Part shown: positions 1-64,000 of the stretch, one piece after another
Layout: each line of letters starts with the position of its first letter
Position numbering within the stretch: position 1 is the stretch's first letter
NCBI GenBank assembly: GCA_023143095.1
Contig: JAGLIF010000011.1
Location: forward strand, 62,001-126,000
Length of the DNA: 64,000 nucleotides
Reading direction: 5' to 3'
Origin: Candidatus Altimarinota bacterium
GTDB taxonomy: Bacteria > Patescibacteriota > Gracilibacteria > UBA4473
Program-made: the position numbers and the translations under genes
Notes under the pieces: generated by a model
Told to the model about the DNA's origin: nothing
What the model saw: the letters and a program-made list of their open reading frames with translations, nothing else
Database searches by the model: none

Positions 1-457
1 TGTCATCGAGTTCAGGATTTTCTTTTTGAACTTTATATATTTGATCGGCAAAAACATTTAATAATATTTCAGAATCAGATTTAGTTCGTAAATGACGACA
101 ATATGTTTTTTGTATTTTCTCTCTTAAATCGTTAGTATTGGTTAAATTTCCATTATGTACGAGATATATCCCAAATGGAGCATTTACAAAAAATGGTTGA
201 GCTTCTTTTGCATTAAGACTGCCTGCGGTGGGATATCTCACATGACCAAGTCCGACTTTCCCTTTTAATTCTTGGATGTCAGCATATTTGAATACATCTT
301 TTATAAGACCACTATTTTTTTTCTCATAAAAAAATTCATCGTCAAAAGTGACAATACCAGCAGCATCTTGACCTCGATGTTGGAGCATGAGCAGACCGTC
401 ATAAATTTCAGTGAAACAGCTATCTTTTCGTTTTGAAATGCCGATGATTCCACACAT
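1..457 (-). CDS. purF: Amidophosphoribosyltransferase, N-terminal part (runs off the left edge)
   Basis: This enzyme makes phosphoribosylamine from PRPP and glutamine, the first committed step of de novo purine synthesis in the cytosol. About 152 N-terminal codons lie in the window and the 3' part is outside it. The minus-strand frame opens with MCGIIG, so Cys2 is in place as the Ntn-hydrolase nucleophile of the glutamine amidotransferase domain. It continues with LQHRGQDAAG, GLGHVRYPTAG and LVHNGNL, all hallmarks of PurF. The ATG at 457 is fixed because Cys2 must follow it. It lies 98 nt downstream of the TPR gene on the same strand. A second purine gene, purD, is at 34206-35540. No Shine-Dalgarno site precedes the start; a T-rich leader with TTTTTTATCC does. 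The family call is firm. Confidence 0.93.
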   Translation of the reverse strand, partial: MCGIIGISKRKDSCFTEIYDGLLMLQHRGQDAAGIVTFDDEFFYEKKNSGLIKDVFKYADIQELKGKVGLGHVRYPTAGSLNAKEAQPFFVNAPFGIYLVHNGNLTNTNDLREKIQKTYCRHLRTKSDSEILLNVFADQIYKVQKENPELDD

Positions 458-555
458 ATTTTTGAGGATAAAAAAGACAAAAGAATTTTAGGAAGAAAAT
501 TATTTTTGTAAATTGCAAATTTGTAGAAATAAAAGAATATGTTATTTCAATCCCA

Positions 556-2106
556 TTAAGGAGAATGTTCAGGCATTTTTGGTGCTTCTGGTGTTATTGG
601 TTTTTCATTTTGAATGAGTAGTTCATTATATTTTTCAGCGGCTAGATTTACAAGGGAAGAGAAATTTTTATATTTTTTTCCTAACTCATAGCTTTTTTGA
701 TACATTTGAATTGCACTCTCAAATTCCTTTTTTTCTTCGTAAAGTAGTCCCAAATTTAAAAATGTTCTTGGATTTTCTGATTCAAGTTCTTTGGCTTTAT
801 TGAGAATATTCTCAGCTTCTAAAAAGTTTTTATTAGCAATAAGTGCCCAAGCATGAATATTCATAGCAAATACATCGTTTTCATTTTTGGATAGGAGAAT
901 TTTTGTGAATTTCAACGCTATTTCAGGTTTCTTTACTAAATCAACAGCTGTATGTACTGCTGCAACAAATTTTTCTGGTTTAGAATCATACTCCAAAAGT
1001 TCTTCGTAAAGGGTTAGTACTCGGTCGAATTTTTTTTGTCGAGCAAAAATTTCGACTAATTTCCAACGAACTTCTTCTGAAAATTTAAAGTCATATTCGA
1101 GAGATTTTTCGAAGAAAAGAGCTGCTTCACTATAGTTTTTTTGTTCATAAAGGGCTAAGGCTAGAAAATAATGGATTTCAGGACGAATTGGATCTAGTTC
1201 GTAGGCGTGACGGAAATCGTTAAGTGCATTTTCAAAATCTTGTGCTAGAAACTGGGCGTATCCACGAAGAATCCATCCATCAATATAACCAATGTCTTCT
1301 TTTATGGCGGCATCTGCGAATTCTTTGGCTAGAATTGCTTCATTGTTTTCTGCTAAAACTTTAGATAATTTTGCAAATAGGTGTGCATTTTTTCCTTCAT
1401 GGAGATTTTCAAATTCTTCATAAACAACGGCAAAATCCTTTATTTTTTTTGTAAATTCTTGTTGTAATATGTTTTTGGAATTTGTATTGGTTGATGTTAT
1501 TCCTTCCTCCGTTATTTGAAATTCTTTTGTTTTGCTTGAAAGCTTTTCTAGTTCTTTTAGAATTTTTTTGGATTCGATGTGGTTATTTTGTAATGACAAA
1601 AGTACGGCATGATAGAATTTTAGGTCTTGTGGAAGATCTTTAGTGTTTTTGAATAAATCGAGACTTTCTGCGAATTTTTTTTCGTTTATCCATTTTCGTA
1701 TTTGTATGATTAAAATATAAGGATTGTTTTTAAAATTTTCTTGGAGATTGGTTAATAGATTATCTAGTTTTTTTATATCATTTGATTGAATATAGATTTC
1801 TCCTAAGAGTAAATAAGGTTCTATGAAATCGGGTTTTTCTTTTATGGCTTCAGTTAATTCAAGTGTAGCAAGGGTAAAGTAACCTTTATTGATTAAATCT
1901 TTTGCTTTGCGAATACGGCCAAGGTATGAAGTTTTTCTTGGAATACCTTTTGTTGTTTGTGTGGTTCTTTTGATATCGGAAATCATTTTTTTTGAGAAAA
2001 TCTTTTTTATTTCTATTTGATAAATCCAATAAAAACTTCCTAAGATGATGATAACAAAGGAGATTGATAGAGTATGAAACAGATGTTTTTTCCAGAATTT
2101 TTTCAT
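556..2106 (-). CDS. Membrane-anchored TPR-repeat protein
   Basis: A 516-residue protein with one hydrophobic segment near the N-terminus (about residues 11-28) preceded by Lys/His-rich residues, so probably an inner-membrane anchor with the rest outside. From about residue 60 to 500 it is a run of tetratricopeptide helices. Units with the usual alternation of small and aromatic residues can be read at GYFTLATLELTEAI, NALNDFRHAYELDP, EAALFFEKSLEY, EAENILNKAKEL and SAIQMYQKSYELG. TPR proteins are scaffolds for protein assembly, and no catalytic motif is visible. The C-terminus is Pro-rich. Its upstream region (2107-2369) holds a leader motif and one copy of a 45-bp dispersed repeat. The partner and pathway are unknown. 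Confidence 0.8.
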   Translation of the reverse strand: MKKFWKKHLFHTLSISFVIIILGSFYWIYQIEIKKIFSKKMISDIKRTTQTTKGIPRKTSYLGRIRKAKDLINKGYFTLATLELTEAIKEKPDFIEPYLLLGEIYIQSNDIKKLDNLLTNLQENFKNNPYILIIQIRKWINEKKFAESLDLFKNTKDLPQDLKFYHAVLLSLQNNHIESKKILKELEKLSSKTKEFQITEEGITSTNTNSKNILQQEFTKKIKDFAVVYEEFENLHEGKNAHLFAKLSKVLAENNEAILAKEFADAAIKEDIGYIDGWILRGYAQFLAQDFENALNDFRHAYELDPIRPEIHYFLALALYEQKNYSEAALFFEKSLEYDFKFSEEVRWKLVEIFARQKKFDRVLTLYEELLEYDSKPEKFVAAVHTAVDLVKKPEIALKFTKILLSKNENDVFAMNIHAWALIANKNFLEAENILNKAKELESENPRTFLNLGLLYEEKKEFESAIQMYQKSYELGKKYKNFSSLVNLAAEKYNELLIQNEKPITPEAPKMPEHSP

Positions 2107-2201
2107 CGTGATTTATGTTAAGGAAACGATGATAAAAAACAAAATATAAAATTATAAAAAGATTTTAAATAATTTTTATCTCAAAAATCCTTTTGGTAGG
2201 G

Positions 2202-2246
2202 GACTATCAAAAAAAATTTGTTCAATAAAATTTATATCAAAATCTT
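2202..2246. repeat. 45-bp dispersed repeat, copy 1 of 3
   Basis: This sequence aligns without gaps over 45 positions to 45958-46002 and 59201-59245. The core begins GACTATCAAAAAAAA, has a central TTTGTTC and ends TATCAAAATCTT. The two ATCAAAA blocks are about three helical turns apart. It lies 96 bp upstream of the leftward TPR gene and before the rightward tRNA-His promoter. Its function is unknown. Confidence 0.75.
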
Positions 2247-2322
2247 AATTTTTTTCTTACGAGTATATTAAGTTAGTGTTTTCTTAAAAAGTTTATTTTT
2301 TTTCTTCTCTTTTTGAAAATAG

Positions 2323-2350
2323 TTGCGAAAAAAAAAAACCTTTTTAAAAT
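2323..2350 (+). promoter_or_regulatory. Promoter of tRNA-His
   Basis: TTGCGA at 2323-2328 and TAAAAT at 2345-2350 are separated by 16 bp. The predicted transcript start near 2357 is about 13 nt before the mature tRNA 5' end. This is a sigma70-type call from sequence only. Confidence 0.55.
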
Positions 2351-2369
2351 TACTTGGCTTTTTTAGCAC

Positions 2370-2445
2370 GGCGAATGTAGCTCAGTGGTAGAGCAGCGGA
2401 TTGTGGTTCCGCTGGCCGTGGGTTCGATCCCCATCGTTCGCCCCA
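2370..2445 (+). tRNA. tRNA-His (anticodon GTG)
   Basis: A full cloverleaf can be drawn. The acceptor stem is GCGAATG/CGTTCGC, the D stem GCTC/GAGC, the anticodon stem GCGGA/TCCGC with loop TTGTGGT, the T stem GTGGG/CCCAT, and CCA is encoded at 2443-2445. The anticodon GTG reads His codons. The extra G at 2370 opposite C at 2442 provides the G-1:C73 pair that histidyl-tRNA synthetase requires, which confirms identity. It stands alone between its own promoter and terminator. Confidence 0.97.
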
Positions 2446-2461
2446 TTTTTAAAATTGGAAA

Positions 2462-2495
2462 AAGGTCTTGAAATTATTATCAAGACCTTGTTTTC
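2462..2495 (+). terminator. Rho-independent terminator after tRNA-His
   Basis: A perfect 10-bp stem, AAGGTCTTGA (2462-2471) with TCAAGACCTT (2480-2489), has an 8-nt loop and is followed by GTTTTCT. It ends the single-tRNA transcript. Confidence 0.85.
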
Positions 2496-2555
2496 TATTA
2501 CAACATAATTAGACTTTTATGTAAACTTAACTTACTCGTTCTTTTAATGTATTTA

Positions 2556-2564
2556 TGCTAAAAT
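2556..2564 (+). promoter_or_regulatory. Extended -10 promoter just upstream of the 1791-residue gene
   Basis: TGCTAAAAT fits an extended -10 (TGn plus TAAAAT). No good -35 is seen. The expected transcript start is near 2571 and the ATG is at 2576, so the mRNA would be almost leaderless. A matching TTATGCTACAAT lies upstream of galU at 25309-25319. Confidence 0.5.
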
Positions 2565-2575
2565 ACCCGGAATAA

Positions 2576-5500
2576 ATGAAGATTTTAAAAGAAAAATTTC
2601 GAAATTTTGAAAACGATAAGTTTCATCGATTTGTTTTTAATGTTGAAACAAGTTCTGAAGAACATGATTTTTCACAAAATTCATTTTTATCAGGAAAAGA
2701 TCGTGGAATTTTAGATGAAGAAGGTAAGAAAGAGGAGTTAGAAAGTATTTTAAGTAATCCAATTAAGTTTTCTTTTCGAGATATTCGTTTTTTAGAAAAG
2801 AATATTGAGTTGGTAGAACAAGATCTTTCTCTCAAAAAGAAACTGCAGGATACTGCTATTTATTTTTTGAGTTTAGCTCAATCAGATATTGTAAAGAAGA
2901 TGCCTCCAAGGATTTTATATGAGATTATTGGTTCAAGCAAAATTCGATGCTTGTTGCCATTGAAACTGGAAGAAACCATGCAGAAGGTAGTTGATCAAGA
3001 TTTAAAGACTCTTGTACAAAAAGAATCATTTAATTGGTCAACGCAGGAAACAGCACAAGTTTGTTCTCTATATCGTCATTTGCGTAAGAAATACACATTA
3101 GGGGGAAAACTCAATCCGCTTTTTAGTCAAATAACTGAAAAATTGACTCAAAAAGCTATGGATTTTGCAATGAGAAATGTTGAAGGGGAGGGAAGAACTG
3201 TTTCTGGAAAAAAAGAATTAGAAACACATGAAAAATTGCTTTTATGGGAAATTAGAAAGATTTTGCCTTCAGAAGTTTGGGCAGAAATAGAATATTCTCA
3301 TGATGTAACTGCTATTGGTGAAATGGAAGCTAGTAAATTATTGGATCAGATTTGTAGTAATGAAATGCAAAATAATCCTGACTTGATTCTACTTTGGGAC
3401 AGTTTGGAGGAACTTGCGAGTGAACCAGATGCTTATTTTAATCTATCAGAAAAAAATAAAACAAAATTACGCTCGATTGTGCTTCGTGGGAATGCTGCGC
3501 AGTTTTTATTTGGTATTAAAGGACAAACAATTTTACTTCCACAACATTTAAAAGCACTTAAATCATTGAAATCAGATGAAGAATTGCAAGAGGCGATTTC
3601 TAAAGGATCAGAGTTTAGTAATCAGCTCATAAAGCAACGAGAAAAGAAAGATGAAAAAGCATTGAAACGATATGAGAGAGAGATTGAGGAATTGATGAAG
3701 GAAATTAAAGTTATAGAAAAAAAAGAACTTCCAACAATTCTTTCTTCGCTTACAGAAGCAGAAAAGAGTAAATATAATGATGCACAGACTACGCTAAAAG
3801 ATAAATGGGAAAGAAAATTTTTGTTGATTTTTAAGGATGTAAAATTAGCGTTTAATGGAGAAAATGACTTTGAGACTTTTTTAAAACAGTATTTTGATGC
3901 TTATGAAAGGGATGAAACGGAGGGACCTTCTGAAAGACGAATAAAGTTGTGTGAGCAGATTGTGCGTAAGTTAAAAGAACTGTCAGAGTTTGTGGTTCAA
4001 GAAGATCAAGTAGAGGAGAAAGATAAGGTGCGTGCTAGAGCTGGAAAAGCGATTCGAAAATCTGAAAATATTCAACTTTTAGAAAGATTTGAGGAAATTT
4101 TGCAGGAAATCAAAGAAAAACAAATTGATTTTGATAATGCGAAAAAGGAAATAAAAACTCTTTCAAAGACACCGATAAATGATGTGTTAAATGATCTTCA
4201 GAAAAAGAAAAAAGAGATTGATCAAAAGTATGCGAGTAAGGCCATTGAGGATGATTTTTTGGCAGAGCTTGTGGATCATTTCGCAAAACCAAAAGAGAAA
4301 GCAATAGAAATTGATGACAATTATTGGAAAAGTTTAAAGAATCGAATTGAAAAACATCAATTGCATGCGGCTGATTTGGAGGTGTTATGGGATGAAGAAT
4401 ATGCAAATGATGCTGATGATTCGAATAATATAACAGAGTCTGAACGAGCGTTAGAATTTCGAGATCGTTTTAAAGAGGTGCTCAATGTACAACTGGAAAA
4501 AATCCAGTTAGATGAAGATCAGATTATTGGCAATTCGGAAGATCGTTTTGCTCCTTGGATTGAAAAAGTGAATCGATATCTAAGTATTGGAAAATTAACA
4601 AAGGAATTGGAACGGCAGGGTATTTCTATACCCAATAAAAATCCTCAAATTGTTTCAGAGTTAATTCATGGAGCAATCAACTACTATAAGAAAGATATTT
4701 TGGCAGGATTAGATGTGAAGTTGAAAAATTCTTCAGGATTAGATCTTGAAGAAAGACAACAATTTATCAATCAACTTCGATTACATCATAAAATTTCGAC
4801 ACCACAAGAAATTCGAGAAATCGATTCAGCTTATAACAGATATTTTAATTTGCGGAGAAATAGTGGAAAAGATATGCAGGAGGAACGAAATAAAATGGAT
4901 GGAGTGCTCTCTACGGTTTTTGAAAAAAATATTTCAGAGATTTTAGAGGATGTTTTGGATCCTGAATTACATCGGAATGAACGGGAGGAAGTAGCTAAAC
5001 AGTTACTGGGTCCGATTCCAAAAGATTTGGGACAAACAGAGGAGCAGTTTATCATGAGTACATTAGATTCAAAACTTAATAAAACTTTATCTGAAAAAGA
5101 GAGAAATAAAATTTTAAAACAAGTTCAAATCTTACGAGCATTCAATAAAAACAAAGAGTGGTTGAATGAAGGAAGCGGTTTATTTCCAGGAAGAGAAAAA
5201 TTGAATGAAGCACGATTGCAAATGGAACCGGTTCGATCAGAAGTAAACAAACTTCTTTCTGTGTTTTCAGACAAACTTTTTGGAGTAAAAAGTTTGTGTA
5301 AAACAGAGGGAAATGAGAAGAAAATAAAAATTGCTTTTATTGAGTTTTTTACGCTTTGGAAAAACGAAATAAGAGGGGAGTTTAAAAAGTTAATAGAAGA
5401 AGTGAAGGAAGAATGTTTACGACTTTTCAATGAGCCTAAATTTAAAGATTTTTTTGAAGTTTATTTTAGTGATTTAAGTGAGATTTTTGAGAAGATGGAC

Positions 5501-7951
5501 GAAACGATGGTAGAAATGGAAACAAATTTTGAATCAGGATATTGGTTTACTGGGGAAGAAAAAGCATTTTATCTTTTAGGATTAGGGAAGGATTGGTTTT
5601 ATAAATATCTTAATTTTCGAGATGGTTTTTGGGCAGGAACAGAAGAAGCCATTTCAAAACAATTTAATTCCCAAGCCGACACAGTGATTTGTTTGAAGGA
5701 TTGGGGACTTTTTGACGATGAGTATGATGAAGATGGGAATTTAGTTAAATCAGGAGAAAGTAAAGCAAAAGAAAAATTTAATAAATTGCAATCGGAATTT
5801 AATGAAGAATATATTCAATTTCGGGATAGTTTGAAATTTGTAAAATCTGTTATAGAAAAGGATATCGATGTATTGAATGATGATAAATTTTTTGTTAAAT
5901 ATAAAGTTGATAAAAATTCAGTGGAAGAGCTTTTGGTTGCTTATGATAAAAACTTGTTGGATTTTGAAAGTTTGTGGCAGCAATTTCAGACACCAGATTT
6001 TTTTACCAGATGGTTAGAGCGATACAATGAAAATGCGGAATCAAGAGCAGAAGCATTGAATGATTTTTGTGAATGGGAGAATTTAACGAAAACAGTAAAA
6101 GAAGTTGAACTACATACGAAAGGGATGAAAGAATGGCTTAAAAATGCTGTGGATTGGAAAAATAAATCTAATTTTTTTGGGAATGGAGGAATTTTTGGAA
6201 TAGGATATAATATTACTTCCCAAAATTTTTCATTAAACGATGTTTTTGAGATTATCAAAAAAACGATTGAAAATATTAATACGCAGTGGCAGAGAAGATC
6301 AGATCGAGCCGTAGCAGGGATAGGGAAACAAGTGTTTGGGAATACTTTTATCGGAAAAGAATTTCAAAGAATGAGTGAAGAGTCTGAATCTCAAAGAGTC
6401 AAACAATTTGAGGAAGGTTATCATGATTTGACTGCTTGGGATATTCGAGCGGCAATGTATAGGTCTAATGATAAAGATGAGGTTCGTGCTTGTGTTAACA
6501 TGTTGAAAGAAAAAGGATTTTTCAAATGGGATGATCCAGAATTTTGGAGGGTGCTTATGCGATTTCAAAATAATGTGTCTTTTAATATTCCAGAAGATAT
6601 GAATCTGGCCGCGACAGATCTTAAAGATAAAATCAAAAATGCTTGTGAAACAGTCTGGTCTCGAGAAATATATCGTCAATGGGAAACAAGTTATGAGGAT
6701 GATTTGAAAAAAGCTAAATCTGGATGGAGTCGGGAATTTGCTGATCTTGAACAACAAGGTGGCGAACGAGGGCGAATTTTATCTGAAATGCTTCAAAAAT
6801 GGAGTCGAGGAGATGCGAAAGAGGTGGATCCATCGAAGTATGAATCTTTTCTTTTTGAAGCTTTTAAAAAAGGAAAAATGAATACGCAGCCAGATAAGAG
6901 GTGGTATTTTTTGGTTAAAGGGGTTTCTACTAGAAATCCTCAAGGACAAGCTTTGCTTTCAAAAGAGATTTTTTCAAGGATAAATGATGAATTTTTGTCA
7001 GGTTTTCCTTTTGTTGATTTTTTTACGGATGAAGGATCTTGGAAATTGAATGGAAGAATTGTTCCACCTAATACGAAGGGAGCAATTCAACGACCTTGGA
7101 AATATGATGATTATTTAGCTTGGGGTGAGTTCTTGGGTGATGCGGGTGGGTCATTTAGTCCAAATGCTGAACCAGCATATACTAAAACAAAAGATTTTTT
7201 CTATCATTATATTCTTCAATCTGATCAGGCTGTAGATCGAGCTGGAAGGATGCATAGAGTTGCTGGTGGAGAAGGAGATCATGATGATGGGCAAAGTTAC
7301 TTTGCAGCTTGGACGCAAAATCAAGTTTTACAAACATTAGCATCTAGATCAGAAGGAACACAACAGGTAACGAACGATATGTGGAGACAATTTTTGAATG
7401 GTTTTGATGTGTATATGGAAGAAATGAGAAAATATATTCGACAAGGAGATTCTGAATATGGGGAAGATGAGAATTGGCAAAAAAGAAGAAAGGAGACATT
7501 ATTGAGGGTGGGAGATAGATTGAGAGTTGCTTTTACAGCTACACAGGTACTTCAGGGTAATAAAAACACCATGAATCAGACACCTTTAGTATTTGATAAA
7601 AGAGAATGGGAGAAGGATACGACTTCTGGTTATTGTCCAAAAGCAGATTCTAGTCGAAAGAATATCAATAATTTTATGCGAGAAATTTTGTTAAAAAAAG
7701 GTAATTTGGATGAGTATGAAAGTATTTTTGATTATAAGGGAAGTGAAATTTCATTAGACAAAATAAAAAGAGAAGAAAATGAGACATGGAAAGAGAAAAA
7801 TAAATTGGCAGAAAAAATTCTTAGTGGAGAAGGGGGAAGTACATATTTTATGGATACAGAAGTTATTTGGGAAACACTCAGGGAGTATAAAGGAATTGAG
7901 AATACTAGTTCAGTGCAGACTTTTTATGGTAAATACGATAACGCGGTATAA
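2576..7951 (+). CDS. Giant coiled-coil protein of unknown function (1791 aa)
   Basis: I do not recognise this family. The protein has no signal peptide or membrane segment, so it is probably cytoplasmic. It is rich in Lys, Glu, Asn and aromatic residues. The N-terminal two thirds is largely helical with charged coiled-coil stretches (for example around residues 350-400 and 500-560). The last 450 residues are Trp-rich and look globular, with segments such as WYFLVKGVSTRNPQGQ, YDDYLAWGEFLGDAGG and GGEGDHDDGQSYFAAW. The ATG at 2576 follows an extended -10 by only about 12 nt and has no Shine-Dalgarno site. It is a single gene, separated by 165 bp from the giant exported protein. Length and style resemble the 669-residue protein at 43886-45895, but I see no clear shared domain. 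Base composition matches its neighbours. Confidence 0.8.
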   Translation: MKILKEKFRNFENDKFHRFVFNVETSSEEHDFSQNSFLSGKDRGILDEEGKKEELESILSNPIKFSFRDIRFLEKNIELVEQDLSLKKKLQDTAIYFLSLAQSDIVKKMPPRILYEIIGSSKIRCLLPLKLEETMQKVVDQDLKTLVQKESFNWSTQETAQVCSLYRHLRKKYTLGGKLNPLFSQITEKLTQKAMDFAMRNVEGEGRTVSGKKELETHEKLLLWEIRKILPSEVWAEIEYSHDVTAIGEMEASKLLDQICSNEMQNNPDLILLWDSLEELASEPDAYFNLSEKNKTKLRSIVLRGNAAQFLFGIKGQTILLPQHLKALKSLKSDEELQEAISKGSEFSNQLIKQREKKDEKALKRYEREIEELMKEIKVIEKKELPTILSSLTEAEKSKYNDAQTTLKDKWERKFLLIFKDVKLAFNGENDFETFLKQYFDAYERDETEGPSERRIKLCEQIVRKLKELSEFVVQEDQVEEKDKVRARAGKAIRKSENIQLLERFEEILQEIKEKQIDFDNAKKEIKTLSKTPINDVLNDLQKKKKEIDQKYASKAIEDDFLAELVDHFAKPKEKAIEIDDNYWKSLKNRIEKHQLHAADLEVLWDEEYANDADDSNNITESERALEFRDRFKEVLNVQLEKIQLDEDQIIGNSEDRFAPWIEKVNRYLSIGKLTKELERQGISIPNKNPQIVSELIHGAINYYKKDILAGLDVKLKNSSGLDLEERQQFINQLRLHHKISTPQEIREIDSAYNRYFNLRRNSGKDMQEERNKMDGVLSTVFEKNISEILEDVLDPELHRNEREEVAKQLLGPIPKDLGQTEEQFIMSTLDSKLNKTLSEKERNKILKQVQILRAFNKNKEWLNEGSGLFPGREKLNEARLQMEPVRSEVNKLLSVFSDKLFGVKSLCKTEGNEKKIKIAFIEFFTLWKNEIRGEFKKLIEEVKEECLRLFNEPKFKDFFEVYFSDLSEIFEKMDETMVEMETNFESGYWFTGEEKAFYLLGLGKDWFYKYLNFRDGFWAGTEEAISKQFNSQADTVICLKDWGLFDDEYDEDGNLVKSGESKAKEKFNKLQSEFNEEYIQFRDSLKFVKSVIEKDIDVLNDDKFFVKYKVDKNSVEELLVAYDKNLLDFESLWQQFQTPDFFTRWLERYNENAESRAEALNDFCEWENLTKTVKEVELHTKGMKEWLKNAVDWKNKSNFFGNGGIFGIGYNITSQNFSLNDVFEIIKKTIENINTQWQRRSDRAVAGIGKQVFGNTFIGKEFQRMSEESESQRVKQFEEGYHDLTAWDIRAAMYRSNDKDEVRACVNMLKEKGFFKWDDPEFWRVLMRFQNNVSFNIPEDMNLAATDLKDKIKNACETVWSREIYRQWETSYEDDLKKAKSGWSREFADLEQQGGERGRILSEMLQKWSRGDAKEVDPSKYESFLFEAFKKGKMNTQPDKRWYFLVKGVSTRNPQGQALLSKEIFSRINDEFLSGFPFVDFFTDEGSWKLNGRIVPPNTKGAIQRPWKYDDYLAWGEFLGDAGGSFSPNAEPAYTKTKDFFYHYILQSDQAVDRAGRMHRVAGGEGDHDDGQSYFAAWTQNQVLQTLASRSEGTQQVTNDMWRQFLNGFDVYMEEMRKYIRQGDSEYGEDENWQKRRKETLLRVGDRLRVAFTATQVLQGNKNTMNQTPLVFDKREWEKDTTSGYCPKADSSRKNINNFMREILLKKGNLDEYESIFDYKGSEISLDKIKREENETWKEKNKLAEKILSGEGGSTYFMDTEVIWETLREYKGIENTSSVQTFYGKYDNAV

Positions 7952-8116
7952 TAATAAATTCTACCAATGCTATTTCGCAGAGGTTCAGTAAAACTGCAAG
8001 CTTTTTTTATTGAAATTTTATGTTAAAAATTTCATTATATAATGGATTTAAAATTCACAAAGAGTAGTGCTTTTATGCTTAAGTTGAATCAGTAAAGATT
8101 TACTCATAGATATTTA

Positions 8117-11100
8117 ATGGGGAAAAAGTTGTTTTGTTTTCATGTGGTAAAAAAGAAGATTGCTTTAATGCTTGTTTTTTCCATTATTTTTCAATATTTA
8201 CAAATTCCTCTTTTACATGCAGCACAATTTATAAATAGTGAGTCTATACCAGAAATAAAAAATACACGGTTAGTCGCTTTGTTGGTAGAGGATTCTCTTT
8301 TAAAAAACGGTAGTTTAAAAGAAAAAATATATCAATATGCCGAGGATGTTCAGAAACGAATAGGTGCACAAGGGATATTGGTTCCAATTAGCAAGGAAAT
8401 TTCTCCTTTGGAGATTTATGAAGGATTGGCACAGTTGTATTTTTCTGGAGAGGCAAATGATGGTAAATCTCAATTAATTGGAACTGTGCTTATTGGAGAT
8501 ATTCCCTTGCCAGTAGTGGAAAAAGATGGAAATTTTTGGCCAACGATTTTTCCTTATACGGATTTTAAAAATCCAATTTATCGGTGGGATTTTAAGAAAG
8601 ATCGTTTTATTGTAGCAAAATACGGAGATAATGAACCTGAAATTTGGCATGGGGTTATTCGTTCTACTAAGACAAGTTTAGATCAACAAATAACAGAATT
8701 AGAAACTTTTTTTGATAATAATCATCGTGTTCATTTGGGAGAAGAAACTTATTCGAAAAAACTTTTTTATGCTGATTTTTTTCGGCAAAAGAATGTATTA
8801 CCAGAGCTTTTGTTTTTTAAATATAATCAATGGTTGAAGTATGTTGAAGAACTTCAATATCTTCGATATTCTAAACATCTGGCAAAACAATTACGGACAG
8901 ATCAAGATGAAAGGGGATCAACTCTTTCTATTTCTAATAATTTAACAGAAAGTGAAAAGGTGGCGATTGCGGAATCAGCAGCTGAACAAAATTCTTCAGT
9001 TAGTGTTGAAGATGTTTTAGCATCTATGAATACTGATTCAATGGACTTGATTCCAGATGTTCAGTCTAAATTTTTGATTGATAACTTTGTAAATCGTTAT
9101 TTTGAAACTTATAAGTCTTGGTTGACTTTATTGAATCAAAGAGTTTCTAAATCAGGTCGTTGGAAAGCTAATGAAATTGATACAACTCCTTCTTTGGTTT
9201 CAAGAAAAGATGAGGCTTCGTTGTTGGTATTGAAATCCTATAATGATGCGATAGAGGAACGCTTTATAAAACATATAACAGAAGAGCAAAATATTCAAAG
9301 TAGTATTTTGGTTCCAAAAAACACATTTGTTTGTAGATCAATTGATGAAGATTCGAACGAATGTGATTCCTATATTTTAAAAGAGCTTTATTGGAATGGG
9401 GTTGATCGTTCAGATCTTAATGTTATGGATTGTTCTATTTACAGAGGAAAACGAAGAACTGAAGATTATCCGTTTTCCCAACAGGTGGAAGCGAATAGAA
9501 CTTTTAATATTGAGACAGTAGAGTCTTGTGCACATCCTAGTGAAATGATAAGTATTCGTGAATCAGATGTATATGAAGGTTGTTGTGCTAAAAATTTAAA
9601 ATTTTCCGATAATACTTTTTCTTACAATGTCTGTGAGCCAACAACTTCTTATTGGAATGATGTTTTTGTTTATGGAAATGGAAAATATCTTCATGTTGGA
9701 CCAGAATTACCAGTTTTTGATATCACTGGGACAATAGAAAAAGATGGTCCGTATGGAGCTTACGGTTGTAATGATATAATGGTGGAAGATTTTAATTTTA
9801 GAGGTGTTTTTACTGATGGAGTGACACCTGTATTGGAATCAGATCCACTTGGTATTATGGTGATGTTAGATGAAGAAGGATTACCAATTGCTTATCCAGA
9901 GGATTTAGTTAATCAGAATGTAGATATTACAACTCGTTTTCAAATAGTTCCATCTTTAGTTGTTCATAATGAACCGACAGTGGAAACAATTCAAGAGCAA
10001 GTGGCGGCTGGATTTTCTGTTTCCATGCCGATGGATGCTCCCAGAGGTTTTTCTTTTTATGATGCGGGGGGTATTTTTAGAAAGGGATTTTTTACTAATA
10101 TTTTTGATTATAGAGAAACAGCGTTATCGGAGGTAGCCTTGAAGTCTTCTGTAGAGACGGCGATTATAGATTCTGTTGATAATGTTAATAATAGTATAAA
10201 AGAGGGAAATATTATTGCTATGGGAAAGTTAATGTCTGACTTGAATAATGTGACTTTTGATATTTCTCGGACACGAGTAGAAAGGATTGCAGAATCGACT
10301 GATCTGGCTAGATTGGATATTACTACGAGTTTTAATGAGGCAACTATTGATATACAAGAAGCTATTTTAAACGCTAAAAATTTAGTTGATAAAGATATTG
10401 AAACTGGTGATGTTACAGAGGAGTTTATTGCGGCAAAAACAGAAACAATTAACAAATTAGATGCTTCAGAGTTGTTGATTAATGAAGCGATTGAAGTACA
10501 AAAAGAATCTATTTCACAGGAAATTGTTGATACTAAAATAGAATTTTTAAATGAAGTTGAGGGAGAAAAAGATAACTTTTTGCAAGAATCTACGGTACAG
10601 AATGGAAGGTTTACTAGTATCATTCTTGATACGGAAAATCCAGAAAGTACAAAAGTTAAAATAGAATCAGAATTTCAAGTTATTCAAGATATAAAAGAGG
10701 ATTTTGATGATTCTTTAGGAGTAGCTGTTGAAGTTTATTTTCAAGAGTTGAAAGAGCATCTTCCCCTTATGAATACGAATTTGGGAGTGTTAAACGGATC
10801 TCTTAATGAAATATTGCAAACAGAAAGTCAGAATTTCAAAGTGAAGCTTGATGAAGTGAATGTCAATGGACATAATGTAGTTTTTGAGTCGACGAATGAT
10901 GATTTGTCAGTAATTTTTAGAAATTTGAATAGTTCATTTAAGAATACATTAAACATTCTAAATGATGCTTTAAAGGTAGATTTAGATGAGACAAATATTA
11001 ATTTAAATATATTGCTTAATGAAATGAGAGGTTCTTTAAATGGAACACTTAATGCGATTATTTCTACTTTGAATTTAAATTTAACAGGAATTATTTATGA

Positions 11101-14100
11101 TTTAAATTTAAGCTTGATCGAGCAAACAGATGGGCTTGAACGAATGCTTGATGAATCTGATTTTGTTTTTGAAAAAAGGTTTTTGTCTTATTTAAATGAA
11201 TCAGTGCTTACTTTCTTACAGGGTATATTTGAAAGTGCTATAAGTAGAGTTGATGCAGGATCTTCAATAGAGGAGAAAGAAGTATTAATAGATGCGTTGG
11301 AGGTACAAGTTGAGAAGATAAATAATTTTTTAATCTTAAAAAGTTCATTAGAAGATCTTAGTTTAACAGAGACTGCTGAAGTGGTTGAGATAATAGAACA
11401 GATTGAAACATTAGGAGCACATCTTTCCAATTTGCGAGTAAAAGTACTCGAAATAAAATATTTGAATACGGCTGAAAACGAAGATCTTCGAGAATTGACG
11501 ATAACTGAATTGGAGAACACAGTATCGGTGTTGAATGATGATTTATCAACTTTGATTTTAGTGTTAAAGAATGAAATAGAGGCTTTAATTGTGGCACTTC
11601 ATAATTCTTTGAATACGGGTATTCTTGCTCATTATTCAGATATGGATGAGGTGGGAATTGTAAATCAAAAACAAAATGTATCTCAGTTAATTTCTACTTC
11701 GGAGCAAACTATTTCAGAAGAAATTAATGATGGAAATGATTTATTAGATGAAGAGATTGATTCTATAAAAACGCAAGTGAATTTAGAAATAGATTCTATT
11801 GATTTGATTATAACGGCTATAAATGAAAATATTTTGGTATATGAAAGTTGTGTTGCTTGTAGGCCTCAAGCATTGGCAAATATTGAAGATCTTCTTTTTT
11901 CTTTGTATGGGAATACTAATAGTAAAAAAGTAGATTTATTTTATGATTTGGATTCAGGGGAATTGGAATTGCATCAAAGTAACGATGATTTGCAAGAAAC
12001 TTTGGAATTACATTTTGATCAATCTTTGGTTAATTTTAATACTGGATTGGATGTGGTAGAAACTGATTTACATTTACGATTAGAAAACGCAAAACAAGAT
12101 TTTAATTCTCGTTTAGAAACAGATGGAAGGGTTTCTCTTTCCAATAGATTAGATAAAGGATTGACAGATTTAATTGCTCAATTGACATCTGGAGACGAGG
12201 ATTTGGGGATACAGATCAATACTTCATTAGAAGACTTGCTTGGGTTGTTGCAAGATCAGTTATATTTTCATTATTTGAATTTTGTTTCAAAATTTGATGA
12301 AATCAATGAAATTCAAACTATTATTGATAATTGGAATGGCGGATTTGGTGATGGATATGATTATTTAGAATTAGATGTCTATTTATCAGGTCCGAAAGAA
12401 TTAATTTTCTTTATGGAGTGGCAAAAAGAGAGTGTGGAAAGTGAAAATAGAAAGTCGAAAAGTAATTATTATAATTTAGCAGAATTTATTGATTCAAGTC
12501 TTCTTATAAAGAGTTCAGACAACTTTGATTTTTCTGAGATAAAAGAGGCTTTAGATTGGATTGATAAGGATATTGAAGAAAAAAATAGAATTGTTTTTGA
12601 AACTGCTTTTTCTGAAAAAGAAAATGTAAAAGATTTCTTTTTTGATGACCTTTCCGATGGTTATGAGTTGATAGAAATTATTGCAGAAGGCGATAAGAAA
12701 AAAGGTATTAAGATGGCGTTTTTGCCTACAAGTTTAATGGTAGATAAAGAGTTTGCAGACGCGAAAAAACGATTTTCTGGTTTTTCTTTTGAGCAAGATT
12801 CTTATCAATTTCAATTTTTAGGAGAAAATCTAGGAGATACTTTTCTAGAAAGGGAAGAAGAAGAAACCTGTGATAAGCTTTCTGGTTCTATGGAAACTTG
12901 GCCGGAATTTCTTGCTTGTGTATTATCAAAAACTCTTGCAGGGAAGACTACAGATGTAAATATGCCAGGGCTTGGAAAAAAAGAAGCAGGTTCTCCAATT
13001 ATTGAAAATAAAGAGGTTGATCTTATTGATTCAGTTTTATCTATAGAGCCAAAAGAGATATTTATTTCAAATTATAATACGGATTTAATAAATGTAAAAG
13101 TAGTTCTTAAAAATTCAGCTGGAGAAATTCAAACAGATAATTTTTCAACGAGAGTGCAGTTGGTTTTTTCTAGCTCTGATGCCAGCCGTTTCTTTAAAAT
13201 TTCTCCCGCACAAACCATTCCGTTTACAGCAGGAGAAGCTAATTTCCTTCTTATTCCTCAAACTGATAAGTTTGGTGGAGCATTAGAATTATTTGCACAA
13301 ATAGAAGGTGAGGAAAATTTTTCTCTTGTTTCAAAATCGATTCCGATTAAAATTACAAATTTTGCTATTGATGGTTATTCTGAAAAGAAAGAAATTACTG
13401 TTAATGATAATAAAGGTGTCTTAATTAAAGCGAGAATAAAAAATAATACTGGTAACTTAAGTTCTAAATTTGAAGGGACAAAGGTTCAATTTATTTCAGA
13501 AGAGGGAAGTTTTATGGGGGGGGAAGATATCGTTGAAATTGAAGATGGGGTAGCTAAAGCTCTGTTTTTTCCTGGGAAAAAAGCAGGATTAGCCAAAATA
13601 ACTATCATTGATTTAGAAAAAAATATTCCAAGTGATGAAGTGTTTTTAGAAATATTACCAGATTCTCCTGCAACGATAAAAATACAAAAAAAATCGAACT
13701 TTCTTATAGAAGGAGTATTTGATGATATTTCGGCTATTATTACAGATGAATTTGGAAATAGCATCGAAAATATTTCACATAAATTTTCTTGGGAATATGA
13801 AAATCTTAATGTTGAAGCAGAATCTGAAAGAGATCAAGATCCTCAAGAAGAAGGTATTCAAGAGTTTATTTATAAGGGAAAGTCATTACTAAAAGTTGTT
13901 GCAGAAAAAAAAGTAAATACTGCTCAGATAGGAGTCTCTTCTGATTTATTTGAATCAGGTTTTGGGATAGTCCGAAATTTTGAAATAATAAAAAATCCTA
14001 TTTTTGAAATATCGGCGAAGAAAAATTCTATAGTTGCTGGAGAAGCAAATTCTATCGAAATTTTTATAACTGCAAAAACAAAAAGTGGAGACTTAATTTC

Positions 14101-17100
14101 CGATGATTTTTTAGTTTATATTTCTTCAAACTTAGGACATTTTCCTAAAAGTTTGTTGTTGAAAGATGGGATTGGGTCTTTCAAATTTTTCCCAGGGATT
14201 GTTGCGAATACGGCTAATATAATGGTTTCTAGTGTTGGATTTGAAACAAAAGAATTTGAAATAAATATCCTTCCAGATGAGCCTAAAAAAATAAATTTTT
14301 CTGTTTCAGAAGAAATTTATTCTTCTCAAGGGGATGATCCTGTTCTTATAGATATTATGGTGGTAGATAGATTTGGAAATTTAACAAAAAGATTTGAAGA
14401 GAATATTGAAGTAACAATAACAAATGATACAAAACATCTTTTAGAAATAACTTCAGCAAGTACTTTAAATGGAGGATCTCAAATGCTTTCGTCTCAAGAA
14501 ATAGAGACAGGCGGATTGCTTTCTAACATATCTTTAGAAAATGGAAAAACTACGGTAACGGTTGTTCCTAAAGGATTATCAGGAATGGCACATCTAATAG
14601 TTGATAATAGTTCACTAGTAGGTGATACTTTGGAAATAGAATTCACTGATTTTTTTACACCAGAAGATGTAAAATCACTTACACCGAAATCACTTTTTGC
14701 TTTAATTCTCGGTTTCGAAGCAGGTGATCTTTTAGCTGAAAATAATTTTGCTCTCAATTTCTTATTTGCAGGAAAAACACAAAGTGTTGGAACTCTTATA
14801 ACTGATCCGAATCCATTTTTTCAATTTGGTTCCATTTCTCCAACGGGAGAATTTTATGGAAAGCTGAAAACAAAGTTTAATTTTAAAAATTTTCCTGAAG
14901 TGTTTTTTCAATATAAAGATGAAAATTTATTACAATCTCGAATTCTTTTTTCGAAATCGCCTGAAATTTTTATAGATGAAACAGAAATTGAAGATGCTGG
15001 AATTTATTTTATTCCTGAAAAATTTTTGGCATCGGATATAGCTTTTGAAGATCGAGTTATTTATTATAAGGAGTTACCTCTTTTTGAGATATCAAAACAA
15101 GGAGGGATAGAATTAAAAGATAGTCTTATTGTTTTTGAACAAGCAAAAGATTTTAAAAATATTTTACAATGGAATATTTTGAAAGATGATAAACTCTTGG
15201 GAGTGCTTCGTTTTAATCCAGAGGAAGAAAGTCTTATTGCAAAAGACTCATTGTTTGCAGAGAATTATTCTGGAATATCAATAAAGAAAATTTCTCCTGA
15301 TATTTTGTTTGATGATAATTTTATAGAAAATTCGACAAATAAAAGAAGAGGGATAAGTTTTTTTGATCGGACTAGAAAAGAATCAAAAAACGGAAAATTG
15401 GGAAGCCCAAAAAGTTCGGCAGAAAATGCATTAGATACAGAAGAAGTTACCTGGGACTTTAATTGGAAACCAGGAACAATCTTTGGAGCTAAAAATACAA
15501 TAGGGGATTCTGCTAAATTTGGAGCTAGTGATATTTTTATTCTTTTTGGAGATCCAACTCTTTCTGTCCAAACTGAAAATGAGAATGTCTCACTTGGAAT
15601 AAAAAAAGATATAGGGAAACCTATTTGGAAAGCTCCATTTGGAGTAATTGATCAAATTTTGTCAATGGATATCAATGGAGATGGGCAAAAAGATATTTTA
15701 ATACGAATTGAAAACGAACTTGTGGCACTTTATCAAGAAAAAGGTACTTCTATGAATTTTCGTGATGTAGGAAACATTTTTAATTTTAATGGAGGTGTAA
15801 GACAATTAGAAATACTTAATAAAAATATTAAAAATGAAGTAAGTAATACTACTTTAAATGGATTGCTTCAGCTAACTTTTGATGGAAAGTTTGTTCTGTT
15901 TGAGAATAAAAATGGAGTCTTTTTCGAAAAAATGATTCCATTTGAGCATTCATTGCCTATAACGAATTTTCATACGGCGATATTAAATGATGACATTTAT
16001 CAAGATCTTGTCTTTTTAGATGAAGATAATAGTCTTTGGCTTCTTTTTGGGGAAGCGGATGGTTTTTCTCCTAATCCTGTTTTTCTCCAAAATTTTTCAC
16101 CAAAGTTTGATTCTGTGGATGAAGTTTTTGATGGAACGATTACGGAAACATCTGAAGGATTTTTAAAATATCTAAATTCAACTTTGATCAATTTTGAGGG
16201 GATGAATGATTTTGATCAAAAGGCGCTGAAATTTTCAATTCCAAATGATGATTCACAAAATGCAGAAATAGAAATTGATGATATTGAGAGTGCTATCTGG
16301 GGTGATTTAGAATCATTGAAGAATCTTGAAAAAGATTTTTTACCAGTAACAAATCATACTTTTTTAGATGCCTCTTATTCAATGGTCTCCCAAAATCAGA
16401 ATGTAAAACTAGGAGATGAAATAACTGTTGTTTTTACGTTTAAATCAAATGAAAAATTAGAAAATTTTGAATTTATGCCACCAACAGATCCAAGGTTGAA
16501 ATTGAAAGAGAATTCTTTTACTTGTTTGGGATGTATTCAAACACCTGCATTTAGATCACAACATCCATTCGGAGAGTTTTGGGCATTTGATTTTGATGTG
16601 CCAGCACGAACAACGGTGACTTTTTCTTGGAAATTAGTCGTAAAGGAAACGCCTCAAATTCAATTTTTTGTTGGAGATTTCGAAGATGGAAGAGATAATC
16701 TATCAGATATTGTTATTCCTTGGGAGATTGATGGAAAACGAAAATTAATTAAATTTTTATCTTCTCAGAAACTATCTTCATATCAGAGAAAAAATTGGTT
16801 GGTTTCAACAAATCCAGTTGTACTTAGTCCTGATGAAGCTGTCAAAGAAGCTCAGGATATATATGAAATAGCAAAAAAATATAAATCAATTTATCCTATT
16901 CCAAAAGTAGTTGATGCTCAGTCGGATTCCAATGTTGCGATAAAGATGAAGGATTTTTTAAGTGTGGAAAATCAACAAGAAATGTTTAAGGATCTATTAG
17001 TTCAAGATAGTGATATGGATGGATTTCCTGATTCATATGATACATATCCTCAAACAAAAGATATCTCTTCACTTGGAGCAGTAGAGACCATTATGGCAGG

Positions 17101-20100
17101 ATTATTGTTTTCTGTAATTGGAGAAAGTCTCTACGAATTGGAAAACAAAAAATTAAGCTTTTTTTGTGGGGGAGGGGATTGTTTCAATTTTCCAGTTTCC
17201 ATTGCTTTTTTTGCTCCAGGTTTAGCAAGTCTTTATATTCCACCGATTACGATTCCTATCGGATTTTCATTTGGATTTCCTATTCTGCAATGGTTAACGA
17301 CTTTATGGGTTGGTCCAATTCCAGTTCCTTCAATGTGGCCAATAAGTCCACTTGGTCTTGCTGGAGTAGATAATCCAACGCTTGGATTTGGAGGAATTTA
17401 TCCTTCTTCTGGGCGAATTTATTTAATGCCAACAACAACAGGAAAAGTAGGAATTGCTTTTTGTATGGGTTTATATGGAACTTCAATGATTCCGCCATTG
17501 TGGCTTCCAAATTGTTTTGTGGCAATACCCCCTATTGATGCTTTCATGGGTTTTTGTCCGAAAGAAGCAGAATCGGATAATTCACTTCTGGGTGCGGCTA
17601 CAGCAATTGCTTTAACAAATTCCGGAGGAATTTTTAATGTATCACCAAGGGGGAAAGTTGGAATGACATTAGGAGCTTTTACCGCCAAAGTAGAAGCAAC
17701 GGATAATATTCAAATTCCTGGTGTAGATATTATAGCTACTTGGTGGCAAGAGCAGGAAAGGGCTTTTTCAAAAGGTCTTCAGTTACCAACACTTTCATTT
17801 ATTGGACCTAACTTAGATTCACTAGAAGTAACTGAACCAGCAGAGGAGACACCACAAGGAGGTGCTTTGGAAAAATTGAGTGCGGAAGCTTCAAAATATC
17901 CTTTTATTGATTTAAAAACAGCAAAAGTATCGATTCCTATCCCCAATATTTCGATTGCAGAGTTGGATCAATTAGATCTAGAAATGGAAGAATGGATGGC
18001 TGAGTTAAAAGGATCTATTGATTTAAGCTTACCAGATTTAACTGCTCTAAAAGCTTCAATTGAAAAGATAAAAACAAAAATTGAAAATTTAACACTTTCA
18101 CTTGATGCCTTTTATAAACTTCCAGATTATATAGCTTTGCTTGATGCTTATCATAAACTTAAAGGTTATATAACATCAATAGAAGCGAAAATAAAAAAAT
18201 TAAAAGAGGATTATCAAAAAAATTGTAAAGTTGATTTATCTGAAGTACGAAAAATTTCCGTTCCAAAAAATATTGAACTTGATACAAAGTATAAAATTAA
18301 TGATTCAAATGAAAAAGATTCTTGTTCATTTGCACTGGAAGGCATGTTGGAAAGTGAAGCCTTTTTGGCAAGTTTAAATAGTTTATATAATCAAATTTCG
18401 GATTTTATCTCAAAAATTGAACTTATTGAATCTTTTAAAAACAAGCTAGATTCTTTGATTTCATCAGTAGAATCATTAATTGAAGATATAAAAAATATAA
18501 CAATTGATACGGAAGCCATTATGACTTCCGTAGAAACAAATATTGATACAGTTAAAGAATACAAGGATTTTGATGTTGAAAAATTAATAAATTTTAGGAG
18601 AGAAATTGTTGAAAAACTGTCGGAAATCATGGCCTTTATGCAAACTATTCAAGATTTTTTTATAGGATGGTTTGCTGAAAATAATTTGCGAATAGAAGAG
18701 TGGAAAAATATGGATTTAATAATTGATCAAATTCTGCTATCATGGCAAATAATACCACAGATTTTTATTGATTTTGATTCAAATTGTCGAACTTGCGTGG
18801 TGGATCGAGGTACACTTCTTTCTTGGCTTTTAAAAATATTTTTAGGGGCTATTGATCTTCCAATTATAGAACTTCCTAAATTTCCAGATATAACGGTTGA
18901 TTTATCGAAAGTTTCTTTTGGATTAAATGCCACTATTCCAGATTTTGAAACAAAAGAAATAGATATGAAGCTTTTTGAACTTCCCGATATAGAACTTCCA
19001 GATTTAAGTTTTTTGGAAGATTTGAATTTGGAAGTTGCTTTTGAATCTGTTTTGGAAATTGATTTTGAATCTATTTTTGATCTTGCTTTAGGACTTGATT
19101 TAAGTGCTTTAATTTCAGAACTTAATTTGGAAGAATTAGATTTCCCAAGTTTTGATGCTAGTGGTAATTTTTCTGGAGTTGGAATGCAAACTCTTCCGAC
19201 TTTACCACTCTTAAATTTACCAGTTATACCAACTTTTCCACTGCCAGCATTGGCTCTGCCTCAAATACCTAAAATACCAGCAATCCCGCTCTTACCAAAG
19301 ATACCAGATATAACATTGACGATACCTTTTCCTTCTCTGCCAATTCCACAGTTGCCTATGGTGCCACCACCACCCCAATTGCCAGATCTTTTAGGTTCAT
19401 TGCTTGCTGTTTTAGAATTGCCGTTGGAATTCATTAATATATTTTGTCTTTTGCGATTGGGGATTCTGCCAGTTCCAGAGTGGTATGTTAAACCTTATGT
19501 GGAACAACTAACAAACCGATTTGCACTTTCTCTAGGATTAGATTTTGGATTTCTTTCTTTGCCTAAAATAGATTTTGGAACAAAAGAAATGAAAATTCTT
19601 GGATCTATTGGATTTATGACGGCATTAGATCCATTGATGGAAATTGCCAATGGTCTTTCTAAAACTTTTAAGAATGTAATTGATCAAATTTCTACTGTTG
19701 GAAATATAAAAATAGATGCTTTATCAATACCTTCTGATTTAGGATTAGATATTAAATCTAATCTAGGATTAGATAAGTTGAAAAATATAGAACTTCCTAC
19801 CATTAAGAGTCCAAGAAAGAATGTTTTGCCAGTACCCTCTGATATAAAATTAAATATTCAATCTCGGCTTTTTGATAAATTGAAAGGTATTTCTGAATTT
19901 AAGGATTGGTATGCAAATTTTAAAAAAGAAATAGAAATGAGTAAAGATAAGTATTCTGATCCTTATGATTTGGTGCTAAAAATGCAACAACGAGCTCGAA
20001 AATTGGTAGCCATTACTCCAACTCAAAAGAAATTAAAACAATCTATTTTAGCGATAAAAGTGCCTAGTAAAAATAATGATAAATTGTGGAGAGAAGATTT

Positions 20101-21499
20101 GAAAAGACAATTTGCACAACAGATTCAAGATTTCTCTAGTGTAAAAACTAAAATTGAAAAAGAAAATAAAGTACTGGTAAAATATCAAGATTTGTCGGTT
20201 CGTGACTTTTTTGCTCAAGCAGAAATACAAAGTATTTTTCAAAAACCAGATCGATATTTAGCAGGAATAGAAAAGGATTCTTTTGATAATTTAGAAATAA
20301 CTTTTCCTCAAGATATTTTAAAATCAATGGTATTTCCTTCTGTATTAAAAACAGATGGTCCTCCTGATCTAGCAGATAATGATTTACTAGATTTATCTGA
20401 GGTGAATGAAATTTCAACTGTGGAAGATATTCAACCTGATGCACCAGAAGGAGTTTTCTTTAAAGATAATTCTTTAAAAATGATAGTGAAAATTACGGAA
20501 TTTCCAATAGGAGGTTTATCAGCACAAGCTTTAGTTGATCTTGATGGAGATGGTGTAGAAGAAATCCTTTTTTCCAGCAATGGAGAACTCTATCTTAAAA
20601 ATCGTGTACAGAAATCGTTATCTACTACACCAAATTATAATGTTAAAACTTGGTCACAAAAAGAATTTGAATCCATTATTTTACCAGCATTTAGTGTCTC
20701 TTCTGAGAGATATGGTGAAAGACGAGGTATCCGATTTGAAAGATTTAAAGAAGAAATATCTTATTTTGAGTGGGTGGTAGCAGATAGACCAGATGTTATT
20801 TTTGAAATATCTCAAAATCCAGATTCACGATCTTCCAAAATATGGGATAGGCATGCTTTTCTTTCTCAAGGGACATTACAGCAATATGAAATTAGTCCTT
20901 TTTCAGCAAAAATTATAAGTGTTTCTGGAATACCGAAAATGACTAGACCTAATTTTCAAAAAATTGAAGAGGTTGGTGATTGTGATCCAAGATTTTCAGA
21001 ACAACATTTTTTTGAAACTCAAACAACTGTTTTAGGAATAGCTGATCGTTCTCGTTTAGAAATACAGGTGCCTGCAAGAAGAAATAAACCATCAGAATAT
21101 CAAGAAATGGTTATAAGGAAAAACGAAAAGACTTTTATTGAATATGGTAATATTTGTGTTTCAAATGGAGCAATAGCGGTTATTACAGATACAGAAAAAA
21201 CAGAAGAAATAATTCCCGCAGAAGATGATTTTATACCTATAGGATCTTCTTTTGAGTTAGCCGAAAATGATAAAATTGAAATAGAATTATTTGATGGTTC
21301 AAATATTACTATCTTTGGAGGAGAACGATATTTCTTACATGATTTTGATTTTAATGAAAAATTTATTGATGATTTTGAGTTTTTAAAATCACAAAATTTA
21401 TATGGATTTTTATTTGGAATTAACGAAAATGGAAGAAGTGCTGTCTTTTCAAAGTTACTTCATATGTTGGTTCCAACTACAATTTCTGAAAAACCATGA
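8117..21499 (+). CDS. Giant secreted mosaic surface protein (4460 aa)
   Basis: It has a signal peptide at residues 1-36 (hydrophobic core ALMLVFSIIFQYL, cut near LLHAA). Residues 48-250 resemble a gingipain/caspase-like (C25-type) fold, with VLIGDIPLPVV, a PTIFPYTDF segment and EIWHGVIRS. A Cys-rich stretch follows at about 395-560. Residues 670-1405 are long amphipathic helices, including an Asn/Leu-rich tract at about 885-1000. From 1635 to about 2230 come several invasin-like Ig domains. An FG-GAP/VCBS-type calcium loop, DINGDGQKD, lies near 2517, a thrombospondin-3-like DSDMDGFPDSYD near 2965, a hydrophobic Gly/Pro segment with Cys at 3015-3150, more helices at 3160-3560, a Pro-rich rod at 3690-3762 and a second calcium loop, DLDGDGVEE, near 4141. 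No sorting signal is seen at the C-terminus. Its stop overlaps the next start (ATGA). A TATAAT at 8038-8043 is a possible -10. Inferred role: adhesion or a cell-surface apparatus. Confidence 0.82.
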   Translation: MGKKLFCFHVVKKKIALMLVFSIIFQYLQIPLLHAAQFINSESIPEIKNTRLVALLVEDSLLKNGSLKEKIYQYAEDVQKRIGAQGILVPISKEISPLEIYEGLAQLYFSGEANDGKSQLIGTVLIGDIPLPVVEKDGNFWPTIFPYTDFKNPIYRWDFKKDRFIVAKYGDNEPEIWHGVIRSTKTSLDQQITELETFFDNNHRVHLGEETYSKKLFYADFFRQKNVLPELLFFKYNQWLKYVEELQYLRYSKHLAKQLRTDQDERGSTLSISNNLTESEKVAIAESAAEQNSSVSVEDVLASMNTDSMDLIPDVQSKFLIDNFVNRYFETYKSWLTLLNQRVSKSGRWKANEIDTTPSLVSRKDEASLLVLKSYNDAIEERFIKHITEEQNIQSSILVPKNTFVCRSIDEDSNECDSYILKELYWNGVDRSDLNVMDCSIYRGKRRTEDYPFSQQVEANRTFNIETVESCAHPSEMISIRESDVYEGCCAKNLKFSDNTFSYNVCEPTTSYWNDVFVYGNGKYLHVGPELPVFDITGTIEKDGPYGAYGCNDIMVEDFNFRGVFTDGVTPVLESDPLGIMVMLDEEGLPIAYPEDLVNQNVDITTRFQIVPSLVVHNEPTVETIQEQVAAGFSVSMPMDAPRGFSFYDAGGIFRKGFFTNIFDYRETALSEVALKSSVETAIIDSVDNVNNSIKEGNIIAMGKLMSDLNNVTFDISRTRVERIAESTDLARLDITTSFNEATIDIQEAILNAKNLVDKDIETGDVTEEFIAAKTETINKLDASELLINEAIEVQKESISQEIVDTKIEFLNEVEGEKDNFLQESTVQNGRFTSIILDTENPESTKVKIESEFQVIQDIKEDFDDSLGVAVEVYFQELKEHLPLMNTNLGVLNGSLNEILQTESQNFKVKLDEVNVNGHNVVFESTNDDLSVIFRNLNSSFKNTLNILNDALKVDLDETNINLNILLNEMRGSLNGTLNAIISTLNLNLTGIIYDLNLSLIEQTDGLERMLDESDFVFEKRFLSYLNESVLTFLQGIFESAISRVDAGSSIEEKEVLIDALEVQVEKINNFLILKSSLEDLSLTETAEVVEIIEQIETLGAHLSNLRVKVLEIKYLNTAENEDLRELTITELENTVSVLNDDLSTLILVLKNEIEALIVALHNSLNTGILAHYSDMDEVGIVNQKQNVSQLISTSEQTISEEINDGNDLLDEEIDSIKTQVNLEIDSIDLIITAINENILVYESCVACRPQALANIEDLLFSLYGNTNSKKVDLFYDLDSGELELHQSNDDLQETLELHFDQSLVNFNTGLDVVETDLHLRLENAKQDFNSRLETDGRVSLSNRLDKGLTDLIAQLTSGDEDLGIQINTSLEDLLGLLQDQLYFHYLNFVSKFDEINEIQTIIDNWNGGFGDGYDYLELDVYLSGPKELIFFMEWQKESVESENRKSKSNYYNLAEFIDSSLLIKSSDNFDFSEIKEALDWIDKDIEEKNRIVFETAFSEKENVKDFFFDDLSDGYELIEIIAEGDKKKGIKMAFLPTSLMVDKEFADAKKRFSGFSFEQDSYQFQFLGENLGDTFLEREEEETCDKLSGSMETWPEFLACVLSKTLAGKTTDVNMPGLGKKEAGSPIIENKEVDLIDSVLSIEPKEIFISNYNTDLINVKVVLKNSAGEIQTDNFSTRVQLVFSSSDASRFFKISPAQTIPFTAGEANFLLIPQTDKFGGALELFAQIEGEENFSLVSKSIPIKITNFAIDGYSEKKEITVNDNKGVLIKARIKNNTGNLSSKFEGTKVQFISEEGSFMGGEDIVEIEDGVAKALFFPGKKAGLAKITIIDLEKNIPSDEVFLEILPDSPATIKIQKKSNFLIEGVFDDISAIITDEFGNSIENISHKFSWEYENLNVEAESERDQDPQEEGIQEFIYKGKSLLKVVAEKKVNTAQIGVSSDLFESGFGIVRNFEIIKNPIFEISAKKNSIVAGEANSIEIFITAKTKSGDLISDDFLVYISSNLGHFPKSLLLKDGIGSFKFFPGIVANTANIMVSSVGFETKEFEINILPDEPKKINFSVSEEIYSSQGDDPVLIDIMVVDRFGNLTKRFEENIEVTITNDTKHLLEITSASTLNGGSQMLSSQEIETGGLLSNISLENGKTTVTVVPKGLSGMAHLIVDNSSLVGDTLEIEFTDFFTPEDVKSLTPKSLFALILGFEAGDLLAENNFALNFLFAGKTQSVGTLITDPNPFFQFGSISPTGEFYGKLKTKFNFKNFPEVFFQYKDENLLQSRILFSKSPEIFIDETEIEDAGIYFIPEKFLASDIAFEDRVIYYKELPLFEISKQGGIELKDSLIVFEQAKDFKNILQWNILKDDKLLGVLRFNPEEESLIAKDSLFAENYSGISIKKISPDILFDDNFIENSTNKRRGISFFDRTRKESKNGKLGSPKSSAENALDTEEVTWDFNWKPGTIFGAKNTIGDSAKFGASDIFILFGDPTLSVQTENENVSLGIKKDIGKPIWKAPFGVIDQILSMDINGDGQKDILIRIENELVALYQEKGTSMNFRDVGNIFNFNGGVRQLEILNKNIKNEVSNTTLNGLLQLTFDGKFVLFENKNGVFFEKMIPFEHSLPITNFHTAILNDDIYQDLVFLDEDNSLWLLFGEADGFSPNPVFLQNFSPKFDSVDEVFDGTITETSEGFLKYLNSTLINFEGMNDFDQKALKFSIPNDDSQNAEIEIDDIESAIWGDLESLKNLEKDFLPVTNHTFLDASYSMVSQNQNVKLGDEITVVFTFKSNEKLENFEFMPPTDPRLKLKENSFTCLGCIQTPAFRSQHPFGEFWAFDFDVPARTTVTFSWKLVVKETPQIQFFVGDFEDGRDNLSDIVIPWEIDGKRKLIKFLSSQKLSSYQRKNWLVSTNPVVLSPDEAVKEAQDIYEIAKKYKSIYPIPKVVDAQSDSNVAIKMKDFLSVENQQEMFKDLLVQDSDMDGFPDSYDTYPQTKDISSLGAVETIMAGLLFSVIGESLYELENKKLSFFCGGGDCFNFPVSIAFFAPGLASLYIPPITIPIGFSFGFPILQWLTTLWVGPIPVPSMWPISPLGLAGVDNPTLGFGGIYPSSGRIYLMPTTTGKVGIAFCMGLYGTSMIPPLWLPNCFVAIPPIDAFMGFCPKEAESDNSLLGAATAIALTNSGGIFNVSPRGKVGMTLGAFTAKVEATDNIQIPGVDIIATWWQEQERAFSKGLQLPTLSFIGPNLDSLEVTEPAEETPQGGALEKLSAEASKYPFIDLKTAKVSIPIPNISIAELDQLDLEMEEWMAELKGSIDLSLPDLTALKASIEKIKTKIENLTLSLDAFYKLPDYIALLDAYHKLKGYITSIEAKIKKLKEDYQKNCKVDLSEVRKISVPKNIELDTKYKINDSNEKDSCSFALEGMLESEAFLASLNSLYNQISDFISKIELIESFKNKLDSLISSVESLIEDIKNITIDTEAIMTSVETNIDTVKEYKDFDVEKLINFRREIVEKLSEIMAFMQTIQDFFIGWFAENNLRIEEWKNMDLIIDQILLSWQIIPQIFIDFDSNCRTCVVDRGTLLSWLLKIFLGAIDLPIIELPKFPDITVDLSKVSFGLNATIPDFETKEIDMKLFELPDIELPDLSFLEDLNLEVAFESVLEIDFESIFDLALGLDLSALISELNLEELDFPSFDASGNFSGVGMQTLPTLPLLNLPVIPTFPLPALALPQIPKIPAIPLLPKIPDITLTIPFPSLPIPQLPMVPPPPQLPDLLGSLLAVLELPLEFINIFCLLRLGILPVPEWYVKPYVEQLTNRFALSLGLDFGFLSLPKIDFGTKEMKILGSIGFMTALDPLMEIANGLSKTFKNVIDQISTVGNIKIDALSIPSDLGLDIKSNLGLDKLKNIELPTIKSPRKNVLPVPSDIKLNIQSRLFDKLKGISEFKDWYANFKKEIEMSKDKYSDPYDLVLKMQQRARKLVAITPTQKKLKQSILAIKVPSKNNDKLWREDLKRQFAQQIQDFSSVKTKIEKENKVLVKYQDLSVRDFFAQAEIQSIFQKPDRYLAGIEKDSFDNLEITFPQDILKSMVFPSVLKTDGPPDLADNDLLDLSEVNEISTVEDIQPDAPEGVFFKDNSLKMIVKITEFPIGGLSAQALVDLDGDGVEEILFSSNGELYLKNRVQKSLSTTPNYNVKTWSQKEFESIILPAFSVSSERYGERRGIRFERFKEEISYFEWVVADRPDVIFEISQNPDSRSSKIWDRHAFLSQGTLQQYEISPFSAKIISVSGIPKMTRPNFQKIEEVGDCDPRFSEQHFFETQTTVLGIADRSRLEIQVPARRNKPSEYQEMVIRKNEKTFIEYGNICVSNGAIAVITDTEKTEEIIPAEDDFIPIGSSFELAENDKIEIELFDGSNITIFGGERYFLHDFDFNEKFIDDFEFLKSQNLYGFLFGINENGRSAVFSKLLHMLVPTTISEKP

Positions 21500-22320
21500 A
21501 AAAAATTAACTTATCAATAATATTGATAACAGGATGTTACATTTTTATGTTTCCTTCTGTTAGAGCTGAAACGAGTACTGATATATTGCCAGAAGTTCGT
21601 GAGAAATTTAGTCAAATTATACCTGAGATATGTCACAACTCTGTTAATTATTCTTTGGATATGAAAATCGAAGATGCACAGAAAATTTATCATGCAACAC
21701 AGAATTGCTTATTTGATCAAAGTGTTGTAAAGGCTACAAATGAATTGAATAAAGAATTTAAACCTATTTTTAAACAGTTTAAAGTGGAATTTTCTCCAAA
21801 ATCAATAGCAATAAAAGCTAAAGATTGTACAGCAGGAAAAATATTTTCAGTACAGCAAAATAAACCTAGTGGAAATGGGTATAAAAGTATTTGTCAAGGT
21901 CTTATTCCTGGATCGAATATCGATAAATCTTTTTCTACCTGTAAAGTATCGGAAGCAGCGTGGAATGAATTTTGTGGTTATCAAGAATACTTATCTTGGA
22001 AAAGGCTTGATAGTTCCTTGGAAAAAGAATTTTTTGAAGAACAAGAGTCTTTATCAACTGGAATTGTATGGAGTAAATACAAATCGAAGGAACAGGCAAA
22101 GATAAAAAAAGAATTGCAAGATATAAAAAAAACATTGGAAGAGTCATTGCGTCAATATCAATATTTTGAACAAGGATATAGAACTCATTTATGGATGAAG
22201 TTAATATATGAAGTATTGGATATTACCACTCGTAAAAAAATGGAATTGCTTCGAACAGCTATCTACACATTTCCAGCGAAGTTTCATAATGCAACTTCAT
22301 CTAATTGCAATCAACCTTAA
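21496..22320 (+). CDS. Exported Cys-containing protein, unknown (274 aa)
   Basis: The start overlaps the stop of the giant gene by four bases (ATGA), so the two are translationally coupled. The signal peptide is MKKINLSIILITGCYIFMF, with cleavage near VRA. The mature protein has about eight cysteines, mostly in the middle (KDCTAGK, SICQG, STCKV, EFCGY), then a long helical C-terminal third ending in SSNCNQP. I recognise no family. The layout (signal, Cys cluster, helical tail) resembles the protein encoded at 24624-25205, but the similarity is too weak to call homology by eye. It is probably a partner of the giant protein, secreted with it. Confidence 0.78.
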   Translation: MKKINLSIILITGCYIFMFPSVRAETSTDILPEVREKFSQIIPEICHNSVNYSLDMKIEDAQKIYHATQNCLFDQSVVKATNELNKEFKPIFKQFKVEFSPKSIAIKAKDCTAGKIFSVQQNKPSGNGYKSICQGLIPGSNIDKSFSTCKVSEAAWNEFCGYQEYLSWKRLDSSLEKEFFEEQESLSTGIVWSKYKSKEQAKIKKELQDIKKTLEESLRQYQYFEQGYRTHLWMKLIYEVLDITTRKKMELLRTAIYTFPAKFHNATSSNCNQP

Positions 22321-23435
22321 TGAAAAAGAAATTTTTAATCAGTTTTATTTTTTTATTTTTTCCAAATAGTTTTGTTTTGGCGAATGATTTTCAAACGCTT
22401 TATATTGATATTTATGAAAAAGTCTCGACTGTGAATGCAGAGGAAATTTTTTCTCGATTGGAAAGCGATTTTTCTGATGAAGTTGAAAAAGAGGTTATTG
22501 AAGGAAATCTTCCAAAAGAATTTCTTGATAAACTTCCTGGTTATACGAAAGTTCAAAAAGCGGTAGATTTAATACAAACTCGTCATGATTTTGAATCAGA
22601 GATACTTATTTTTGAAGAGGATTTGATGGAAAGTTTATTAAAAGCACCTATCTTTTCAAATGAAGTTGTTGATGATGGGCAATTTGACCTTATTGATGAC
22701 TTAAATGCGATTGATACAATTCTGTTTGGTGAAAAATCAAAAGCAACAGAACCAAAATTTGCAAAGGAAAGTAGTCAAGCTTTTGGTGAAACTGTTGATA
22801 CTTGGCAAGTTGGAGATGATGATAAAAAGGAAGAGAGTCCAATGTTGGAGATTAAAATAGAAATGGGAAGTAATACCAATTCAGCTTACTCTGAAACAGA
22901 TTCCTCTATTTCAGGAAATTTGGATGGTATAAAAAAAGCCCTTGTGAAACTAAACTCAAAACCTTTAACTATGGAATGTACTACAACTAGGTTTTTTGAA
23001 ATTAAGAAAGAATGGCTACCTGAAGAAGGTCGTTTGGGAAGCACTAAAAAAGAAATTCCACAAAAACCAAAAAATGAACCAGAGGTTTTGGAAAACCCGA
23101 AACAGGATATAGCAAAACAATTTTCAGGAATTGAAAAAAGTATTTTAAATGAAGTTCAATGTGGGGTAAAACAAAAAAAGATATTAATAGATACAGGATT
23201 GGAACAGGCGGTAAATTTTTCATTAGAAATTTGTGGAGAACTGAAGGAACAATCCTTCAATAGACTTCTAGAAGGGCTTTATAAAACGGCAGAGATGTCC
23301 ACTGAAAAGCAACATGGTTTTCGTATGGCAGCGGTATTAGATCAATGGAATAAGCATTTCGAAGCTTTTTTGGATGAAGTGACTAAAATGCAAGTACTTT
23401 TGGAAGAAATATCACTAAAAAAAATAATAGAATAA
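22320..23435 (+). CDS. Exported protein of unknown function (371 aa)
   Basis: I place the start at 22320, where the previous stop and this ATG overlap as TAATG. The next start upstream (22305) would add five residues before the natural signal sequence MKKKFLISFIFLFFPNSFVLA. The mature protein is acidic and mostly helical. It has a low-complexity linker with Lys/Pro (IPQKPKNEPEVLENPKQ) near the middle and three cysteines (MECTT, VQCGV, EICGE). It has no recognised domain. As third gene of a coupled operon with the giant surface protein, it is likely to act with it. Confidence 0.75.
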   Translation: MKKKFLISFIFLFFPNSFVLANDFQTLYIDIYEKVSTVNAEEIFSRLESDFSDEVEKEVIEGNLPKEFLDKLPGYTKVQKAVDLIQTRHDFESEILIFEEDLMESLLKAPIFSNEVVDDGQFDLIDDLNAIDTILFGEKSKATEPKFAKESSQAFGETVDTWQVGDDDKKEESPMLEIKIEMGSNTNSAYSETDSSISGNLDGIKKALVKLNSKPLTMECTTTRFFEIKKEWLPEEGRLGSTKKEIPQKPKNEPEVLENPKQDIAKQFSGIEKSILNEVQCGVKQKKILIDTGLEQAVNFSLEICGELKEQSFNRLLEGLYKTAEMSTEKQHGFRMAAVLDQWNKHFEAFLDEVTKMQVLLEEISLKKIIE

Positions 23436-23438
23436 AAT

Positions 23439-24539
23439 ATGAAAAAATATATGATAAGTTTTATGATTTTATTTTTCTATTTAGAAGGATTTGCTTGTAC
23501 TCCTCCTACGAAATTTTTTATTTTGAAAGAGACATTAAAGACAGAAGTAGAATTATATGAAGATAAGGTAGGAGACTTTATAGGTAAAAATTCTTCATAT
23601 TTTGAAATAATTAAATGGAATAAAAAATTAGAAATGCTTCAAACCGTAGTAGGGAAAAAGTTCCCTCCAAGTTTTATTGAAATATTTAATGAGTATGAAG
23701 TACAAGTAAAAAAAATAAATGCTCTTAAAGTCTTTGCAACAAATGATTCTGAAGTTTTGTCGGAAAATGATCGAAAGAAAATAAACGAATTATTTGCCTA
23801 CAATTTTTATATTTTAGTTGATATTTTGCCAAATGTAGTTTCTTTTCGAGAGTTTTCATTTAGTCCTATTGTTAAAGCTCCAAATAAAGAATTTTACGAT
23901 AAAGGAATTGCTTTGCAGAGAGCTTTGGAAATAGAGTTTTCTCCTAATAATTTACTTCTTTGTAAAGATGCAGAAGGGATGGAGAAAAAAGGAACTGCTT
24001 CTCCAGATACACTCGCTTCAAATATGAAGGGGGATTCTTCTAGTGATGATCCATCAACACTGCCAAATCCTCCTTCTCTTGCCTTGAATGAAGTCTTGAA
24101 GATTGATTATAACTTAATAAATGTTGATAAGTCTTCTAAAACACTTCCTCGTGCTGATATGAAAGGAAATGTTCTATTGAAATGGATTAAGAATTTTTTT
24201 GCTTTTCTCAATCCAGGATCTGCAAAGAAAGAGTCAGTGGACATTTCAAGTGAAACCTATTTGGTCAATATGAATTTTATTTCAGTACATCAACAGAATT
24301 TAAATATAAAAGAACGATATCTTCAGTGGGAAAATGATCGTAATTTTTGGATAGAACGGAGTAAGAATGTTTCTGGTTATAAAATAGATGTTTTTACTCA
24401 AAAATTTATTAAATGGACACAGCTTATTACAGATATAAATTCAAAATTGGATGACTCTCTCAAAAATATTGAGGTAATTTGTCAAAATCAAGATATTCCA
24501 ATAAAATGTTGGAATGGATCCAATAAAATTCCACAATAA
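23439..24539 (+). CDS. Exported protein of unknown function (366 aa)
   Basis: It begins three bases after the previous stop. The N-terminus MKKYMISFMILFFYLEGFAC is an export signal. A cysteine directly follows GFA, which could be a lipoprotein attachment site, but the -3 position is Gly rather than Leu, so this is uncertain. The body is helical with two further cysteines at the C-terminus (EVICQN, IKCWN) and a Ser/Pro-rich linker near residues 185-215. No family is recognised. It is the last gene of the four-gene operon. A hairpin at 24584-24616 follows, but its T-run serves the opposite strand better. Confidence 0.75.
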   Translation: MKKYMISFMILFFYLEGFACTPPTKFFILKETLKTEVELYEDKVGDFIGKNSSYFEIIKWNKKLEMLQTVVGKKFPPSFIEIFNEYEVQVKKINALKVFATNDSEVLSENDRKKINELFAYNFYILVDILPNVVSFREFSFSPIVKAPNKEFYDKGIALQRALEIEFSPNNLLLCKDAEGMEKKGTASPDTLASNMKGDSSSDDPSTLPNPPSLALNEVLKIDYNLINVDKSSKTLPRADMKGNVLLKWIKNFFAFLNPGSAKKESVDISSETYLVNMNFISVHQQNLNIKERYLQWENDRNFWIERSKNVSGYKIDVFTQKFIKWTQLITDINSKLDDSLKNIEVICQNQDIPIKCWNGSNKIPQ

Positions 24540-24565
24540 ATATAGGAAATACTGATAAACTCAGA

Positions 24566-24616
24566 AAAATAATAAAAAAATAATTCGCCAAAAATACTAG
24601 AATTTTTTATGGCGAA
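24566..24616 (-). terminator. Terminator of the leftward gene at 24624
   Basis: The stem TTCGCC (24584-24589)/GGCGAA (24611-24616) continues inward with AAAAAT/ATTTTT. On the minus strand it is followed by a T-rich run (complement of 24566-24583). It sits between two convergent genes and may also slow rightward transcription. Confidence 0.65.
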
Positions 24617-24623
24617 GACTTTC

Positions 24624-25205
24624 TTATATTGGATACATGATTAATTTGCTGATGGTTGTTAGTTTATCAAGAACGGCTACAATATGAGTCATTTGAGCAT
24701 GAATGAACTTATTAAACCGCATTCCTAAGGCGTTAAATTTTTCTTCTAAAAGAGATCTGTGCTTTCTTTCTATATTGTTTAGCGCGATAAAATGAATTTT
24801 TTCTTTTTGAAGTGCTTCTAGCTTATTTTGCCTATCTTTGCACCAATCAAATTGATTAAAAGGATTTTTGTTTGAATTATTTTTACCACAAAATTTATAG
24901 ACATTGTTGCATAAGTCATTAAAACACTTGTGATATATACGAAATTCTTTTATGGATTCTTTTACCATAAAATCTGGAAAAGCAATATTATCATGAAATA
25001 ATGTATCTAGAGACTCTTGAAATGATTTATTTATTTTTGTTATTTCAGGGACTGCCATTTCTATAAAAAAATTGGTTTCGTTACAATCTTTTACACTAAA
25101 GATTGGTGCTTCTTGTGGGCAAACAACGATTTTTGCATTAACATTGTCTCCAGTAAAAAGAAAAAAAAGACTGAATACCAAAAATATTTTTTTCATTACT
25201 TTCAT
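24624..25205 (-). CDS. Small exported Cys-containing protein, unknown (193 aa)
   Basis: The signal peptide is MKKIFLVFSLFFLFTGDNVNA; the first ATG (25205) or the in-frame ATG three codons later (25196) could be used. The mature part has cysteines at VVCPQE, KDCNET, HKCFNDLCNN, KFCGKN and DWCKD, then a long helical tail ending KLIMYPI. No family is recognised. The order of signal peptide, Cys cluster and helical tail matches the 274-residue protein at 21496-22320 and suggests a distant paralogue that faces the surface-protein operon. Transcription is convergent with that operon. Confidence 0.7.
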   Translation of the reverse strand: MKVMKKIFLVFSLFFLFTGDNVNAKIVVCPQEAPIFSVKDCNETNFFIEMAVPEITKINKSFQESLDTLFHDNIAFPDFMVKESIKEFRIYHKCFNDLCNNVYKFCGKNNSNKNPFNQFDWCKDRQNKLEALQKEKIHFIALNNIERKHRSLLEEKFNALGMRFNKFIHAQMTHIVAVLDKLTTISKLIMYPI

Positions 25206-25292
25206 TTTAAAAAAAAAAATCTTTTTTACAAAAAATTTAACATAAAATTAATTATTTTTTCGATAAAAAAAATACGAATTCAGATTCAATTT

Positions 25293-25319
25293 TTGAAATC
25301 AAAATATTTATGCTACAAT
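25293..25319 (+). promoter_or_regulatory. Promoter upstream of galU
   Basis: TTGAAA (25293-25298) and an extended -10, TGCTACAAT (25311-25319), are spaced by 15 bp. The transcript would start near 25326 and carry a leader of about 175 nt holding the hairpin repeat and the 21-bp tandem repeat. Confidence 0.5.
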
Positions 25320-25361
25320 CTTAAAAATGTTAAAAACTAATTTTTTAATTGTGAAAAATAG

Positions 25362-25381
25362 ATTCCTGCTTTCGCAGGAAT
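25362..25381. repeat. Short palindromic repeat (REP-like), copy 1
   Basis: ATTCCTGC (25362-25369), loop TTTC, GCAGGAAT (25374-25381). The same hairpin, with the same GATTCC and GAATGAGGG flanks, is present in inverse orientation at 36326-36345. Confidence 0.8.
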
Positions 25382-25384
25382 GAG

Positions 25385-25462
25385 GGTGAGAAAAGCAGGA
25401 ATTAAGGTGGAGAAAGTAGTAGTGATGGAGGAAAAAGTGGTAGTGAAGGTGGAGAAATAAAG
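25385..25462. repeat. 21-bp tandem repeat in the galU leader
   Basis: Units of 21 bp begin at 25406 (GGTGGAGAAAGTAGTAG), 25427 (GGAGGAAAAAGTGGTAG) and a partial one at 25448 (GGTGGAGAAATAAAG). A diverged unit at 25385-25405 joins them to the REP hairpin. The plus strand is purine-rich. I see no gene in 25206-25500. Confidence 0.75.
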
Positions 25463-25500
25463 TTTATTTGTTAAGTGTTTTTTAACTCTAATTAAATCAT

Positions 25501-26376
25501 ATGAAAATAAAAAAAGCCATTTTGCCCGTAGCGGGATTTGGAACACGATTTTTACCAGCAACAAAAGCACAACCAAAGGAAATGTTGCCAATATTTGATA
25601 CACCAGCGATTCAATTTATTGTTGAGGAAGTAGTGGCGGCAGGTATAGAAGAGATTATTTTTGTGACTGGAAGAGGAAAACAATCAATTGAAAATCATTT
25701 TGATGCTAATTTTGAATTAGAATATGCCTTGAAAGTAAAAGGAAAAAAGAAAGAATTGGAAATGATTCAAAAAATTTCAAAAATGGCTAATTTCTCTTAT
25801 GTTCGGCAATCAAAACCGATGGGAGATGGACATGCGATTTTATGTGCCAAAAATTTGATAGAAAAGAATGAGCCTGTGGTAGTGCTTTTTGGTGATGATT
25901 TGGTGGATAATCAAAATGGAAAGAATGCAGTACAACAGTTGATTGAGGTTTATGAAAAAACCAAAAAATCAGTGATTCTTCTTGAAGAAGTGGAGAAAGA
26001 GGAAACAAAGAAGTATGGAATAGTTGATTTTGTGAAAGAAAAGGATTTTTATGGTAAAATTAGTGGTTTTGTAGAAAAACCTGATCCGAAAGATGCGCCT
26101 TCTAATTTAGGTGTTATTGGAAAATTTATTTTAACTCCAGATTTACTTAAAATATTAGAAAAAACAGAAGTTGGAAAAGATGGAGAAATTCGATTGGCAA
26201 GTGCTTTTATTGAAAGTATAAGAAGAGGTGATACATTATATGGAAAGATTTTAGAGGGAGAGCGGTTTGATACGGGTGATAAGTTTGGGTTTCTAAAGGC
26301 AACACTTCATTATGCTTTGAAAAAAGAGAATAAAAGCGTGTTAAAAGCTCTTCAAGGTTTTCTATCTAAACAATGA
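25501..26376 (+). CDS. galU: UTP-glucose-1-phosphate uridylyltransferase
   Basis: Makes UDP-glucose from UTP and glucose-1-phosphate for cell-envelope polysaccharides. It has 291 residues, normal for the family. The nucleotide-binding signature GFGTRFLPATKAQPKEMLP is at residues 12-30. The substrate region GVIGKFILTPDLL and the C-terminal GERFDTGDKFGFLKA are typical. The ATG at 25501 directly precedes the conserved KKAILPVAG, so the start is secure. It is followed by a TPR gene 88 bp downstream. The upstream leader is long and repeat-bearing. The call is firm. Confidence 0.95.
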   Translation: MKIKKAILPVAGFGTRFLPATKAQPKEMLPIFDTPAIQFIVEEVVAAGIEEIIFVTGRGKQSIENHFDANFELEYALKVKGKKKELEMIQKISKMANFSYVRQSKPMGDGHAILCAKNLIEKNEPVVVLFGDDLVDNQNGKNAVQQLIEVYEKTKKSVILLEEVEKEETKKYGIVDFVKEKDFYGKISGFVEKPDPKDAPSNLGVIGKFILTPDLLKILEKTEVGKDGEIRLASAFIESIRRGDTLYGKILEGERFDTGDKFGFLKATLHYALKKENKSVLKALQGFLSKQ

Positions 26377-26464
26377 TTTATAATAAAAGCAATGATAATA
26401 TTGTAGCATTAAGTTTGTAATTAGAGTAGAATAAAAGGATATCTATTAAAAAAAATATACATAA

Positions 26465-27055
26465 ATGAATTACGATGAATATATAGTGCAGTTGTTGGAG
26501 AAGGCAGAGGAGTACAAAGCGGAAGGAGCGTTTGAGAAAGCAGTTGAAATTATACAGAAAATTTTAATGCAAGAACCTAATTGTATTGAAGCCTATGAAG
26601 AGTTAGGAGATAATTATTTAAGTTTAAAAAAATTTAAAAAGGCAGAGAATGCTTTGCTGCAAGCGATAAAGATTGCTAGCAAATCTTCAAATGCACATTA
26701 TCTTTTGGGCTTTTTATACTCCAATAGTGAAGAGTGGGGGAAATCAGTGAAAGAGCTGAAAGAAGCTAATAAATATTCTCCAAATCATCCAGAAATACTC
26801 AGATGTTTGGGATGGGCGGTATATAATGCAAATCGTAGAAATCAAGGAATTTCTATTTTAGAGCGTTCAAGAAATTTAAGTCCTATGGATCCTAATATTT
26901 TGTGTGATTTAGGGGTTTGTTATATGAATTCCTTAAACTATGAGGAATCACAACAAATGTTTGAAAAAGTGCTTAAAATTGATCCTAATTCTGCACAAGC
27001 TCATGAGTGCTTATCTGTGTTGAAAGTACTTAAAGCCAATGGATCAAAAAAATAA
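26465..27055 (+). CDS. Small TPR-repeat protein (196 aa)
   Basis: Five or so tetratricopeptide units fill the protein: AFEKAVEIIQKILMQEPN, KFKKAENALLQAIK, EEWGKSVKELKEANKYSPN, RNQGISILERSRNLSPMD and NYEESQQMFEKVLKIDPN. There is no signal peptide or membrane segment, so it is cytoplasmic. TPR proteins bind other proteins, and the partner is unknown. TAGAAT at 26427-26432 could be a -10. It lies between galU and trxA, all rightward, with gaps of about 90-100 bp that allow separate transcription. Confidence 0.85.
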   Translation: MNYDEYIVQLLEKAEEYKAEGAFEKAVEIIQKILMQEPNCIEAYEELGDNYLSLKKFKKAENALLQAIKIASKSSNAHYLLGFLYSNSEEWGKSVKELKEANKYSPNHPEILRCLGWAVYNANRRNQGISILERSRNLSPMDPNILCDLGVCYMNSLNYEESQQMFEKVLKIDPNSAQAHECLSVLKVLKANGSKK

Positions 27056-27116
27056 AATATAATTGAATAAATTAAAATTAATTATTTTTTAGCTTTTCTT
27101 TTTTAGAATTTCATCT

Positions 27117-27122
27117 TATAAT
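27117..27122 (+). promoter_or_regulatory. -10 element upstream of trxA
   Basis: A consensus TATAAT lies 34 bp before the trxA ATG. No convincing -35 is seen 17 bp upstream. Confidence 0.4.
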
Positions 27123-27155
27123 AGGGTCGTAAATGTATTTTTAATTTCTTGAATA

Positions 27156-27473
27156 ATGATGCAATCTGTTACAAAAAATAATTTTTCATCACAAGTTTTG
27201 AAGAGTTCAGATGTAGTTTTAGTTGATTTTTGGGCTCCATGGTGTGGTCCTTGCCAAATGCTTCTTCCTACCTTAGAAGACCTTTCCACTGAGTTAAAAG
27301 AAGGTGCTAAGATTTGTAAGGTTAATGTAGATGAAGAGGCTGAATTGGCTTCTGAGTATGGAGTTATGTCAATACCAGCTATAAAGGTGTTTAAAGGAGG
27401 TAAGATTGTTAGAGAAGAAGTTGGAGTGCAGACTAAGGAAGCTTTAATTGAAATGATTGATCAACAACGATAA
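27156..27473 (+). CDS. trxA: Thioredoxin
   Basis: Cytosolic dithiol reductant of 105 residues, the normal length. The redox motif WCGPC is at residues 29-33 after DFWAP. The cis-proline is in the SIPAIKVFKGG segment. The start is ATGATG; the first ATG is used here, but the second would differ by only one residue. It is monocistronic, with rplA convergent after a 347-bp gap that holds a degenerate inverted repeat. Confidence 0.95.
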   Translation: MMQSVTKNNFSSQVLKSSDVVLVDFWAPWCGPCQMLLPTLEDLSTELKEGAKICKVNVDEEAELASEYGVMSIPAIKVFKGGKIVREEVGVQTKEALIEMIDQQR

Positions 27474-27529
27474 AATTGATGCTTTTTCGAATTTAATTAT
27501 AAAAAAATTAATTAAAAGATTATTTTTTT

Positions 27530-27790
27530 GTGCGAAAGAGATTACTTGTTTTATACTACCTTATTTCTGCAAAGGCAGTAACTCATTTTCATTCCATTCT
27601 TTTTATGACTAAAAAGAACCAAAAAGTCTTGAGGGTAAAAAAACTCGCTAAGAGGCATTATTTACCTAAAATTTATTTTTTATGTCGCTCAAACACGGTT
27701 TTACCCTCAAACTCCCAAAGTTTACTTTCATCTTGTATTGTCATCCTGTGTTTGATACTTTAGGAAACTCTTATAAATAAACTCGCAACA
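27530..27790. repeat. Degenerate inverted-repeat element in the trxA-rplA gap
   Basis: The gap 27474-27820 holds no gene I can support. TTGAGGGTAAAA (27629-27640) is inverted at 27699-27710. GACT/AGTC ends bracket a short arm, AAAAAGAACCAAAAA (27607-27628). The right end has AGGAAACTCTTATAAATAAACTCG, written here only as positions 27764-27787, which resembles the repeat starts at 36201 and 41166. It looks like the remnant of a small non-coding mobile repeat. Confidence 0.45.
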
Positions 27791-27820
27791 AAAAAATAAA
27801 GATTTTGAGATAAAAATTAA

Positions 27821-28501
27821 TTAAATAACTGCTACTTTTATGCCTGTTCCCATAGAAGAGGAAATAGAGATGTTTTTAATATATGGTCCTTTTTGTCCTA
27901 AAGGTTTTATGTCTTGTATGGTTTTGATCATTATTTCAAGATTTTCTGCTAATTTTGCTTCTCCAAAAGATAATTTTCCAAAGATAGAATGAACAATTCC
28001 TTGCTTGTCGTTTCGTAGTTCAATTCGACCTCCCATTAGTTCTTTTACAGTTTTTTCTACATCATTTGTAACTGTTCCAGCTTTTGGATTTGGCATTAGT
28101 CCTTTTGGACCAAGTACACGAGCAACCTTTGCTAGTGATTTCATCAATCCTGGTGTTGATACGGCTGTATCAAAGTCAGTCCAGCCTTTTGCAATTTTAT
28201 CGATTAGATCTGCGTTACCAGCTTCAATTGCACCAGAAGCTTTTGCAGCTTTAACTTGATCATCTTCACAGAAAACAACAATTTTAACTTTTTTTCCTGT
28301 TCCGTTTGGAAGATTTAGATTAGATCTGATTTGTTGATCTGCGTGTCGTGGGTCAATTCCAAGAGTAAAATGAACTTCTGCGGTAGCATCAAATTTAAGA
28401 GTAGAAAGGGAAGTCATCAGCGCAATAGCTTCTTTTACAGAATAATATTTTTTTCGATCAACTTTTTTGTCAGCGGCTTTTAACGATTTTGAGCGTTTCA
28501 T
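27821..28501 (-). CDS. rplA: 50S ribosomal protein L1
   Basis: Forms the L1 stalk of the large subunit, releases E-site tRNA and often represses its own operon. It has 226 residues from the ATG at 28501. An upstream in-frame start at 28555 would add 18 residues unlike any L1 and would cover the presumed RNA element, so it is rejected. The family core MPNPKAGTVT and GPKGLMPNPK is present. It is the last gene of the secE-nusG-rplK-rplA order; rplJ and rplL do not follow it here. Confidence 0.94.
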   Translation of the reverse strand: MKRSKSLKAADKKVDRKKYYSVKEAIALMTSLSTLKFDATAEVHFTLGIDPRHADQQIRSNLNLPNGTGKKVKIVVFCEDDQVKAAKASGAIEAGNADLIDKIAKGWTDFDTAVSTPGLMKSLAKVARVLGPKGLMPNPKAGTVTNDVEKTVKELMGGRIELRNDKQGIVHSIFGKLSFGEAKLAENLEIMIKTIQDIKPLGQKGPYIKNISISSSMGTGIKVAVI

Positions 28502-28515
28502 GATAAATAGATTAA

Positions 28516-28555
28516 GTGGTACGAATGTCTCGTTTAAAAGTGGAGAGACTCCCAC
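28516..28555 (-). promoter_or_regulatory. Probable L1-binding regulatory RNA before rplA
   Basis: On the minus strand GTGG (28555-28552) pairs with CCAC (28519-28516), and GTCTC (28549-28545) pairs with GAGAC (28531-28527). The inner and outer stems are joined by an asymmetric loop, GA on one side and seven bases on the other. Bacterial rplK-rplA spacers often carry a GTGGGAG...CCAC element of this type bound by L1. The fit is by eye. Confidence 0.5.
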
Positions 28556-28570
28556 AGAGGGATTATTTTT

Positions 28571-29008
28571 TTATAATTCAACGGTTATTCCCATCCGTTG
28601 AGCTGTTCCAGCAATTATTTTTACTGCTGCATCCATATCGTTTGCATTTAAATCTTTCATTTTTATTTTAGCTACATTTTCAAGCTGTTGTCTGTTTATT
28701 GTTCCAATCTTTTCTGTGTTTGGATTTCCTGATCCTTTTTTTATACCCAATTCTTTTTTAATAAGATTTGATGCCAAAGGTGATTTGAAGTCAAGTTCAA
28801 AAGATTTGTCTTCAAAAATGTAGCATATAACAGGGATTATGTATCCGTCTTTTTTGAATTCTTCTGTTCCATCGTTAAATTGTTGACAGAATTTTTGGAT
28901 ATTAACTCCATGTTGTCCCAATACTGGACCTACTGGTGGAGCTGGAGTAGCACTTCCTGCTGGAAGTTGTATTTTAAATTTTGCAGAGAATGGTTTTTTT
29001 GGTGGCAT
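28571..29008 (-). CDS. rplK: 50S ribosomal protein L11
   Basis: Component of the GTPase-associated centre of the large subunit. It has 145 residues, with the typical N-terminal GSATPAPPVGPVLGQHGVNI (prolines of the factor-contact hinge) and C-terminal rRNA-binding domain (KIIAGTAQRMGI). It is second to last in the operon, 61 bp after nusG and 69 bp before rplA. Confidence 0.96.
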   Translation of the reverse strand: MPPKKPFSAKFKIQLPAGSATPAPPVGPVLGQHGVNIQKFCQQFNDGTEEFKKDGYIIPVICYIFEDKSFELDFKSPLASNLIKKELGIKKGSGNPNTEKIGTINRQQLENVAKIKMKDLNANDMDAAVKIIAGTAQRMGITVEL

Positions 29009-29069
29009 TTTTTCTAAATGATTAAAGAACTAAAAGGTGAAGCGGATTTATATAATTGTGCGTAATATA

Positions 29070-29618
29070 CTAAATTTTGGGAACAACTTGATTAAAATCT
29101 AATTCGACGGGGGTTTCTCTATCAAAGATTGTAACCATAACTGTAATTTTTCCTTTTGATGGATTTACTTCTGAAATAGTTCCTTCATAGTTTGCAAAAG
29201 GACCTTCTTTAATAGAAACAAGTTCACCAACTTTGAGTTTTATTTCTGCGGTTGGTTCATTAGCACCCATTCGTCGTTGAATAACATTGAATTCTTCAGG
29301 TAGAACTGGTACTGGTGTATTACCTGATCCAACAAATCCTGTTACATTTGGTGTATTTCGAACTACGAACCAAGAAGCATCAGTTACAATCATATTAACA
29401 AGTACATATCCAGGAAATAGGTTTTTTTCGACAACTAGTTGTTTACCAGATTTTGTTGTTACTACTTTTTCTTTAGGAACTACTATTTCAAAAATATAGT
29501 CTTGCATATTCATAGATTCGGTTCTTTGTTCTAAGGCTTTTTTTACGGCATCTTCATACCCAGAATATGTATGAATTACATACCATTGTCGTCCCATAGA
29601 TGAATCTTGTCTTGCCAT
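29070..29618 (-). CDS. nusG: Transcription termination/antitermination factor NusG
   Basis: Binds RNA polymerase and couples it to Rho or to the ribosome. It has 182 residues. The NGN domain opens with RQWYVIHTYSGYEDAVKKAL and includes FPGYVLVNM. The C-terminal KOW domain reads GPFANYEGTISEVNPSKGKI. It sits between secE and rplK in the usual bacterial order, 11 bp after secE. Confidence 0.96.
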   Translation of the reverse strand: MARQDSSMGRQWYVIHTYSGYEDAVKKALEQRTESMNMQDYIFEIVVPKEKVVTTKSGKQLVVEKNLFPGYVLVNMIVTDASWFVVRNTPNVTGFVGSGNTPVPVLPEEFNVIQRRMGANEPTAEIKLKVGELVSIKEGPFANYEGTISEVNPSKGKITVMVTIFDRETPVELDFNQVVPKI

Positions 29619-29629
29619 GTTTGTTTTTT

Positions 29630-29806
29630 TTACTTAGTAATCATTAAAAGAACTCCTTTATTGAGCATGAAATCTATAATTCCGAGAAAAACCCCTGTGA
29701 TGAGCATTATTATTAAGACTAAAATCACAGAATGAATAGCTTGTTTTTGCGTTGGCCATGTTACATTATGTAATTCTCCAATTCGTTCGTGTAAAAATTT
29801 TTTCAT
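29630..29806 (-). CDS. secE: Preprotein translocase subunit SecE
   Basis: A single-span SecE of 58 residues. The conserved amphipathic segment reads LHERIGELHNVTWPTQKQA and is followed by one transmembrane helix (SVILVLIIMLITGVFLGII). The ATG at 29806 gives the normal short form. The longer frame opening at 29875 adds 23 residues with no SecE character and is rejected. It is part of the SecYEG channel that would export the large secreted proteins in this window. Confidence 0.92.
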   Translation of the reverse strand: MKKFLHERIGELHNVTWPTQKQAIHSVILVLIIMLITGVFLGIIDFMLNKGVLLMITK

Positions 29807-29903
29807 AAGCCTTTTTAAATGAATCTTTAAATAAAAAATCAAGCGGATTCTTGTTAAATTCGCTCTCTTTGTCAAATTTTTTTATTCAAACTTTTCTTTT
29901 TAC

Positions 29904-30161
29904 TTAATGGAGAGATCTTTTTTTAAGTTCTTTTTTTAATAGTTCTATTCGAAACTCGTTTACGGTTACTTCTGGACTCTTTATTTCTACCTGTTGAATA
30001 ACACTCGTCATTATTTCATTAAAAATGTTTTCATTTTCATTATTAAGGCTTGGTATGCTTTTTAGAGAGAGTACTAACGAAAAAATAAGAACTAAAGAAC
30101 CGGTAATGGTTGATACCTTCTTTTGTATTAGTTTTTGGAATAGAAAAGTTCTTTTTTGCAT
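29904..30161 (-). CDS. Small single-span membrane protein heading the secE operon (85 aa)
   Basis: It has a basic N-terminus, one hydrophobic helix (about residues 19-34, TGSLVLIFSLVLSL), then a charged helical tail ending KKELKKRSLH. No family is recognised. It lies directly behind a strong promoter at 30206-30234 and 98 bp upstream of secE on the same strand, so it is probably co-transcribed with secE-nusG-rplK-rplA. Its composition fits a real gene, but the function is unknown. Confidence 0.6.
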   Translation of the reverse strand: MQKRTFLFQKLIQKKVSTITGSLVLIFSLVLSLKSIPSLNNENENIFNEIMTSVIQQVEIKSPEVTVNEFRIELLKKELKKRSLH

Positions 30162-30205
30162 GTTTTTTTATGAAATATAGATAACTCTAATAAAACATTC
30201 TTACT

Positions 30206-30234
30206 ATTTTATCATAAATCATATAACTTTGCAA
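30206..30234 (-). promoter_or_regulatory. Promoter of the secE-nusG-rplK-rplA operon
   Basis: On the minus strand TTGCAA (30234-30229), a 17-bp spacer and TAAAAT (30211-30206). The transcript start is predicted near 30199, about 40 nt before the 85-residue gene. Confidence 0.65.
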
Positions 30235-30252
30235 GAAAGAAATTGTGCGGTT

Positions 30253-31800
30253 CTAAAAGGAAAGGAAATCATCTACACTTACTTCTTCATCCTTTGTTTT
30301 TAGAGAGGTATTTGTTTCAAATGTTGGTAGGCGTCTTTTTTTTACAAAAGAAATTTCTACGACTTGTCCAAATAATTGTGTAATAGCTTTTTTTATTTTT
30401 AAAAGGACTTCATTGGAAGAGAGTTTCTCTTTATGAAATTCAGAATCAGTATAAAAAGTAATATTATTTTCGTTTACTTCTGGAATCGTTGTAAGAAAAG
30501 ATTTTTTAGCGAAAATAGCAATTTCTGCGTTTTGAACTATTTCGTTCATTTTGTCTGAAATATTTTGTGCAGAAAGAGGAAGGGAAGAAGTGTTTTCAGT
30601 TTTTTCTATTGATTTTTCTTCTATTATTGGGGACTTTTTTTCCTCTTTGTCTTTAAAAACGAAATCGTTGAGAGAAGTTTCTGTTTTTTTATCCTCAATC
30701 TTTGGTTTTGAAGGTGGAACAGATACTTCTTTTTTTATTACAGGGGTAGAAGATGTAATTTGGGGTTTTGCCTCTAATGGAATATTTGAGGTTGTCGTTA
30801 AATTTATTATTGCAATTTCGAGTGGTAATTCTAATATTGGTGAATTTTTTAGTCTAAATAGAGCTTTTTCTATTTCTTCAATTGAAGTAAGAATTATAGG
30901 TAACTCTATTGTTTTTAAGTTTTGAAACATTCTTTCTCGTAAAAAACCTAAGAAGTCGTGTCCAAAAGTTCGGAAGTCTCCACCTTTTTTGGAAAGGTTT
31001 TTCAAAATGTCTAAACAAACTTTTGTATCTTTATCAATAATAGCTTGATAAAAATTTTCGAGAGTTTCTATTGATGAAATTCCTAAGCTTTCGCGTACTG
31101 CTTCTTCGGTAATGTTATTTTCTGTTTCAGCAGCAATTTGTTCCAACAGAGAGATTGCATCACGCAGACCTCCTTCTGCTTTCTTCGAAATTAAGGAGAG
31201 AGCGTTTCCCTTTACGGAGAAAGATTCGTCTTTACAGATTTTTTTTAGTCGATTGATAAGTTGATCTAGTGAAAATCGTTCAAATTGAAAAACCTGACAT
31301 CGTGACAAAATAGTTTCGGGTATTTTATGTGTTTCAGTTGTTGCTAAACAGAAAAAAGCATGATCTGGTGGTTCTTCTAGCGTTTTAAGCAGTGCATTAA
31401 AGGCTTCTTTTGTGAGCATGTGCACCTCGTCAATAATATAAATCTTTCGTTTTGTTCGATTTGGGGCGAAGTTTATTTTTTCCCGCAAATCTCGTATTTC
31501 ATCAATTCCTCGATTGGAAGCAGCATCTATTTCAATGACATCGATCAAGTTTCCACGGGCAATATCTACGCAAAATTCACAAGTTCCACAAGGATTACCT
31601 TCTTTTAGGTTTTTACAACTTAGCCCCTTGGCAAAGATTCGCGCTGTCGATGTTTTACCAGTGCCTCGGCTTCCAGCAAATAAATATGCATGAGAAGGCT
31701 TTTCACTTTTTAGTGCATTTTGTAAGGTTTTTCTAACGGTTTCTTGACCGATTAAATCTGTAAATGTTTGTGGACGATATTTTAAAAACAATGCAGTCAT
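30253..31800 (-). CDS. dnaX: DNA polymerase III subunit gamma/tau
   Basis: Clamp-loader ATPase of the replicase. It has 515 residues from the ATG at 31800; an earlier start (31818) adds six residues before the conserved ALFLKYRPQTF. Walker A GSRGTGKT is at 43-50, zinc cysteines are C62, C71, C74 and C77, Walker B is YIIDEVHML and the arginine-finger region is ILSRCQVFQF. Domains I-III are followed by a Lys/Glu-rich linker and a short C-terminal domain, as in tau. No slippery A6 site typical of gamma frameshifting was noted. It is followed by the secE operon on the same strand. Confidence 0.94.
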   Translation of the reverse strand: MTALFLKYRPQTFTDLIGQETVRKTLQNALKSEKPSHAYLFAGSRGTGKTSTARIFAKGLSCKNLKEGNPCGTCEFCVDIARGNLIDVIEIDAASNRGIDEIRDLREKINFAPNRTKRKIYIIDEVHMLTKEAFNALLKTLEEPPDHAFFCLATTETHKIPETILSRCQVFQFERFSLDQLINRLKKICKDESFSVKGNALSLISKKAEGGLRDAISLLEQIAAETENNITEEAVRESLGISSIETLENFYQAIIDKDTKVCLDILKNLSKKGGDFRTFGHDFLGFLRERMFQNLKTIELPIILTSIEEIEKALFRLKNSPILELPLEIAIINLTTTSNIPLEAKPQITSSTPVIKKEVSVPPSKPKIEDKKTETSLNDFVFKDKEEKKSPIIEEKSIEKTENTSSLPLSAQNISDKMNEIVQNAEIAIFAKKSFLTTIPEVNENNITFYTDSEFHKEKLSSNEVLLKIKKAITQLFGQVVEISFVKKRRLPTFETNTSLKTKDEEVSVDDFLSF

Positions 31801-31962
31801 GTAAAAAATTATTAACAATAATACTTAAAGATTAGGACAAAAATAGTGTATTTTTTTGTGAGTACTTTTCAAGAAAGTTAGTTTAGAAAATATTGATAAA
31901 AAACAAAAATAGTGAAACTACAAATAAATTTTATATAAATAAATTATCTTTTAATTAATTTT

Positions 31963-32991
31963 TTATTTCAAAATTCTTTTTGCTATTTCTTTTGTTTTAT
32001 TTTGAATATTTGATTTTGCTAGGGACTTTTTAAGTTTTAGATCTTGAATAGTTGTTTCTATTAAAGAGAGAAGGTGCTTTTTTGTAAATTTATTTTGTTC
32101 TAAAATTTTTACTAAGTTTTTTGTTTCAAAGTATTGTGCATTTTTCATTTGGTGATTTTGAGCAGCAGAGGGGAGGGGAATAATGATGGAAGGTTTTTGT
32201 GCTTCTAAAACTTGAAAAATAGAAGCACCTCCTCGTGTAATAACGAGATCACTTTCATAAATTTTTTGTAGGAGTTTGGTATTTGGAAGTAATTGAAATT
32301 GTTCAAAATTTGGATGGATGAGTGTTATTTTTTTATCAATTCCTGTAACGAGTGTTATTTTATATTTTTTAAGAAGTGGTACATTTAATTTAAAAATGAG
32401 CTCATTAATAAATTGTGCTCCTTGTGATCCGCCAAAAATAAGAATTTGAGGAAAGTTTATTTTTTTTTCTGAATGATCGTTTCTTCTTGTTTCAGAAAAG
32501 AAAAGAGGAAAGGATGGATTACCAAAATTAGAAAAAACTTTTTCGGCATGTTTACTTATGAGCGTTGAAAGACGACTGATAATAAAATCTGAATTATGCA
32601 AATAAATCTTTCCTTTGAATCTTCCCAAGTATTTTGTGGCAATTAAGATTGGAAAACAAACGAATCCTCCTTTGAAAAAAATTACTTCTGGTTTTATCTT
32701 TTTGAGCATTTTTCTGGCTAGGAATACAGCCTTAATAATTTTAAAAAAGTCAGTTATATTTTTAAAAGAAAAATATCGTCTGAATTTACCTGTTTTTAAA
32801 TAATGAAAATAAATCTTGTTTTTTTGAGTGGGGGACTTTTTGAAATTTTCTTCTACAATTTGTCGATCTAACAAGCTTTCAGACACAAGCAAATGTACTT
32901 CATTGTTTTGTTTCAGCAACTCATCACAGAGTGACTTTAGTGGTAATATATGACCACCCGATCCACCGCCGACCAATAGAATTTTTTTCAT
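31963..32991 (-). CDS. murG: UDP-GlcNAc:lipid I N-acetylglucosaminyltransferase
   Basis: Adds GlcNAc to lipid I to make lipid II at the inner face of the membrane. It has 342 residues. The N-terminal Gly-rich loop is GGGSGGHILPL. The C-terminal nucleotide-sugar site reads FGGSQGAQFINE and TRGGASIFQVLEAQKPSIIIP, with the NHQ-type segment AAQNHQMKNA. It starts 3 bp after ftsW ends, so the two form a cell-wall pair. The ATG at 32991 is tight to the first beta strand. Confidence 0.93.
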   Translation of the reverse strand: MKKILLVGGGSGGHILPLKSLCDELLKQNNEVHLLVSESLLDRQIVEENFKKSPTQKNKIYFHYLKTGKFRRYFSFKNITDFFKIIKAVFLARKMLKKIKPEVIFFKGGFVCFPILIATKYLGRFKGKIYLHNSDFIISRLSTLISKHAEKVFSNFGNPSFPLFFSETRRNDHSEKKINFPQILIFGGSQGAQFINELIFKLNVPLLKKYKITLVTGIDKKITLIHPNFEQFQLLPNTKLLQKIYESDLVITRGGASIFQVLEAQKPSIIIPLPSAAQNHQMKNAQYFETKNLVKILEQNKFTKKHLLSLIETTIQDLKLKKSLAKSNIQNKTKEIAKRILK

Positions 32992-32994
32992 TTT

Positions 32995-34104
32995 TTAGAA
33001 AAAGTATCGTCTACTAACGGGTTTTTTTATATTTCCAGATATATGCAGTAGTATCCCAATAGCGATAAAAGATGCCCAAAGAGAACTTCCTCCATAAGAA
33101 ATAAGCGGTAATGTAATTCCAGTATTTGGCATAAGTGCTAAATTAATTGCAATATTTAGAAATGCTTGTCCTGATAGCCAAGTGGTGATACCAACTGCTA
33201 GATATTTTGTAAATGCATCTGGTGCATTTTTCGCAATAGAAAAACCTCTATAGGCAATGTAAAGATAAATACCAATGAGTACTAAAATTCTAAAAAATCC
33301 CATTTCTTCTGAAATAGCAGCAAAAATAGTATCTGATTGCACTTCAGGAAGATAGTCGAATTTTTGAATGGAATTGTGAAAACCTCTTCCAAAAAGTCCG
33401 CCGCTGCCTATGGCAATGAGTGCTTGTTTTACTTGAAATCCAGCGCCAAGTGGATCGAGTTCAGGATTAAAAAAGATTTGAAATCGTTTGGAGACATATG
33501 GATTGGTAAAAATAACAATAGTTGCAGCAAATATAGCTACAAAAATACCACCAAAGAAATGTTTCAAATTGGCGCCTGCTACAAAGTAGATGGCAGCGGA
33601 TGTTATAGCGATGATTAGTAAAGATCCAAAGTCGGGTTGTGCTACAATAAGAATAGCTGGAATACCAAAAATTATCACAAAAGGAATAAAACCGCCGTGA
33701 AGGGAATCTACTCTGTTTTTTCCGCTTGAAAATATTGCGGCAAGGAAAACAATAATTCCCATTTTTACAATTTCAATTGGTTGAAAAGAAATAGGTCCTA
33801 TTTTGAGCCAAGCTTTTGCAGCAGTTCCAAAATCGTTTCCTAGTATAAGAACCAATAATAGTAATGTAATCGAAAAGATAAAAAGTAATGGAGAAATCTT
33901 GCGAAGTATATCGTAGGGAAATTTTAGTGCGGCTAAAAAGATTGGAATACCAAAAAGAAAATGCCAAAAATGTCTCCAAAAATAAAAATCGTTTCGACCT
34001 GTTACCTCAAAACTTCCGGCCACTGACATAGAACTCATCATAATAAGTCCAAAAATGGTAAGTCCAAGAAAGGAAAAGAAAAGCCCTTTATCGATAGAAT
34101 TCAT
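32995..34104 (-). CDS. ftsW: FtsW/RodA-type peptidoglycan glycosyltransferase
   Basis: SEDS-family polytopic membrane protein that polymerises lipid II at the septum. It has 369 residues and about ten hydrophobic spans. The loop signatures GPISFQPIEIVKMGIIVF and PNTGITLPLISYGGSS mark the family, as does the acidic ILVAQPDFGS segment. Its pairing with murG favours FtsW over RodA. The start at 34104 has a T-rich leader and no Shine-Dalgarno site. Confidence 0.9.
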   Translation of the reverse strand: MNSIDKGLFFSFLGLTIFGLIMMSSMSVAGSFEVTGRNDFYFWRHFWHFLFGIPIFLAALKFPYDILRKISPLLFIFSITLLLLVLILGNDFGTAAKAWLKIGPISFQPIEIVKMGIIVFLAAIFSSGKNRVDSLHGGFIPFVIIFGIPAILIVAQPDFGSLLIIAITSAAIYFVAGANLKHFFGGIFVAIFAATIVIFTNPYVSKRFQIFFNPELDPLGAGFQVKQALIAIGSGGLFGRGFHNSIQKFDYLPEVQSDTIFAAISEEMGFFRILVLIGIYLYIAYRGFSIAKNAPDAFTKYLAVGITTWLSGQAFLNIAINLALMPNTGITLPLISYGGSSLWASFIAIGILLHISGNIKKPVSRRYFF

Positions 34105-34205
34105 AGAGGAATAAAAAATTAAAGTAAATATAGATTTTAACCTTCATAACTTCACTATCCGTCAATGTTACAAAGGAATAGTTTAGAATAGTGTGTGGAT
34201 GTCGT

Positions 34206-35540
34206 TTAAATCCTTATTTCTTTCATATGATCCATTCTTTTTTGGATAAGATTGGCAGTTCCAATATCTTTTCTATAAAAGAGAGGACCAGAGAAGTTCT
34301 GAATCATTGCTTCACAATTTTGACGCGCTTCTTCTATAGAATTACCCATTCCCAAAATACCGATTGCTCGGGAGCCTTTCAGTAGTATTTCACCGTTTTC
34401 TTCTCCCAAGCTTGCATAAAATATTTTTTGATTTTCGGTTTCTTGTAGGTTTTCTGCGATTTGGATTGGGACATTTTTTACTGGATTATCTGGATAACCA
34501 TTTGGACAAAGGTAATTTACTACTGTGGCTACTTTTTTAAATTTTAATTTGCCTATGGTTGATAAGGTTCCTTCAATGGCTCGTTCGCAAACATCGACAA
34601 AATCTGTTTCCAAAATAGGTAAAATATTTAAGGCTTCTGGATCTCCAAATCGAGCATTGTATTCGATCAATTTTACGCCATTTTTAGTTACCATAAATCC
34701 TCCATACATAACGCCGATAAATCGTTCTCCAGTTTCTTGTTCGATTGCTGCCATAACTTTTTCAGTAATTTCATGTGCTTGAGAAAGGTCTTGTTGAGTG
34801 AGGAAAGGAAGGGAAAGGTGCTCATCAGAAATACATCCCATACCACCAGTATTTGGTCCTTTGTCGTTTTCAAAAGCTCGTTTGTGATCTTGAATTGCTG
34901 GAGTATCTAAAACAGTTTTTCCATCAACAATAGAAATGAGGGAAAATTCTTCTCCCAAAAGTTTTTCTTCTAGTACCACTCGGTTAAATTTTTCAATTGA
35001 TTTTTTGGCAAATTCTTCGGCTTCCTCAAATGTAGTAAAATGGTCTCCTTCAACTAAAACTCCTTTTCCGCCCAAAAGACCATCGGCTTTTACTACAATT
35101 TTTCCGTCAAACTTGTCGAAGAAGGTTTTTCGCTCAGAATCTTCTTTTTTTACAGAAACATAAAAATTAGGAGAACCAGTAATATTATATTTTTTTAGTA
35201 AATTTCGAGTAAAGGCCTTTGAGCCTTCAAGTTGTGCATTTGCTTTAGTTGGAGCGAAACTTTCAATGCCAAGTTCGCGAAGAGCATCTGTTGATCCAAT
35301 GCCAATAGGATCGTCTGGTCCGATGATAGCAAAGTCTGGTTCTACTTTTTTAGCGACTTTTTTTAGTTCTTCTAAATCCATGATATTTCCGACAAAAACT
35401 TCTTTACAAAGTTTTTTGATACCAGGATTTAAGGCTGATGCAAAATTATAAATTTCAGGCAATTGAGAAGAACGACTAAGTGCTTCACAAATAGTATGTT
35501 CACGACCACCATTACCAACAACGAGAATTTTTTTACTCAT
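34206..35540 (-). CDS. purD: Phosphoribosylamine-glycine ligase (GAR synthetase)
   Basis: Second step of purine synthesis: joins glycine to phosphoribosylamine using ATP. It has 444 residues. The N-terminal domain is KILVVGNGGREHTI; the ATP-grasp core includes VVKADGLLGGKGVLV, GPNTGGMGC and LIEYNARFGDPEA. The start overlaps the stop of the upstream DedA gene (ATGA), so the two are coupled. purF is at the left edge of the window, far from this site, so the pathway is scattered. Confidence 0.95.
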   Translation of the reverse strand: MSKKILVVGNGGREHTICEALSRSSQLPEIYNFASALNPGIKKLCKEVFVGNIMDLEELKKVAKKVEPDFAIIGPDDPIGIGSTDALRELGIESFAPTKANAQLEGSKAFTRNLLKKYNITGSPNFYVSVKKEDSERKTFFDKFDGKIVVKADGLLGGKGVLVEGDHFTTFEEAEEFAKKSIEKFNRVVLEEKLLGEEFSLISIVDGKTVLDTPAIQDHKRAFENDKGPNTGGMGCISDEHLSLPFLTQQDLSQAHEITEKVMAAIEQETGERFIGVMYGGFMVTKNGVKLIEYNARFGDPEALNILPILETDFVDVCERAIEGTLSTIGKLKFKKVATVVNYLCPNGYPDNPVKNVPIQIAENLQETENQKIFYASLGEENGEILLKGSRAIGILGMGNSIEEARQNCEAMIQNFSGPLFYRKDIGTANLIQKRMDHMKEIRI

Positions 35541-36121
35541 TTTTTAAAAATTATTTTTTTATATTTGTCCCACGCCATATTGGCTAATATTAGGCAAAAA
35601 GCAAGGAGGAGAAATAATTTCAGATCTCTTTTTAGTATTTCCCAAATAGCTTCTCCAAAGAAATGTCCCATTCCCACTAAGACACTTGCCCAAACAAAAA
35701 CACCAGCCCAATGATACATTAAAAATTTTACTGGATGCATATTAAAACTTCCAGCTATAATAGAAGTTACGGCACGAACACTGCTTAGCATTGCTGCGAA
35801 AAAAACAGTCTTTTCTCCATGTTTTTTAAAAAATATGTCTGCTTTTTTAAGTCGATCATCTGGTAAAAATATTTTATGACCATGGGTTTTGAGCCATTTT
35901 CGAGCACCATCTTTTCCCCAAAAAAATAATATCGAATTGGCAATAGGTGGAATGAAAATAGCAATAAGGAAAATAGAGTAAATTGATATCTCTGGGGTGG
36001 TTTTAGCTAAAACAGCTGCGGTAAAAACAATAGTTGCACCAGGTAAAGGAATCCCTAAATCATCTATAAAAAGAAACACTATAATGGCAAATATCCCATA
36101 CTCCAAAACTAGTTTATCCAT
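35537..36121 (-). CDS. DedA family membrane protein
   Basis: It has 194 residues and about five hydrophobic spans. The DedA/VTT pattern is visible: an N-terminal GIPLPGATIVFTAA segment and the amphipathic ERxxxK-type region SSVRAVTSIIAGSFNMHPVKF with Gly and Arg residues. DedA proteins are thought to flip lipid carriers such as undecaprenyl phosphate or phosphatidylethanolamine. Overlap with purD by four bases indicates one transcript. The leader is A-rich before the ATG. Confidence 0.85.
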   Translation of the reverse strand: MDKLVLEYGIFAIIVFLFIDDLGIPLPGATIVFTAAVLAKTTPEISIYSIFLIAIFIPPIANSILFFWGKDGARKWLKTHGHKIFLPDDRLKKADIFFKKHGEKTVFFAAMLSSVRAVTSIIAGSFNMHPVKFLMYHWAGVFVWASVLVGMGHFFGEAIWEILKRDLKLFLLLAFCLILANMAWDKYKKIIFKK

Positions 36122-36233
36122 TTTTTAATTTTAAAATTATCGGAATTTTAAAGTGAAATAATAAAATTATCAAAAGATTAAATTAAATGTTCCAATCATT
36201 TAAGGAATCACTGACAAATAAACTCATTGTTTT

Positions 36234-36291
36234 CGAGTTCGAACTTTAAGCTACTCAAGTTCGAATTTTAAGCTATCCAAGTTTAAACTCC
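36234..36291. repeat. 22/23-bp tandem repeat with hairpin potential
   Basis: Units begin at 36234 (GAGTTCGAACTTTAAGCTAC with one leading base), 36257 (AAGTTCGAATTTTAAGCTAT) and a partial at 36279. Neighbouring units can fold together through AGTTCGAACTT and AAGTTCGAATT. The sequence AATAAACTC...TTTTCGAGTTCGAAC is shared with 41166-41192. Confidence 0.75.
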
Positions 36292-36325
36292 TTTTCTCCT
36301 CCCTCATTTCTGCGTCCTCGCCCTC

Positions 36326-36345
36326 ATTCCTGCGAAGGCAGGAAT
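36326..36345. repeat. Short palindromic repeat (REP-like), copy 2
   Basis: ATTCCTGC, loop GAAG, GCAGGAAT. It is the reverse-orientation counterpart of 25362-25381, including the CCCTCATTCC flank. Confidence 0.8.
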
Positions 36346-36370
36346 CCATTTTCTGTGAATCTTTATGATT

Positions 36371-36410
36371 TTATGTACTTATTATAATCATGATTATAAT
36401 AAGTACATAA
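36371..36410. repeat. Perfect 40-bp palindrome
   Basis: The left half TTATGTACTTATTATAATCA is followed at once by its exact reverse complement, with no loop and no mismatch. It overlaps the second TAAGGAAACACTGA repeat by three bases and lies 110 bp upstream of the cysteine desulfurase start. There is no T-run on either side, so a terminator is unlikely. Confidence 0.9.
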
Positions 36411-36519
36411 GGAAACACTGAAAAAAACAAAAAGAGGTGAATTCTTGCTTATTGAGATACATTTTTTAAAATGTTTTTGTTTTAAGGAATGTTTGATAAA
36501 TAACTTTATTTCCATAAAA

Positions 36520-37677
36520 ATGTCTGAAATTTATCTTGATCATGCAGCTGCAACGCCTATTTATCCTGAAGTTTTGGAAAAAATTTCGGAAGCAGGGAAA
36601 ATATGTTTTGGGAATCCGAGTTCAATTCATCAAGAAGGAATAAAGGTGAAAACTATTTTGGATGAGACACGATATGGAGTGGCAAAGTTTTTTGAGTGTA
36701 AGATTGGAGAAGTTGTTTTTACTTCTGGAGCGACAGAGTCGTTGAATTTAGCGATTATTGGAAATTATTTACATCAACGAGTAGGGGATAAAACATTTAA
36801 AGGGACTATCTTTATTTCTCCTTTGGTTCATGCATCGATTACTGGAGCATGTACTTTTTTAGAAAAACATTTTGGAGCGGAGATTAAGTTTTTGCCAATT
36901 GAGAATTCTGGTTTTTTGAACATGGAACAGATAGATGCCAAAATTTTTGATAAGGCAAATATCATTGTTTGTGAACATGGGAATTCTGAAATAGGGATTG
37001 TTCAGCCAATAGCCAAGTTGGGAAAAAAGATAAAAAAATATCGTGAGGAAAAGGAGAAGGGAACACCAGTTTTTATTGTGGACACGGCAGCATCGGTGGT
37101 TACTGAAAAAATTTCTCTATCTCATCAAGTATGCGATATGTTGACTGTTTCGGGTGAAAAATTTGGAGCAGGGGCGGGGAGTGGTATTTTAATCAAACAA
37201 TCAAAAGTATTACTGAGCTCTTTATTTCACGGAAGTCATGAATTTGGTCTTCGAGGTGGTACAGAAAATTGGTTAGGAATTTTGGGATTGAAAGAAGCAC
37301 TCAAATTGCATGAAAAAAATCGGGTTAAAATGCGAGAACATTTCAAAACCCTGCAAGAATTTGCTAGAAAGTATTTTATCGAAAAATTTCCAGAAATAAA
37401 AATTACCACGCCAAGAAAAAATTTTTTACCACATATTTTTCATTTTAGGTTACTTAAAGAAAGTGGGGAATTGTTCGTTCAAAAATGTGATTTGGATGGT
37501 GTTTGTATCTCTGCTGGAGCTGCGTGCAGTAGTGGAAATGTTTCAGGATCAAGTATTTTGAAAAATATAGGATGTTCGGATAAAGAGGCAAAACGAGGAA
37601 TTCGAATTTCATTTGGACGGAATACGATGGAAAATGATTTAAAAAAAGCTTTTGAGATTTTTGAGAAACATTTTTAA
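36520..37677 (+). CDS. Cysteine desulfurase, NifS/IscS type
   Basis: PLP enzyme that takes sulfur from cysteine for Fe-S clusters or tRNA thiolation. It has 385 residues from the ATG at 36520. The longer frame from 36445 adds 25 non-conserved residues before the family start IYLDHAAATP and is rejected. The PLP lysine is in SGEKFGAG, where Glu replaces the His usual before the Lys. The active-site loop is ISAGAACSSGNVSGSS, with the catalytic Cys. HASITGA holds the His that stacks on PLP. No IscU scaffold gene is adjacent. The upstream region carries the repeat nest. Confidence 0.9.
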   Translation: MSEIYLDHAAATPIYPEVLEKISEAGKICFGNPSSIHQEGIKVKTILDETRYGVAKFFECKIGEVVFTSGATESLNLAIIGNYLHQRVGDKTFKGTIFISPLVHASITGACTFLEKHFGAEIKFLPIENSGFLNMEQIDAKIFDKANIIVCEHGNSEIGIVQPIAKLGKKIKKYREEKEKGTPVFIVDTAASVVTEKISLSHQVCDMLTVSGEKFGAGAGSGILIKQSKVLLSSLFHGSHEFGLRGGTENWLGILGLKEALKLHEKNRVKMREHFKTLQEFARKYFIEKFPEIKITTPRKNFLPHIFHFRLLKESGELFVQKCDLDGVCISAGAACSSGNVSGSSILKNIGCSDKEAKRGIRISFGRNTMENDLKKAFEIFEKHF

Positions 37678-37708
37678 AAGTACTTCAATATGTATAAAAT
37701 TTGAATTT

Positions 37709-39490
37709 TTACCTGTGGAATTGTTTATCTAATGCGTCAAATGGATAAAAAATATAATTGGGTCGACCGTGAGCACAAAGCCATTTAAATTTCGTATTTT
37801 TGAGATCGGATAATATTTTTTCCATTTCAACTTTTGCTAAATTGTCTCCGTACATGATTGCACCTCTGCAACTCTTGTATTCCACTAGTTTTCTTTTGAG
37901 TTTATCCAGTCCATGTTCTCCAATTTTTTCTTCGTTAAAATAAGTTACTAGTTCCTGAAATAGTTTTTCCAGATCTTCTTTTTCCAGCAAATTTGGAATT
38001 TCCAAAAGCTCAATAGTGTCATCTTCGATAAATTTAATAAAAAACCCAAGTGATTGAATTTTTGATTTTTGTTCATGCAATAAAGACACTTCTTCTTCTG
38101 ATAAATTTATCTTGAGAGGAATAAGTAATTTTTGTTTGGAAAAAGGTTTTTCCTCAAACTCTTTCCAAAATTTCTCAAATCGTTGTCGTTCATGCAAAGC
38201 ATGTTGATCAAAAATAAAAAGTCCCTTTTCATTTTCCGCCAAAATATATTTTCGATTAACTTGTCCTATCAAAATTAAGTTTCCCAAAGAAGCTTCATCG
38301 TTCAAATAAGAAGGCTCTTCCGAACTTTCTGTTTGGGGTGTTCTATGGAGATGCCGGGAGGCAAACGACTCGTGAAAATGAGTTTGTCCCGATAAATTTT
38401 TATTAAAATAGTTTCCTCGACTAATTTGTGGTTTAGAAAATCTATCTTGGTTTCCAAAATTCATAGTATTTGAGGAAGAAGCAACAGATTGTGGTACATG
38501 AGAGATCTTTTCAAGGGTTATGGAACAAGCTTTTTTTATTGCACTAAAAACATCTCTTGGTTCTGCAAATTTTACTTCCAACTTTCGTGGATGCACATTT
38601 ACATCAACCAAAATCGGATCGGTTTCAATAAAAAGAACAAAGATAGGACTTAGATGTTTTTCAATACCGCAGGATTGTTGATAAGCTTCTCTTACCGCAA
38701 AAGAAATTAGGTTATCTTCAATTTTTCGTTCATTTACAAATAAATATTGCTGAGTTCTGTTATGAATCGTTTTTTCTGGACGACAAATAAATCCAGATAT
38801 TTTCAATGAAGGATTTTTAAAGTTTACTTCTAATAAATCATCGCTAATGCGTGGGAGAATCTGTTTTATTCTTTGTTTTTTGTTTTGTACAGCAGGTGTA
38901 TCCAATGTATTTTTTCCATCTTTAAACAGTTTAAAAGAAACATTAGGGTTCGAAAGCATGAAACTTTTTACTTCTTTTAAAATACCTCGATATTCGGTTT
39001 CTGGTGTTTTTAAGTACTTGAGTCTGGCTGGAGTGGGGAAAAATAAATCTTTTATGAGTATTTGAGTTCCTTCATTGGCAGAAATTTCGGAAATGCGTTG
39101 AGTCTCTCCAGCAGAAATTTTTATCAAAGTTCCTAAATCACCAGTTTCTGTTTTTGTCGTCAGTTCAAAATGAGAAACGGAGGAAATAGCTGCCAATGCT
39201 TCTCCTCGAAATCCAAATGTTTGAATAGAAAACAAATCATTTATTTGAGAAATCTTTGAAGTGGCATGGCGAAAGGTGCATTTTTTGGCATCTGCTTCAT
39301 TCATTCCCATTCCATCATCGATAACTTTTATAAGCGTTTTTCCGCCATCTTCAATCCATATTTCAATATTCTGGGCTTTGGCATCAATGGCATTTTCCAC
39401 GAGTTCTTTTATGACTGATCGAGGATTTTCGACTACTTCGCCAGCGGCAATCTGATCCGAGATTTTTTGAGGTAAAATATGAATAGACAT
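37709..39490 (-). CDS. mutL: DNA mismatch repair protein MutL (endonuclease type)
   Basis: 593 residues from the ATG at 39490. The alternative start at 39547 adds 19 residues before the conserved IHILPQKISDQIAAGEVV and is rejected. The GHKL ATPase motifs are LVENAIDA, DDGMGM and FGFRGEALAAI. The C-terminal domain has DQHALHERQRFE near residue 428, which fits the metal-dependent nicking motif DQHA(x2)E(x4)E, plus SCRGAI and CAHGRP. This is therefore the endonuclease class that works without MutH. No mutS is in the window. It is convergent with the cysteine desulfurase gene, 31 bp apart. Confidence 0.94.
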   Translation of the reverse strand: MSIHILPQKISDQIAAGEVVENPRSVIKELVENAIDAKAQNIEIWIEDGGKTLIKVIDDGMGMNEADAKKCTFRHATSKISQINDLFSIQTFGFRGEALAAISSVSHFELTTKTETGDLGTLIKISAGETQRISEISANEGTQILIKDLFFPTPARLKYLKTPETEYRGILKEVKSFMLSNPNVSFKLFKDGKNTLDTPAVQNKKQRIKQILPRISDDLLEVNFKNPSLKISGFICRPEKTIHNRTQQYLFVNERKIEDNLISFAVREAYQQSCGIEKHLSPIFVLFIETDPILVDVNVHPRKLEVKFAEPRDVFSAIKKACSITLEKISHVPQSVASSSNTMNFGNQDRFSKPQISRGNYFNKNLSGQTHFHESFASRHLHRTPQTESSEEPSYLNDEASLGNLILIGQVNRKYILAENEKGLFIFDQHALHERQRFEKFWKEFEEKPFSKQKLLIPLKINLSEEEVSLLHEQKSKIQSLGFFIKFIEDDTIELLEIPNLLEKEDLEKLFQELVTYFNEEKIGEHGLDKLKRKLVEYKSCRGAIMYGDNLAKVEMEKILSDLKNTKFKWLCAHGRPNYIFYPFDALDKQFHR

Positions 39491-39660
39491 ATGTAAATTT
39501 TGATAAAAAATTTTTCTTTTCTTGTGATGTGAGTAGTTTTGGGTCAATCAACCTCTGATAAAGAATTTTATTTTTAGTTAGAGTTTTATTATCAGAGCTT
39601 TCTTAACCGACCATAATGTTTTTTTCAAAAAAATAAAAAAAATATTGGTCATTACTAATC

Positions 39661-41163
39661 ATGAAAAAAGGAGAAATTATTGAACTGGAAATTGCGGACT
39701 TAGCATTTGGAGGGAAATCTATTGCTTACTTATCTTTGGAGACGGATAATCTGGAACTGAAAGATAAGAAAATGGTTGTTTTTGTAGACAAAGGAATTCC
39801 TGGTCAAAAAGTGAAAGTTCGAATTACTAAAAAGAAAAAACGATATATGGAGGCAAAATTATTAGAAATATTAGAACGCTCTCCATTGGAACAAGATTCT
39901 CGTTTGTATGGGAATAAAGATGGAGAAGGGGAACTTCAAGAAGTTTCAGGCGCTCCATGGGCAACTCTTCCGATTGAAAAACAAATGGAGTTCAAACAAA
40001 AGCAGGTTTTTGATTTATTTAAGAAATTCGCGGATATTGAATTAAAAGGTATTTTTCAAGATTACTTACCTTCTCCAAAAACTTGGGAATATCGAAATAA
40101 AATGGAGTATTCTTTTGGTTATCGGGAAGAATCATTTGAAGAAATTCCAGATGAGAAAGATTCTCAAAAAATGAAAAAGATTTGGACTCATTTTGGATTT
40201 GCTTTGGGATCCAAAAAAAGAGGACAATATTGGCTTGTTGAAAATCTGGAAAAACCATCGGGTCTTTTTGATGCTGAATTTGAAGCGTTTTTACCAGAAA
40301 TTCGAAAATTTTGTAAAACAAGCGGTGCATTACCTTATAATGCCAAAACGAATGAAGGTTTTTTTAGACATTTAGTAGTGAGAAAAAGTTTTCAGGAAAA
40401 TAAATATTTGATTTGTTTAGTAACTACATCAAAAAACAAAGATACTTTCGACATGGAAGGGTTTAAAACATTGCTTTGTGAAAAATTCAAAGACAAAGTT
40501 GGAGGAATCTTTTGGCAAATTTCAGACGAAGTTTCTGATAATACACAACGATATACAGAACGAACATTGATTTATGGGAACGAAACGATGATTGAACAAA
40601 TTAATGAACTTCATTTTCAAGTTTCGTTAGATTCCTTTTTTCAAACTAATATTTTTTCTGCTGAAAAATTATATAATCGTACGATTGAATATGCTACGGA
40701 TGGGAAGATTAAAGGTAAAAATATTTTTGATCTTTTTTGTGGAACAGGAACGATGACACAACTTGTGGCAAAAAAATGTCCGCTTTCGCATGTTTTTGGA
40801 GTAGAAATCGTAGAAAGTGCAGTTGAAGATGCTTGCGTTAATGCAAAACTAAACAAACTTGAAAATTTAGAATTCTTTTGTGAAGATGTGGGGAAGTTTT
40901 TAAAAACTCATCCTGGATTTAAAGAAAAAATAGAGGTTATTATTCTTGATCCTCCACGAGCAGGGATTGCTCCAAAGACATTGGACAGGGTTATTGCTTT
41001 GAAATCGAAAAAAATAGTCTATGTTTCTTGTAATCCTGCGACTTTTGCACGAGATACAAAGATTTTGGAATCAAATGGATATAGTTTAAAAAAACTTTCG
41101 TTAGTGGATCAATTTCCACATACGAGTCATATAGAGTGTGTTGGAATGTTTGTTTTTTCTTAA
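39661..41163 (+). CDS. TrmA/RlmD-family uracil-C5 RNA methyltransferase without the usual Fe-S cysteines
   Basis: SAM-dependent 5-methyluridine methyltransferase acting on rRNA or tRNA. It has 500 residues. The N-terminal TRAM domain (residues 1-75) is followed by the family core. The SAM motif is FDLFCGTGTMTQLVA, the catalytic region ILDPPRAGI and VYVSCNPATFARD, with nucleophile Cys457. The region that binds the 4Fe-4S cluster in RlmD/RumA (CGGCxxQHL type) reads EVSGAPWATLPIEKQ here, with no cysteine, so the cluster appears lost. The substrate base cannot be assigned from sequence. It is divergent from mutL; a strong terminator follows at once. Confidence 0.88.
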   Translation: MKKGEIIELEIADLAFGGKSIAYLSLETDNLELKDKKMVVFVDKGIPGQKVKVRITKKKKRYMEAKLLEILERSPLEQDSRLYGNKDGEGELQEVSGAPWATLPIEKQMEFKQKQVFDLFKKFADIELKGIFQDYLPSPKTWEYRNKMEYSFGYREESFEEIPDEKDSQKMKKIWTHFGFALGSKKRGQYWLVENLEKPSGLFDAEFEAFLPEIRKFCKTSGALPYNAKTNEGFFRHLVVRKSFQENKYLICLVTTSKNKDTFDMEGFKTLLCEKFKDKVGGIFWQISDEVSDNTQRYTERTLIYGNETMIEQINELHFQVSLDSFFQTNIFSAEKLYNRTIEYATDGKIKGKNIFDLFCGTGTMTQLVAKKCPLSHVFGVEIVESAVEDACVNAKLNKLENLEFFCEDVGKFLKTHPGFKEKIEVIILDPPRAGIAPKTLDRVIALKSKKIVYVSCNPATFARDTKILESNGYSLKKLSLVDQFPHTSHIECVGMFVFS

Positions 41164-41182
41164 AAAATAAACTCGTATTTTC

Positions 41183-41220
41183 GAGTTCGAACTTGTGGAG
41201 TTCGAACTCTTGTTTTTTTA
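41183..41220 (+). terminator. Rho-independent terminator made from a dispersed repeat
   Basis: A perfect 10-bp stem GAGTTCGAAC/GTTCGAACTC (41183-41192, 41200-41209) with a 7-nt loop is followed by TTGTTTTTTT. The 5' arm and upstream AATAAACTCG (from 41166) match the repeat at 36217-36244. It ends the methyltransferase transcript 20 nt after its stop. Confidence 0.85.
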
Positions 41221-41258
41221 TTTTTGTTTTTATCAGTGTTCCCTTAAAATGTTTTGTG

Positions 41259-42578
41259 ATGAATGAAGTATTTTTTCTTGATGGCGATTTAGACAAATTT
41301 GTAGCTCGGGTTTTGGCAGACAAGCGTCCTGCGCATTTTGTGGTTTGTGGAACAAAACCCGATTTGATAAAACAAGCTCCAATATTGAAAGAGCTTTTGA
41401 GACAAGGGGAAAAAGCTTTTCTGATTCATACAGGACAACACTATGATGAAAATCTTTCTGGAGGCATTGAGAAAGAGTTTGGATTAAAAGTAGATGTGAA
41501 TCTAAAAGTTTCAGGCGGGAGTTTGACTGAAAATATTTCAAACATAATTCTGCGTGCGGGAAAAATATTTGAAACGATAAAAGTGAAGAATCCAGAGCTT
41601 TTGGTTTTGACTTATGTACATGGAGACACGACAACTTGCTTTTCACTTTCGACTGCAAGTTTTTCGCATGGTTATCCAAGTGTGCATATTGAAGCTGGAA
41701 TTCGAACAATGATGATTAAAAAAGAAGTTTTGAATGACTTCGATTTTGAAAATTTTGATTTTGTCTCATGGCAAAATGTTTGTGCTAATCCTCAAAATTT
41801 TTCACGCGGTTCACATGAACCTTTCCCAGAACAATTTAATACAAGAGCGACAGAAGCTGGAAGCGGACTCTTTTTTGCACCTGTCTCTGAGTCGGCTGAA
41901 AATTTGGTAAATGAAGGATTTCCTCAAAGTAGAATTTTTACAGTTGGAAATTCTATTGTGGACGCAGTAAATTTTGTAGAGGAAATTGACTCTGATATAT
42001 TTGAACAATTTCCAAAATTAAAAAATGGATTTATTCGATTTTGTGTCCATCGTCGAGAAAATACTGAAAACAAAGATCGATTTGAAAAATTGTTTGAAAC
42101 TGTAGAACAGTTATCAATTCAATCAAAAAATCCTATTTTATGGATTTTGTTACCTGGAACAAAATCAGCTATTCAAAGGTTTGGATTTGAGTCTCGTTTT
42201 GAAAAATTGAAACAGCAAGAGAACATAATTCTTTCTGATGTGTGGTCAAAGTATTCAGATGTTATGGCAGCAATGAAACATTGTTTGTTGTGTGCAACGG
42301 ATTCTGGGTCTATGCAGGAAGAAATGAATTTACTCCAGATTCCTTGTGCAACATTGAGATTTGGATCAGATAGAGCGGAAACTTTTTTTACAAAATCCAA
42401 TATTTTGTGTCCTATTATTGAGGCAAAACTTATGGTTAAAATCCTTTTAGATTCTCAAAGAAATAGTGAAAAATTTGAGTTTCCATCTATTTATGGAGAA
42501 AATGTTTCCGAGCAAATTGTAGATAATGTACAAACATTTTTGAAAGAGGGGAGTGATCTATTACGATTGAATCCATAA
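41259..42578 (+). CDS. WecB-like UDP-N-acetylglucosamine 2-epimerase
   Basis: A 439-residue protein from the ATG at 41259. The frame is open back to 41136, but that part overlaps the previous gene and its terminator. Family motifs of non-hydrolysing epimerases are visible: FVVCGTKPDLIKQAPIL, TGQHYDENLS, VHGDTTTCF, VHIEAGIRT, FCVHRREN and CATDSGSMQEEMNLL. It would supply UDP-ManNAc for a surface polysaccharide. A loop of about 30 extra residues (after RTMMIKKEV) and a changed RFGSDRAETF where most members have TERPE suggest a divergent subgroup with possibly different substrate. The leader before the ATG carries TTTTTATCAGTGTTCCCTTA. Confidence 0.82.
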   Translation: MNEVFFLDGDLDKFVARVLADKRPAHFVVCGTKPDLIKQAPILKELLRQGEKAFLIHTGQHYDENLSGGIEKEFGLKVDVNLKVSGGSLTENISNIILRAGKIFETIKVKNPELLVLTYVHGDTTTCFSLSTASFSHGYPSVHIEAGIRTMMIKKEVLNDFDFENFDFVSWQNVCANPQNFSRGSHEPFPEQFNTRATEAGSGLFFAPVSESAENLVNEGFPQSRIFTVGNSIVDAVNFVEEIDSDIFEQFPKLKNGFIRFCVHRRENTENKDRFEKLFETVEQLSIQSKNPILWILLPGTKSAIQRFGFESRFEKLKQQENIILSDVWSKYSDVMAAMKHCLLCATDSGSMQEEMNLLQIPCATLRFGSDRAETFFTKSNILCPIIEAKLMVKILLDSQRNSEKFEFPSIYGENVSEQIVDNVQTFLKEGSDLLRLNP

Positions 42579-42637
42579 AATATTTTCCCTTTTTCTTTGT
42601 TTTTCAGTAGAATGTTTTTGAATTTAATTTAAAAAAA

Positions 42638-43870
42638 ATGACAAATATAAAATCAATTTTTGCGAGAGAAATTTTGGATTCTCGAGGGAATCCAACTGTA
42701 GAGGTGGAAATGTCTGATGGAGAAAACATCGTTCGAGCTTGTGTTCCTAGTGGTGCTTCAACGGGAATTCATGAAGCTTTAGAAATGAGAGATGGAGATA
42801 AAAATCGATATGGAGGGAAGGGTGTACTCAAAGCTATAGATAATGTAAATAAAATTTTAGCACCGGCAATTACTGGAATGAATCCATCTGAACAAACAGC
42901 TATTGATAAAAAAATGTTAGGATTGGATGGAACAGAAAATAAATCAAAATTAGGAGCAAATGCTATTTTAGGTGTTTCTTTGGCAGCGGTTCGATTGGCA
43001 TCTGTTCAAAAAAATATTCCTTTGTGGAAACATATTCAGAATCTTTTTGAAAGTAAAGAGGCAAAATTGCCTCGTCCTATGATGAATATTTTAAATGGAG
43101 GTTCTCATGCGGATTCCGGACTTGCAATCCAAGAGTTTATGGTTTTTCCTAAATTTGATAATTTTGCTCGAAATCTTCAAGCAGGAGCAGAAATTTTTCA
43201 TACATTGAAAAAGATTCTAACAGAAAGGGGACTTTCGACTGGAGTAGGGGACGAAGGTGGATTTGCGCCAAGAATCCCAACTGTAGCGGAAGCACTTGAT
43301 ACTATCTGTGAGGCTATCGAAAAAGCTGGATATAAAAAAGGATCAGAAGTAAATATCACTTTGGATGCTGCTGCTTCAGAATTTTATAAAGACGGAGTAT
43401 ACACAGTTGATGGAAAAACTCTTTCTGCTACTGAACTTTGTGATTTTTATGAAGAATTAGTAGCGAAATATCCGATTGTTTCTATTGAAGATTCTCACGC
43501 TGAGGATGATTTTGAAGGATTTGCGGATATGCAATTACGAATGGGACACAAAATTCAATTAGTTGGGGATGACTTGCTTGTGACGAATAAAAAACGACTT
43601 CAACTGGGAATTGATCAAAATCTATGCAATTCTATTTTGATAAAAGTAAATCAAATTGGTTCACTTACTGAAACTTTTGAGACTATGAAACTTGCTATGG
43701 AAAATAATTTTAAAACCGTTATTTCTCATCGTTCAGGAGAAACAGAAGATTCTTTTATTGCGGATTTGGCAGTAGGGACTAATGCAGGACAGATTAAAAC
43801 TGGATCGCTTTCTCGTTCTGAACGGATTTGTAAATATAATCAATTGTTAAGGATTTCGGAGCAGTTGTAG
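42638..43870 (+). CDS. eno: Enolase
   Basis: Interconverts 2-phosphoglycerate and phosphoenolpyruvate. It has 410 residues, slightly short of the usual 420-430. Typical blocks are [52 protein letters not shown] (metal ligands), VGDDLLVTN and SHRSGETED. The start is directly before the first conserved block and follows an A-run, with no Shine-Dalgarno site. TAGAAT at 42608-42613 is a possible -10. It is convergent with the coiled-coil gene, with a 15-bp gap. Confidence 0.97.
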
Positions 43871-43885
43871 AATGCTTAACTCTTT

Positions 43886-45895
43886 TTACGCTACTTTTTT
43901 TCCTTTTATGTCGGTCAATTGTTCTTCGACTTTAATGATATATTTATCTGGTGTGTAGGTAGGAGAACTAGCACTTTTCCAGTTTACAGAGAAGGCTCCA
44001 GCTATGGCCGCTAAGATATAACCTGATTCTTTATAACGCACCAAGTATTTCATTCCATCTGTGGCTCTTGAGCCATTTAATTCTGTACCGCGAGAATCCA
44101 TCCAACGAAATCGAAAACCTCCTGTTTGTGCATCTTTTGGTATATTTGGATCAGATCCATTGAACTTTTGATAGGTGTCATACAATCCATGTTTTTTAAG
44201 CCAGAGCACTCGATTTTTGACTCCCTCTGGTCCCCAAAAGGCAGGATCATTTTTAGGAATTCCTATTTGATCACATGCTTCCATTACTTTTTTTGCATGT
44301 TCAATTGATTTTTCTAAAAAATCAATTTTCTTTTGTTTTTCCTCAGAATTTTCATTATCACTTTCACTATCTTTTTCTTTATCTTTATCTGATTTCTTGT
44401 TCATTTCTTTATTTATCTGATCTATTTGATTTTGTGCTTTTTCATTATCTAATCCATAAAGTTTCTTAGCTGCGGCTTTGGCTTCAATTAGCTTCCCTTG
44501 CTTTCGTTTTTCACTAATTGTTTCCATTAGCTCATTCACTTTTTCTTTTCTATCTTCCACACTTTTCTGATCAAGATTGCAATATGCTCCTACACAAAGT
44601 TCATCAAGTTGGGATTGAATATATTTCCGTTCATTTTTGTCTTTGATATTTTTTAGTCGTTTTTCTAACTCATAAATACGCATCATTCGAAGTTCTAAAA
44701 TTTTTGCGAAATTTTGTTCTCCTAAATTTCTCAATACACCTTTTCCAAATTTTTTCTCAAGAGATTTTAATTCACTTTCTGCTGCTTTTGGATTTCGAGC
44801 TAAATAGAACTTTTTTGCTTGTACTAAATCCTTGGATGCAAAGTTTCTGTTCTTTTCTTGTTGTTTCTTAAGATTGAAAAGAAGAATCAACAATTCTTTT
44901 GGTTTTTTTTCGGAGAGCCCTTTTAGTTTTGATAATTGTTGAGTTTTTTCTTCATGGGAAAAAAATTCGCCTAAAATTTCTTTTTCATCTTGTGTGATAG
45001 CCTTTTTGAGTTTTTTAGGAAATTTTTTTAAATCCGAAAGAGAGAACTCTGTTAAAAAATCTTTTTCTGTTTTAAAATTAAATTCTGCAGTAAAATTTGG
45101 AAAACTCATGGGATTTGCTTTCGGAAAAAGCGACCAAAATTCTTGTGTAAAGACTTGAGTATAATTTTCATTAAACTCTTTGATTCCTTTTGGTGTTTGT
45201 TTCATTACAAGTTTGTCAAACTCGTTTTTCCAATCTCTTAGGCTTCGTTTTTGTGAGAGCCATTCCTCAAGTCTTGTTTCGAGTATCTTTGAAAGACGAT
45301 CGTTTTCATTTTCTTTAGATTTTTTTCCATGAAGCCAAAAATATTTTTCTTCATTTGCCATTCCTTTCTTTAATGTCTCTTGGAGTTCAAGTGTTCGAGT
45401 AAGATGAGAAAAAGTTGTTTCGACAGATTTTCTAAATTTATCCATCAAAACAGGACTCAAAATGTTTCCAGAAGTTTCTTCTTCTAATCGTTTCATGAAT
45501 CGTTCCCAAATCCTGTTTTCTACTCCTGACGGTAAATAATGCAGGCGTTGAGTTTTTTCTTTTACAATTTTTTGATTTTCCAAAAATTGATCCAATGACT
45601 TTTGCATTGATTGAAGCTGTTTTCCTTTTACTTGTTCTCGATTTCCATGAGAGGACTGATTGAGAAGTTTATTTATTTCTTCTAAAACAAAACCCTTTTT
45701 ATCTTCCGGAGCATTCCGAACAATTTCTGTTCTTTTCTTTGCAGCTTCTATATAAAATTTAATTTTATCCTCATTTGTTTCACCAGTTTCAATTTGTTGC
45801 AGATGAAACGCTTTGTCTTCAGATGAAAATTCTGTACAAGATTCTACTAAAGAATGTAGTTTTTGTTTGGGTTCTTCTACAAATTTTTCAGACAT
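43886..45895 (-). CDS. Coiled-coil protein of unknown function (669 aa)
   Basis: It has no signal peptide or membrane span. About 560 residues of Lys/Glu/Leu-rich helix with coiled-coil stretches are followed by an acidic linker (KKSDKDKEKDSESDNENSE, about residue 500-520). The C-terminal globular part of about 130 residues has aromatic and Gly residues (PAFWGPEGVKNRVLWLKKHG, GGFRFRWMDSRGTELNG). No family is recognised. It resembles the 1791-residue protein in composition and in a short DPEFW/DPAFW pattern, which may be chance. One copy of the 45-bp repeat lies 63 bp upstream, and the immediate leader has TTTTTTATCAAAAATTTC before the ATG. Confidence 0.75.
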   Translation of the reverse strand: MSEKFVEEPKQKLHSLVESCTEFSSEDKAFHLQQIETGETNEDKIKFYIEAAKKRTEIVRNAPEDKKGFVLEEINKLLNQSSHGNREQVKGKQLQSMQKSLDQFLENQKIVKEKTQRLHYLPSGVENRIWERFMKRLEEETSGNILSPVLMDKFRKSVETTFSHLTRTLELQETLKKGMANEEKYFWLHGKKSKENENDRLSKILETRLEEWLSQKRSLRDWKNEFDKLVMKQTPKGIKEFNENYTQVFTQEFWSLFPKANPMSFPNFTAEFNFKTEKDFLTEFSLSDLKKFPKKLKKAITQDEKEILGEFFSHEEKTQQLSKLKGLSEKKPKELLILLFNLKKQQEKNRNFASKDLVQAKKFYLARNPKAAESELKSLEKKFGKGVLRNLGEQNFAKILELRMMRIYELEKRLKNIKDKNERKYIQSQLDELCVGAYCNLDQKSVEDRKEKVNELMETISEKRKQGKLIEAKAAAKKLYGLDNEKAQNQIDQINKEMNKKSDKDKEKDSESDNENSEEKQKKIDFLEKSIEHAKKVMEACDQIGIPKNDPAFWGPEGVKNRVLWLKKHGLYDTYQKFNGSDPNIPKDAQTGGFRFRWMDSRGTELNGSRATDGMKYLVRYKESGYILAAIAGAFSVNWKSASSPTYTPDKYIIKVEEQLTDIKGKKVA

Positions 45896-45957
45896 TTAAG
45901 AAATTTTTGATAAAAAACAAATAATAAAACAATTTGACCGTATTTTTTTTAGTAGAA

Positions 45958-46002
45958 GATTATCAGAAAAAATTTGTTCGACAAAACTTTTATCAAAATC
46001 TT
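45958..46002. repeat. 45-bp dispersed repeat, copy 2 of 3
   Basis: Ungapped match to 2202-2246 and 59201-59245. It begins GATTATCAGAAAAAA, with central TTTGTTCGAC and end TATCAAAATCTT. It lies between the 669-residue gene start and the groEL terminator. Confidence 0.75.
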
Positions 46003-46021
46003 GATTTTTTTTTGTCGAGAA

Positions 46022-46069
46022 AATAAAAAAGCAAAGATTAACCTCTTCTTTTTGAGGTCGATCTTTGCT
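46022..46069 (-). terminator. Terminator of the groES-groEL operon
   Basis: The stem 46030-46045 (AGCAAAGATTAACCTC) with 46054-46069 has one mismatch and an 8-nt loop. On the minus strand it is followed by TTTTTATTT. It begins about 22 nt after the groEL stop. Confidence 0.88.
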
Positions 46070-46091
46070 AATCTCGTTTTTAAAAAACTTT

Positions 46092-47759
<1,668 letters not shown>

Positions 47760-47786
47760 TTAATAAACTAAAATTTAATAATTTGA

Positions 47787-48065
47787 TTATTCTTCTACTG
47801 CTAAAACAGAATCAAAACCAAGAATGAAGAATTCTTCTCCTTCTATTTTTACTTCAGTTGGAGCGTATTGAGTGAAAATAACTGTATCACCAATTTTTGC
47901 ATTGAGCGTTTTATCTTCCTTTCCTTCTCCGATAGCAATAATCTTACCGCGCATTGGTTTTTCCTTACTTACTGTATCAGGAAGAACTATTCCTGAGGCG
48001 GTTGTTTTCTCTGCATTTAATGGTTTGACAATAACATTGTCTCCCAAAGGTCTAAGTTTCGCCAT
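47787..48065 (-). CDS. groS: Co-chaperonin GroES
   Basis: Heptameric lid of GroEL, 92 residues. It has the family start KLRPLGDNVIVKPL, the mobile loop KTTASGIVLPDTVSKEKP, and DTVIFTQYAPTEVKIEGEEFFIL. The start at 48065 is 34 bp from the CIRCE element. It has no Shine-Dalgarno site; the leader is TTTTTAACCCTATA followed by an A-run. Confidence 0.97.
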   Translation of the reverse strand: MAKLRPLGDNVIVKPLNAEKTTASGIVLPDTVSKEKPMRGKIIAIGEGKEDKTLNAKIGDTVIFTQYAPTEVKIEGEEFFILGFDSVLAVEE

Positions 48066-48098
48066 TTTTTTATAGGGTTAAAAATTAACAACGAAAAT

Positions 48099-48125
48099 TT
48101 AGCACTCTTTCATAGTGAGTGCAAA
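48099..48125 (-). promoter_or_regulatory. CIRCE operator spanning the groES promoter
   Basis: TTAGCACTC (48099-48107), nine bases, GAGTGCAAA (48117-48125) fits the HrcA-binding CIRCE consensus with one mismatch in the arms. On the minus strand the same bases contain TTGCAC (-35), a 17-bp spacer and TAAATT (-10), so HrcA binding would block the polymerase. No hrcA gene is in the window. Confidence 0.93.
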
Positions 48126-48239
48126 TTTTTTAATGAATTATATTTTCTGGAATAGAAATGGAATGCTTTATAAAAATAAGAGAGGGGATTGAGGGTAAGG
48201 GGGACAAGAATGACAGGAAAGAGAATGGTGAATGTTTCC

Positions 48240-49196
48240 TTAAAGTATCCCTGTTAATTTTCCTGCAAAAGCTAAATAAACGATTAAAAGTGCCAAGCCT
48301 TCCCATTTTTGAATTTGGTCATCAGAAGTTGTAAAAATAAAACTAAATGTTGCCACAATGAAAAATGGGATTCCTATGGAAGCCGCTTTTGTTGAGACTT
48401 CAAGTGTTCCAAATAAAGAGGGTACTCCTGCTACTGCTAAAACATTAAATGTGTTGGATCCAAAGATATTTCCCAAAGCAATAGAATGTTTTCCTTTCTT
48501 AGCAGCTTGAATAGATACAATAAGTTCAGGTAGGGAAGTACCTACTGCTACAATAATCATAGTAATGATAGCTGATTGAATTTTGAGAATTTCGGAAATC
48601 TTGAGTACAGAAGAAACGGTATAATCGGCTGCAAAATATATTCCCACCATCCCTCCAATAAAATAAATGAAAGTTTTGGGACCAAGTATTCTTTTTTTCT
48701 TTTTTTCTTTTTTATCAATTACTGTTTTTTCCTCATCTTCCGTTGTAATAATGTACCAAATAAAAATTGTAAGCAAAATTAAACTTAATATCCCTTCTCT
48801 ATAATCAAATGTACCATCCATGATAAAAAGCAAGAAAATTGCACTAGAGATAAAGAAGAAGGGGAGATCAATGTCAATTAATTTTTCTTTTACTTTTAAA
48901 ACCTTTACTGCAATGGCTGTAAAACCTCCCACTAATAAACAATTAGCAATATTGGAACCGATAATATTATCAATAGGGAAAGTAAGGAGTTCTTTTTTTC
49001 CTGATAAAATGGTGATAAAAGAAGTTGCTAGTTCTGGCATAGAACTTCCGACTGCTACAATTGTTGCTCCTATAACAAAATGTGAAAGTCCGAAATAAAG
49101 TCCAATTTGTTCGCTTGCCTGTGTAAAAATATCAGATGATTTTACTAATGTAAAAAGAGCAACGGCAAGAATTGAAATCCAAATAACTAAATCCAT
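48240..49196 (-). CDS. CaCA-family cation/Ca2+ antiporter
   Basis: YrbG-like Na+(or H+)/Ca2+ exchanger, 318 residues, about ten membrane spans in two inverted halves. The two alpha repeats are IVAVGSSMPELATSF and IVAVGTSLPELIVSI, each with the acidic residue that binds Ca2+, plus NIIGSNIANCLLV and NIFGSNTFNVLAV. A charged cytoplasmic loop (DKKEKKKKRILGPK) joins the halves. It is monocistronic. The leader has TTTTTATCAATCAAT before the ATG. Confidence 0.92.
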   Translation of the reverse strand: MDLVIWISILAVALFTLVKSSDIFTQASEQIGLYFGLSHFVIGATIVAVGSSMPELATSFITILSGKKELLTFPIDNIIGSNIANCLLVGGFTAIAVKVLKVKEKLIDIDLPFFFISSAIFLLFIMDGTFDYREGILSLILLTIFIWYIITTEDEEKTVIDKKEKKKKRILGPKTFIYFIGGMVGIYFAADYTVSSVLKISEILKIQSAIITMIIVAVGTSLPELIVSIQAAKKGKHSIALGNIFGSNTFNVLAVAGVPSLFGTLEVSTKAASIGIPFFIVATFSFIFTTSDDQIQKWEGLALLIVYLAFAGKLTGIL

Positions 49197-49310
49197 ATTG
49201 ATTGATAAAAATTTTCTAAATTATAAAAGAAACATTAAAAAAAAACAAAAAGACATAATATTCTTTTTATGTAGAATGTTCTTGCGTAGTTTTCTTAATA
49301 TCTAATAATT

Positions 49311-49823
49311 ATGAAAAAAATTCTTATGGTTTTGGCTCCGAGAGATTTTCGTGATTCCGAATATATTGTGCCGAGATCTTTTTTTGAACAGAAAGGATAC
49401 ACTGTCATTACAACTTCATTACAAAGTAAGTCAGTTGGTCGGTTTGGATATGAGGTAAAAAACGATCTTTTATTGGACGCAGTTGTTTCTAAAAACTTTG
49501 ATAGTATTTTCTTTGTGGGAGGGGGGGGGAGTCTTGGTTTTATGGGAAATAATGTCATGATAAATCTCACAAAATCCTTTATAAAAGAGGGGAAGGTCAT
49601 AGGAGCTATCTGTGCTGCTCCTCGTAATTTATTGGTTTGGGGAGTATTAAGAGGGGAGAGGGTTACTGGACATAATTGGGATGGGAATTTTCCTAAACTT
49701 TGTAAAGAAAATGGAGCAATTTATGAAGATAGGGAAGTAGTGGTTTCTGGTAATTTTGTTACGGGCAGAGGACCTAAAGCAGCGGAAGAATTCTCACTTG
49801 CTTTCGTAGATACAATGTCATGA
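49311..49823 (+). CDS. DJ-1/PfpI family protein
   Basis: 170 residues with the flavodoxin-like fold of the DJ-1/PfpI superfamily. The nucleophile elbow is GAICAAPRNL, with Cys101, and Glu17 sits in the first loop (RDSEYIVP). The Gly-rich FVGGGGSLGF and the C-terminal VVSGNFVTGRGPKAAEEF are typical. Members act as deglycases, holdases or peptidases, and the exact activity cannot be told from sequence. It is followed after 27 bp by the Cys-rich gene. Confidence 0.88.
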   Translation: MKKILMVLAPRDFRDSEYIVPRSFFEQKGYTVITTSLQSKSVGRFGYEVKNDLLLDAVVSKNFDSIFFVGGGGSLGFMGNNVMINLTKSFIKEGKVIGAICAAPRNLLVWGVLRGERVTGHNWDGNFPKLCKENGAIYEDREVVVSGNFVTGRGPKAAEEFSLAFVDTMS

Positions 49824-49850
49824 CAAATATATAAAAATTATTGTGAAAGA

Positions 49851-51500
49851 ATGAAAAAAAGCTGTACTGTTTCTGGCAAAGAATTTGAGATTACGGATGA
49901 TGATCTAAAGTTTTATGAAAAGATGGGAGTTTCTGCACCAACTCTTTGTCCTGATGAGCGGCAAAGACGAAGAATTTCTTTTAGAAATTTTAGAAATTTT
50001 TATCACAGAAAATGTGATGCTACAGGCAAAAAAATTATTTCAATGTATTCTCCAGAAAATAAATTTCCTATTTATGAAAATTCATATTGGTGGTCTGATA
50101 AATGGGATGGATATTCTTATGAAATGGATTTTGATTTCTCTCGATCATTCTTCGAACAATACAAAGAACTCTCTGAAAAAGTTCCCCGAATTGATACAGT
50201 AAAAGTAAATTGTGAAAACAGCATTTATACAAATTTTGCCTTTCATTCCAAAAACTGTTACCTCGTTTTTGGTTGTATTAAAAATGAAGATTGTTGTTAT
50301 GGAAATATTGTTTGGCATAGTAAGAATTGCATAGATTGTCTATATGTTTATCGTTGTGAATTATGTTCTAATTCTGTGGATCTTGTAGATTGCTATGATG
50401 TTCATTGTTCAACAGAATCTGCAAATTGTTCAGAAAGTTATTTTCTACATGATTGTCGCAATTGTAAGAACTGTTTTGGATGTACCAATTTGAGGAATGC
50501 TCAGTATTGTTTTCAAAATGAACAACTCACAAAGGATGAATATTTTGAAAAATTAAAACATATATTTCCGTTATCTTATTCTATTTTTGAACAAGGAAGA
50601 TTGTGGATGGAAGATAAAAAAAAGAAAAAATGTTTCTTTCCAGAACTATTTGGTCTAAAAAATGAACGAGTTTCTGGAAATCATATTTATGAGTCAAAAA
50701 ATATTTTTCATGGCTTTGATGTAAAAGGAAGCGAAGATAGCAAGTTCTTATACACAGTTGGTTTTGCGGAAGACTGTATGGATATTTCTTTTTCTGGAGC
50801 AGAGAAAATGAAGTATTGTTATGACTGTTTAACACTGGTTGGGACGGAAAATCTAGTTGGTTGTCACTCAATTCAAAATTCTAATAATATAGCCCATTCT
50901 GAGTTTTGTTATTATTCACACGATTTACTTGGATGTACTGGACTAAAAAAAGCTCAATACTGCATACTCAATAAACAATATTCTAAGGATGAATATTTTG
51001 TTTTACGAGAAAAAATTGTTCAGCATATGAAGGAAACGGGTGAATGGGGAGAGTTTTTTCCTATAGAACTTTCTCCTTTTGGTTATAATGAAACAATGGC
51101 TCAAGAATATTTTCAACTCACAAAAGAGGAGTGTCTTGCTCGTGGTTGGAAATGGAAAGATGAAGAGAAAACAATCAAATATTCTGGACCAAAATACGAA
51201 ATACCTAATACGATTGAAGAAGTCTCTGAAGATATCCTTAAGAAAATATTGGAATGCGAAACATGCAAAAAAAACTATAGACTTGTAAAACCCGAGTTGG
51301 AGTTTTATCGAAAGATGAAACTGCCTATTCCTAGAAATTGTCCAAATTGTCGACATAAAGCTCGAATGGTATTGCGAAATCCAAGAATCTTATTTTCTCA
51401 CAGATGCGACAAATGCCAAAAGAATATAAAAACTACATTTGCTTCCAATCGACTTGAAATCGTTTATTGTGAAGAATGTTATTTAAAAACCATAAATTAA
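49851..51500 (+). CDS. Cys-rich protein with terminal zinc ribbons (549 aa)
   Basis: It has 37 cysteines. The two ends are related. Residues 22-70 (FYEKMGVSAPTLCPDERQRR then FRNFYHRKCD) match the C-terminal FYRKMKLPIPRNCPNCRHKA then RILFSHRCDKC, consistent with zinc ribbons. The middle is a run of short Cys-x(2-6)-Cys turns, with an internal duplication GCTNLRNAQYC...KDEYF and GCTGLKKAQYC...KDEYF, perhaps a solenoid. There is no export signal. Similar proteins are frequent in the Candidate Phyla Radiation, often with an unsupported CaiB/BaiF label (from memory). Possible roles are metal storage or nucleic-acid binding; neither is shown. It is probably co-transcribed with the DJ-1-like gene. 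Confidence 0.78.
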   Translation: MKKSCTVSGKEFEITDDDLKFYEKMGVSAPTLCPDERQRRRISFRNFRNFYHRKCDATGKKIISMYSPENKFPIYENSYWWSDKWDGYSYEMDFDFSRSFFEQYKELSEKVPRIDTVKVNCENSIYTNFAFHSKNCYLVFGCIKNEDCCYGNIVWHSKNCIDCLYVYRCELCSNSVDLVDCYDVHCSTESANCSESYFLHDCRNCKNCFGCTNLRNAQYCFQNEQLTKDEYFEKLKHIFPLSYSIFEQGRLWMEDKKKKKCFFPELFGLKNERVSGNHIYESKNIFHGFDVKGSEDSKFLYTVGFAEDCMDISFSGAEKMKYCYDCLTLVGTENLVGCHSIQNSNNIAHSEFCYYSHDLLGCTGLKKAQYCILNKQYSKDEYFVLREKIVQHMKETGEWGEFFPIELSPFGYNETMAQEYFQLTKEECLARGWKWKDEEKTIKYSGPKYEIPNTIEEVSEDILKKILECETCKKNYRLVKPELEFYRKMKLPIPRNCPNCRHKARMVLRNPRILFSHRCDKCQKNIKTTFASNRLEIVYCEECYLKTIN

Positions 51501-51596
51501 GGAACTATATTACCTTTTTTTATAAAAAACACCTTAAATCGAATCTTCGAATATAGATCTTTTTTAAAATGTTTCCTTAAAAGATAGTGCATTATC

Positions 51597-51626
51597 TATT
51601 TAACACAATGTATATTATGTTAAATA
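51597..51626. repeat. 30-bp imperfect palindrome downstream of the Cys-rich gene
   Basis: TATTTAACA (51597-51605) is inverted as TGTTAAATA (51618-51626), with AAT/ATT continuing inward past one mismatch. There is no clear T-run, so either a weak terminator or a protein-binding site. Nothing else is evident in 51501-51678. Confidence 0.45.
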
Positions 51627-51678
51627 AAACGAAAGGTCTTTAAAAATCCCCTATTTTTTTGTATGCATATGTTCTCAT

Positions 51679-51954
51679 TTAAATCTCTTTATTCTCTTTA
51701 TTTTCTTTATTTTCTCTATGTATTCGATCTATTCTAGCTGCAATGCCTTCTCTTACATTTTCCGTTGTACTTAACATTCCATTAGAAACTCTTTCAATGT
51801 CTGAAATGATTTTACGAATACTATATTGTATTTCTTCTACATATTCCCATTCACAAGTTAGAAGATTTGAAAGGGTTGCAACAAGATTTATTTGATTCAT
51901 ATTTATCTCATTTGCGGATTTTTTGGAATGAGTTTCAACAGTAGATATTTTCAT
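51679..51954 (-). CDS. Small helical protein of unknown function (91 aa)
   Basis: It has no signal or membrane span. The body looks helical (IQYSIRKIISDIERVSNGML). The C-terminus ends in the simple repeat NKENKENKEI, which comes from a TTCTTTATT-type microsatellite at 51684-51718 and could vary in length. A TGCTAGAAT at 52027-52019 on the minus strand is a possible extended -10. It is divergent from the next gene. I recognise no family. Confidence 0.5.
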   Translation of the reverse strand: MKISTVETHSKKSANEINMNQINLVATLSNLLTCEWEYVEEIQYSIRKIISDIERVSNGMLSTTENVREGIAARIDRIHRENKENKENKEI

Positions 51955-52132
51955 GGTTTTTAATAATTTTAAGGATTATATTATGAATATTTTAATACTA
52001 CCATTCTCCCCTACTATTATTCTAGCACAATATTTTATATTTTTTATATTTTCTGTTGGATATTACGATAAAGTTGATAAAGAAAATGTTTAAGTTAAGA
52101 ATAATTTCTAAAATTTAAACTGTATAAATAAT

Positions 52133-52160
52133 TTGACATTATGCAAAACGATTATAAATT
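52133..52160 (+). promoter_or_regulatory. Promoter of the 92-residue gene
   Basis: Consensus TTGACA (52133-52138), 16-bp spacer, TAAATT (52155-52160). The ATG is at 52189. Confidence 0.55.
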
Positions 52161-52188
52161 AAGAACTGTTTTAACTCTTTTTTAAAAA

Positions 52189-52467
52189 ATGGAAAATCAA
52201 CAAAAACCTTCAAGTAAAGACATACAAATTAGCTTAAATGAAGAAAATATAAAGAGTCTAACTATAGATGCTGGATTGCACGGAATAGAATCACTATTTC
52301 CTGAAGACCAAGCACTCTTAAAAGCTCATATTATTTCTAAATTAACAATGGCTATAATAAACCAAGAACCTGATTTAGATGTTTCAGCAATGAGAGAAAT
52401 AGTGGATAAGGATAAGCAATCTTATTGCTTTTTAATGGATGCTACTGATGGATATGCAGGCGCCTAG
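52189..52467 (+). CDS. Small acidic protein of unknown function (92 aa)
   Basis: A soluble, predicted helical protein with no recognised domain and one cysteine (SYCFLMDATDGYAGA at the C-terminus). The promoter at 52133-52160 and the A-run before the ATG support it as a real gene. It ends one base before the convergent antiporter gene ends (52469). Confidence 0.55.
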   Translation: MENQQKPSSKDIQISLNEENIKSLTIDAGLHGIESLFPEDQALLKAHIISKLTMAIINQEPDLDVSAMREIVDKDKQSYCFLMDATDGYAGA

Positions 52468-52468
52468 C

Positions 52469-54076
52469 TTATTTCAATCCTTTTAAATACTTAATTGTAG
52501 AATCCGCAACATCTCGTATTTCATCTATGATGAAAACTTTTCCCATATCTTCTAGAAAGTCTCGTTGAAATAAACTTGATGCTTTGGCGATAATTCTGAC
52601 ATTGGGAGAAATTACCCGTATTGATCGAACAATTCGCATCATTTTTTCTTCTTGAGAGAGTGCAACAAAGATGGCTTTTGCTTCTTCAATATTAACTTTT
52701 TCAAGAATTTTTTTCTTAGCAGAATTTCCTAAAATCATATTAATTTCTCTCTTCCGTCCTCGATTAACAAGGGAAATATCCCTCTCAATAACAACATAGG
52801 GAATTTTTAGCTTATGGAGATGTTTTACGACTAGCTGCCCAGTTGCTCCGTAACCACAAATGACAGTGTGATTTTTTAACTTCAATTTTTTTTCTACTTT
52901 TTCTTCTTCCTCATGTTTTCCAACCATCCATTCAGAAATAAATGAAAGTTTTTTGAAAATAAACGGTGTTAAAATCATAGAAAATATAATCGATACAATA
53001 AGTATTTGTCCCAAGGTTTCATTAACAAAAAGATTGTTGATTTTGGCCAACTCAAAAACAACAAAAGAGAACTCCCCTACTTGAGCTAAAATAATGGCGG
53101 TTTTTAAAGAAGTTTGTTTTCGGTATCCGAACCTCATAATTCCAAAAACAATGAGAGCTTTAATAGCTATTATAGCCACTAAAATAAGGACGATGGGACA
53201 GATATGATCAGGGATAAAAATAAGATTTAGTTGCATTCCAACGGTCACAAAGAATATTCCCAAAAGTAAATCTCTGAATGGAATTAGATCAGCCTCTATT
53301 TGATGTTTATATTGCGTTCTTGCAATTATTAAGCCAGCGATAAATGCTCCCAAAGAATAAGAAAAACCAAAAACATGTGCAAGTTGAGCTGAGCCAATAA
53401 TTATGAACAAAACAGAGGCAATGAAAATTTCATCTGATTTTGAATTTGCAATGAAATTAAAAAATGGTGTTGATAAAAATTTCCCCCCAAAAAAGAAAAT
53501 TGACATTACAATAATAGCATTAAGGGAGATTGTTAGTAAAATATCCTCCCCTCCTCCTTGTGTACTCGCAATAATGGATATCAATAATAAAATTGGAATA
53601 ACTGCCATGTCCTGGAAAAGTAATACTCCCAGAGCGTTTTTTCCGTAGGTTTTATGCAGTGTTTTGCTTTCGTTTAATAATTTTAAAACGATTGCAGTAG
53701 AAGAAAGTGCCAATCCCAAACTAATAATAATTGAGGCATTTATTCCAATCTCAAACAAGTGTCTACTAATGCTATAAAAAACAATTGATGTAATTATGAC
53801 TTGTGCTCCTCCATAGAGGAACACTTCTTTTTTTATTGATTTTAGTTTTTCAATAGAAACTTCTAGTCCAATTGTGAACATCAAAAAAGCAATTCCAAAT
53901 TCAGCAATAGTATCTAATAAATTATTTTTTGAACCTTGTAAGTCGAAGATAAAAGCCACGATAGCACCTGTAAGAATATAACCAATAATTGTTTCAATAT
54001 TGATTTTCTTTAGCAGTGTATTGAAAAGCAAGGAAATGCCTGCCGCAAAGAGGATAAGTGTAATTAAACTATCCAT
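52469..54076 (-). CDS. Kef-type monovalent cation/proton antiporter with TrkA-N domain
   Basis: CPA2-family antiporter of 535 residues. About twelve membrane spans occupy residues 1-380, with signatures FGIAFLMFTIGLEVS, LGLALSSTAIVLKLL and LLFQDMAVIPILL. The C-terminal cytoplasmic RCK/TrkA-N domain starts at HTVICGYGATGQLVVKHL (NAD-binding Gly motif) and ends after about 130 residues. There is no TrkA-C. It is likely K+/H+ or Na+/H+ exchange gated by nucleotide. Monocistronic. Confidence 0.93.
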   Translation of the reverse strand: MDSLITLILFAAGISLLFNTLLKKINIETIIGYILTGAIVAFIFDLQGSKNNLLDTIAEFGIAFLMFTIGLEVSIEKLKSIKKEVFLYGGAQVIITSIVFYSISRHLFEIGINASIIISLGLALSSTAIVLKLLNESKTLHKTYGKNALGVLLFQDMAVIPILLLISIIASTQGGGEDILLTISLNAIIVMSIFFFGGKFLSTPFFNFIANSKSDEIFIASVLFIIIGSAQLAHVFGFSYSLGAFIAGLIIARTQYKHQIEADLIPFRDLLLGIFFVTVGMQLNLIFIPDHICPIVLILVAIIAIKALIVFGIMRFGYRKQTSLKTAIILAQVGEFSFVVFELAKINNLFVNETLGQILIVSIIFSMILTPFIFKKLSFISEWMVGKHEEEEKVEKKLKLKNHTVICGYGATGQLVVKHLHKLKIPYVVIERDISLVNRGRKREINMILGNSAKKKILEKVNIEEAKAIFVALSQEEKMMRIVRSIRVISPNVRIIAKASSLFQRDFLEDMGKVFIIDEIRDVADSTIKYLKGLK

Positions 54077-54180
54077 GTGATTTAAGTAAAAATTGATAAA
54101 TAAATTTGTATTTTTCTACTTTCATTTCTACTCTTATTCTTATGAAAGTGAGAATCCAGTCAATAAGTAATTTCTTTATT

Positions 54181-56088
54181 TTAATCTGTAAATTTAAGTT
54201 TTCCCTCAATAAAAACAGGGTTTTCTCCTAAAGTTATTGTAATTTTACCGTTACTCACTGTTTTTACTTCTGTCTCGAAAAAATCAGGATAATTATTTTT
54301 ATTTAAATCAGCTCCTGATTTTACATTGGGAACTGTTTTTGTAATTTTAACTGAATCAGAATCAATATTTGTTAAGGTTATATTTCCATCATTATCATTC
54401 CAAGCAATATAAATAGGTTTATTGTTTTTTGTGAATTTATAAACATAATTTTTTGAATTTTGAATTGTTTCCACATCAGTAAAACCACCAATTTTATCTG
54501 TCATTAACTTAAATGAATAATAGACAAGTTTTTTAACACCTGCGCCACGATCATACGGATCGTTAGCATCACAAGTTTGGGGTTCAATATTTCCATCATA
54601 AATAAATCCTGTATAATCAAAAATACAACAATCACACCCAAAACCTTCCACAATGCCCCATGCCCAAAGTACTTTTTCAACTCCTTCACCAAAAGCAACA
54701 GCATACCTTTTTACAAGCCCCTGAGCTTGTTGCGTTTCTGACTGGTATGGCAAATTTTCTCTTCCTGATTCTTTGACTGGATCACCAGAATATGTGCCTG
54801 TTTCTGTAATCCAAAATTTTAATTTATCTAAATCAAATCCTGTTTTTTGTAAACTATCTTTCAAATAATCCATTTCCTCTTGTATCTTAACATAATCACT
54901 TTCTTCGCCAAAAAAGTGCTTATCAATAATGTCTATATATTTTCCATTTAAAGCTTCGTAAACTGGAGGATACATTTCTTTGTGCGAGTCGCCAGCAATT
55001 AAAACTTGACATTTAGGACAAGAAGCTTTGATTCCAAGATAAGTAATTTCTTGAACTTTAGCGTGTTTTATAGCATAATTATTATTATCTTTGCATTCTC
55101 TTCCGGAACAAGTGTCAGTAACCTGATTACAGACCTGCCAATATTTGATAGGATTTGTTTGCAAAGTATCTATAAATAACTGGTTTGGATATTCATTATC
55201 ACCCAAGTTGTAACAGTCTGGCGCATTTTGAGTGCATCCTAAATCAGAGTCGCCGTCATATCGTTCTACTAATTTTTCTACAAACTCTCGATAAATTGTT
55301 TCCTCTTCTTCATTTCTAAATTCGTCTTTTGGCATACGCCCTCCTCTAAATGGACATACATTATTCATCAATTCGATATCTGTAACTTTGACTAATCTTT
55401 CTCTATTCCTATCATAATTTATTTGACCTCCTTTTGATTCTGGTCTGTCTGGATGAGGTGGTGCGATAGCTTTTTTAAATCTAAAGTTTCCATTTTTATT
55501 GATATCTACCCAATCCCAAACAAAATAAGTTCCTTCTCTATTAAAATCTATTCCTAAATCTTTAGCGTATGTATAGTTATTTGCACTAGAAGGATGGACA
55601 CCAAAAGAATAGGACAATTCAGAAGAACTTTCATTAGATGTTTCGATAGGCACACAACAATTAGTAGATCTTCCCCTTTTACATTTATCAGGTCCTACTC
55701 CTTCAAAACCAGTTTTACATTTTTCTCTAAAATCAATGCAGTAACCTTGATTATCTTGTCCACAGGTTTCTATTTGATTGTCTGCTATTTTACAATCTTG
55801 CGGACATATGTGAGGATTCCTTTTTTCAAATTCATCGCAAATTCCGTCACCACATTTTTTTTGCTCTTTTGATGATTGATGTAAAAGAGGTTCTTTTTTT
55901 GTACACACTCCAACATATCCAGTGTAATGATCACAAACCATACCTTCACAACATTGTCTGTTCGAAATACCTCCACAAGTTTCATTTTCTATGATGCATG
56001 TTTGAGAATACAACCACAGACTACTCACGACAAGAACAAGTATCGCAATAATGATTCCGCTAATAATTAAAATTGTTTTTTTATTCAT
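54181..56088 (-). CDS. Membrane-anchored glycosidase-like protein with Cys-rich N-terminal modules
   Basis: 635 residues. An N-terminal hydrophobic anchor (residues 5-27) is followed by three Cys-rich blocks at about 30-145: CGGISNRQCCEGMVC, CGDGICDEFEKRNPHICPQD and CGQDNQGYCIDFREKC. From about 165 to 530 the sequence reads like a TIM-barrel glycoside hydrolase: GIDFNREGTYFVWDWVDI early, and KLKFWITETGTYSG with a Glu near residue 429 in the usual nucleophile place, then VLWAWGIVEGFG. The C-terminal 80 residues look like a beta domain. The exact GH family cannot be fixed by eye, and activity is inferred. It would face outward and act on polysaccharide. Confidence 0.68.
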   Translation of the reverse strand: MNKKTILIISGIIIAILVLVVSSLWLYSQTCIIENETCGGISNRQCCEGMVCDHYTGYVGVCTKKEPLLHQSSKEQKKCGDGICDEFEKRNPHICPQDCKIADNQIETCGQDNQGYCIDFREKCKTGFEGVGPDKCKRGRSTNCCVPIETSNESSSELSYSFGVHPSSANNYTYAKDLGIDFNREGTYFVWDWVDINKNGNFRFKKAIAPPHPDRPESKGGQINYDRNRERLVKVTDIELMNNVCPFRGGRMPKDEFRNEEEETIYREFVEKLVERYDGDSDLGCTQNAPDCYNLGDNEYPNQLFIDTLQTNPIKYWQVCNQVTDTCSGRECKDNNNYAIKHAKVQEITYLGIKASCPKCQVLIAGDSHKEMYPPVYEALNGKYIDIIDKHFFGEESDYVKIQEEMDYLKDSLQKTGFDLDKLKFWITETGTYSGDPVKESGRENLPYQSETQQAQGLVKRYAVAFGEGVEKVLWAWGIVEGFGCDCCIFDYTGFIYDGNIEPQTCDANDPYDRGAGVKKLVYYSFKLMTDKIGGFTDVETIQNSKNYVYKFTKNNKPIYIAWNDNDGNITLTNIDSDSVKITKTVPNVKSGADLNKNNYPDFFETEVKTVSNGKITITLGENPVFIEGKLKFTD

Positions 56089-56235
56089 AGTATTTTATTT
56101 TATAAATTTAAAGGTTTCAGTTCTCCTTTTTAGTGAAGATAATTCCAATTTAGTAGTATTATCTACTTTTTTCCACTAAATTTTATCATTTTTATCTGAA
56201 TAAATCTATGTCAGCGTTAATTCAAAAACACAAAG

Positions 56236-56278
56236 AAAAAGAGCAGGCAACTAGTAATAAATTACTAGCTACCCACTC
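56236..56278 (-). terminator. Strong terminator of the small foreign-looking gene
   Basis: A 17-bp stem (56278-56262 with 56257-56241, with G-U pairs) and a 4-nt loop is followed on the minus strand by TTTTT. Its length and GC content exceed those of other terminators in the window. Confidence 0.9.
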
Positions 56279-56306
56279 ATGTTAGCTCCTTGCGGTTTGG
56301 ACAATT

Positions 56307-56627
56307 CTAACGACAGACTTTAATTTTCTTGACCCAATAGCCAAGAAAGTTGCCGTCTGTGTCATACGCTGCTGTTCTTTTCTTTTTCCAGTAACAGCGT
56401 ACAACTGTTTCATGGCGATGACGAGGTGGAGATCTTACCACCACGACTTCCCTCACCACTCGTTGTTGAGGAGGAGTGAAAACGCTTTTCGCCATAGAGA
56501 GAGTGAAAAGACCGGCAGCAACTATACCTATGTCTTTCAATGTATCGTTACGCCAGTCGCCCGCTACTGCCGTTGTTCCTGTAAACAAGAACATCAGCAC
56601 GATAACTATCACCAGAAACTTTTTCAA
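56307..56627 (-). CDS. Small exported protein with foreign expression signals (106 aa)
   Basis: I set the start at TTG 56627 because a canonical AAGGAGGTG (56642-56634) lies 8 nt upstream. An open frame from ATG 56651 would put that Shine-Dalgarno site inside the gene. The protein is MKKFLVIVIVLMFLFTGTTA (signal peptide), then a short mature part with a hydrophobic stretch, TLKDIGIVAAGLFTLSM, a PPQQRVVREVVVV segment, RHRHE and a basic C-terminus with two cysteines (VRCYWKK, KVCR). The family is unknown. Its GC content is clearly higher than that of adjacent genes and it is the only gene here with a classic Shine-Dalgarno site, so horizontal origin is likely. Confidence 0.75.
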   Translation of the reverse strand: MKKFLVIVIVLMFLFTGTTAVAGDWRNDTLKDIGIVAAGLFTLSMAKSVFTPPQQRVVREVVVVRSPPRHRHETVVRCYWKKKRTAAYDTDGNFLGYWVKKIKVCR

Positions 56628-56821
56628 AAAAATCACCTCCTTTTTGACCAAAATTTTTTTAGAAATTTTGTATTCCCTTCGTAGTCTATGAAAGGAAGAA
56701 TGTTAATCAAAGGCAAACCGTGTCTCCGCAATAAAAGCAGAGGATTTCAAGGAGCTACGATTTGGAAGTTTAGTTGAGTAAGATTTCTCTTCTCTACTAT
56801 AACTATCCAAAACGCGTTAAA

Positions 56822-56850
56822 AGAATACCTCATTTTGGGTATTCTGTCAA
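56822..56850 (-). promoter_or_regulatory. Consensus promoter with overlapping operator palindrome
   Basis: On the minus strand TTGACA (56850-56845), a 17-bp spacer and TATTCT (56827-56822). The palindrome AGAATACC (56822-56829)/GGTATTCT (56838-56845) covers the spacer and the -10, as a repressor site would. It probably drives the 106-residue gene through a leader of about 190 nt. No gene is seen in 56628-56899. Confidence 0.7.
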
Positions 56851-56899
56851 GCACTACTCCCCTTCTCTTTTTATATAAATTTATTTTTTCGATAGGAAA

Positions 56900-57418
56900 T
56901 TATTCTAAATTTATATCAAAAATAGTTAGTAAACCAATGACTTCTGGAATAGAAAAATTTGTCTTTTTGAGAATATTATTATTGGGATCTATACTATAAT
57001 TTTTAGCAGTTTTAAATGATGCAAAACTTAAATTAGAATTTTGAAATCGAGTATTTTTAAGATCAGAATTTTGAAAACTAGCTTTTGTTAAATTTGTTTC
57101 TATAAAACTGCATTCAAATATTTGACAAGAATCAAAACGAGTATTTTTCAAATCCAAATTGGAAAAAACTGACATTGAGATTAAAGAATCTTCAAATCCA
57201 AAACTAACTATAAATTTATTACACTTTGAAAAATTTAATCCTAATATTTTACACTTTTTGAAAATGGCATTTTGAATTCGAGTATTTTCTAAATCAATAT
57301 TTGATAAGTTGCAATTTTTAAATACACAATCAATAAAATTCGAATTTTTGAAAGACTTATCTGTAAAATTTATATTCTTAAAAGTTTTTGATTCAAATTC
57401 CTTATTTTGAAAATCCAT
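56900..57418 (-). CDS. Pentapeptide-repeat protein (172 aa)
   Basis: Repeats of the A(N/D)LXX/FXX type run nearly the whole length: NFTDKSFKNSNFIDCVF, NLSNIDLENTRI, LDLKNTRFDSCQIFECSF and DLKNTRFQNSNLSFASF. These form a right-handed quadrilateral beta helix. It has no signal peptide. Some pentapeptide proteins mimic DNA and bind gyrase, but no such role can be read here. Its start directly abuts the stop of the DUF134 gene, so they are coupled. Confidence 0.88.
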   Translation of the reverse strand: MDFQNKEFESKTFKNINFTDKSFKNSNFIDCVFKNCNLSNIDLENTRIQNAIFKKCKILGLNFSKCNKFIVSFGFEDSLISMSVFSNLDLKNTRFDSCQIFECSFIETNLTKASFQNSDLKNTRFQNSNLSFASFKTAKNYSIDPNNNILKKTNFSIPEVIGLLTIFDINLE

Positions 57419-57694
57419 TTACTTAATAATTTTAATTGCCATTCCGTTAACAATTGCAGTACTGATTTTTTTTTGAGCATTAGAAAAAATCCTTTGAAAA
57501 GTACTTTGAGATGTATTCATTTTTTCTGCTGATTGATTTTGATTTAATCCTTCTACATTTTTAAGTCTCAAGGCTTCCCATTCTTCATAAGTTAATTTTA
57601 TAACTTTTAGATTTTTTAAAGGAATACCTTGAGGCTTATAAAAAGTAATATTTGGATTAAGTCCAATTCTTCTGCATAATCTTGGTCTAGGCAT
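57419..57694 (-). CDS. DUF134-family DNA-binding protein
   Basis: 91 residues with the family start MPRPRLCRRIGLNPNITFYKP. A sigma-70 region-4-like helix-turn-helix follows: LTYEEWEALRLKNVEGLNQN, then QSAEKMNTSQSTFQRIFSNA. DUF134 proteins are predicted regulators often found next to DUF5320 and dinitrogenase-cofactor-like genes, and this order is partly kept here. It lies 8 bp after the DUF5320-like gene. Confidence 0.88.
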   Translation of the reverse strand: MPRPRLCRRIGLNPNITFYKPQGIPLKNLKVIKLTYEEWEALRLKNVEGLNQNQSAEKMNTSQSTFQRIFSNAQKKISTAIVNGMAIKIIK

Positions 57695-57702
57695 TATTGT
57701 CT

Positions 57703-57939
57703 TTAGGATTTATTTTTTTTAGCAGCACGAACTTCTTCAAGTCTTTTTTCTAAATTTTTTTCTTGATCTTCTAAAGAAACAGTTTCATTTTGGAAGAATC
57801 GTCCCCTACGACCACCATTATCACAACATCTGCGACCTCTACCACTAAAATTTGCTTGTTGTCCATTTGGACAAGTTCCTCGTCCTAGTCCTGTTGCAGC
57901 GCCTTGTCCATCGGGTCCTGTTTTGTCAAAATTTGGCAT
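57703..57939 (-). CDS. DUF5320-like small protein
   Basis: 78 residues. The N-terminal half is Gly-rich with the family pattern PNFDKTGPDGQGAATGLGRG, then CPNG and RGRRCCDNGGRRGRF. The C-terminal half is a Glu/Lys helix (LEDQEKNLEKRLEEVRAAKK). The function is unknown. It is first of three coupled genes (DUF5320, DUF134, pentapeptide). The usual NifX/NifB-like partner is not present in the window. Confidence 0.8.
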   Translation of the reverse strand: MPNFDKTGPDGQGAATGLGRGTCPNGQQANFSGRGRRCCDNGGRRGRFFQNETVSLEDQEKNLEKRLEEVRAAKKNKS

Positions 57940-58026
57940 GATATTAAAATTAAATATTAAGTTATTATAAATATATACCCATAACTATCTTAAAGTCAAA
58001 ACTTTTTTTCTTGAAAAAAGATTCTT

Positions 58027-59157
58027 TTATTTTTTAGTTATTAGCTTATGCATAAGTCCTGCAGTAATGGCTGTAATAGGAATAGCGGCTAAAAGACCAA
58101 TAGATCCTACAATAGATCTAATAATTTCTTCAGCTACAAAATCATAATTCAGAAACTCCATTATTCCAGTTTTATTCTGAGAAATAATAAGAACAACTGC
58201 GATTGAAGTTCCAATATAAGCAAAAATTAAAGTGTTAAGCATGCTCCCCATAATATCTTTTCCAATATTCATTCCAGAAATAACAAGTTCTTTAAAACAA
58301 ATTGTTGGTTTATGTTGTTTGATTTCTTGTAATCCTGAAGAAATAGAAACCGCTACATCCATAATTGCTCCCAAAGCTCCAATAATAATTCCAGAGAAAA
58401 GAATTCCTCGAAAATTCAAATCAGAATTACTAGCTGCAAAAAGTCGCATATCTTCTGTTCCCAATCCATTTAAATGTGAAAAATAACTAACTAGAAAAGA
58501 GAAGAAAGAAGCAACAAAAATGCCCCCAACCGTACCAATAATAGAAATGGCGGCTTTTAAAGAAAAACCATGAATAATAGGTAGTGTTAAACAGCTCACG
58601 GCAAGAGATATTAAAATTGCTACTTGAATTGGATTTACTCCTTTTAAAATGAGTGGAATATATATGGCAAAAATAATGAAAAGCGAAATAACAAGTGTAA
58701 GTAATGATTTTAATCCCTGAGACTTTCCTAGCAAAATAACTAATATGAAAAATAAAGTTATCCAAAAAATCAGGCTATCTAAATGCCAAAAATCTCGAAC
58801 ATAATATTTCATTTCACCATTGATGCTATTTCCGTATAAAAAAACTTTATCCCCTTTTTTAATTTTAATATCAAAAGGGTTCTGATTAAGATCATTAATA
58901 ATGTTTACGATTTTTCCTTTGTCTCTATTACTTAGTATTTTAACCTTCAGTTTTTGTTCTTCATAATAATCGGAAAGAATGGAATCATTCATTCGAAGAT
59001 CAGCCTCTTCTGCTGATTTTGTTATTGTCTCAACTTCTAAAATAATTCCTTTTGCAGAAATTATTTCTTCATTGAAAGCCAAACAATTATGAGAAAATAA
59101 TATGAAAGAATAAATAAACACAAATGGAAATATTTTTTTTAAAGAAAGATTAAACAT
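58027..59157 (-). CDS. YibE/F-like membrane protein
   Basis: 376 residues. The N-terminal signal-like span (residues 9-27) is followed by an extracytoplasmic beta domain (about 30-125, with KGDKVFLYGNSING) and then seven or eight membrane helices. The family core reads GLKSLLTLVISLFIIF, GTVGGIFVASFFSFLVSY and GALGAIMDVAVSISSGLQEI. The family has no settled function. One copy of the 45-bp repeat lies 44 bp upstream. It is divergent from the dtxR-feo operon. Confidence 0.87.
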   Translation of the reverse strand: MFNLSLKKIFPFVFIYSFILFSHNCLAFNEEIISAKGIILEVETITKSAEEADLRMNDSILSDYYEEQKLKVKILSNRDKGKIVNIINDLNQNPFDIKIKKGDKVFLYGNSINGEMKYYVRDFWHLDSLIFWITLFFILVILLGKSQGLKSLLTLVISLFIIFAIYIPLILKGVNPIQVAILISLAVSCLTLPIIHGFSLKAAISIIGTVGGIFVASFFSFLVSYFSHLNGLGTEDMRLFAASNSDLNFRGILFSGIIIGALGAIMDVAVSISSGLQEIKQHKPTICFKELVISGMNIGKDIMGSMLNTLIFAYIGTSIAVVLIISQNKTGIMEFLNYDFVAEEIIRSIVGSIGLLAAIPITAITAGLMHKLITKK

Positions 59158-59200
59158 GATTTTTTAAATTTGATTAGACTACTTATTTCTTTTGACAGAA

Positions 59201-59245
59201 GACTATCAAAAAAAAATTATTCAACAAAACTTTTATCGAAATCTT
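59201..59245. repeat. 45-bp dispersed repeat, copy 3 of 3
   Basis: It begins GACTATCAAAAAAAAATT, centre TTCAACAAAAC, end TATCGAAATCTT. It aligns without gaps to 2202-2246 and 45958-46002 and lies between the YibE/F gene and the dtxR promoter. Confidence 0.75.
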
Positions 59246-59266
59246 TATCTTTTTATAAAGAAATTT

Positions 59267-59310
59267 TTGACTTAATAAATAAATTAACATAAGTTAAGCG
59301 TGATTAACTT
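59267..59310 (+). promoter_or_regulatory. dtxR-feo promoter with overlapping inverted-repeat operator
   Basis: TTGACT (59267-59272), 17-bp spacer, TAAGTT (59290-59295). The perfect inverted repeat AAGTTAA (59291-59297)/TTAACTT (59304-59310), 6-nt gap, covers the -10 and the start point. Its shape is like DtxR/MntR boxes, so metal-dependent autoregulation is likely. Confidence 0.65.
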
Positions 59311-59318
59311 GTTTGGAA

Positions 59319-59726
59319 ATGATCAGTAAAAATAGAGAAGATTATTTGAGAGCTATTTACTGTATAAACGAACAAAAAGAAGGAACAGTTCGTTCGATTG
59401 AGATTGTTAAATACTTAAAGATTTCAAAACCAGCCATTTCAGTGATGCTAAAGAAATTAAAGCAGCAAAAATATATAAAAATGGAACCTTATTTGGGAAT
59501 CTCGTTTACGAATAAGGGTTTTAAGGAAGCACAAAAATTAACATACAAGCATAGAATAAGTGAATTATTTTTGAGAGATGTCTTGAATATTGATGGAAAA
59601 GATATTCATGAAGAAGCACATAAGCTTGAACATGCACTCTCGGATAAAGTTGTTAAAAAAATGGCGAATTTTTTGGACAATCCGAATGTTTGTCCATGCG
59701 GACATAAAATACCTAATATTATATAA
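59319..59726 (+). CDS. DtxR/MntR-family metal-dependent repressor
   Basis: 135 residues from ATG 59319; a TTG two codons earlier (59313) is also possible. The N-terminal winged helix is EDYLRAIYCINEQKEGTVRS, then ISKPAISVMLKKLKQQKYI. The dimerisation and metal-binding region carries HEEAHKLEHALSDKVV and the C-terminal CPCGHKIP typical of the family. There is no SH3-like third domain. It is the first gene before feoA and feoB, so it should repress iron uptake when Fe2+ is high. The operator sits only 9 bp before the ATG. Confidence 0.92.
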   Translation: MISKNREDYLRAIYCINEQKEGTVRSIEIVKYLKISKPAISVMLKKLKQQKYIKMEPYLGISFTNKGFKEAQKLTYKHRISELFLRDVLNIDGKDIHEEAHKLEHALSDKVVKKMANFLDNPNVCPCGHKIPNII

Positions 59727-59731
59727 ATAAT

Positions 59732-59962
59732 ATGAATCAAAAATTGTTATCTCAATTTGAAAAAGGAGAAAATATTAAAATTTTAAGTGTTAGTTGCGGA
59801 AGAGAATTTGCTAGAAGACTTTGTGCTTTAGGTTTATTTGAAGGAACTGAAATAAAAATTATTAAAAATGACAAGAGTTGTCCAATCATTGTACAAATTT
59901 TAAATTCTAGAATCGCTCTTGGACAAGGTGAGGCTAATAAAATCTATGGAGAAAAAATCTAA
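59732..59962 (+). CDS. feoA: Ferrous iron transport protein A
   Basis: 76 residues with an SH3-like fold. The pattern [21 protein letters not shown], followed by a strand ending in [15 protein letters not shown], is standard FeoA. It starts 5 bp after dtxR and overlaps feoB by 17 bases. FeoA is a small cytosolic protein that assists FeoB. Confidence 0.93.
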
Positions 59963-62000
59963 ACTTGTAATCGGACTTACTGGAAATCCAAATACTGGCA
60001 AATCCACTTTATTTAACGCTTTGACTGGTGCAAAACAACACATTGGTAATTGGCCAGGAAAAACTGTAGAAAAAAAAGAAGGAACTATTACTTATAAAAA
60101 CAACAAGATTAAACTTGTTGATTTACCAGGATCATATAGCCTGACTGCTTATACTGAAGAAGAAAGTATTACAACTGATTTTATACTTGAAGAAAAACCT
60201 GACATTGTAATACAAATTTTAGATGCACAAAATCTAGAAAGGAATTTATTTATAACTATTCAGCTTATTGAACTTCAAGCACCATTAGTTTTGGCTTTAA
60301 ATATGGATGATTTAGCAAAAAAAAATGGAATAAATATAGATATTAAAAAACTCTCGACTCTCTTAAATATTCCAGTGGTTATTATCGATGCAAAAAGAAA
60401 GAAAGGTTTTAATAAATTGTTAGAAACTGTTTCCAAATATGCAAAAAACAATAAACGATCAAAAATAAAATTAACTTATGGTACAGAAGTAAATGATGAA
60501 CTCAAAAAATTAAAAAATTTTATTAAGACTAATGAAAAGTCTATTGAACAAAATGATCTAAATTGGATAACTATAAAATTATTGGAGGGAGATTTGAGAG
60601 CTGAACAAAAATTGACTCAAAAACCTTATTATATCGAGTTTAAATTTTTGATAGAAAAAAGTATCGCACATCTTGAAAAGATTTTTAGTAAAAATATTCA
60701 TAGTATTCTAACTCATATACGATATGGTTTTATTAAAGGATTGAGCAGAGAAATAATTACAAAAGATATAACTCGAAAGAATCAAAATATTTCAGATAAA
60801 GTAGATACTTTGCTTATTAATAAATATTTGGGAATCCCAATCTTTTTGGTTCTCATTTGGCTGATGTTTCAAGCTACATTTAGCTTGTCCGAACCATTGA
60901 TGGGATGGATTGAAGTTCTGTTTGGATTTATTGGAGATCAAATTTCAATACTTCTTTCTTCATGGCAGTTTCCCATATGGTCAATTTCTTTGATAGTTGA
61001 TGGAATCATAGGAGGTGTTGGAGGAGTCTTAGTTTTTATACCAATTATAGGTATTTTATTTTTAGTTATGGCTATTCTTGAAGATTCAGGATACATGGCA
61101 AGAGTTGCTTATGTTATGGATAGGTTGATGCATAAAATTGGATTACATGGAAAAGCTTTTATTCCAATGATATTAGGTTTTGGATGCAATGTTCCAGCTA
61201 TTATGGCTACAAGAACCTTGGAAACGAAAAAAGACAGACTTTTAACTATTTTAATCAATCCATTTATATCATGTGGAGCTCGTTTACCTGTATATGTGTT
61301 ATTTGTTGGAGCATTTTTTTCAACTCATCAAGGATGGATAATTTTTTCCTTATATTTCTTGGGGATTGTTATAGCTATTTTTATGGGATTTCTTTTTAAA
61401 AGATTATTTTCAAAAAGCCTATCTTCCCCATTTGTTATTGAACTCCCCCCTTATAGATGGCCTGTTGTAACTGGTCTTTTGATTCATGTTTGGGAAAAAA
61501 TTTGGATTTTTATAAAAAAAGCTGGAACAATTATTTTAGCTTTCTCTATCATTATTTGGGCACTTGCTAGTTTTCCTACAGGAGTAGAATACGGTTCTCA
61601 AGAAAGTTTGGCAGGACAAATGGGAGAAACAATCTCACCTGTATTTGAACCATTGGGGTTTGGCAATTGGCAATCTTCGGTTGCTTTAATATTTGGGTTT
61701 GTTGCTAAAGAAGTTGTTGTAGGAACTTTTGGCACTCTCTATGGAATTGAAGATGTTGAAAGTGATTCAAGTTATTCTTCCTTAACAGATGCCTTGCAAA
61801 ATGATTTCACTCCCTTGTCTGCGTATGCTTTCATGGTGTTTGTTTTGTTATATGTTCCTTGCATGGCTGTCTTGGCAGTAGTTAAAAGAGAAACAAATTC
61901 ATGGAAATGGCCAATATTTATGATTTTCTATACAACAAGTATAGCTTGGATATTAGCATTTGTTGTTTTCCAAGGGGGTAAATTATTAGGTTTTAATTAA
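59946..62000 (+). CDS. feoB: Ferrous iron transporter FeoB
   Basis: 684 residues from ATG 59946. The longer frame from 59919 adds nine residues before the normal N-terminus and is rejected. The G domain has GNPNTGKS (13-20), DLPGSYSL and the NMDD G4 motif. The GDI-like spacer reaches about residue 280. The membrane part has two Gate-type motifs, [15 protein letters not shown] and [14 protein letters not shown], and the [18 protein letters not shown] segment. It imports Fe2+ across the inner membrane. Overlap with feoA shows coupling. Confidence 0.97.
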
Positions 62001-62001
62001 T

Positions 62002-62154
62002 ATGAGTATATTTGAAATATTAATCTTAGGTACGATTATCATAACTTGTTTAGTTTTCATTATTACCTATGTCACAGATCCTTTTAAAAAAGAAAATAAT
62101 AACCAATGCGGAAATTGTCCATATCTCAATAGCTGTAGTAAAAGTAAAAAATAA
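62002..62154 (+). CDS. FeoB-associated Cys-rich small membrane protein (50 aa)
   Basis: The ATG at 62002 follows the feoB stop by one base. The protein has a single membrane span (FEILILGTIIITCLVFIIT), a short charged linker, and a Cys tail CGNCPYLNSCSKSKK. This layout, one span then a CxxC...C tail directly after feoB, is known for FeoB-associated Cys-rich proteins in many bacteria and takes the place of FeoC. Its role may be iron relay or a regulatory cluster. It completes a four-gene iron operon. Confidence 0.8.
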   Translation: MSIFEILILGTIIITCLVFIITYVTDPFKKENNNQCGNCPYLNSCSKSKK

Positions 62155-62165
62155 TTTTATATTGT

Positions 62166-62193
62166 TTGACGCAAAAAAAGGAAAGACTAAAAT
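62166..62193 (+). promoter_or_regulatory. Promoter of the matrixin-like protease gene
   Basis: TTGACG (62166-62171), 16-bp spacer, TAAAAT (62188-62193). A small inverted repeat, AAAAGGT/ACCTTTT (62195-62213), lies at the expected start point, just before the ATG at 62218. Confidence 0.6.
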
Positions 62194-62217
62194 CAAAAGG
62201 TAAATAACCTTTTTTTC

Positions 62218-63105
62218 ATGAAAAAATATGTAATTGTTTTCGGTTGTGCCACTCTTGCGTTAACCAGTCTTAGTTGGGCAGCACAAAGTCGTGTTCAAGT
62301 TTCAAAAATTCGTTCTAATAAAACGGTTGTGATTCCTGAACGAGCTGTACAAGTAGCAGATAATGTGTTTTCTTTGGGAACGGCGTTTGATTCGCAAAGT
62401 GGAAAAATGGTAGAAGGTTATGCCATTATTCGTTATGCAAAAGGTGGTAAACCTAGTGCAGCCAAAGACAAGACGAGTTCTTGTTACGGATTTTTAGCTA
62501 GAGGAGCAAAATGGAAAGTAGATCCAATATTAGAACCATGGGTTGTAAATCCTTCAAACACACCAATAGGTAAAGACGAAAAGCCTAATCCTCAACTGGA
62601 TAAAGATGAAGTTTTTCGTCTTCTTTCTGAGGGTATTGATAAGTGGGAAGATGCTACTGATGGAATTGTTGACAATAGTAAAGGTGAGGATGTTTTGGGA
62701 ACTGGTTCTATCACAACAGATATTCTCGTAGCAGATACCGTTTCTCCTGATGAAAAAAATGAAGTTTATTTTGCAGATATTGCCAGTCCGAATGCAATTG
62801 GTGTAACGATTGTGTGGGGTATCTTTGGTGGACCTCCATCAGGTCGTGAATTGGTTGAATGGGATCAGATCTATGATGATTATGATTTCGATTGGTCTTT
62901 ATCTACAGATGAAAATGGTGAGCTAGGTAAGATGGATTTTGACAGTATTGCCACACACGAACTTGGACACAGTATGGGAATGGGTGATTTGTATAACTCT
63001 GTTTGTTCAGAACAAACTATGTTTGGTTATGCTTCAACAGGAGAGACTAACAAACGAACTTTAGAGTCAGGAGATATTGCAGGGATATCTAAGTTGTATA
63101 AATAA
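62218..63105 (+). CDS. Secreted matrixin-like zinc metalloprotease
   Basis: 295 residues with a signal peptide (residues 1-21, cut after SWA). The zinc motif HELGHSMGMGD is at 247-257. The third ligand is Asp, as in snapalysin-type variants, where matrixins usually have His. A Met-turn candidate, TMFGYA, follows about 10 residues later. The region before it (FDWSLSTDENGELGKMDFDSIATHE) is typical of M10-like secreted proteases. It has a lone promoter and strong terminator, so monocistronic. The target is unknown; cell-surface proteins are possible. Confidence 0.85.
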   Translation: MKKYVIVFGCATLALTSLSWAAQSRVQVSKIRSNKTVVIPERAVQVADNVFSLGTAFDSQSGKMVEGYAIIRYAKGGKPSAAKDKTSSCYGFLARGAKWKVDPILEPWVVNPSNTPIGKDEKPNPQLDKDEVFRLLSEGIDKWEDATDGIVDNSKGEDVLGTGSITTDILVADTVSPDEKNEVYFADIASPNAIGVTIVWGIFGGPPSGRELVEWDQIYDDYDFDWSLSTDENGELGKMDFDSIATHELGHSMGMGDLYNSVCSEQTMFGYASTGETNKRTLESGDIAGISKLYK

Positions 63106-63137
63106 GTTGTATTAAGAAGAAGTATTTCGTTTCCTGA

Positions 63138-63168
63138 AAAAAAGAGAGTCAATAAGGCTCTCTTTTTT
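63138..63168 (+). terminator. Terminator of the metalloprotease gene
   Basis: GAGAGTC (63144-63150)/GGCTCTC (63156-63162) with a 5-nt loop, extended by A-run and T-run pairing, ends in TTTTTT. It may act in both directions. Confidence 0.9.
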
Positions 63169-63230
63169 AATGTAAAATTAACAACTCCCCTTCCCTGCTC
63201 TATACATTAGCTATATCAGAAAGCAAAGAT

Positions 63231-64000
63231 TCAAATACCTTCGGAGGATATTCGGAAGGAAGCACCAATCCCAGTTTCCGAGTGCGCATTCGCATTGTTC
63301 TTATGATTGTCAACGAAGAGCTCATCGTAGTTGAAGTTGATACTGATCGGGTTACCCTTGGTGTCCTGAGTGTTTAGTTGCATAAAATCTTGATGCATAA
63401 GCTCTTCTTGCCCTGAAATATATCGTAGTGCCGTAGCAAGAATCATGTCAGTTTCGATTCCATATTCTGCTCCGAGAATATTAGTTTGATGCTTTAGCAT
63501 ATCTTGATAATTTTTATTTTTTGATTCTTTTAGACACGCTGATGTCCACACAGTAAGGTCACCATCCCATACTTTTGTTTCAAAATTTTCATGTATATGC
63601 TTAGAAAGCTGTAAAGGTTTTAAATTATCATCCGCATTAGCAGCTTTTTGCATAATTTCTCGCATAGTAGCAATCGTAAATTCTTCTTCTTCTTCTTCTT
63701 CTCCATCTACCATAATTTTCTTAGGAAATTGCATAACAAGCAAACCTTTTTTTCCTTCAGTTTTTTCTTTTAATTTTTCCATCTTATATAGTGTTTCCTT
63801 CGAAATCTCAGTTGGGAATAGACTATTTAATCTGGTAATCTCGTCAGCTGGGATTTCTACTTTAACTCCCTTCAAGCCTTTTAGTGCTTCATTCATCGCT
63901 TTTGTACTCAAAAATCGTCCGTCTGTGAGTTGCTCAAAAGTGCTATGAATCTCGTCAACCTCTTCTGTATTTTCAGCAGCAATATCGGTTACGCACGGTC
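63231..64000 (-). CDS. Acidic protein of unknown function, C-terminal part (runs off the right edge)
   Basis: The frame is open from the right edge to the stop at 63231, giving at least 256 residues; the true start lies beyond the window. A TTG at 63911 is only an internal codon. The protein has no membrane span in the visible part. It has an acidic run (VDGEEEEEEEFTIATM, near 63680-63720), helical segments and a Ser/Asn-rich C-terminus ending FRISSEGI. No family is recognised. It is convergent with the metalloprotease gene. Confidence 0.72.
   Translation of the reverse strand, partial: PCVTDIAAENTEEVDEIHSTFEQLTDGRFLSTKAMNEALKGLKGVKVEIPADEITRLNSLFPTEISKETLYKMEKLKEKTEGKKGLLVMQFPKKIMVDGEEEEEEEFTIATMREIMQKAANADDNLKPLQLSKHIHENFETKVWDGDLTVWTSACLKESKNKNYQDMLKHQTNILGAEYGIETDMILATALRYISGQEELMHQDFMQLNTQDTKGNPISINFNYDELFVDNHKNNANAHSETGIGASFRISSEGI

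Follow-up and report, generated by a model that had tools for sequence, protein, structure and literature searches.

A published survey of organisms in which Shine-Dalgarno (SD) sites are scarce and the CCUCC core is missing includes members of the Peregrinibacteria and Absconditabacteria (PMC10783764). In the Flavobacteriales, a single gene, rpsU, shows exceptional SD pairing, below -13 kcal/mol (PMC9976891). Long-distance 5'-3' pairing and metastable SD-masking hairpins are features of the hok and aapA type I toxin mRNAs, whose full-length RNA is inert (PMC6733600).

Here we describe a block within a 64,000-nucleotide stretch of DNA (the window, to which coordinates refer) from a host of a Candidatus Gracilibacteria lineage, with a genome of 1.2 Mb in 11 contigs; the assignment rests in part on a 16S tail sequence also present in named Gracilibacteria MAGs. 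One gene with a perfect SD site in a lineage without the anti-SD core offers a natural experiment on whether SD pairing remains functional, and on the fate of an acquired gene whose translation signals are foreign. Our preferred reading, to which we give a probability of roughly 0.55, is that the block is a gene imported from outside the family.

Layout of the transcription unit

A preliminary description, made from the sequence alone, had listed a promoter, an operator-like palindrome, an SD site, a TTG start, a signal-peptide ORF and a terminator. All were found, and all on the minus strand (Table 1).

Table 1. Features of the block and other elements. Positions are those of the window unless preceded by a label such as L056.
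Feature	Position	Strand	Remarks
Sigma-70-type promoter, TTGACA-N17-TATTCT	56822..56850	-	-35/-10 consensus matches 10/12
Transcription start	near 56815	-	inferred
Perfect palindrome, AGAATACC-CAAAATGA-GGTATTCT (8-nt arms, N8)	56822..56845	-	over spacer and -10
Leader, 188 nt	56628..56815	-	strongly folded, z -4.3 to -5.3
Leader anti-SD, TAGCTCCTTG	56748..56757	-	predicted to pair with SD or 3'UTR CAAGGAGCTA
SD site, AAAGGAGGTGAT, 12 nt, perfect	56632..56643	-	core in hairpin loop of full-length fold
ORF P0001, TTG start at 56627, 106 aa	56307..56627	-	
3'UTR element, CAAGGAGCTA	56283..56292	-	complement of leader anti-SD; then mini-frame ATG AGT GGG TAG
Intrinsic terminator: 17-bp stem (56278-56241), 4-nt loop, T run	56236..56278	-	
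Imperfect terminal inverted repeat, left arm	56236..56255	.	16/20 with 56853-56872; weak evidence
Imperfect terminal inverted repeat, right arm	56853..56872	.	
Dispersed palindromic repeats	L056 9400-10050; L046 13200-13600; L059 300-400; L061 2150-2230; likely window 25362, 36326		

Taken alone, the promoter ranks no higher than chance, since TTGACA-N16-18-TATNNT was found at 19 listed sites genome-wide and its reversed-pattern control at 13. Palindromes of this size are also not rare in the window (68 perfect examples with 8-nt arms and gaps of 4-12, 17 of them having 3 or more G+C in each arm), yet the one in the block covers the promoter. From that position, it is a putative repressor operator. 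An operator common to viruses was considered and rejected, as the 16 palindrome matches in viral contigs were close to chance expectation and fell to 0 once the -35 element was included. What is notable is the arrangement of promoter and palindrome together with the SD site, signal peptide and terminator. The terminator folded with z -4.65, and its 4 wobble pairs are G-U in the minus-strand RNA only. In the 3'UTR (56269-56292, minus strand), AAGGAG is followed 5 nt on by the mini-frame; the pair may be the remnant of the start of a downstream gene, or may belong to the leader-pairing element.

P0001 comprises a Sec-type signal peptide (approximately residues 1-22), a helix at 30-47, a Pro/Arg/His linker and a C-terminal beta hairpin at 78-105, which is flanked by Cys79 and Cys105. 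The AlphaFold model, built without an alignment, was confident for this hairpin only. The mature part is basic (~9.7 kDa, pI 10.2). A reasonable guess is a small envelope or surface protein that is exported. A fold search against PDB structures returned nothing at E 0.001 or better.

Elsewhere in the window, a 4460-aa ORF (8117-21499, plus strand) is very long for a 1.2-Mb genome, and an iron regulator-like gene with Fe_dep_repr domains lies ahead of genes that are probably FeoA and FeoB-like (59313-62000, plus strand).

A perfect SD site in a host without the anti-SD core

The 16S rRNA of most bacteria ends in ...GGATCACCTCCTTT. The 3' end in the host reads ...GCGGATGGAAAATCGCCTCG / GGAAAATCGCCTCG, and the anti-SD core is gone. 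Among ten 16S tails from the family, the CCTCC core was missing in nine, replaced by CCGCC, TCGCC or CTGCC, and one genome (G010) retained CCTCC in an altered context. In the rest of the class, most members retained CACCTCC. The core, lost in most members of the family, has several different substitutes there (L064 ~1490-1550, 16S 3' end, reverse strand; L080-L087, L089, L117-L135). Directly at or after the 16S end, the altered stretch could fold into a small hairpin, for example GCCTC-GTCCA-GAGGC (L064; alignment A1); its pairs were kept in 81% of cells, with covariation weakly above that of shuffles. A separate peculiarity was seen in a class relative, in which a gene for a YibE/F protein contains 37 in-frame TGA codons (L032, G030:C7:398-1306). 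TGA probably codes for an amino acid in that organism; in the window's own genome it is a stop.

SD usage was determined in a 442-kb sample of the host genome. AGGAGG was found upstream of none of 342 sampled ORFs, and GGAG was depleted, occurring upstream of 0.6% of ORFs compared with 4.2% in random sequence. The G fraction was ~0.08 at positions -15 to -4, and ~0.14 further upstream. These data bear out the earlier statement that neighbouring genes lack SD sites. The 11-mer AAGGAGGTGAT occurs once in the host's 1.2 Mb. The other 19 family genomes hold 16 copies, about the chance frequency, and no credible ORF lay behind any of them. The 24-mer spanning the ribosome binding site (RBS) and start had no match in viral contigs.

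The 22 nt before the TTG start were predicted to form 12 bp with the altered 16S tail of the host itself, with a duplex energy of -16.6 kcal/mol, and to reach -20.0 kcal/mol with the canonical tail. By comparison, the best of 322 host genes reached -10.3 kcal/mol with the host tail; among 1260 random 22-mers, the strongest duplex was at -13.1 kcal/mol. The suggestion that the gene may be poorly expressed here is therefore without support, the pairing being stronger than that of every host gene tested. Host ribosomes may still use the site, with GAGGUGAUUUU pairing to AAAAUCGCCUC in their own tail.

The RBS matches the host tail even in an AAAA found in no other family tail read. A native gene that had adapted would likewise be expected to fit an odd tail in this way. 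The block would then be a lineage-specific gene, with GC kept high by selection on the RNA fold and with an extended SD site kept as an exception, like that of rpsU in the Flavobacteriales (PMC9976891). The energies above, beyond all 322 genes and 1260 random sequences, favour such a gene, whereas the better fit of the site to the canonical anti-SD than to the host's counts against it. On all the evidence, including that given below, we consider a native origin rather unlikely.

Folding of the transcript

Extreme folding of the transcript is a feature that goes beyond the preliminary description. The 580-nt transcript had a predicted folding energy of -211 kcal/mol, with z values of -9.2 to -9.7, and leader, coding region and 3'UTR each gave z of about -5. 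For 20 host gene segments, the mean z was -0.68 and the minimum -2.58. With the terminator removed, the block ranked 2nd of 1732 windows of the sampled genome. Dispersed palindromic repeats occur in the host genome, such as ATTCCTGCCT.CGCAGGAATGAGG and ATCGTAGATCCCGGATCAAGTCCGGGAAGAC (Table 1). They were rejected as a cause of the folding, being present in top-scoring windows elsewhere, with none seen in the block.

When synonymous codons were shuffled, keeping protein and codon counts, the ORF gave z of -5.5 to -5.7, and none of 240 shuffles was as stable. The same test gave values from +1.8 to -4.5 for 20 host genes, 23 E. coli genes and lpp. Since E. coli genes also reach strong values, the block is extreme yet still comparable. 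E. coli lpp was dropped as an analogue of a structured mRNA, its coding sequence being ordinary in this test (z -1.1). On these models, synonymous sites of the coding sequence appear to be under selection for RNA structure. Such selection is uncommon in cellular mRNA, and the prediction that follows from it is concrete and testable. Both the 2nd rank and the synonymous-shuffle values also fit a native gene under selection on the RNA fold.

G-U pairs in the predicted fold numbered 22 for the minus strand and 9 for the plus strand, in line with selection acting on the minus-strand RNA. This bias, together with strong folding in every segment, would suit a locus whose main product is a large structured or dual-function minus-strand RNA, the ORF being secondary. 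We regard that interpretation as improbable, given the perfect SD site, well-spaced start, textbook signal peptide and 106 open codons. In addition, GC by codon position fits coding, and no Rfam family matched at the gathering threshold.

The predicted folds also raise the possibility of a switch involving leader anti-SD, SD and 3'UTR. In the leader alone, TAGCTCCTTG masked the SD with a pair probability of 0.67, leaving it unpaired at 0.27. In the complete transcript, the leader element paired over 10 nt with CAAGGAGCTA (probability 0.93), and the SD was unpaired at 0.68. The message might then be gated by its own completion, the nascent leader hiding the SD until the finished 3'UTR captures the anti-SD and shows the SD in a hairpin loop. 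If so, translation would be confined to full-length messages, in a cell where SD sites otherwise go unread by the ribosomes. We treat the switch as a hypothesis, and consider this gated model improbable. The start codon was predicted to be paired in the complete fold (unpaired 0.02), and SD accessibility at intermediate transcript lengths was non-monotonic. The 10-nt leader/3'UTR complement arose in 2 of 2000 shuffles, and was spotted after the fact.

Composition, homologues and origin

The ORF had a GC content of 0.44 and a GC3 of 0.44-0.45, compared with a GC3 of 0.13-0.31 for the other genes in the window, in agreement with the earlier remark that the neighbours are more AT-rich. Host genes of at least 200 aa had a mean GC3 of 0.236 (sd 0.037). 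GC at the three codon positions was 0.51/0.40/0.44; the first two values are also raised relative to the host's (0.46/0.33), which argues against a native gene with GC elevated by folding. GC returned to host level within ~40 bp of either end, and the flanks were host-like on both sides. The preliminary description had proposed a check of k-mer composition, and here the block was no outlier, with its trinucleotide distance equalled or exceeded by 174 of 686 windows. Part of the GC excess could be attributable to RNA structure constraint in an AT-rich genome.

Sequence searches found no homologue of P0001 in Pfam, NCBIfam or PDB, and its only match in PHROGs was of signal-peptide length (E 0.034). 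No homologue of the block, as protein or DNA, was found in phages, plasmids, or viral and genome contigs. A search for the closest relatives of the 106-residue protein and for the same block in related genomes, as advised in the preliminary description, likewise gave no homologue among 60 relatives or among 380 genomes of the phylum; weak tblastn-type matches in relatives were rejected, their frames being unrelated or antisense. The block was absent from 19 genomes of the same family, a result that weighs against a native gene, albeit with none of these genomes from the same genus. No homologue in a plausible donor was found in these searches, in which the whole genomes sampled were from the phylum.

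Import is supported by the GC3, by the lone perfect SD site in a family mostly without the anti-SD core, and by the lack of homologues. The ordinary trinucleotide composition, and the capacity of structural constraint to raise GC in an AT-rich genome, are points against it. With no donor or homologue found, import lacks positive demonstration. Of the earlier proposal that the block was imported whole and recently, import thus gains support, and wholeness agrees with the drop in GC at edges beside promoter and terminator. Recency fares less well, with no donor, empty-site relative or congener among the genomes covered and a GC excess that is perhaps partly structural; donor and recency are unproven.

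Two other origins were considered. At the composition boundaries, the ends of the block are complementary at 16 of 20 positions, a level reached by 0.3-0.7% of matched host segments, as might be seen for a small mobile cassette (a MITE-like passenger) between 20-bp imperfect inverted repeats. The arms are A-rich and of low complexity, however, and were chosen post hoc; no convincing target-site duplication was found at the ends, nor a second copy in the genome. These ends do not establish a mobile element, and we consider a cassette very improbable. Foreign composition over a short stretch could also reflect contaminant DNA joined into the contig by assembly or binning. An assembly join, as raised in the preliminary description, is highly unlikely, because the block is internal to a 131-kb contig with host-like sequence on either side, bin contamination is 0.3%, and two joins would be needed, exactly flanking a complete transcription unit.

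We infer import, operator function, export and use of the SD site by host ribosomes. Under this preferred reading, the gene would be self-contained and monocistronic, and would have come from a donor that has a canonical anti-SD and does not belong to this Gracilibacteria family. Transcription from a vegetative promoter, under control of the palindromic operator, would give a ~580-nt, exceptionally folded mRNA ending at the intrinsic terminator. Its product would be a basic protein, small and exported, whose C-terminal beta hairpin could be closed by a Cys79-Cys105 bond.

Comparison with known systems

The block has the atypical GC, lack of homologues, and own promoter and terminator of horizontally acquired ORFans. 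It differs from them in the extreme mRNA folding encoded in synonymous codons, and in a host lineage without the anti-SD core. That host fits the class of SD-scarce organisms without the CCUCC core (PMC10783764), and the gene of the block is an exception within such a genome.

The hok and aapA mRNAs (PMC6733600) are likewise small, monocistronic and heavily folded, with an anti-SD element and 5'-3' pairing, which in the block is a prediction. The outcome is opposite, as the predicted full-length fold of the block frees the SD. Their product is a small toxic peptide, whereas that of the block has 106 aa, a cleavable signal and a basic mature part (pI 10.2), unlike the small hydrophobic peptide of a type I toxin. 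A consensus scan detected no antisense promoter (plus strand) inside the block from which a hok/aapA-type antitoxin could arise.

Extended SD pairing of rpsU (bS21) in the Flavobacteriales (PMC9976891) is similar in that one gene with exceptionally strong pairing, suited to the host's 16S tail, stands in an SD-less genome. The product of the block is a secreted orphan and not bS21. P0001 matched neither bS21 nor any other Pfam family, so by product it is not a gene of the rpsU type. It has no family orthologue, and autoregulation is without basis here.
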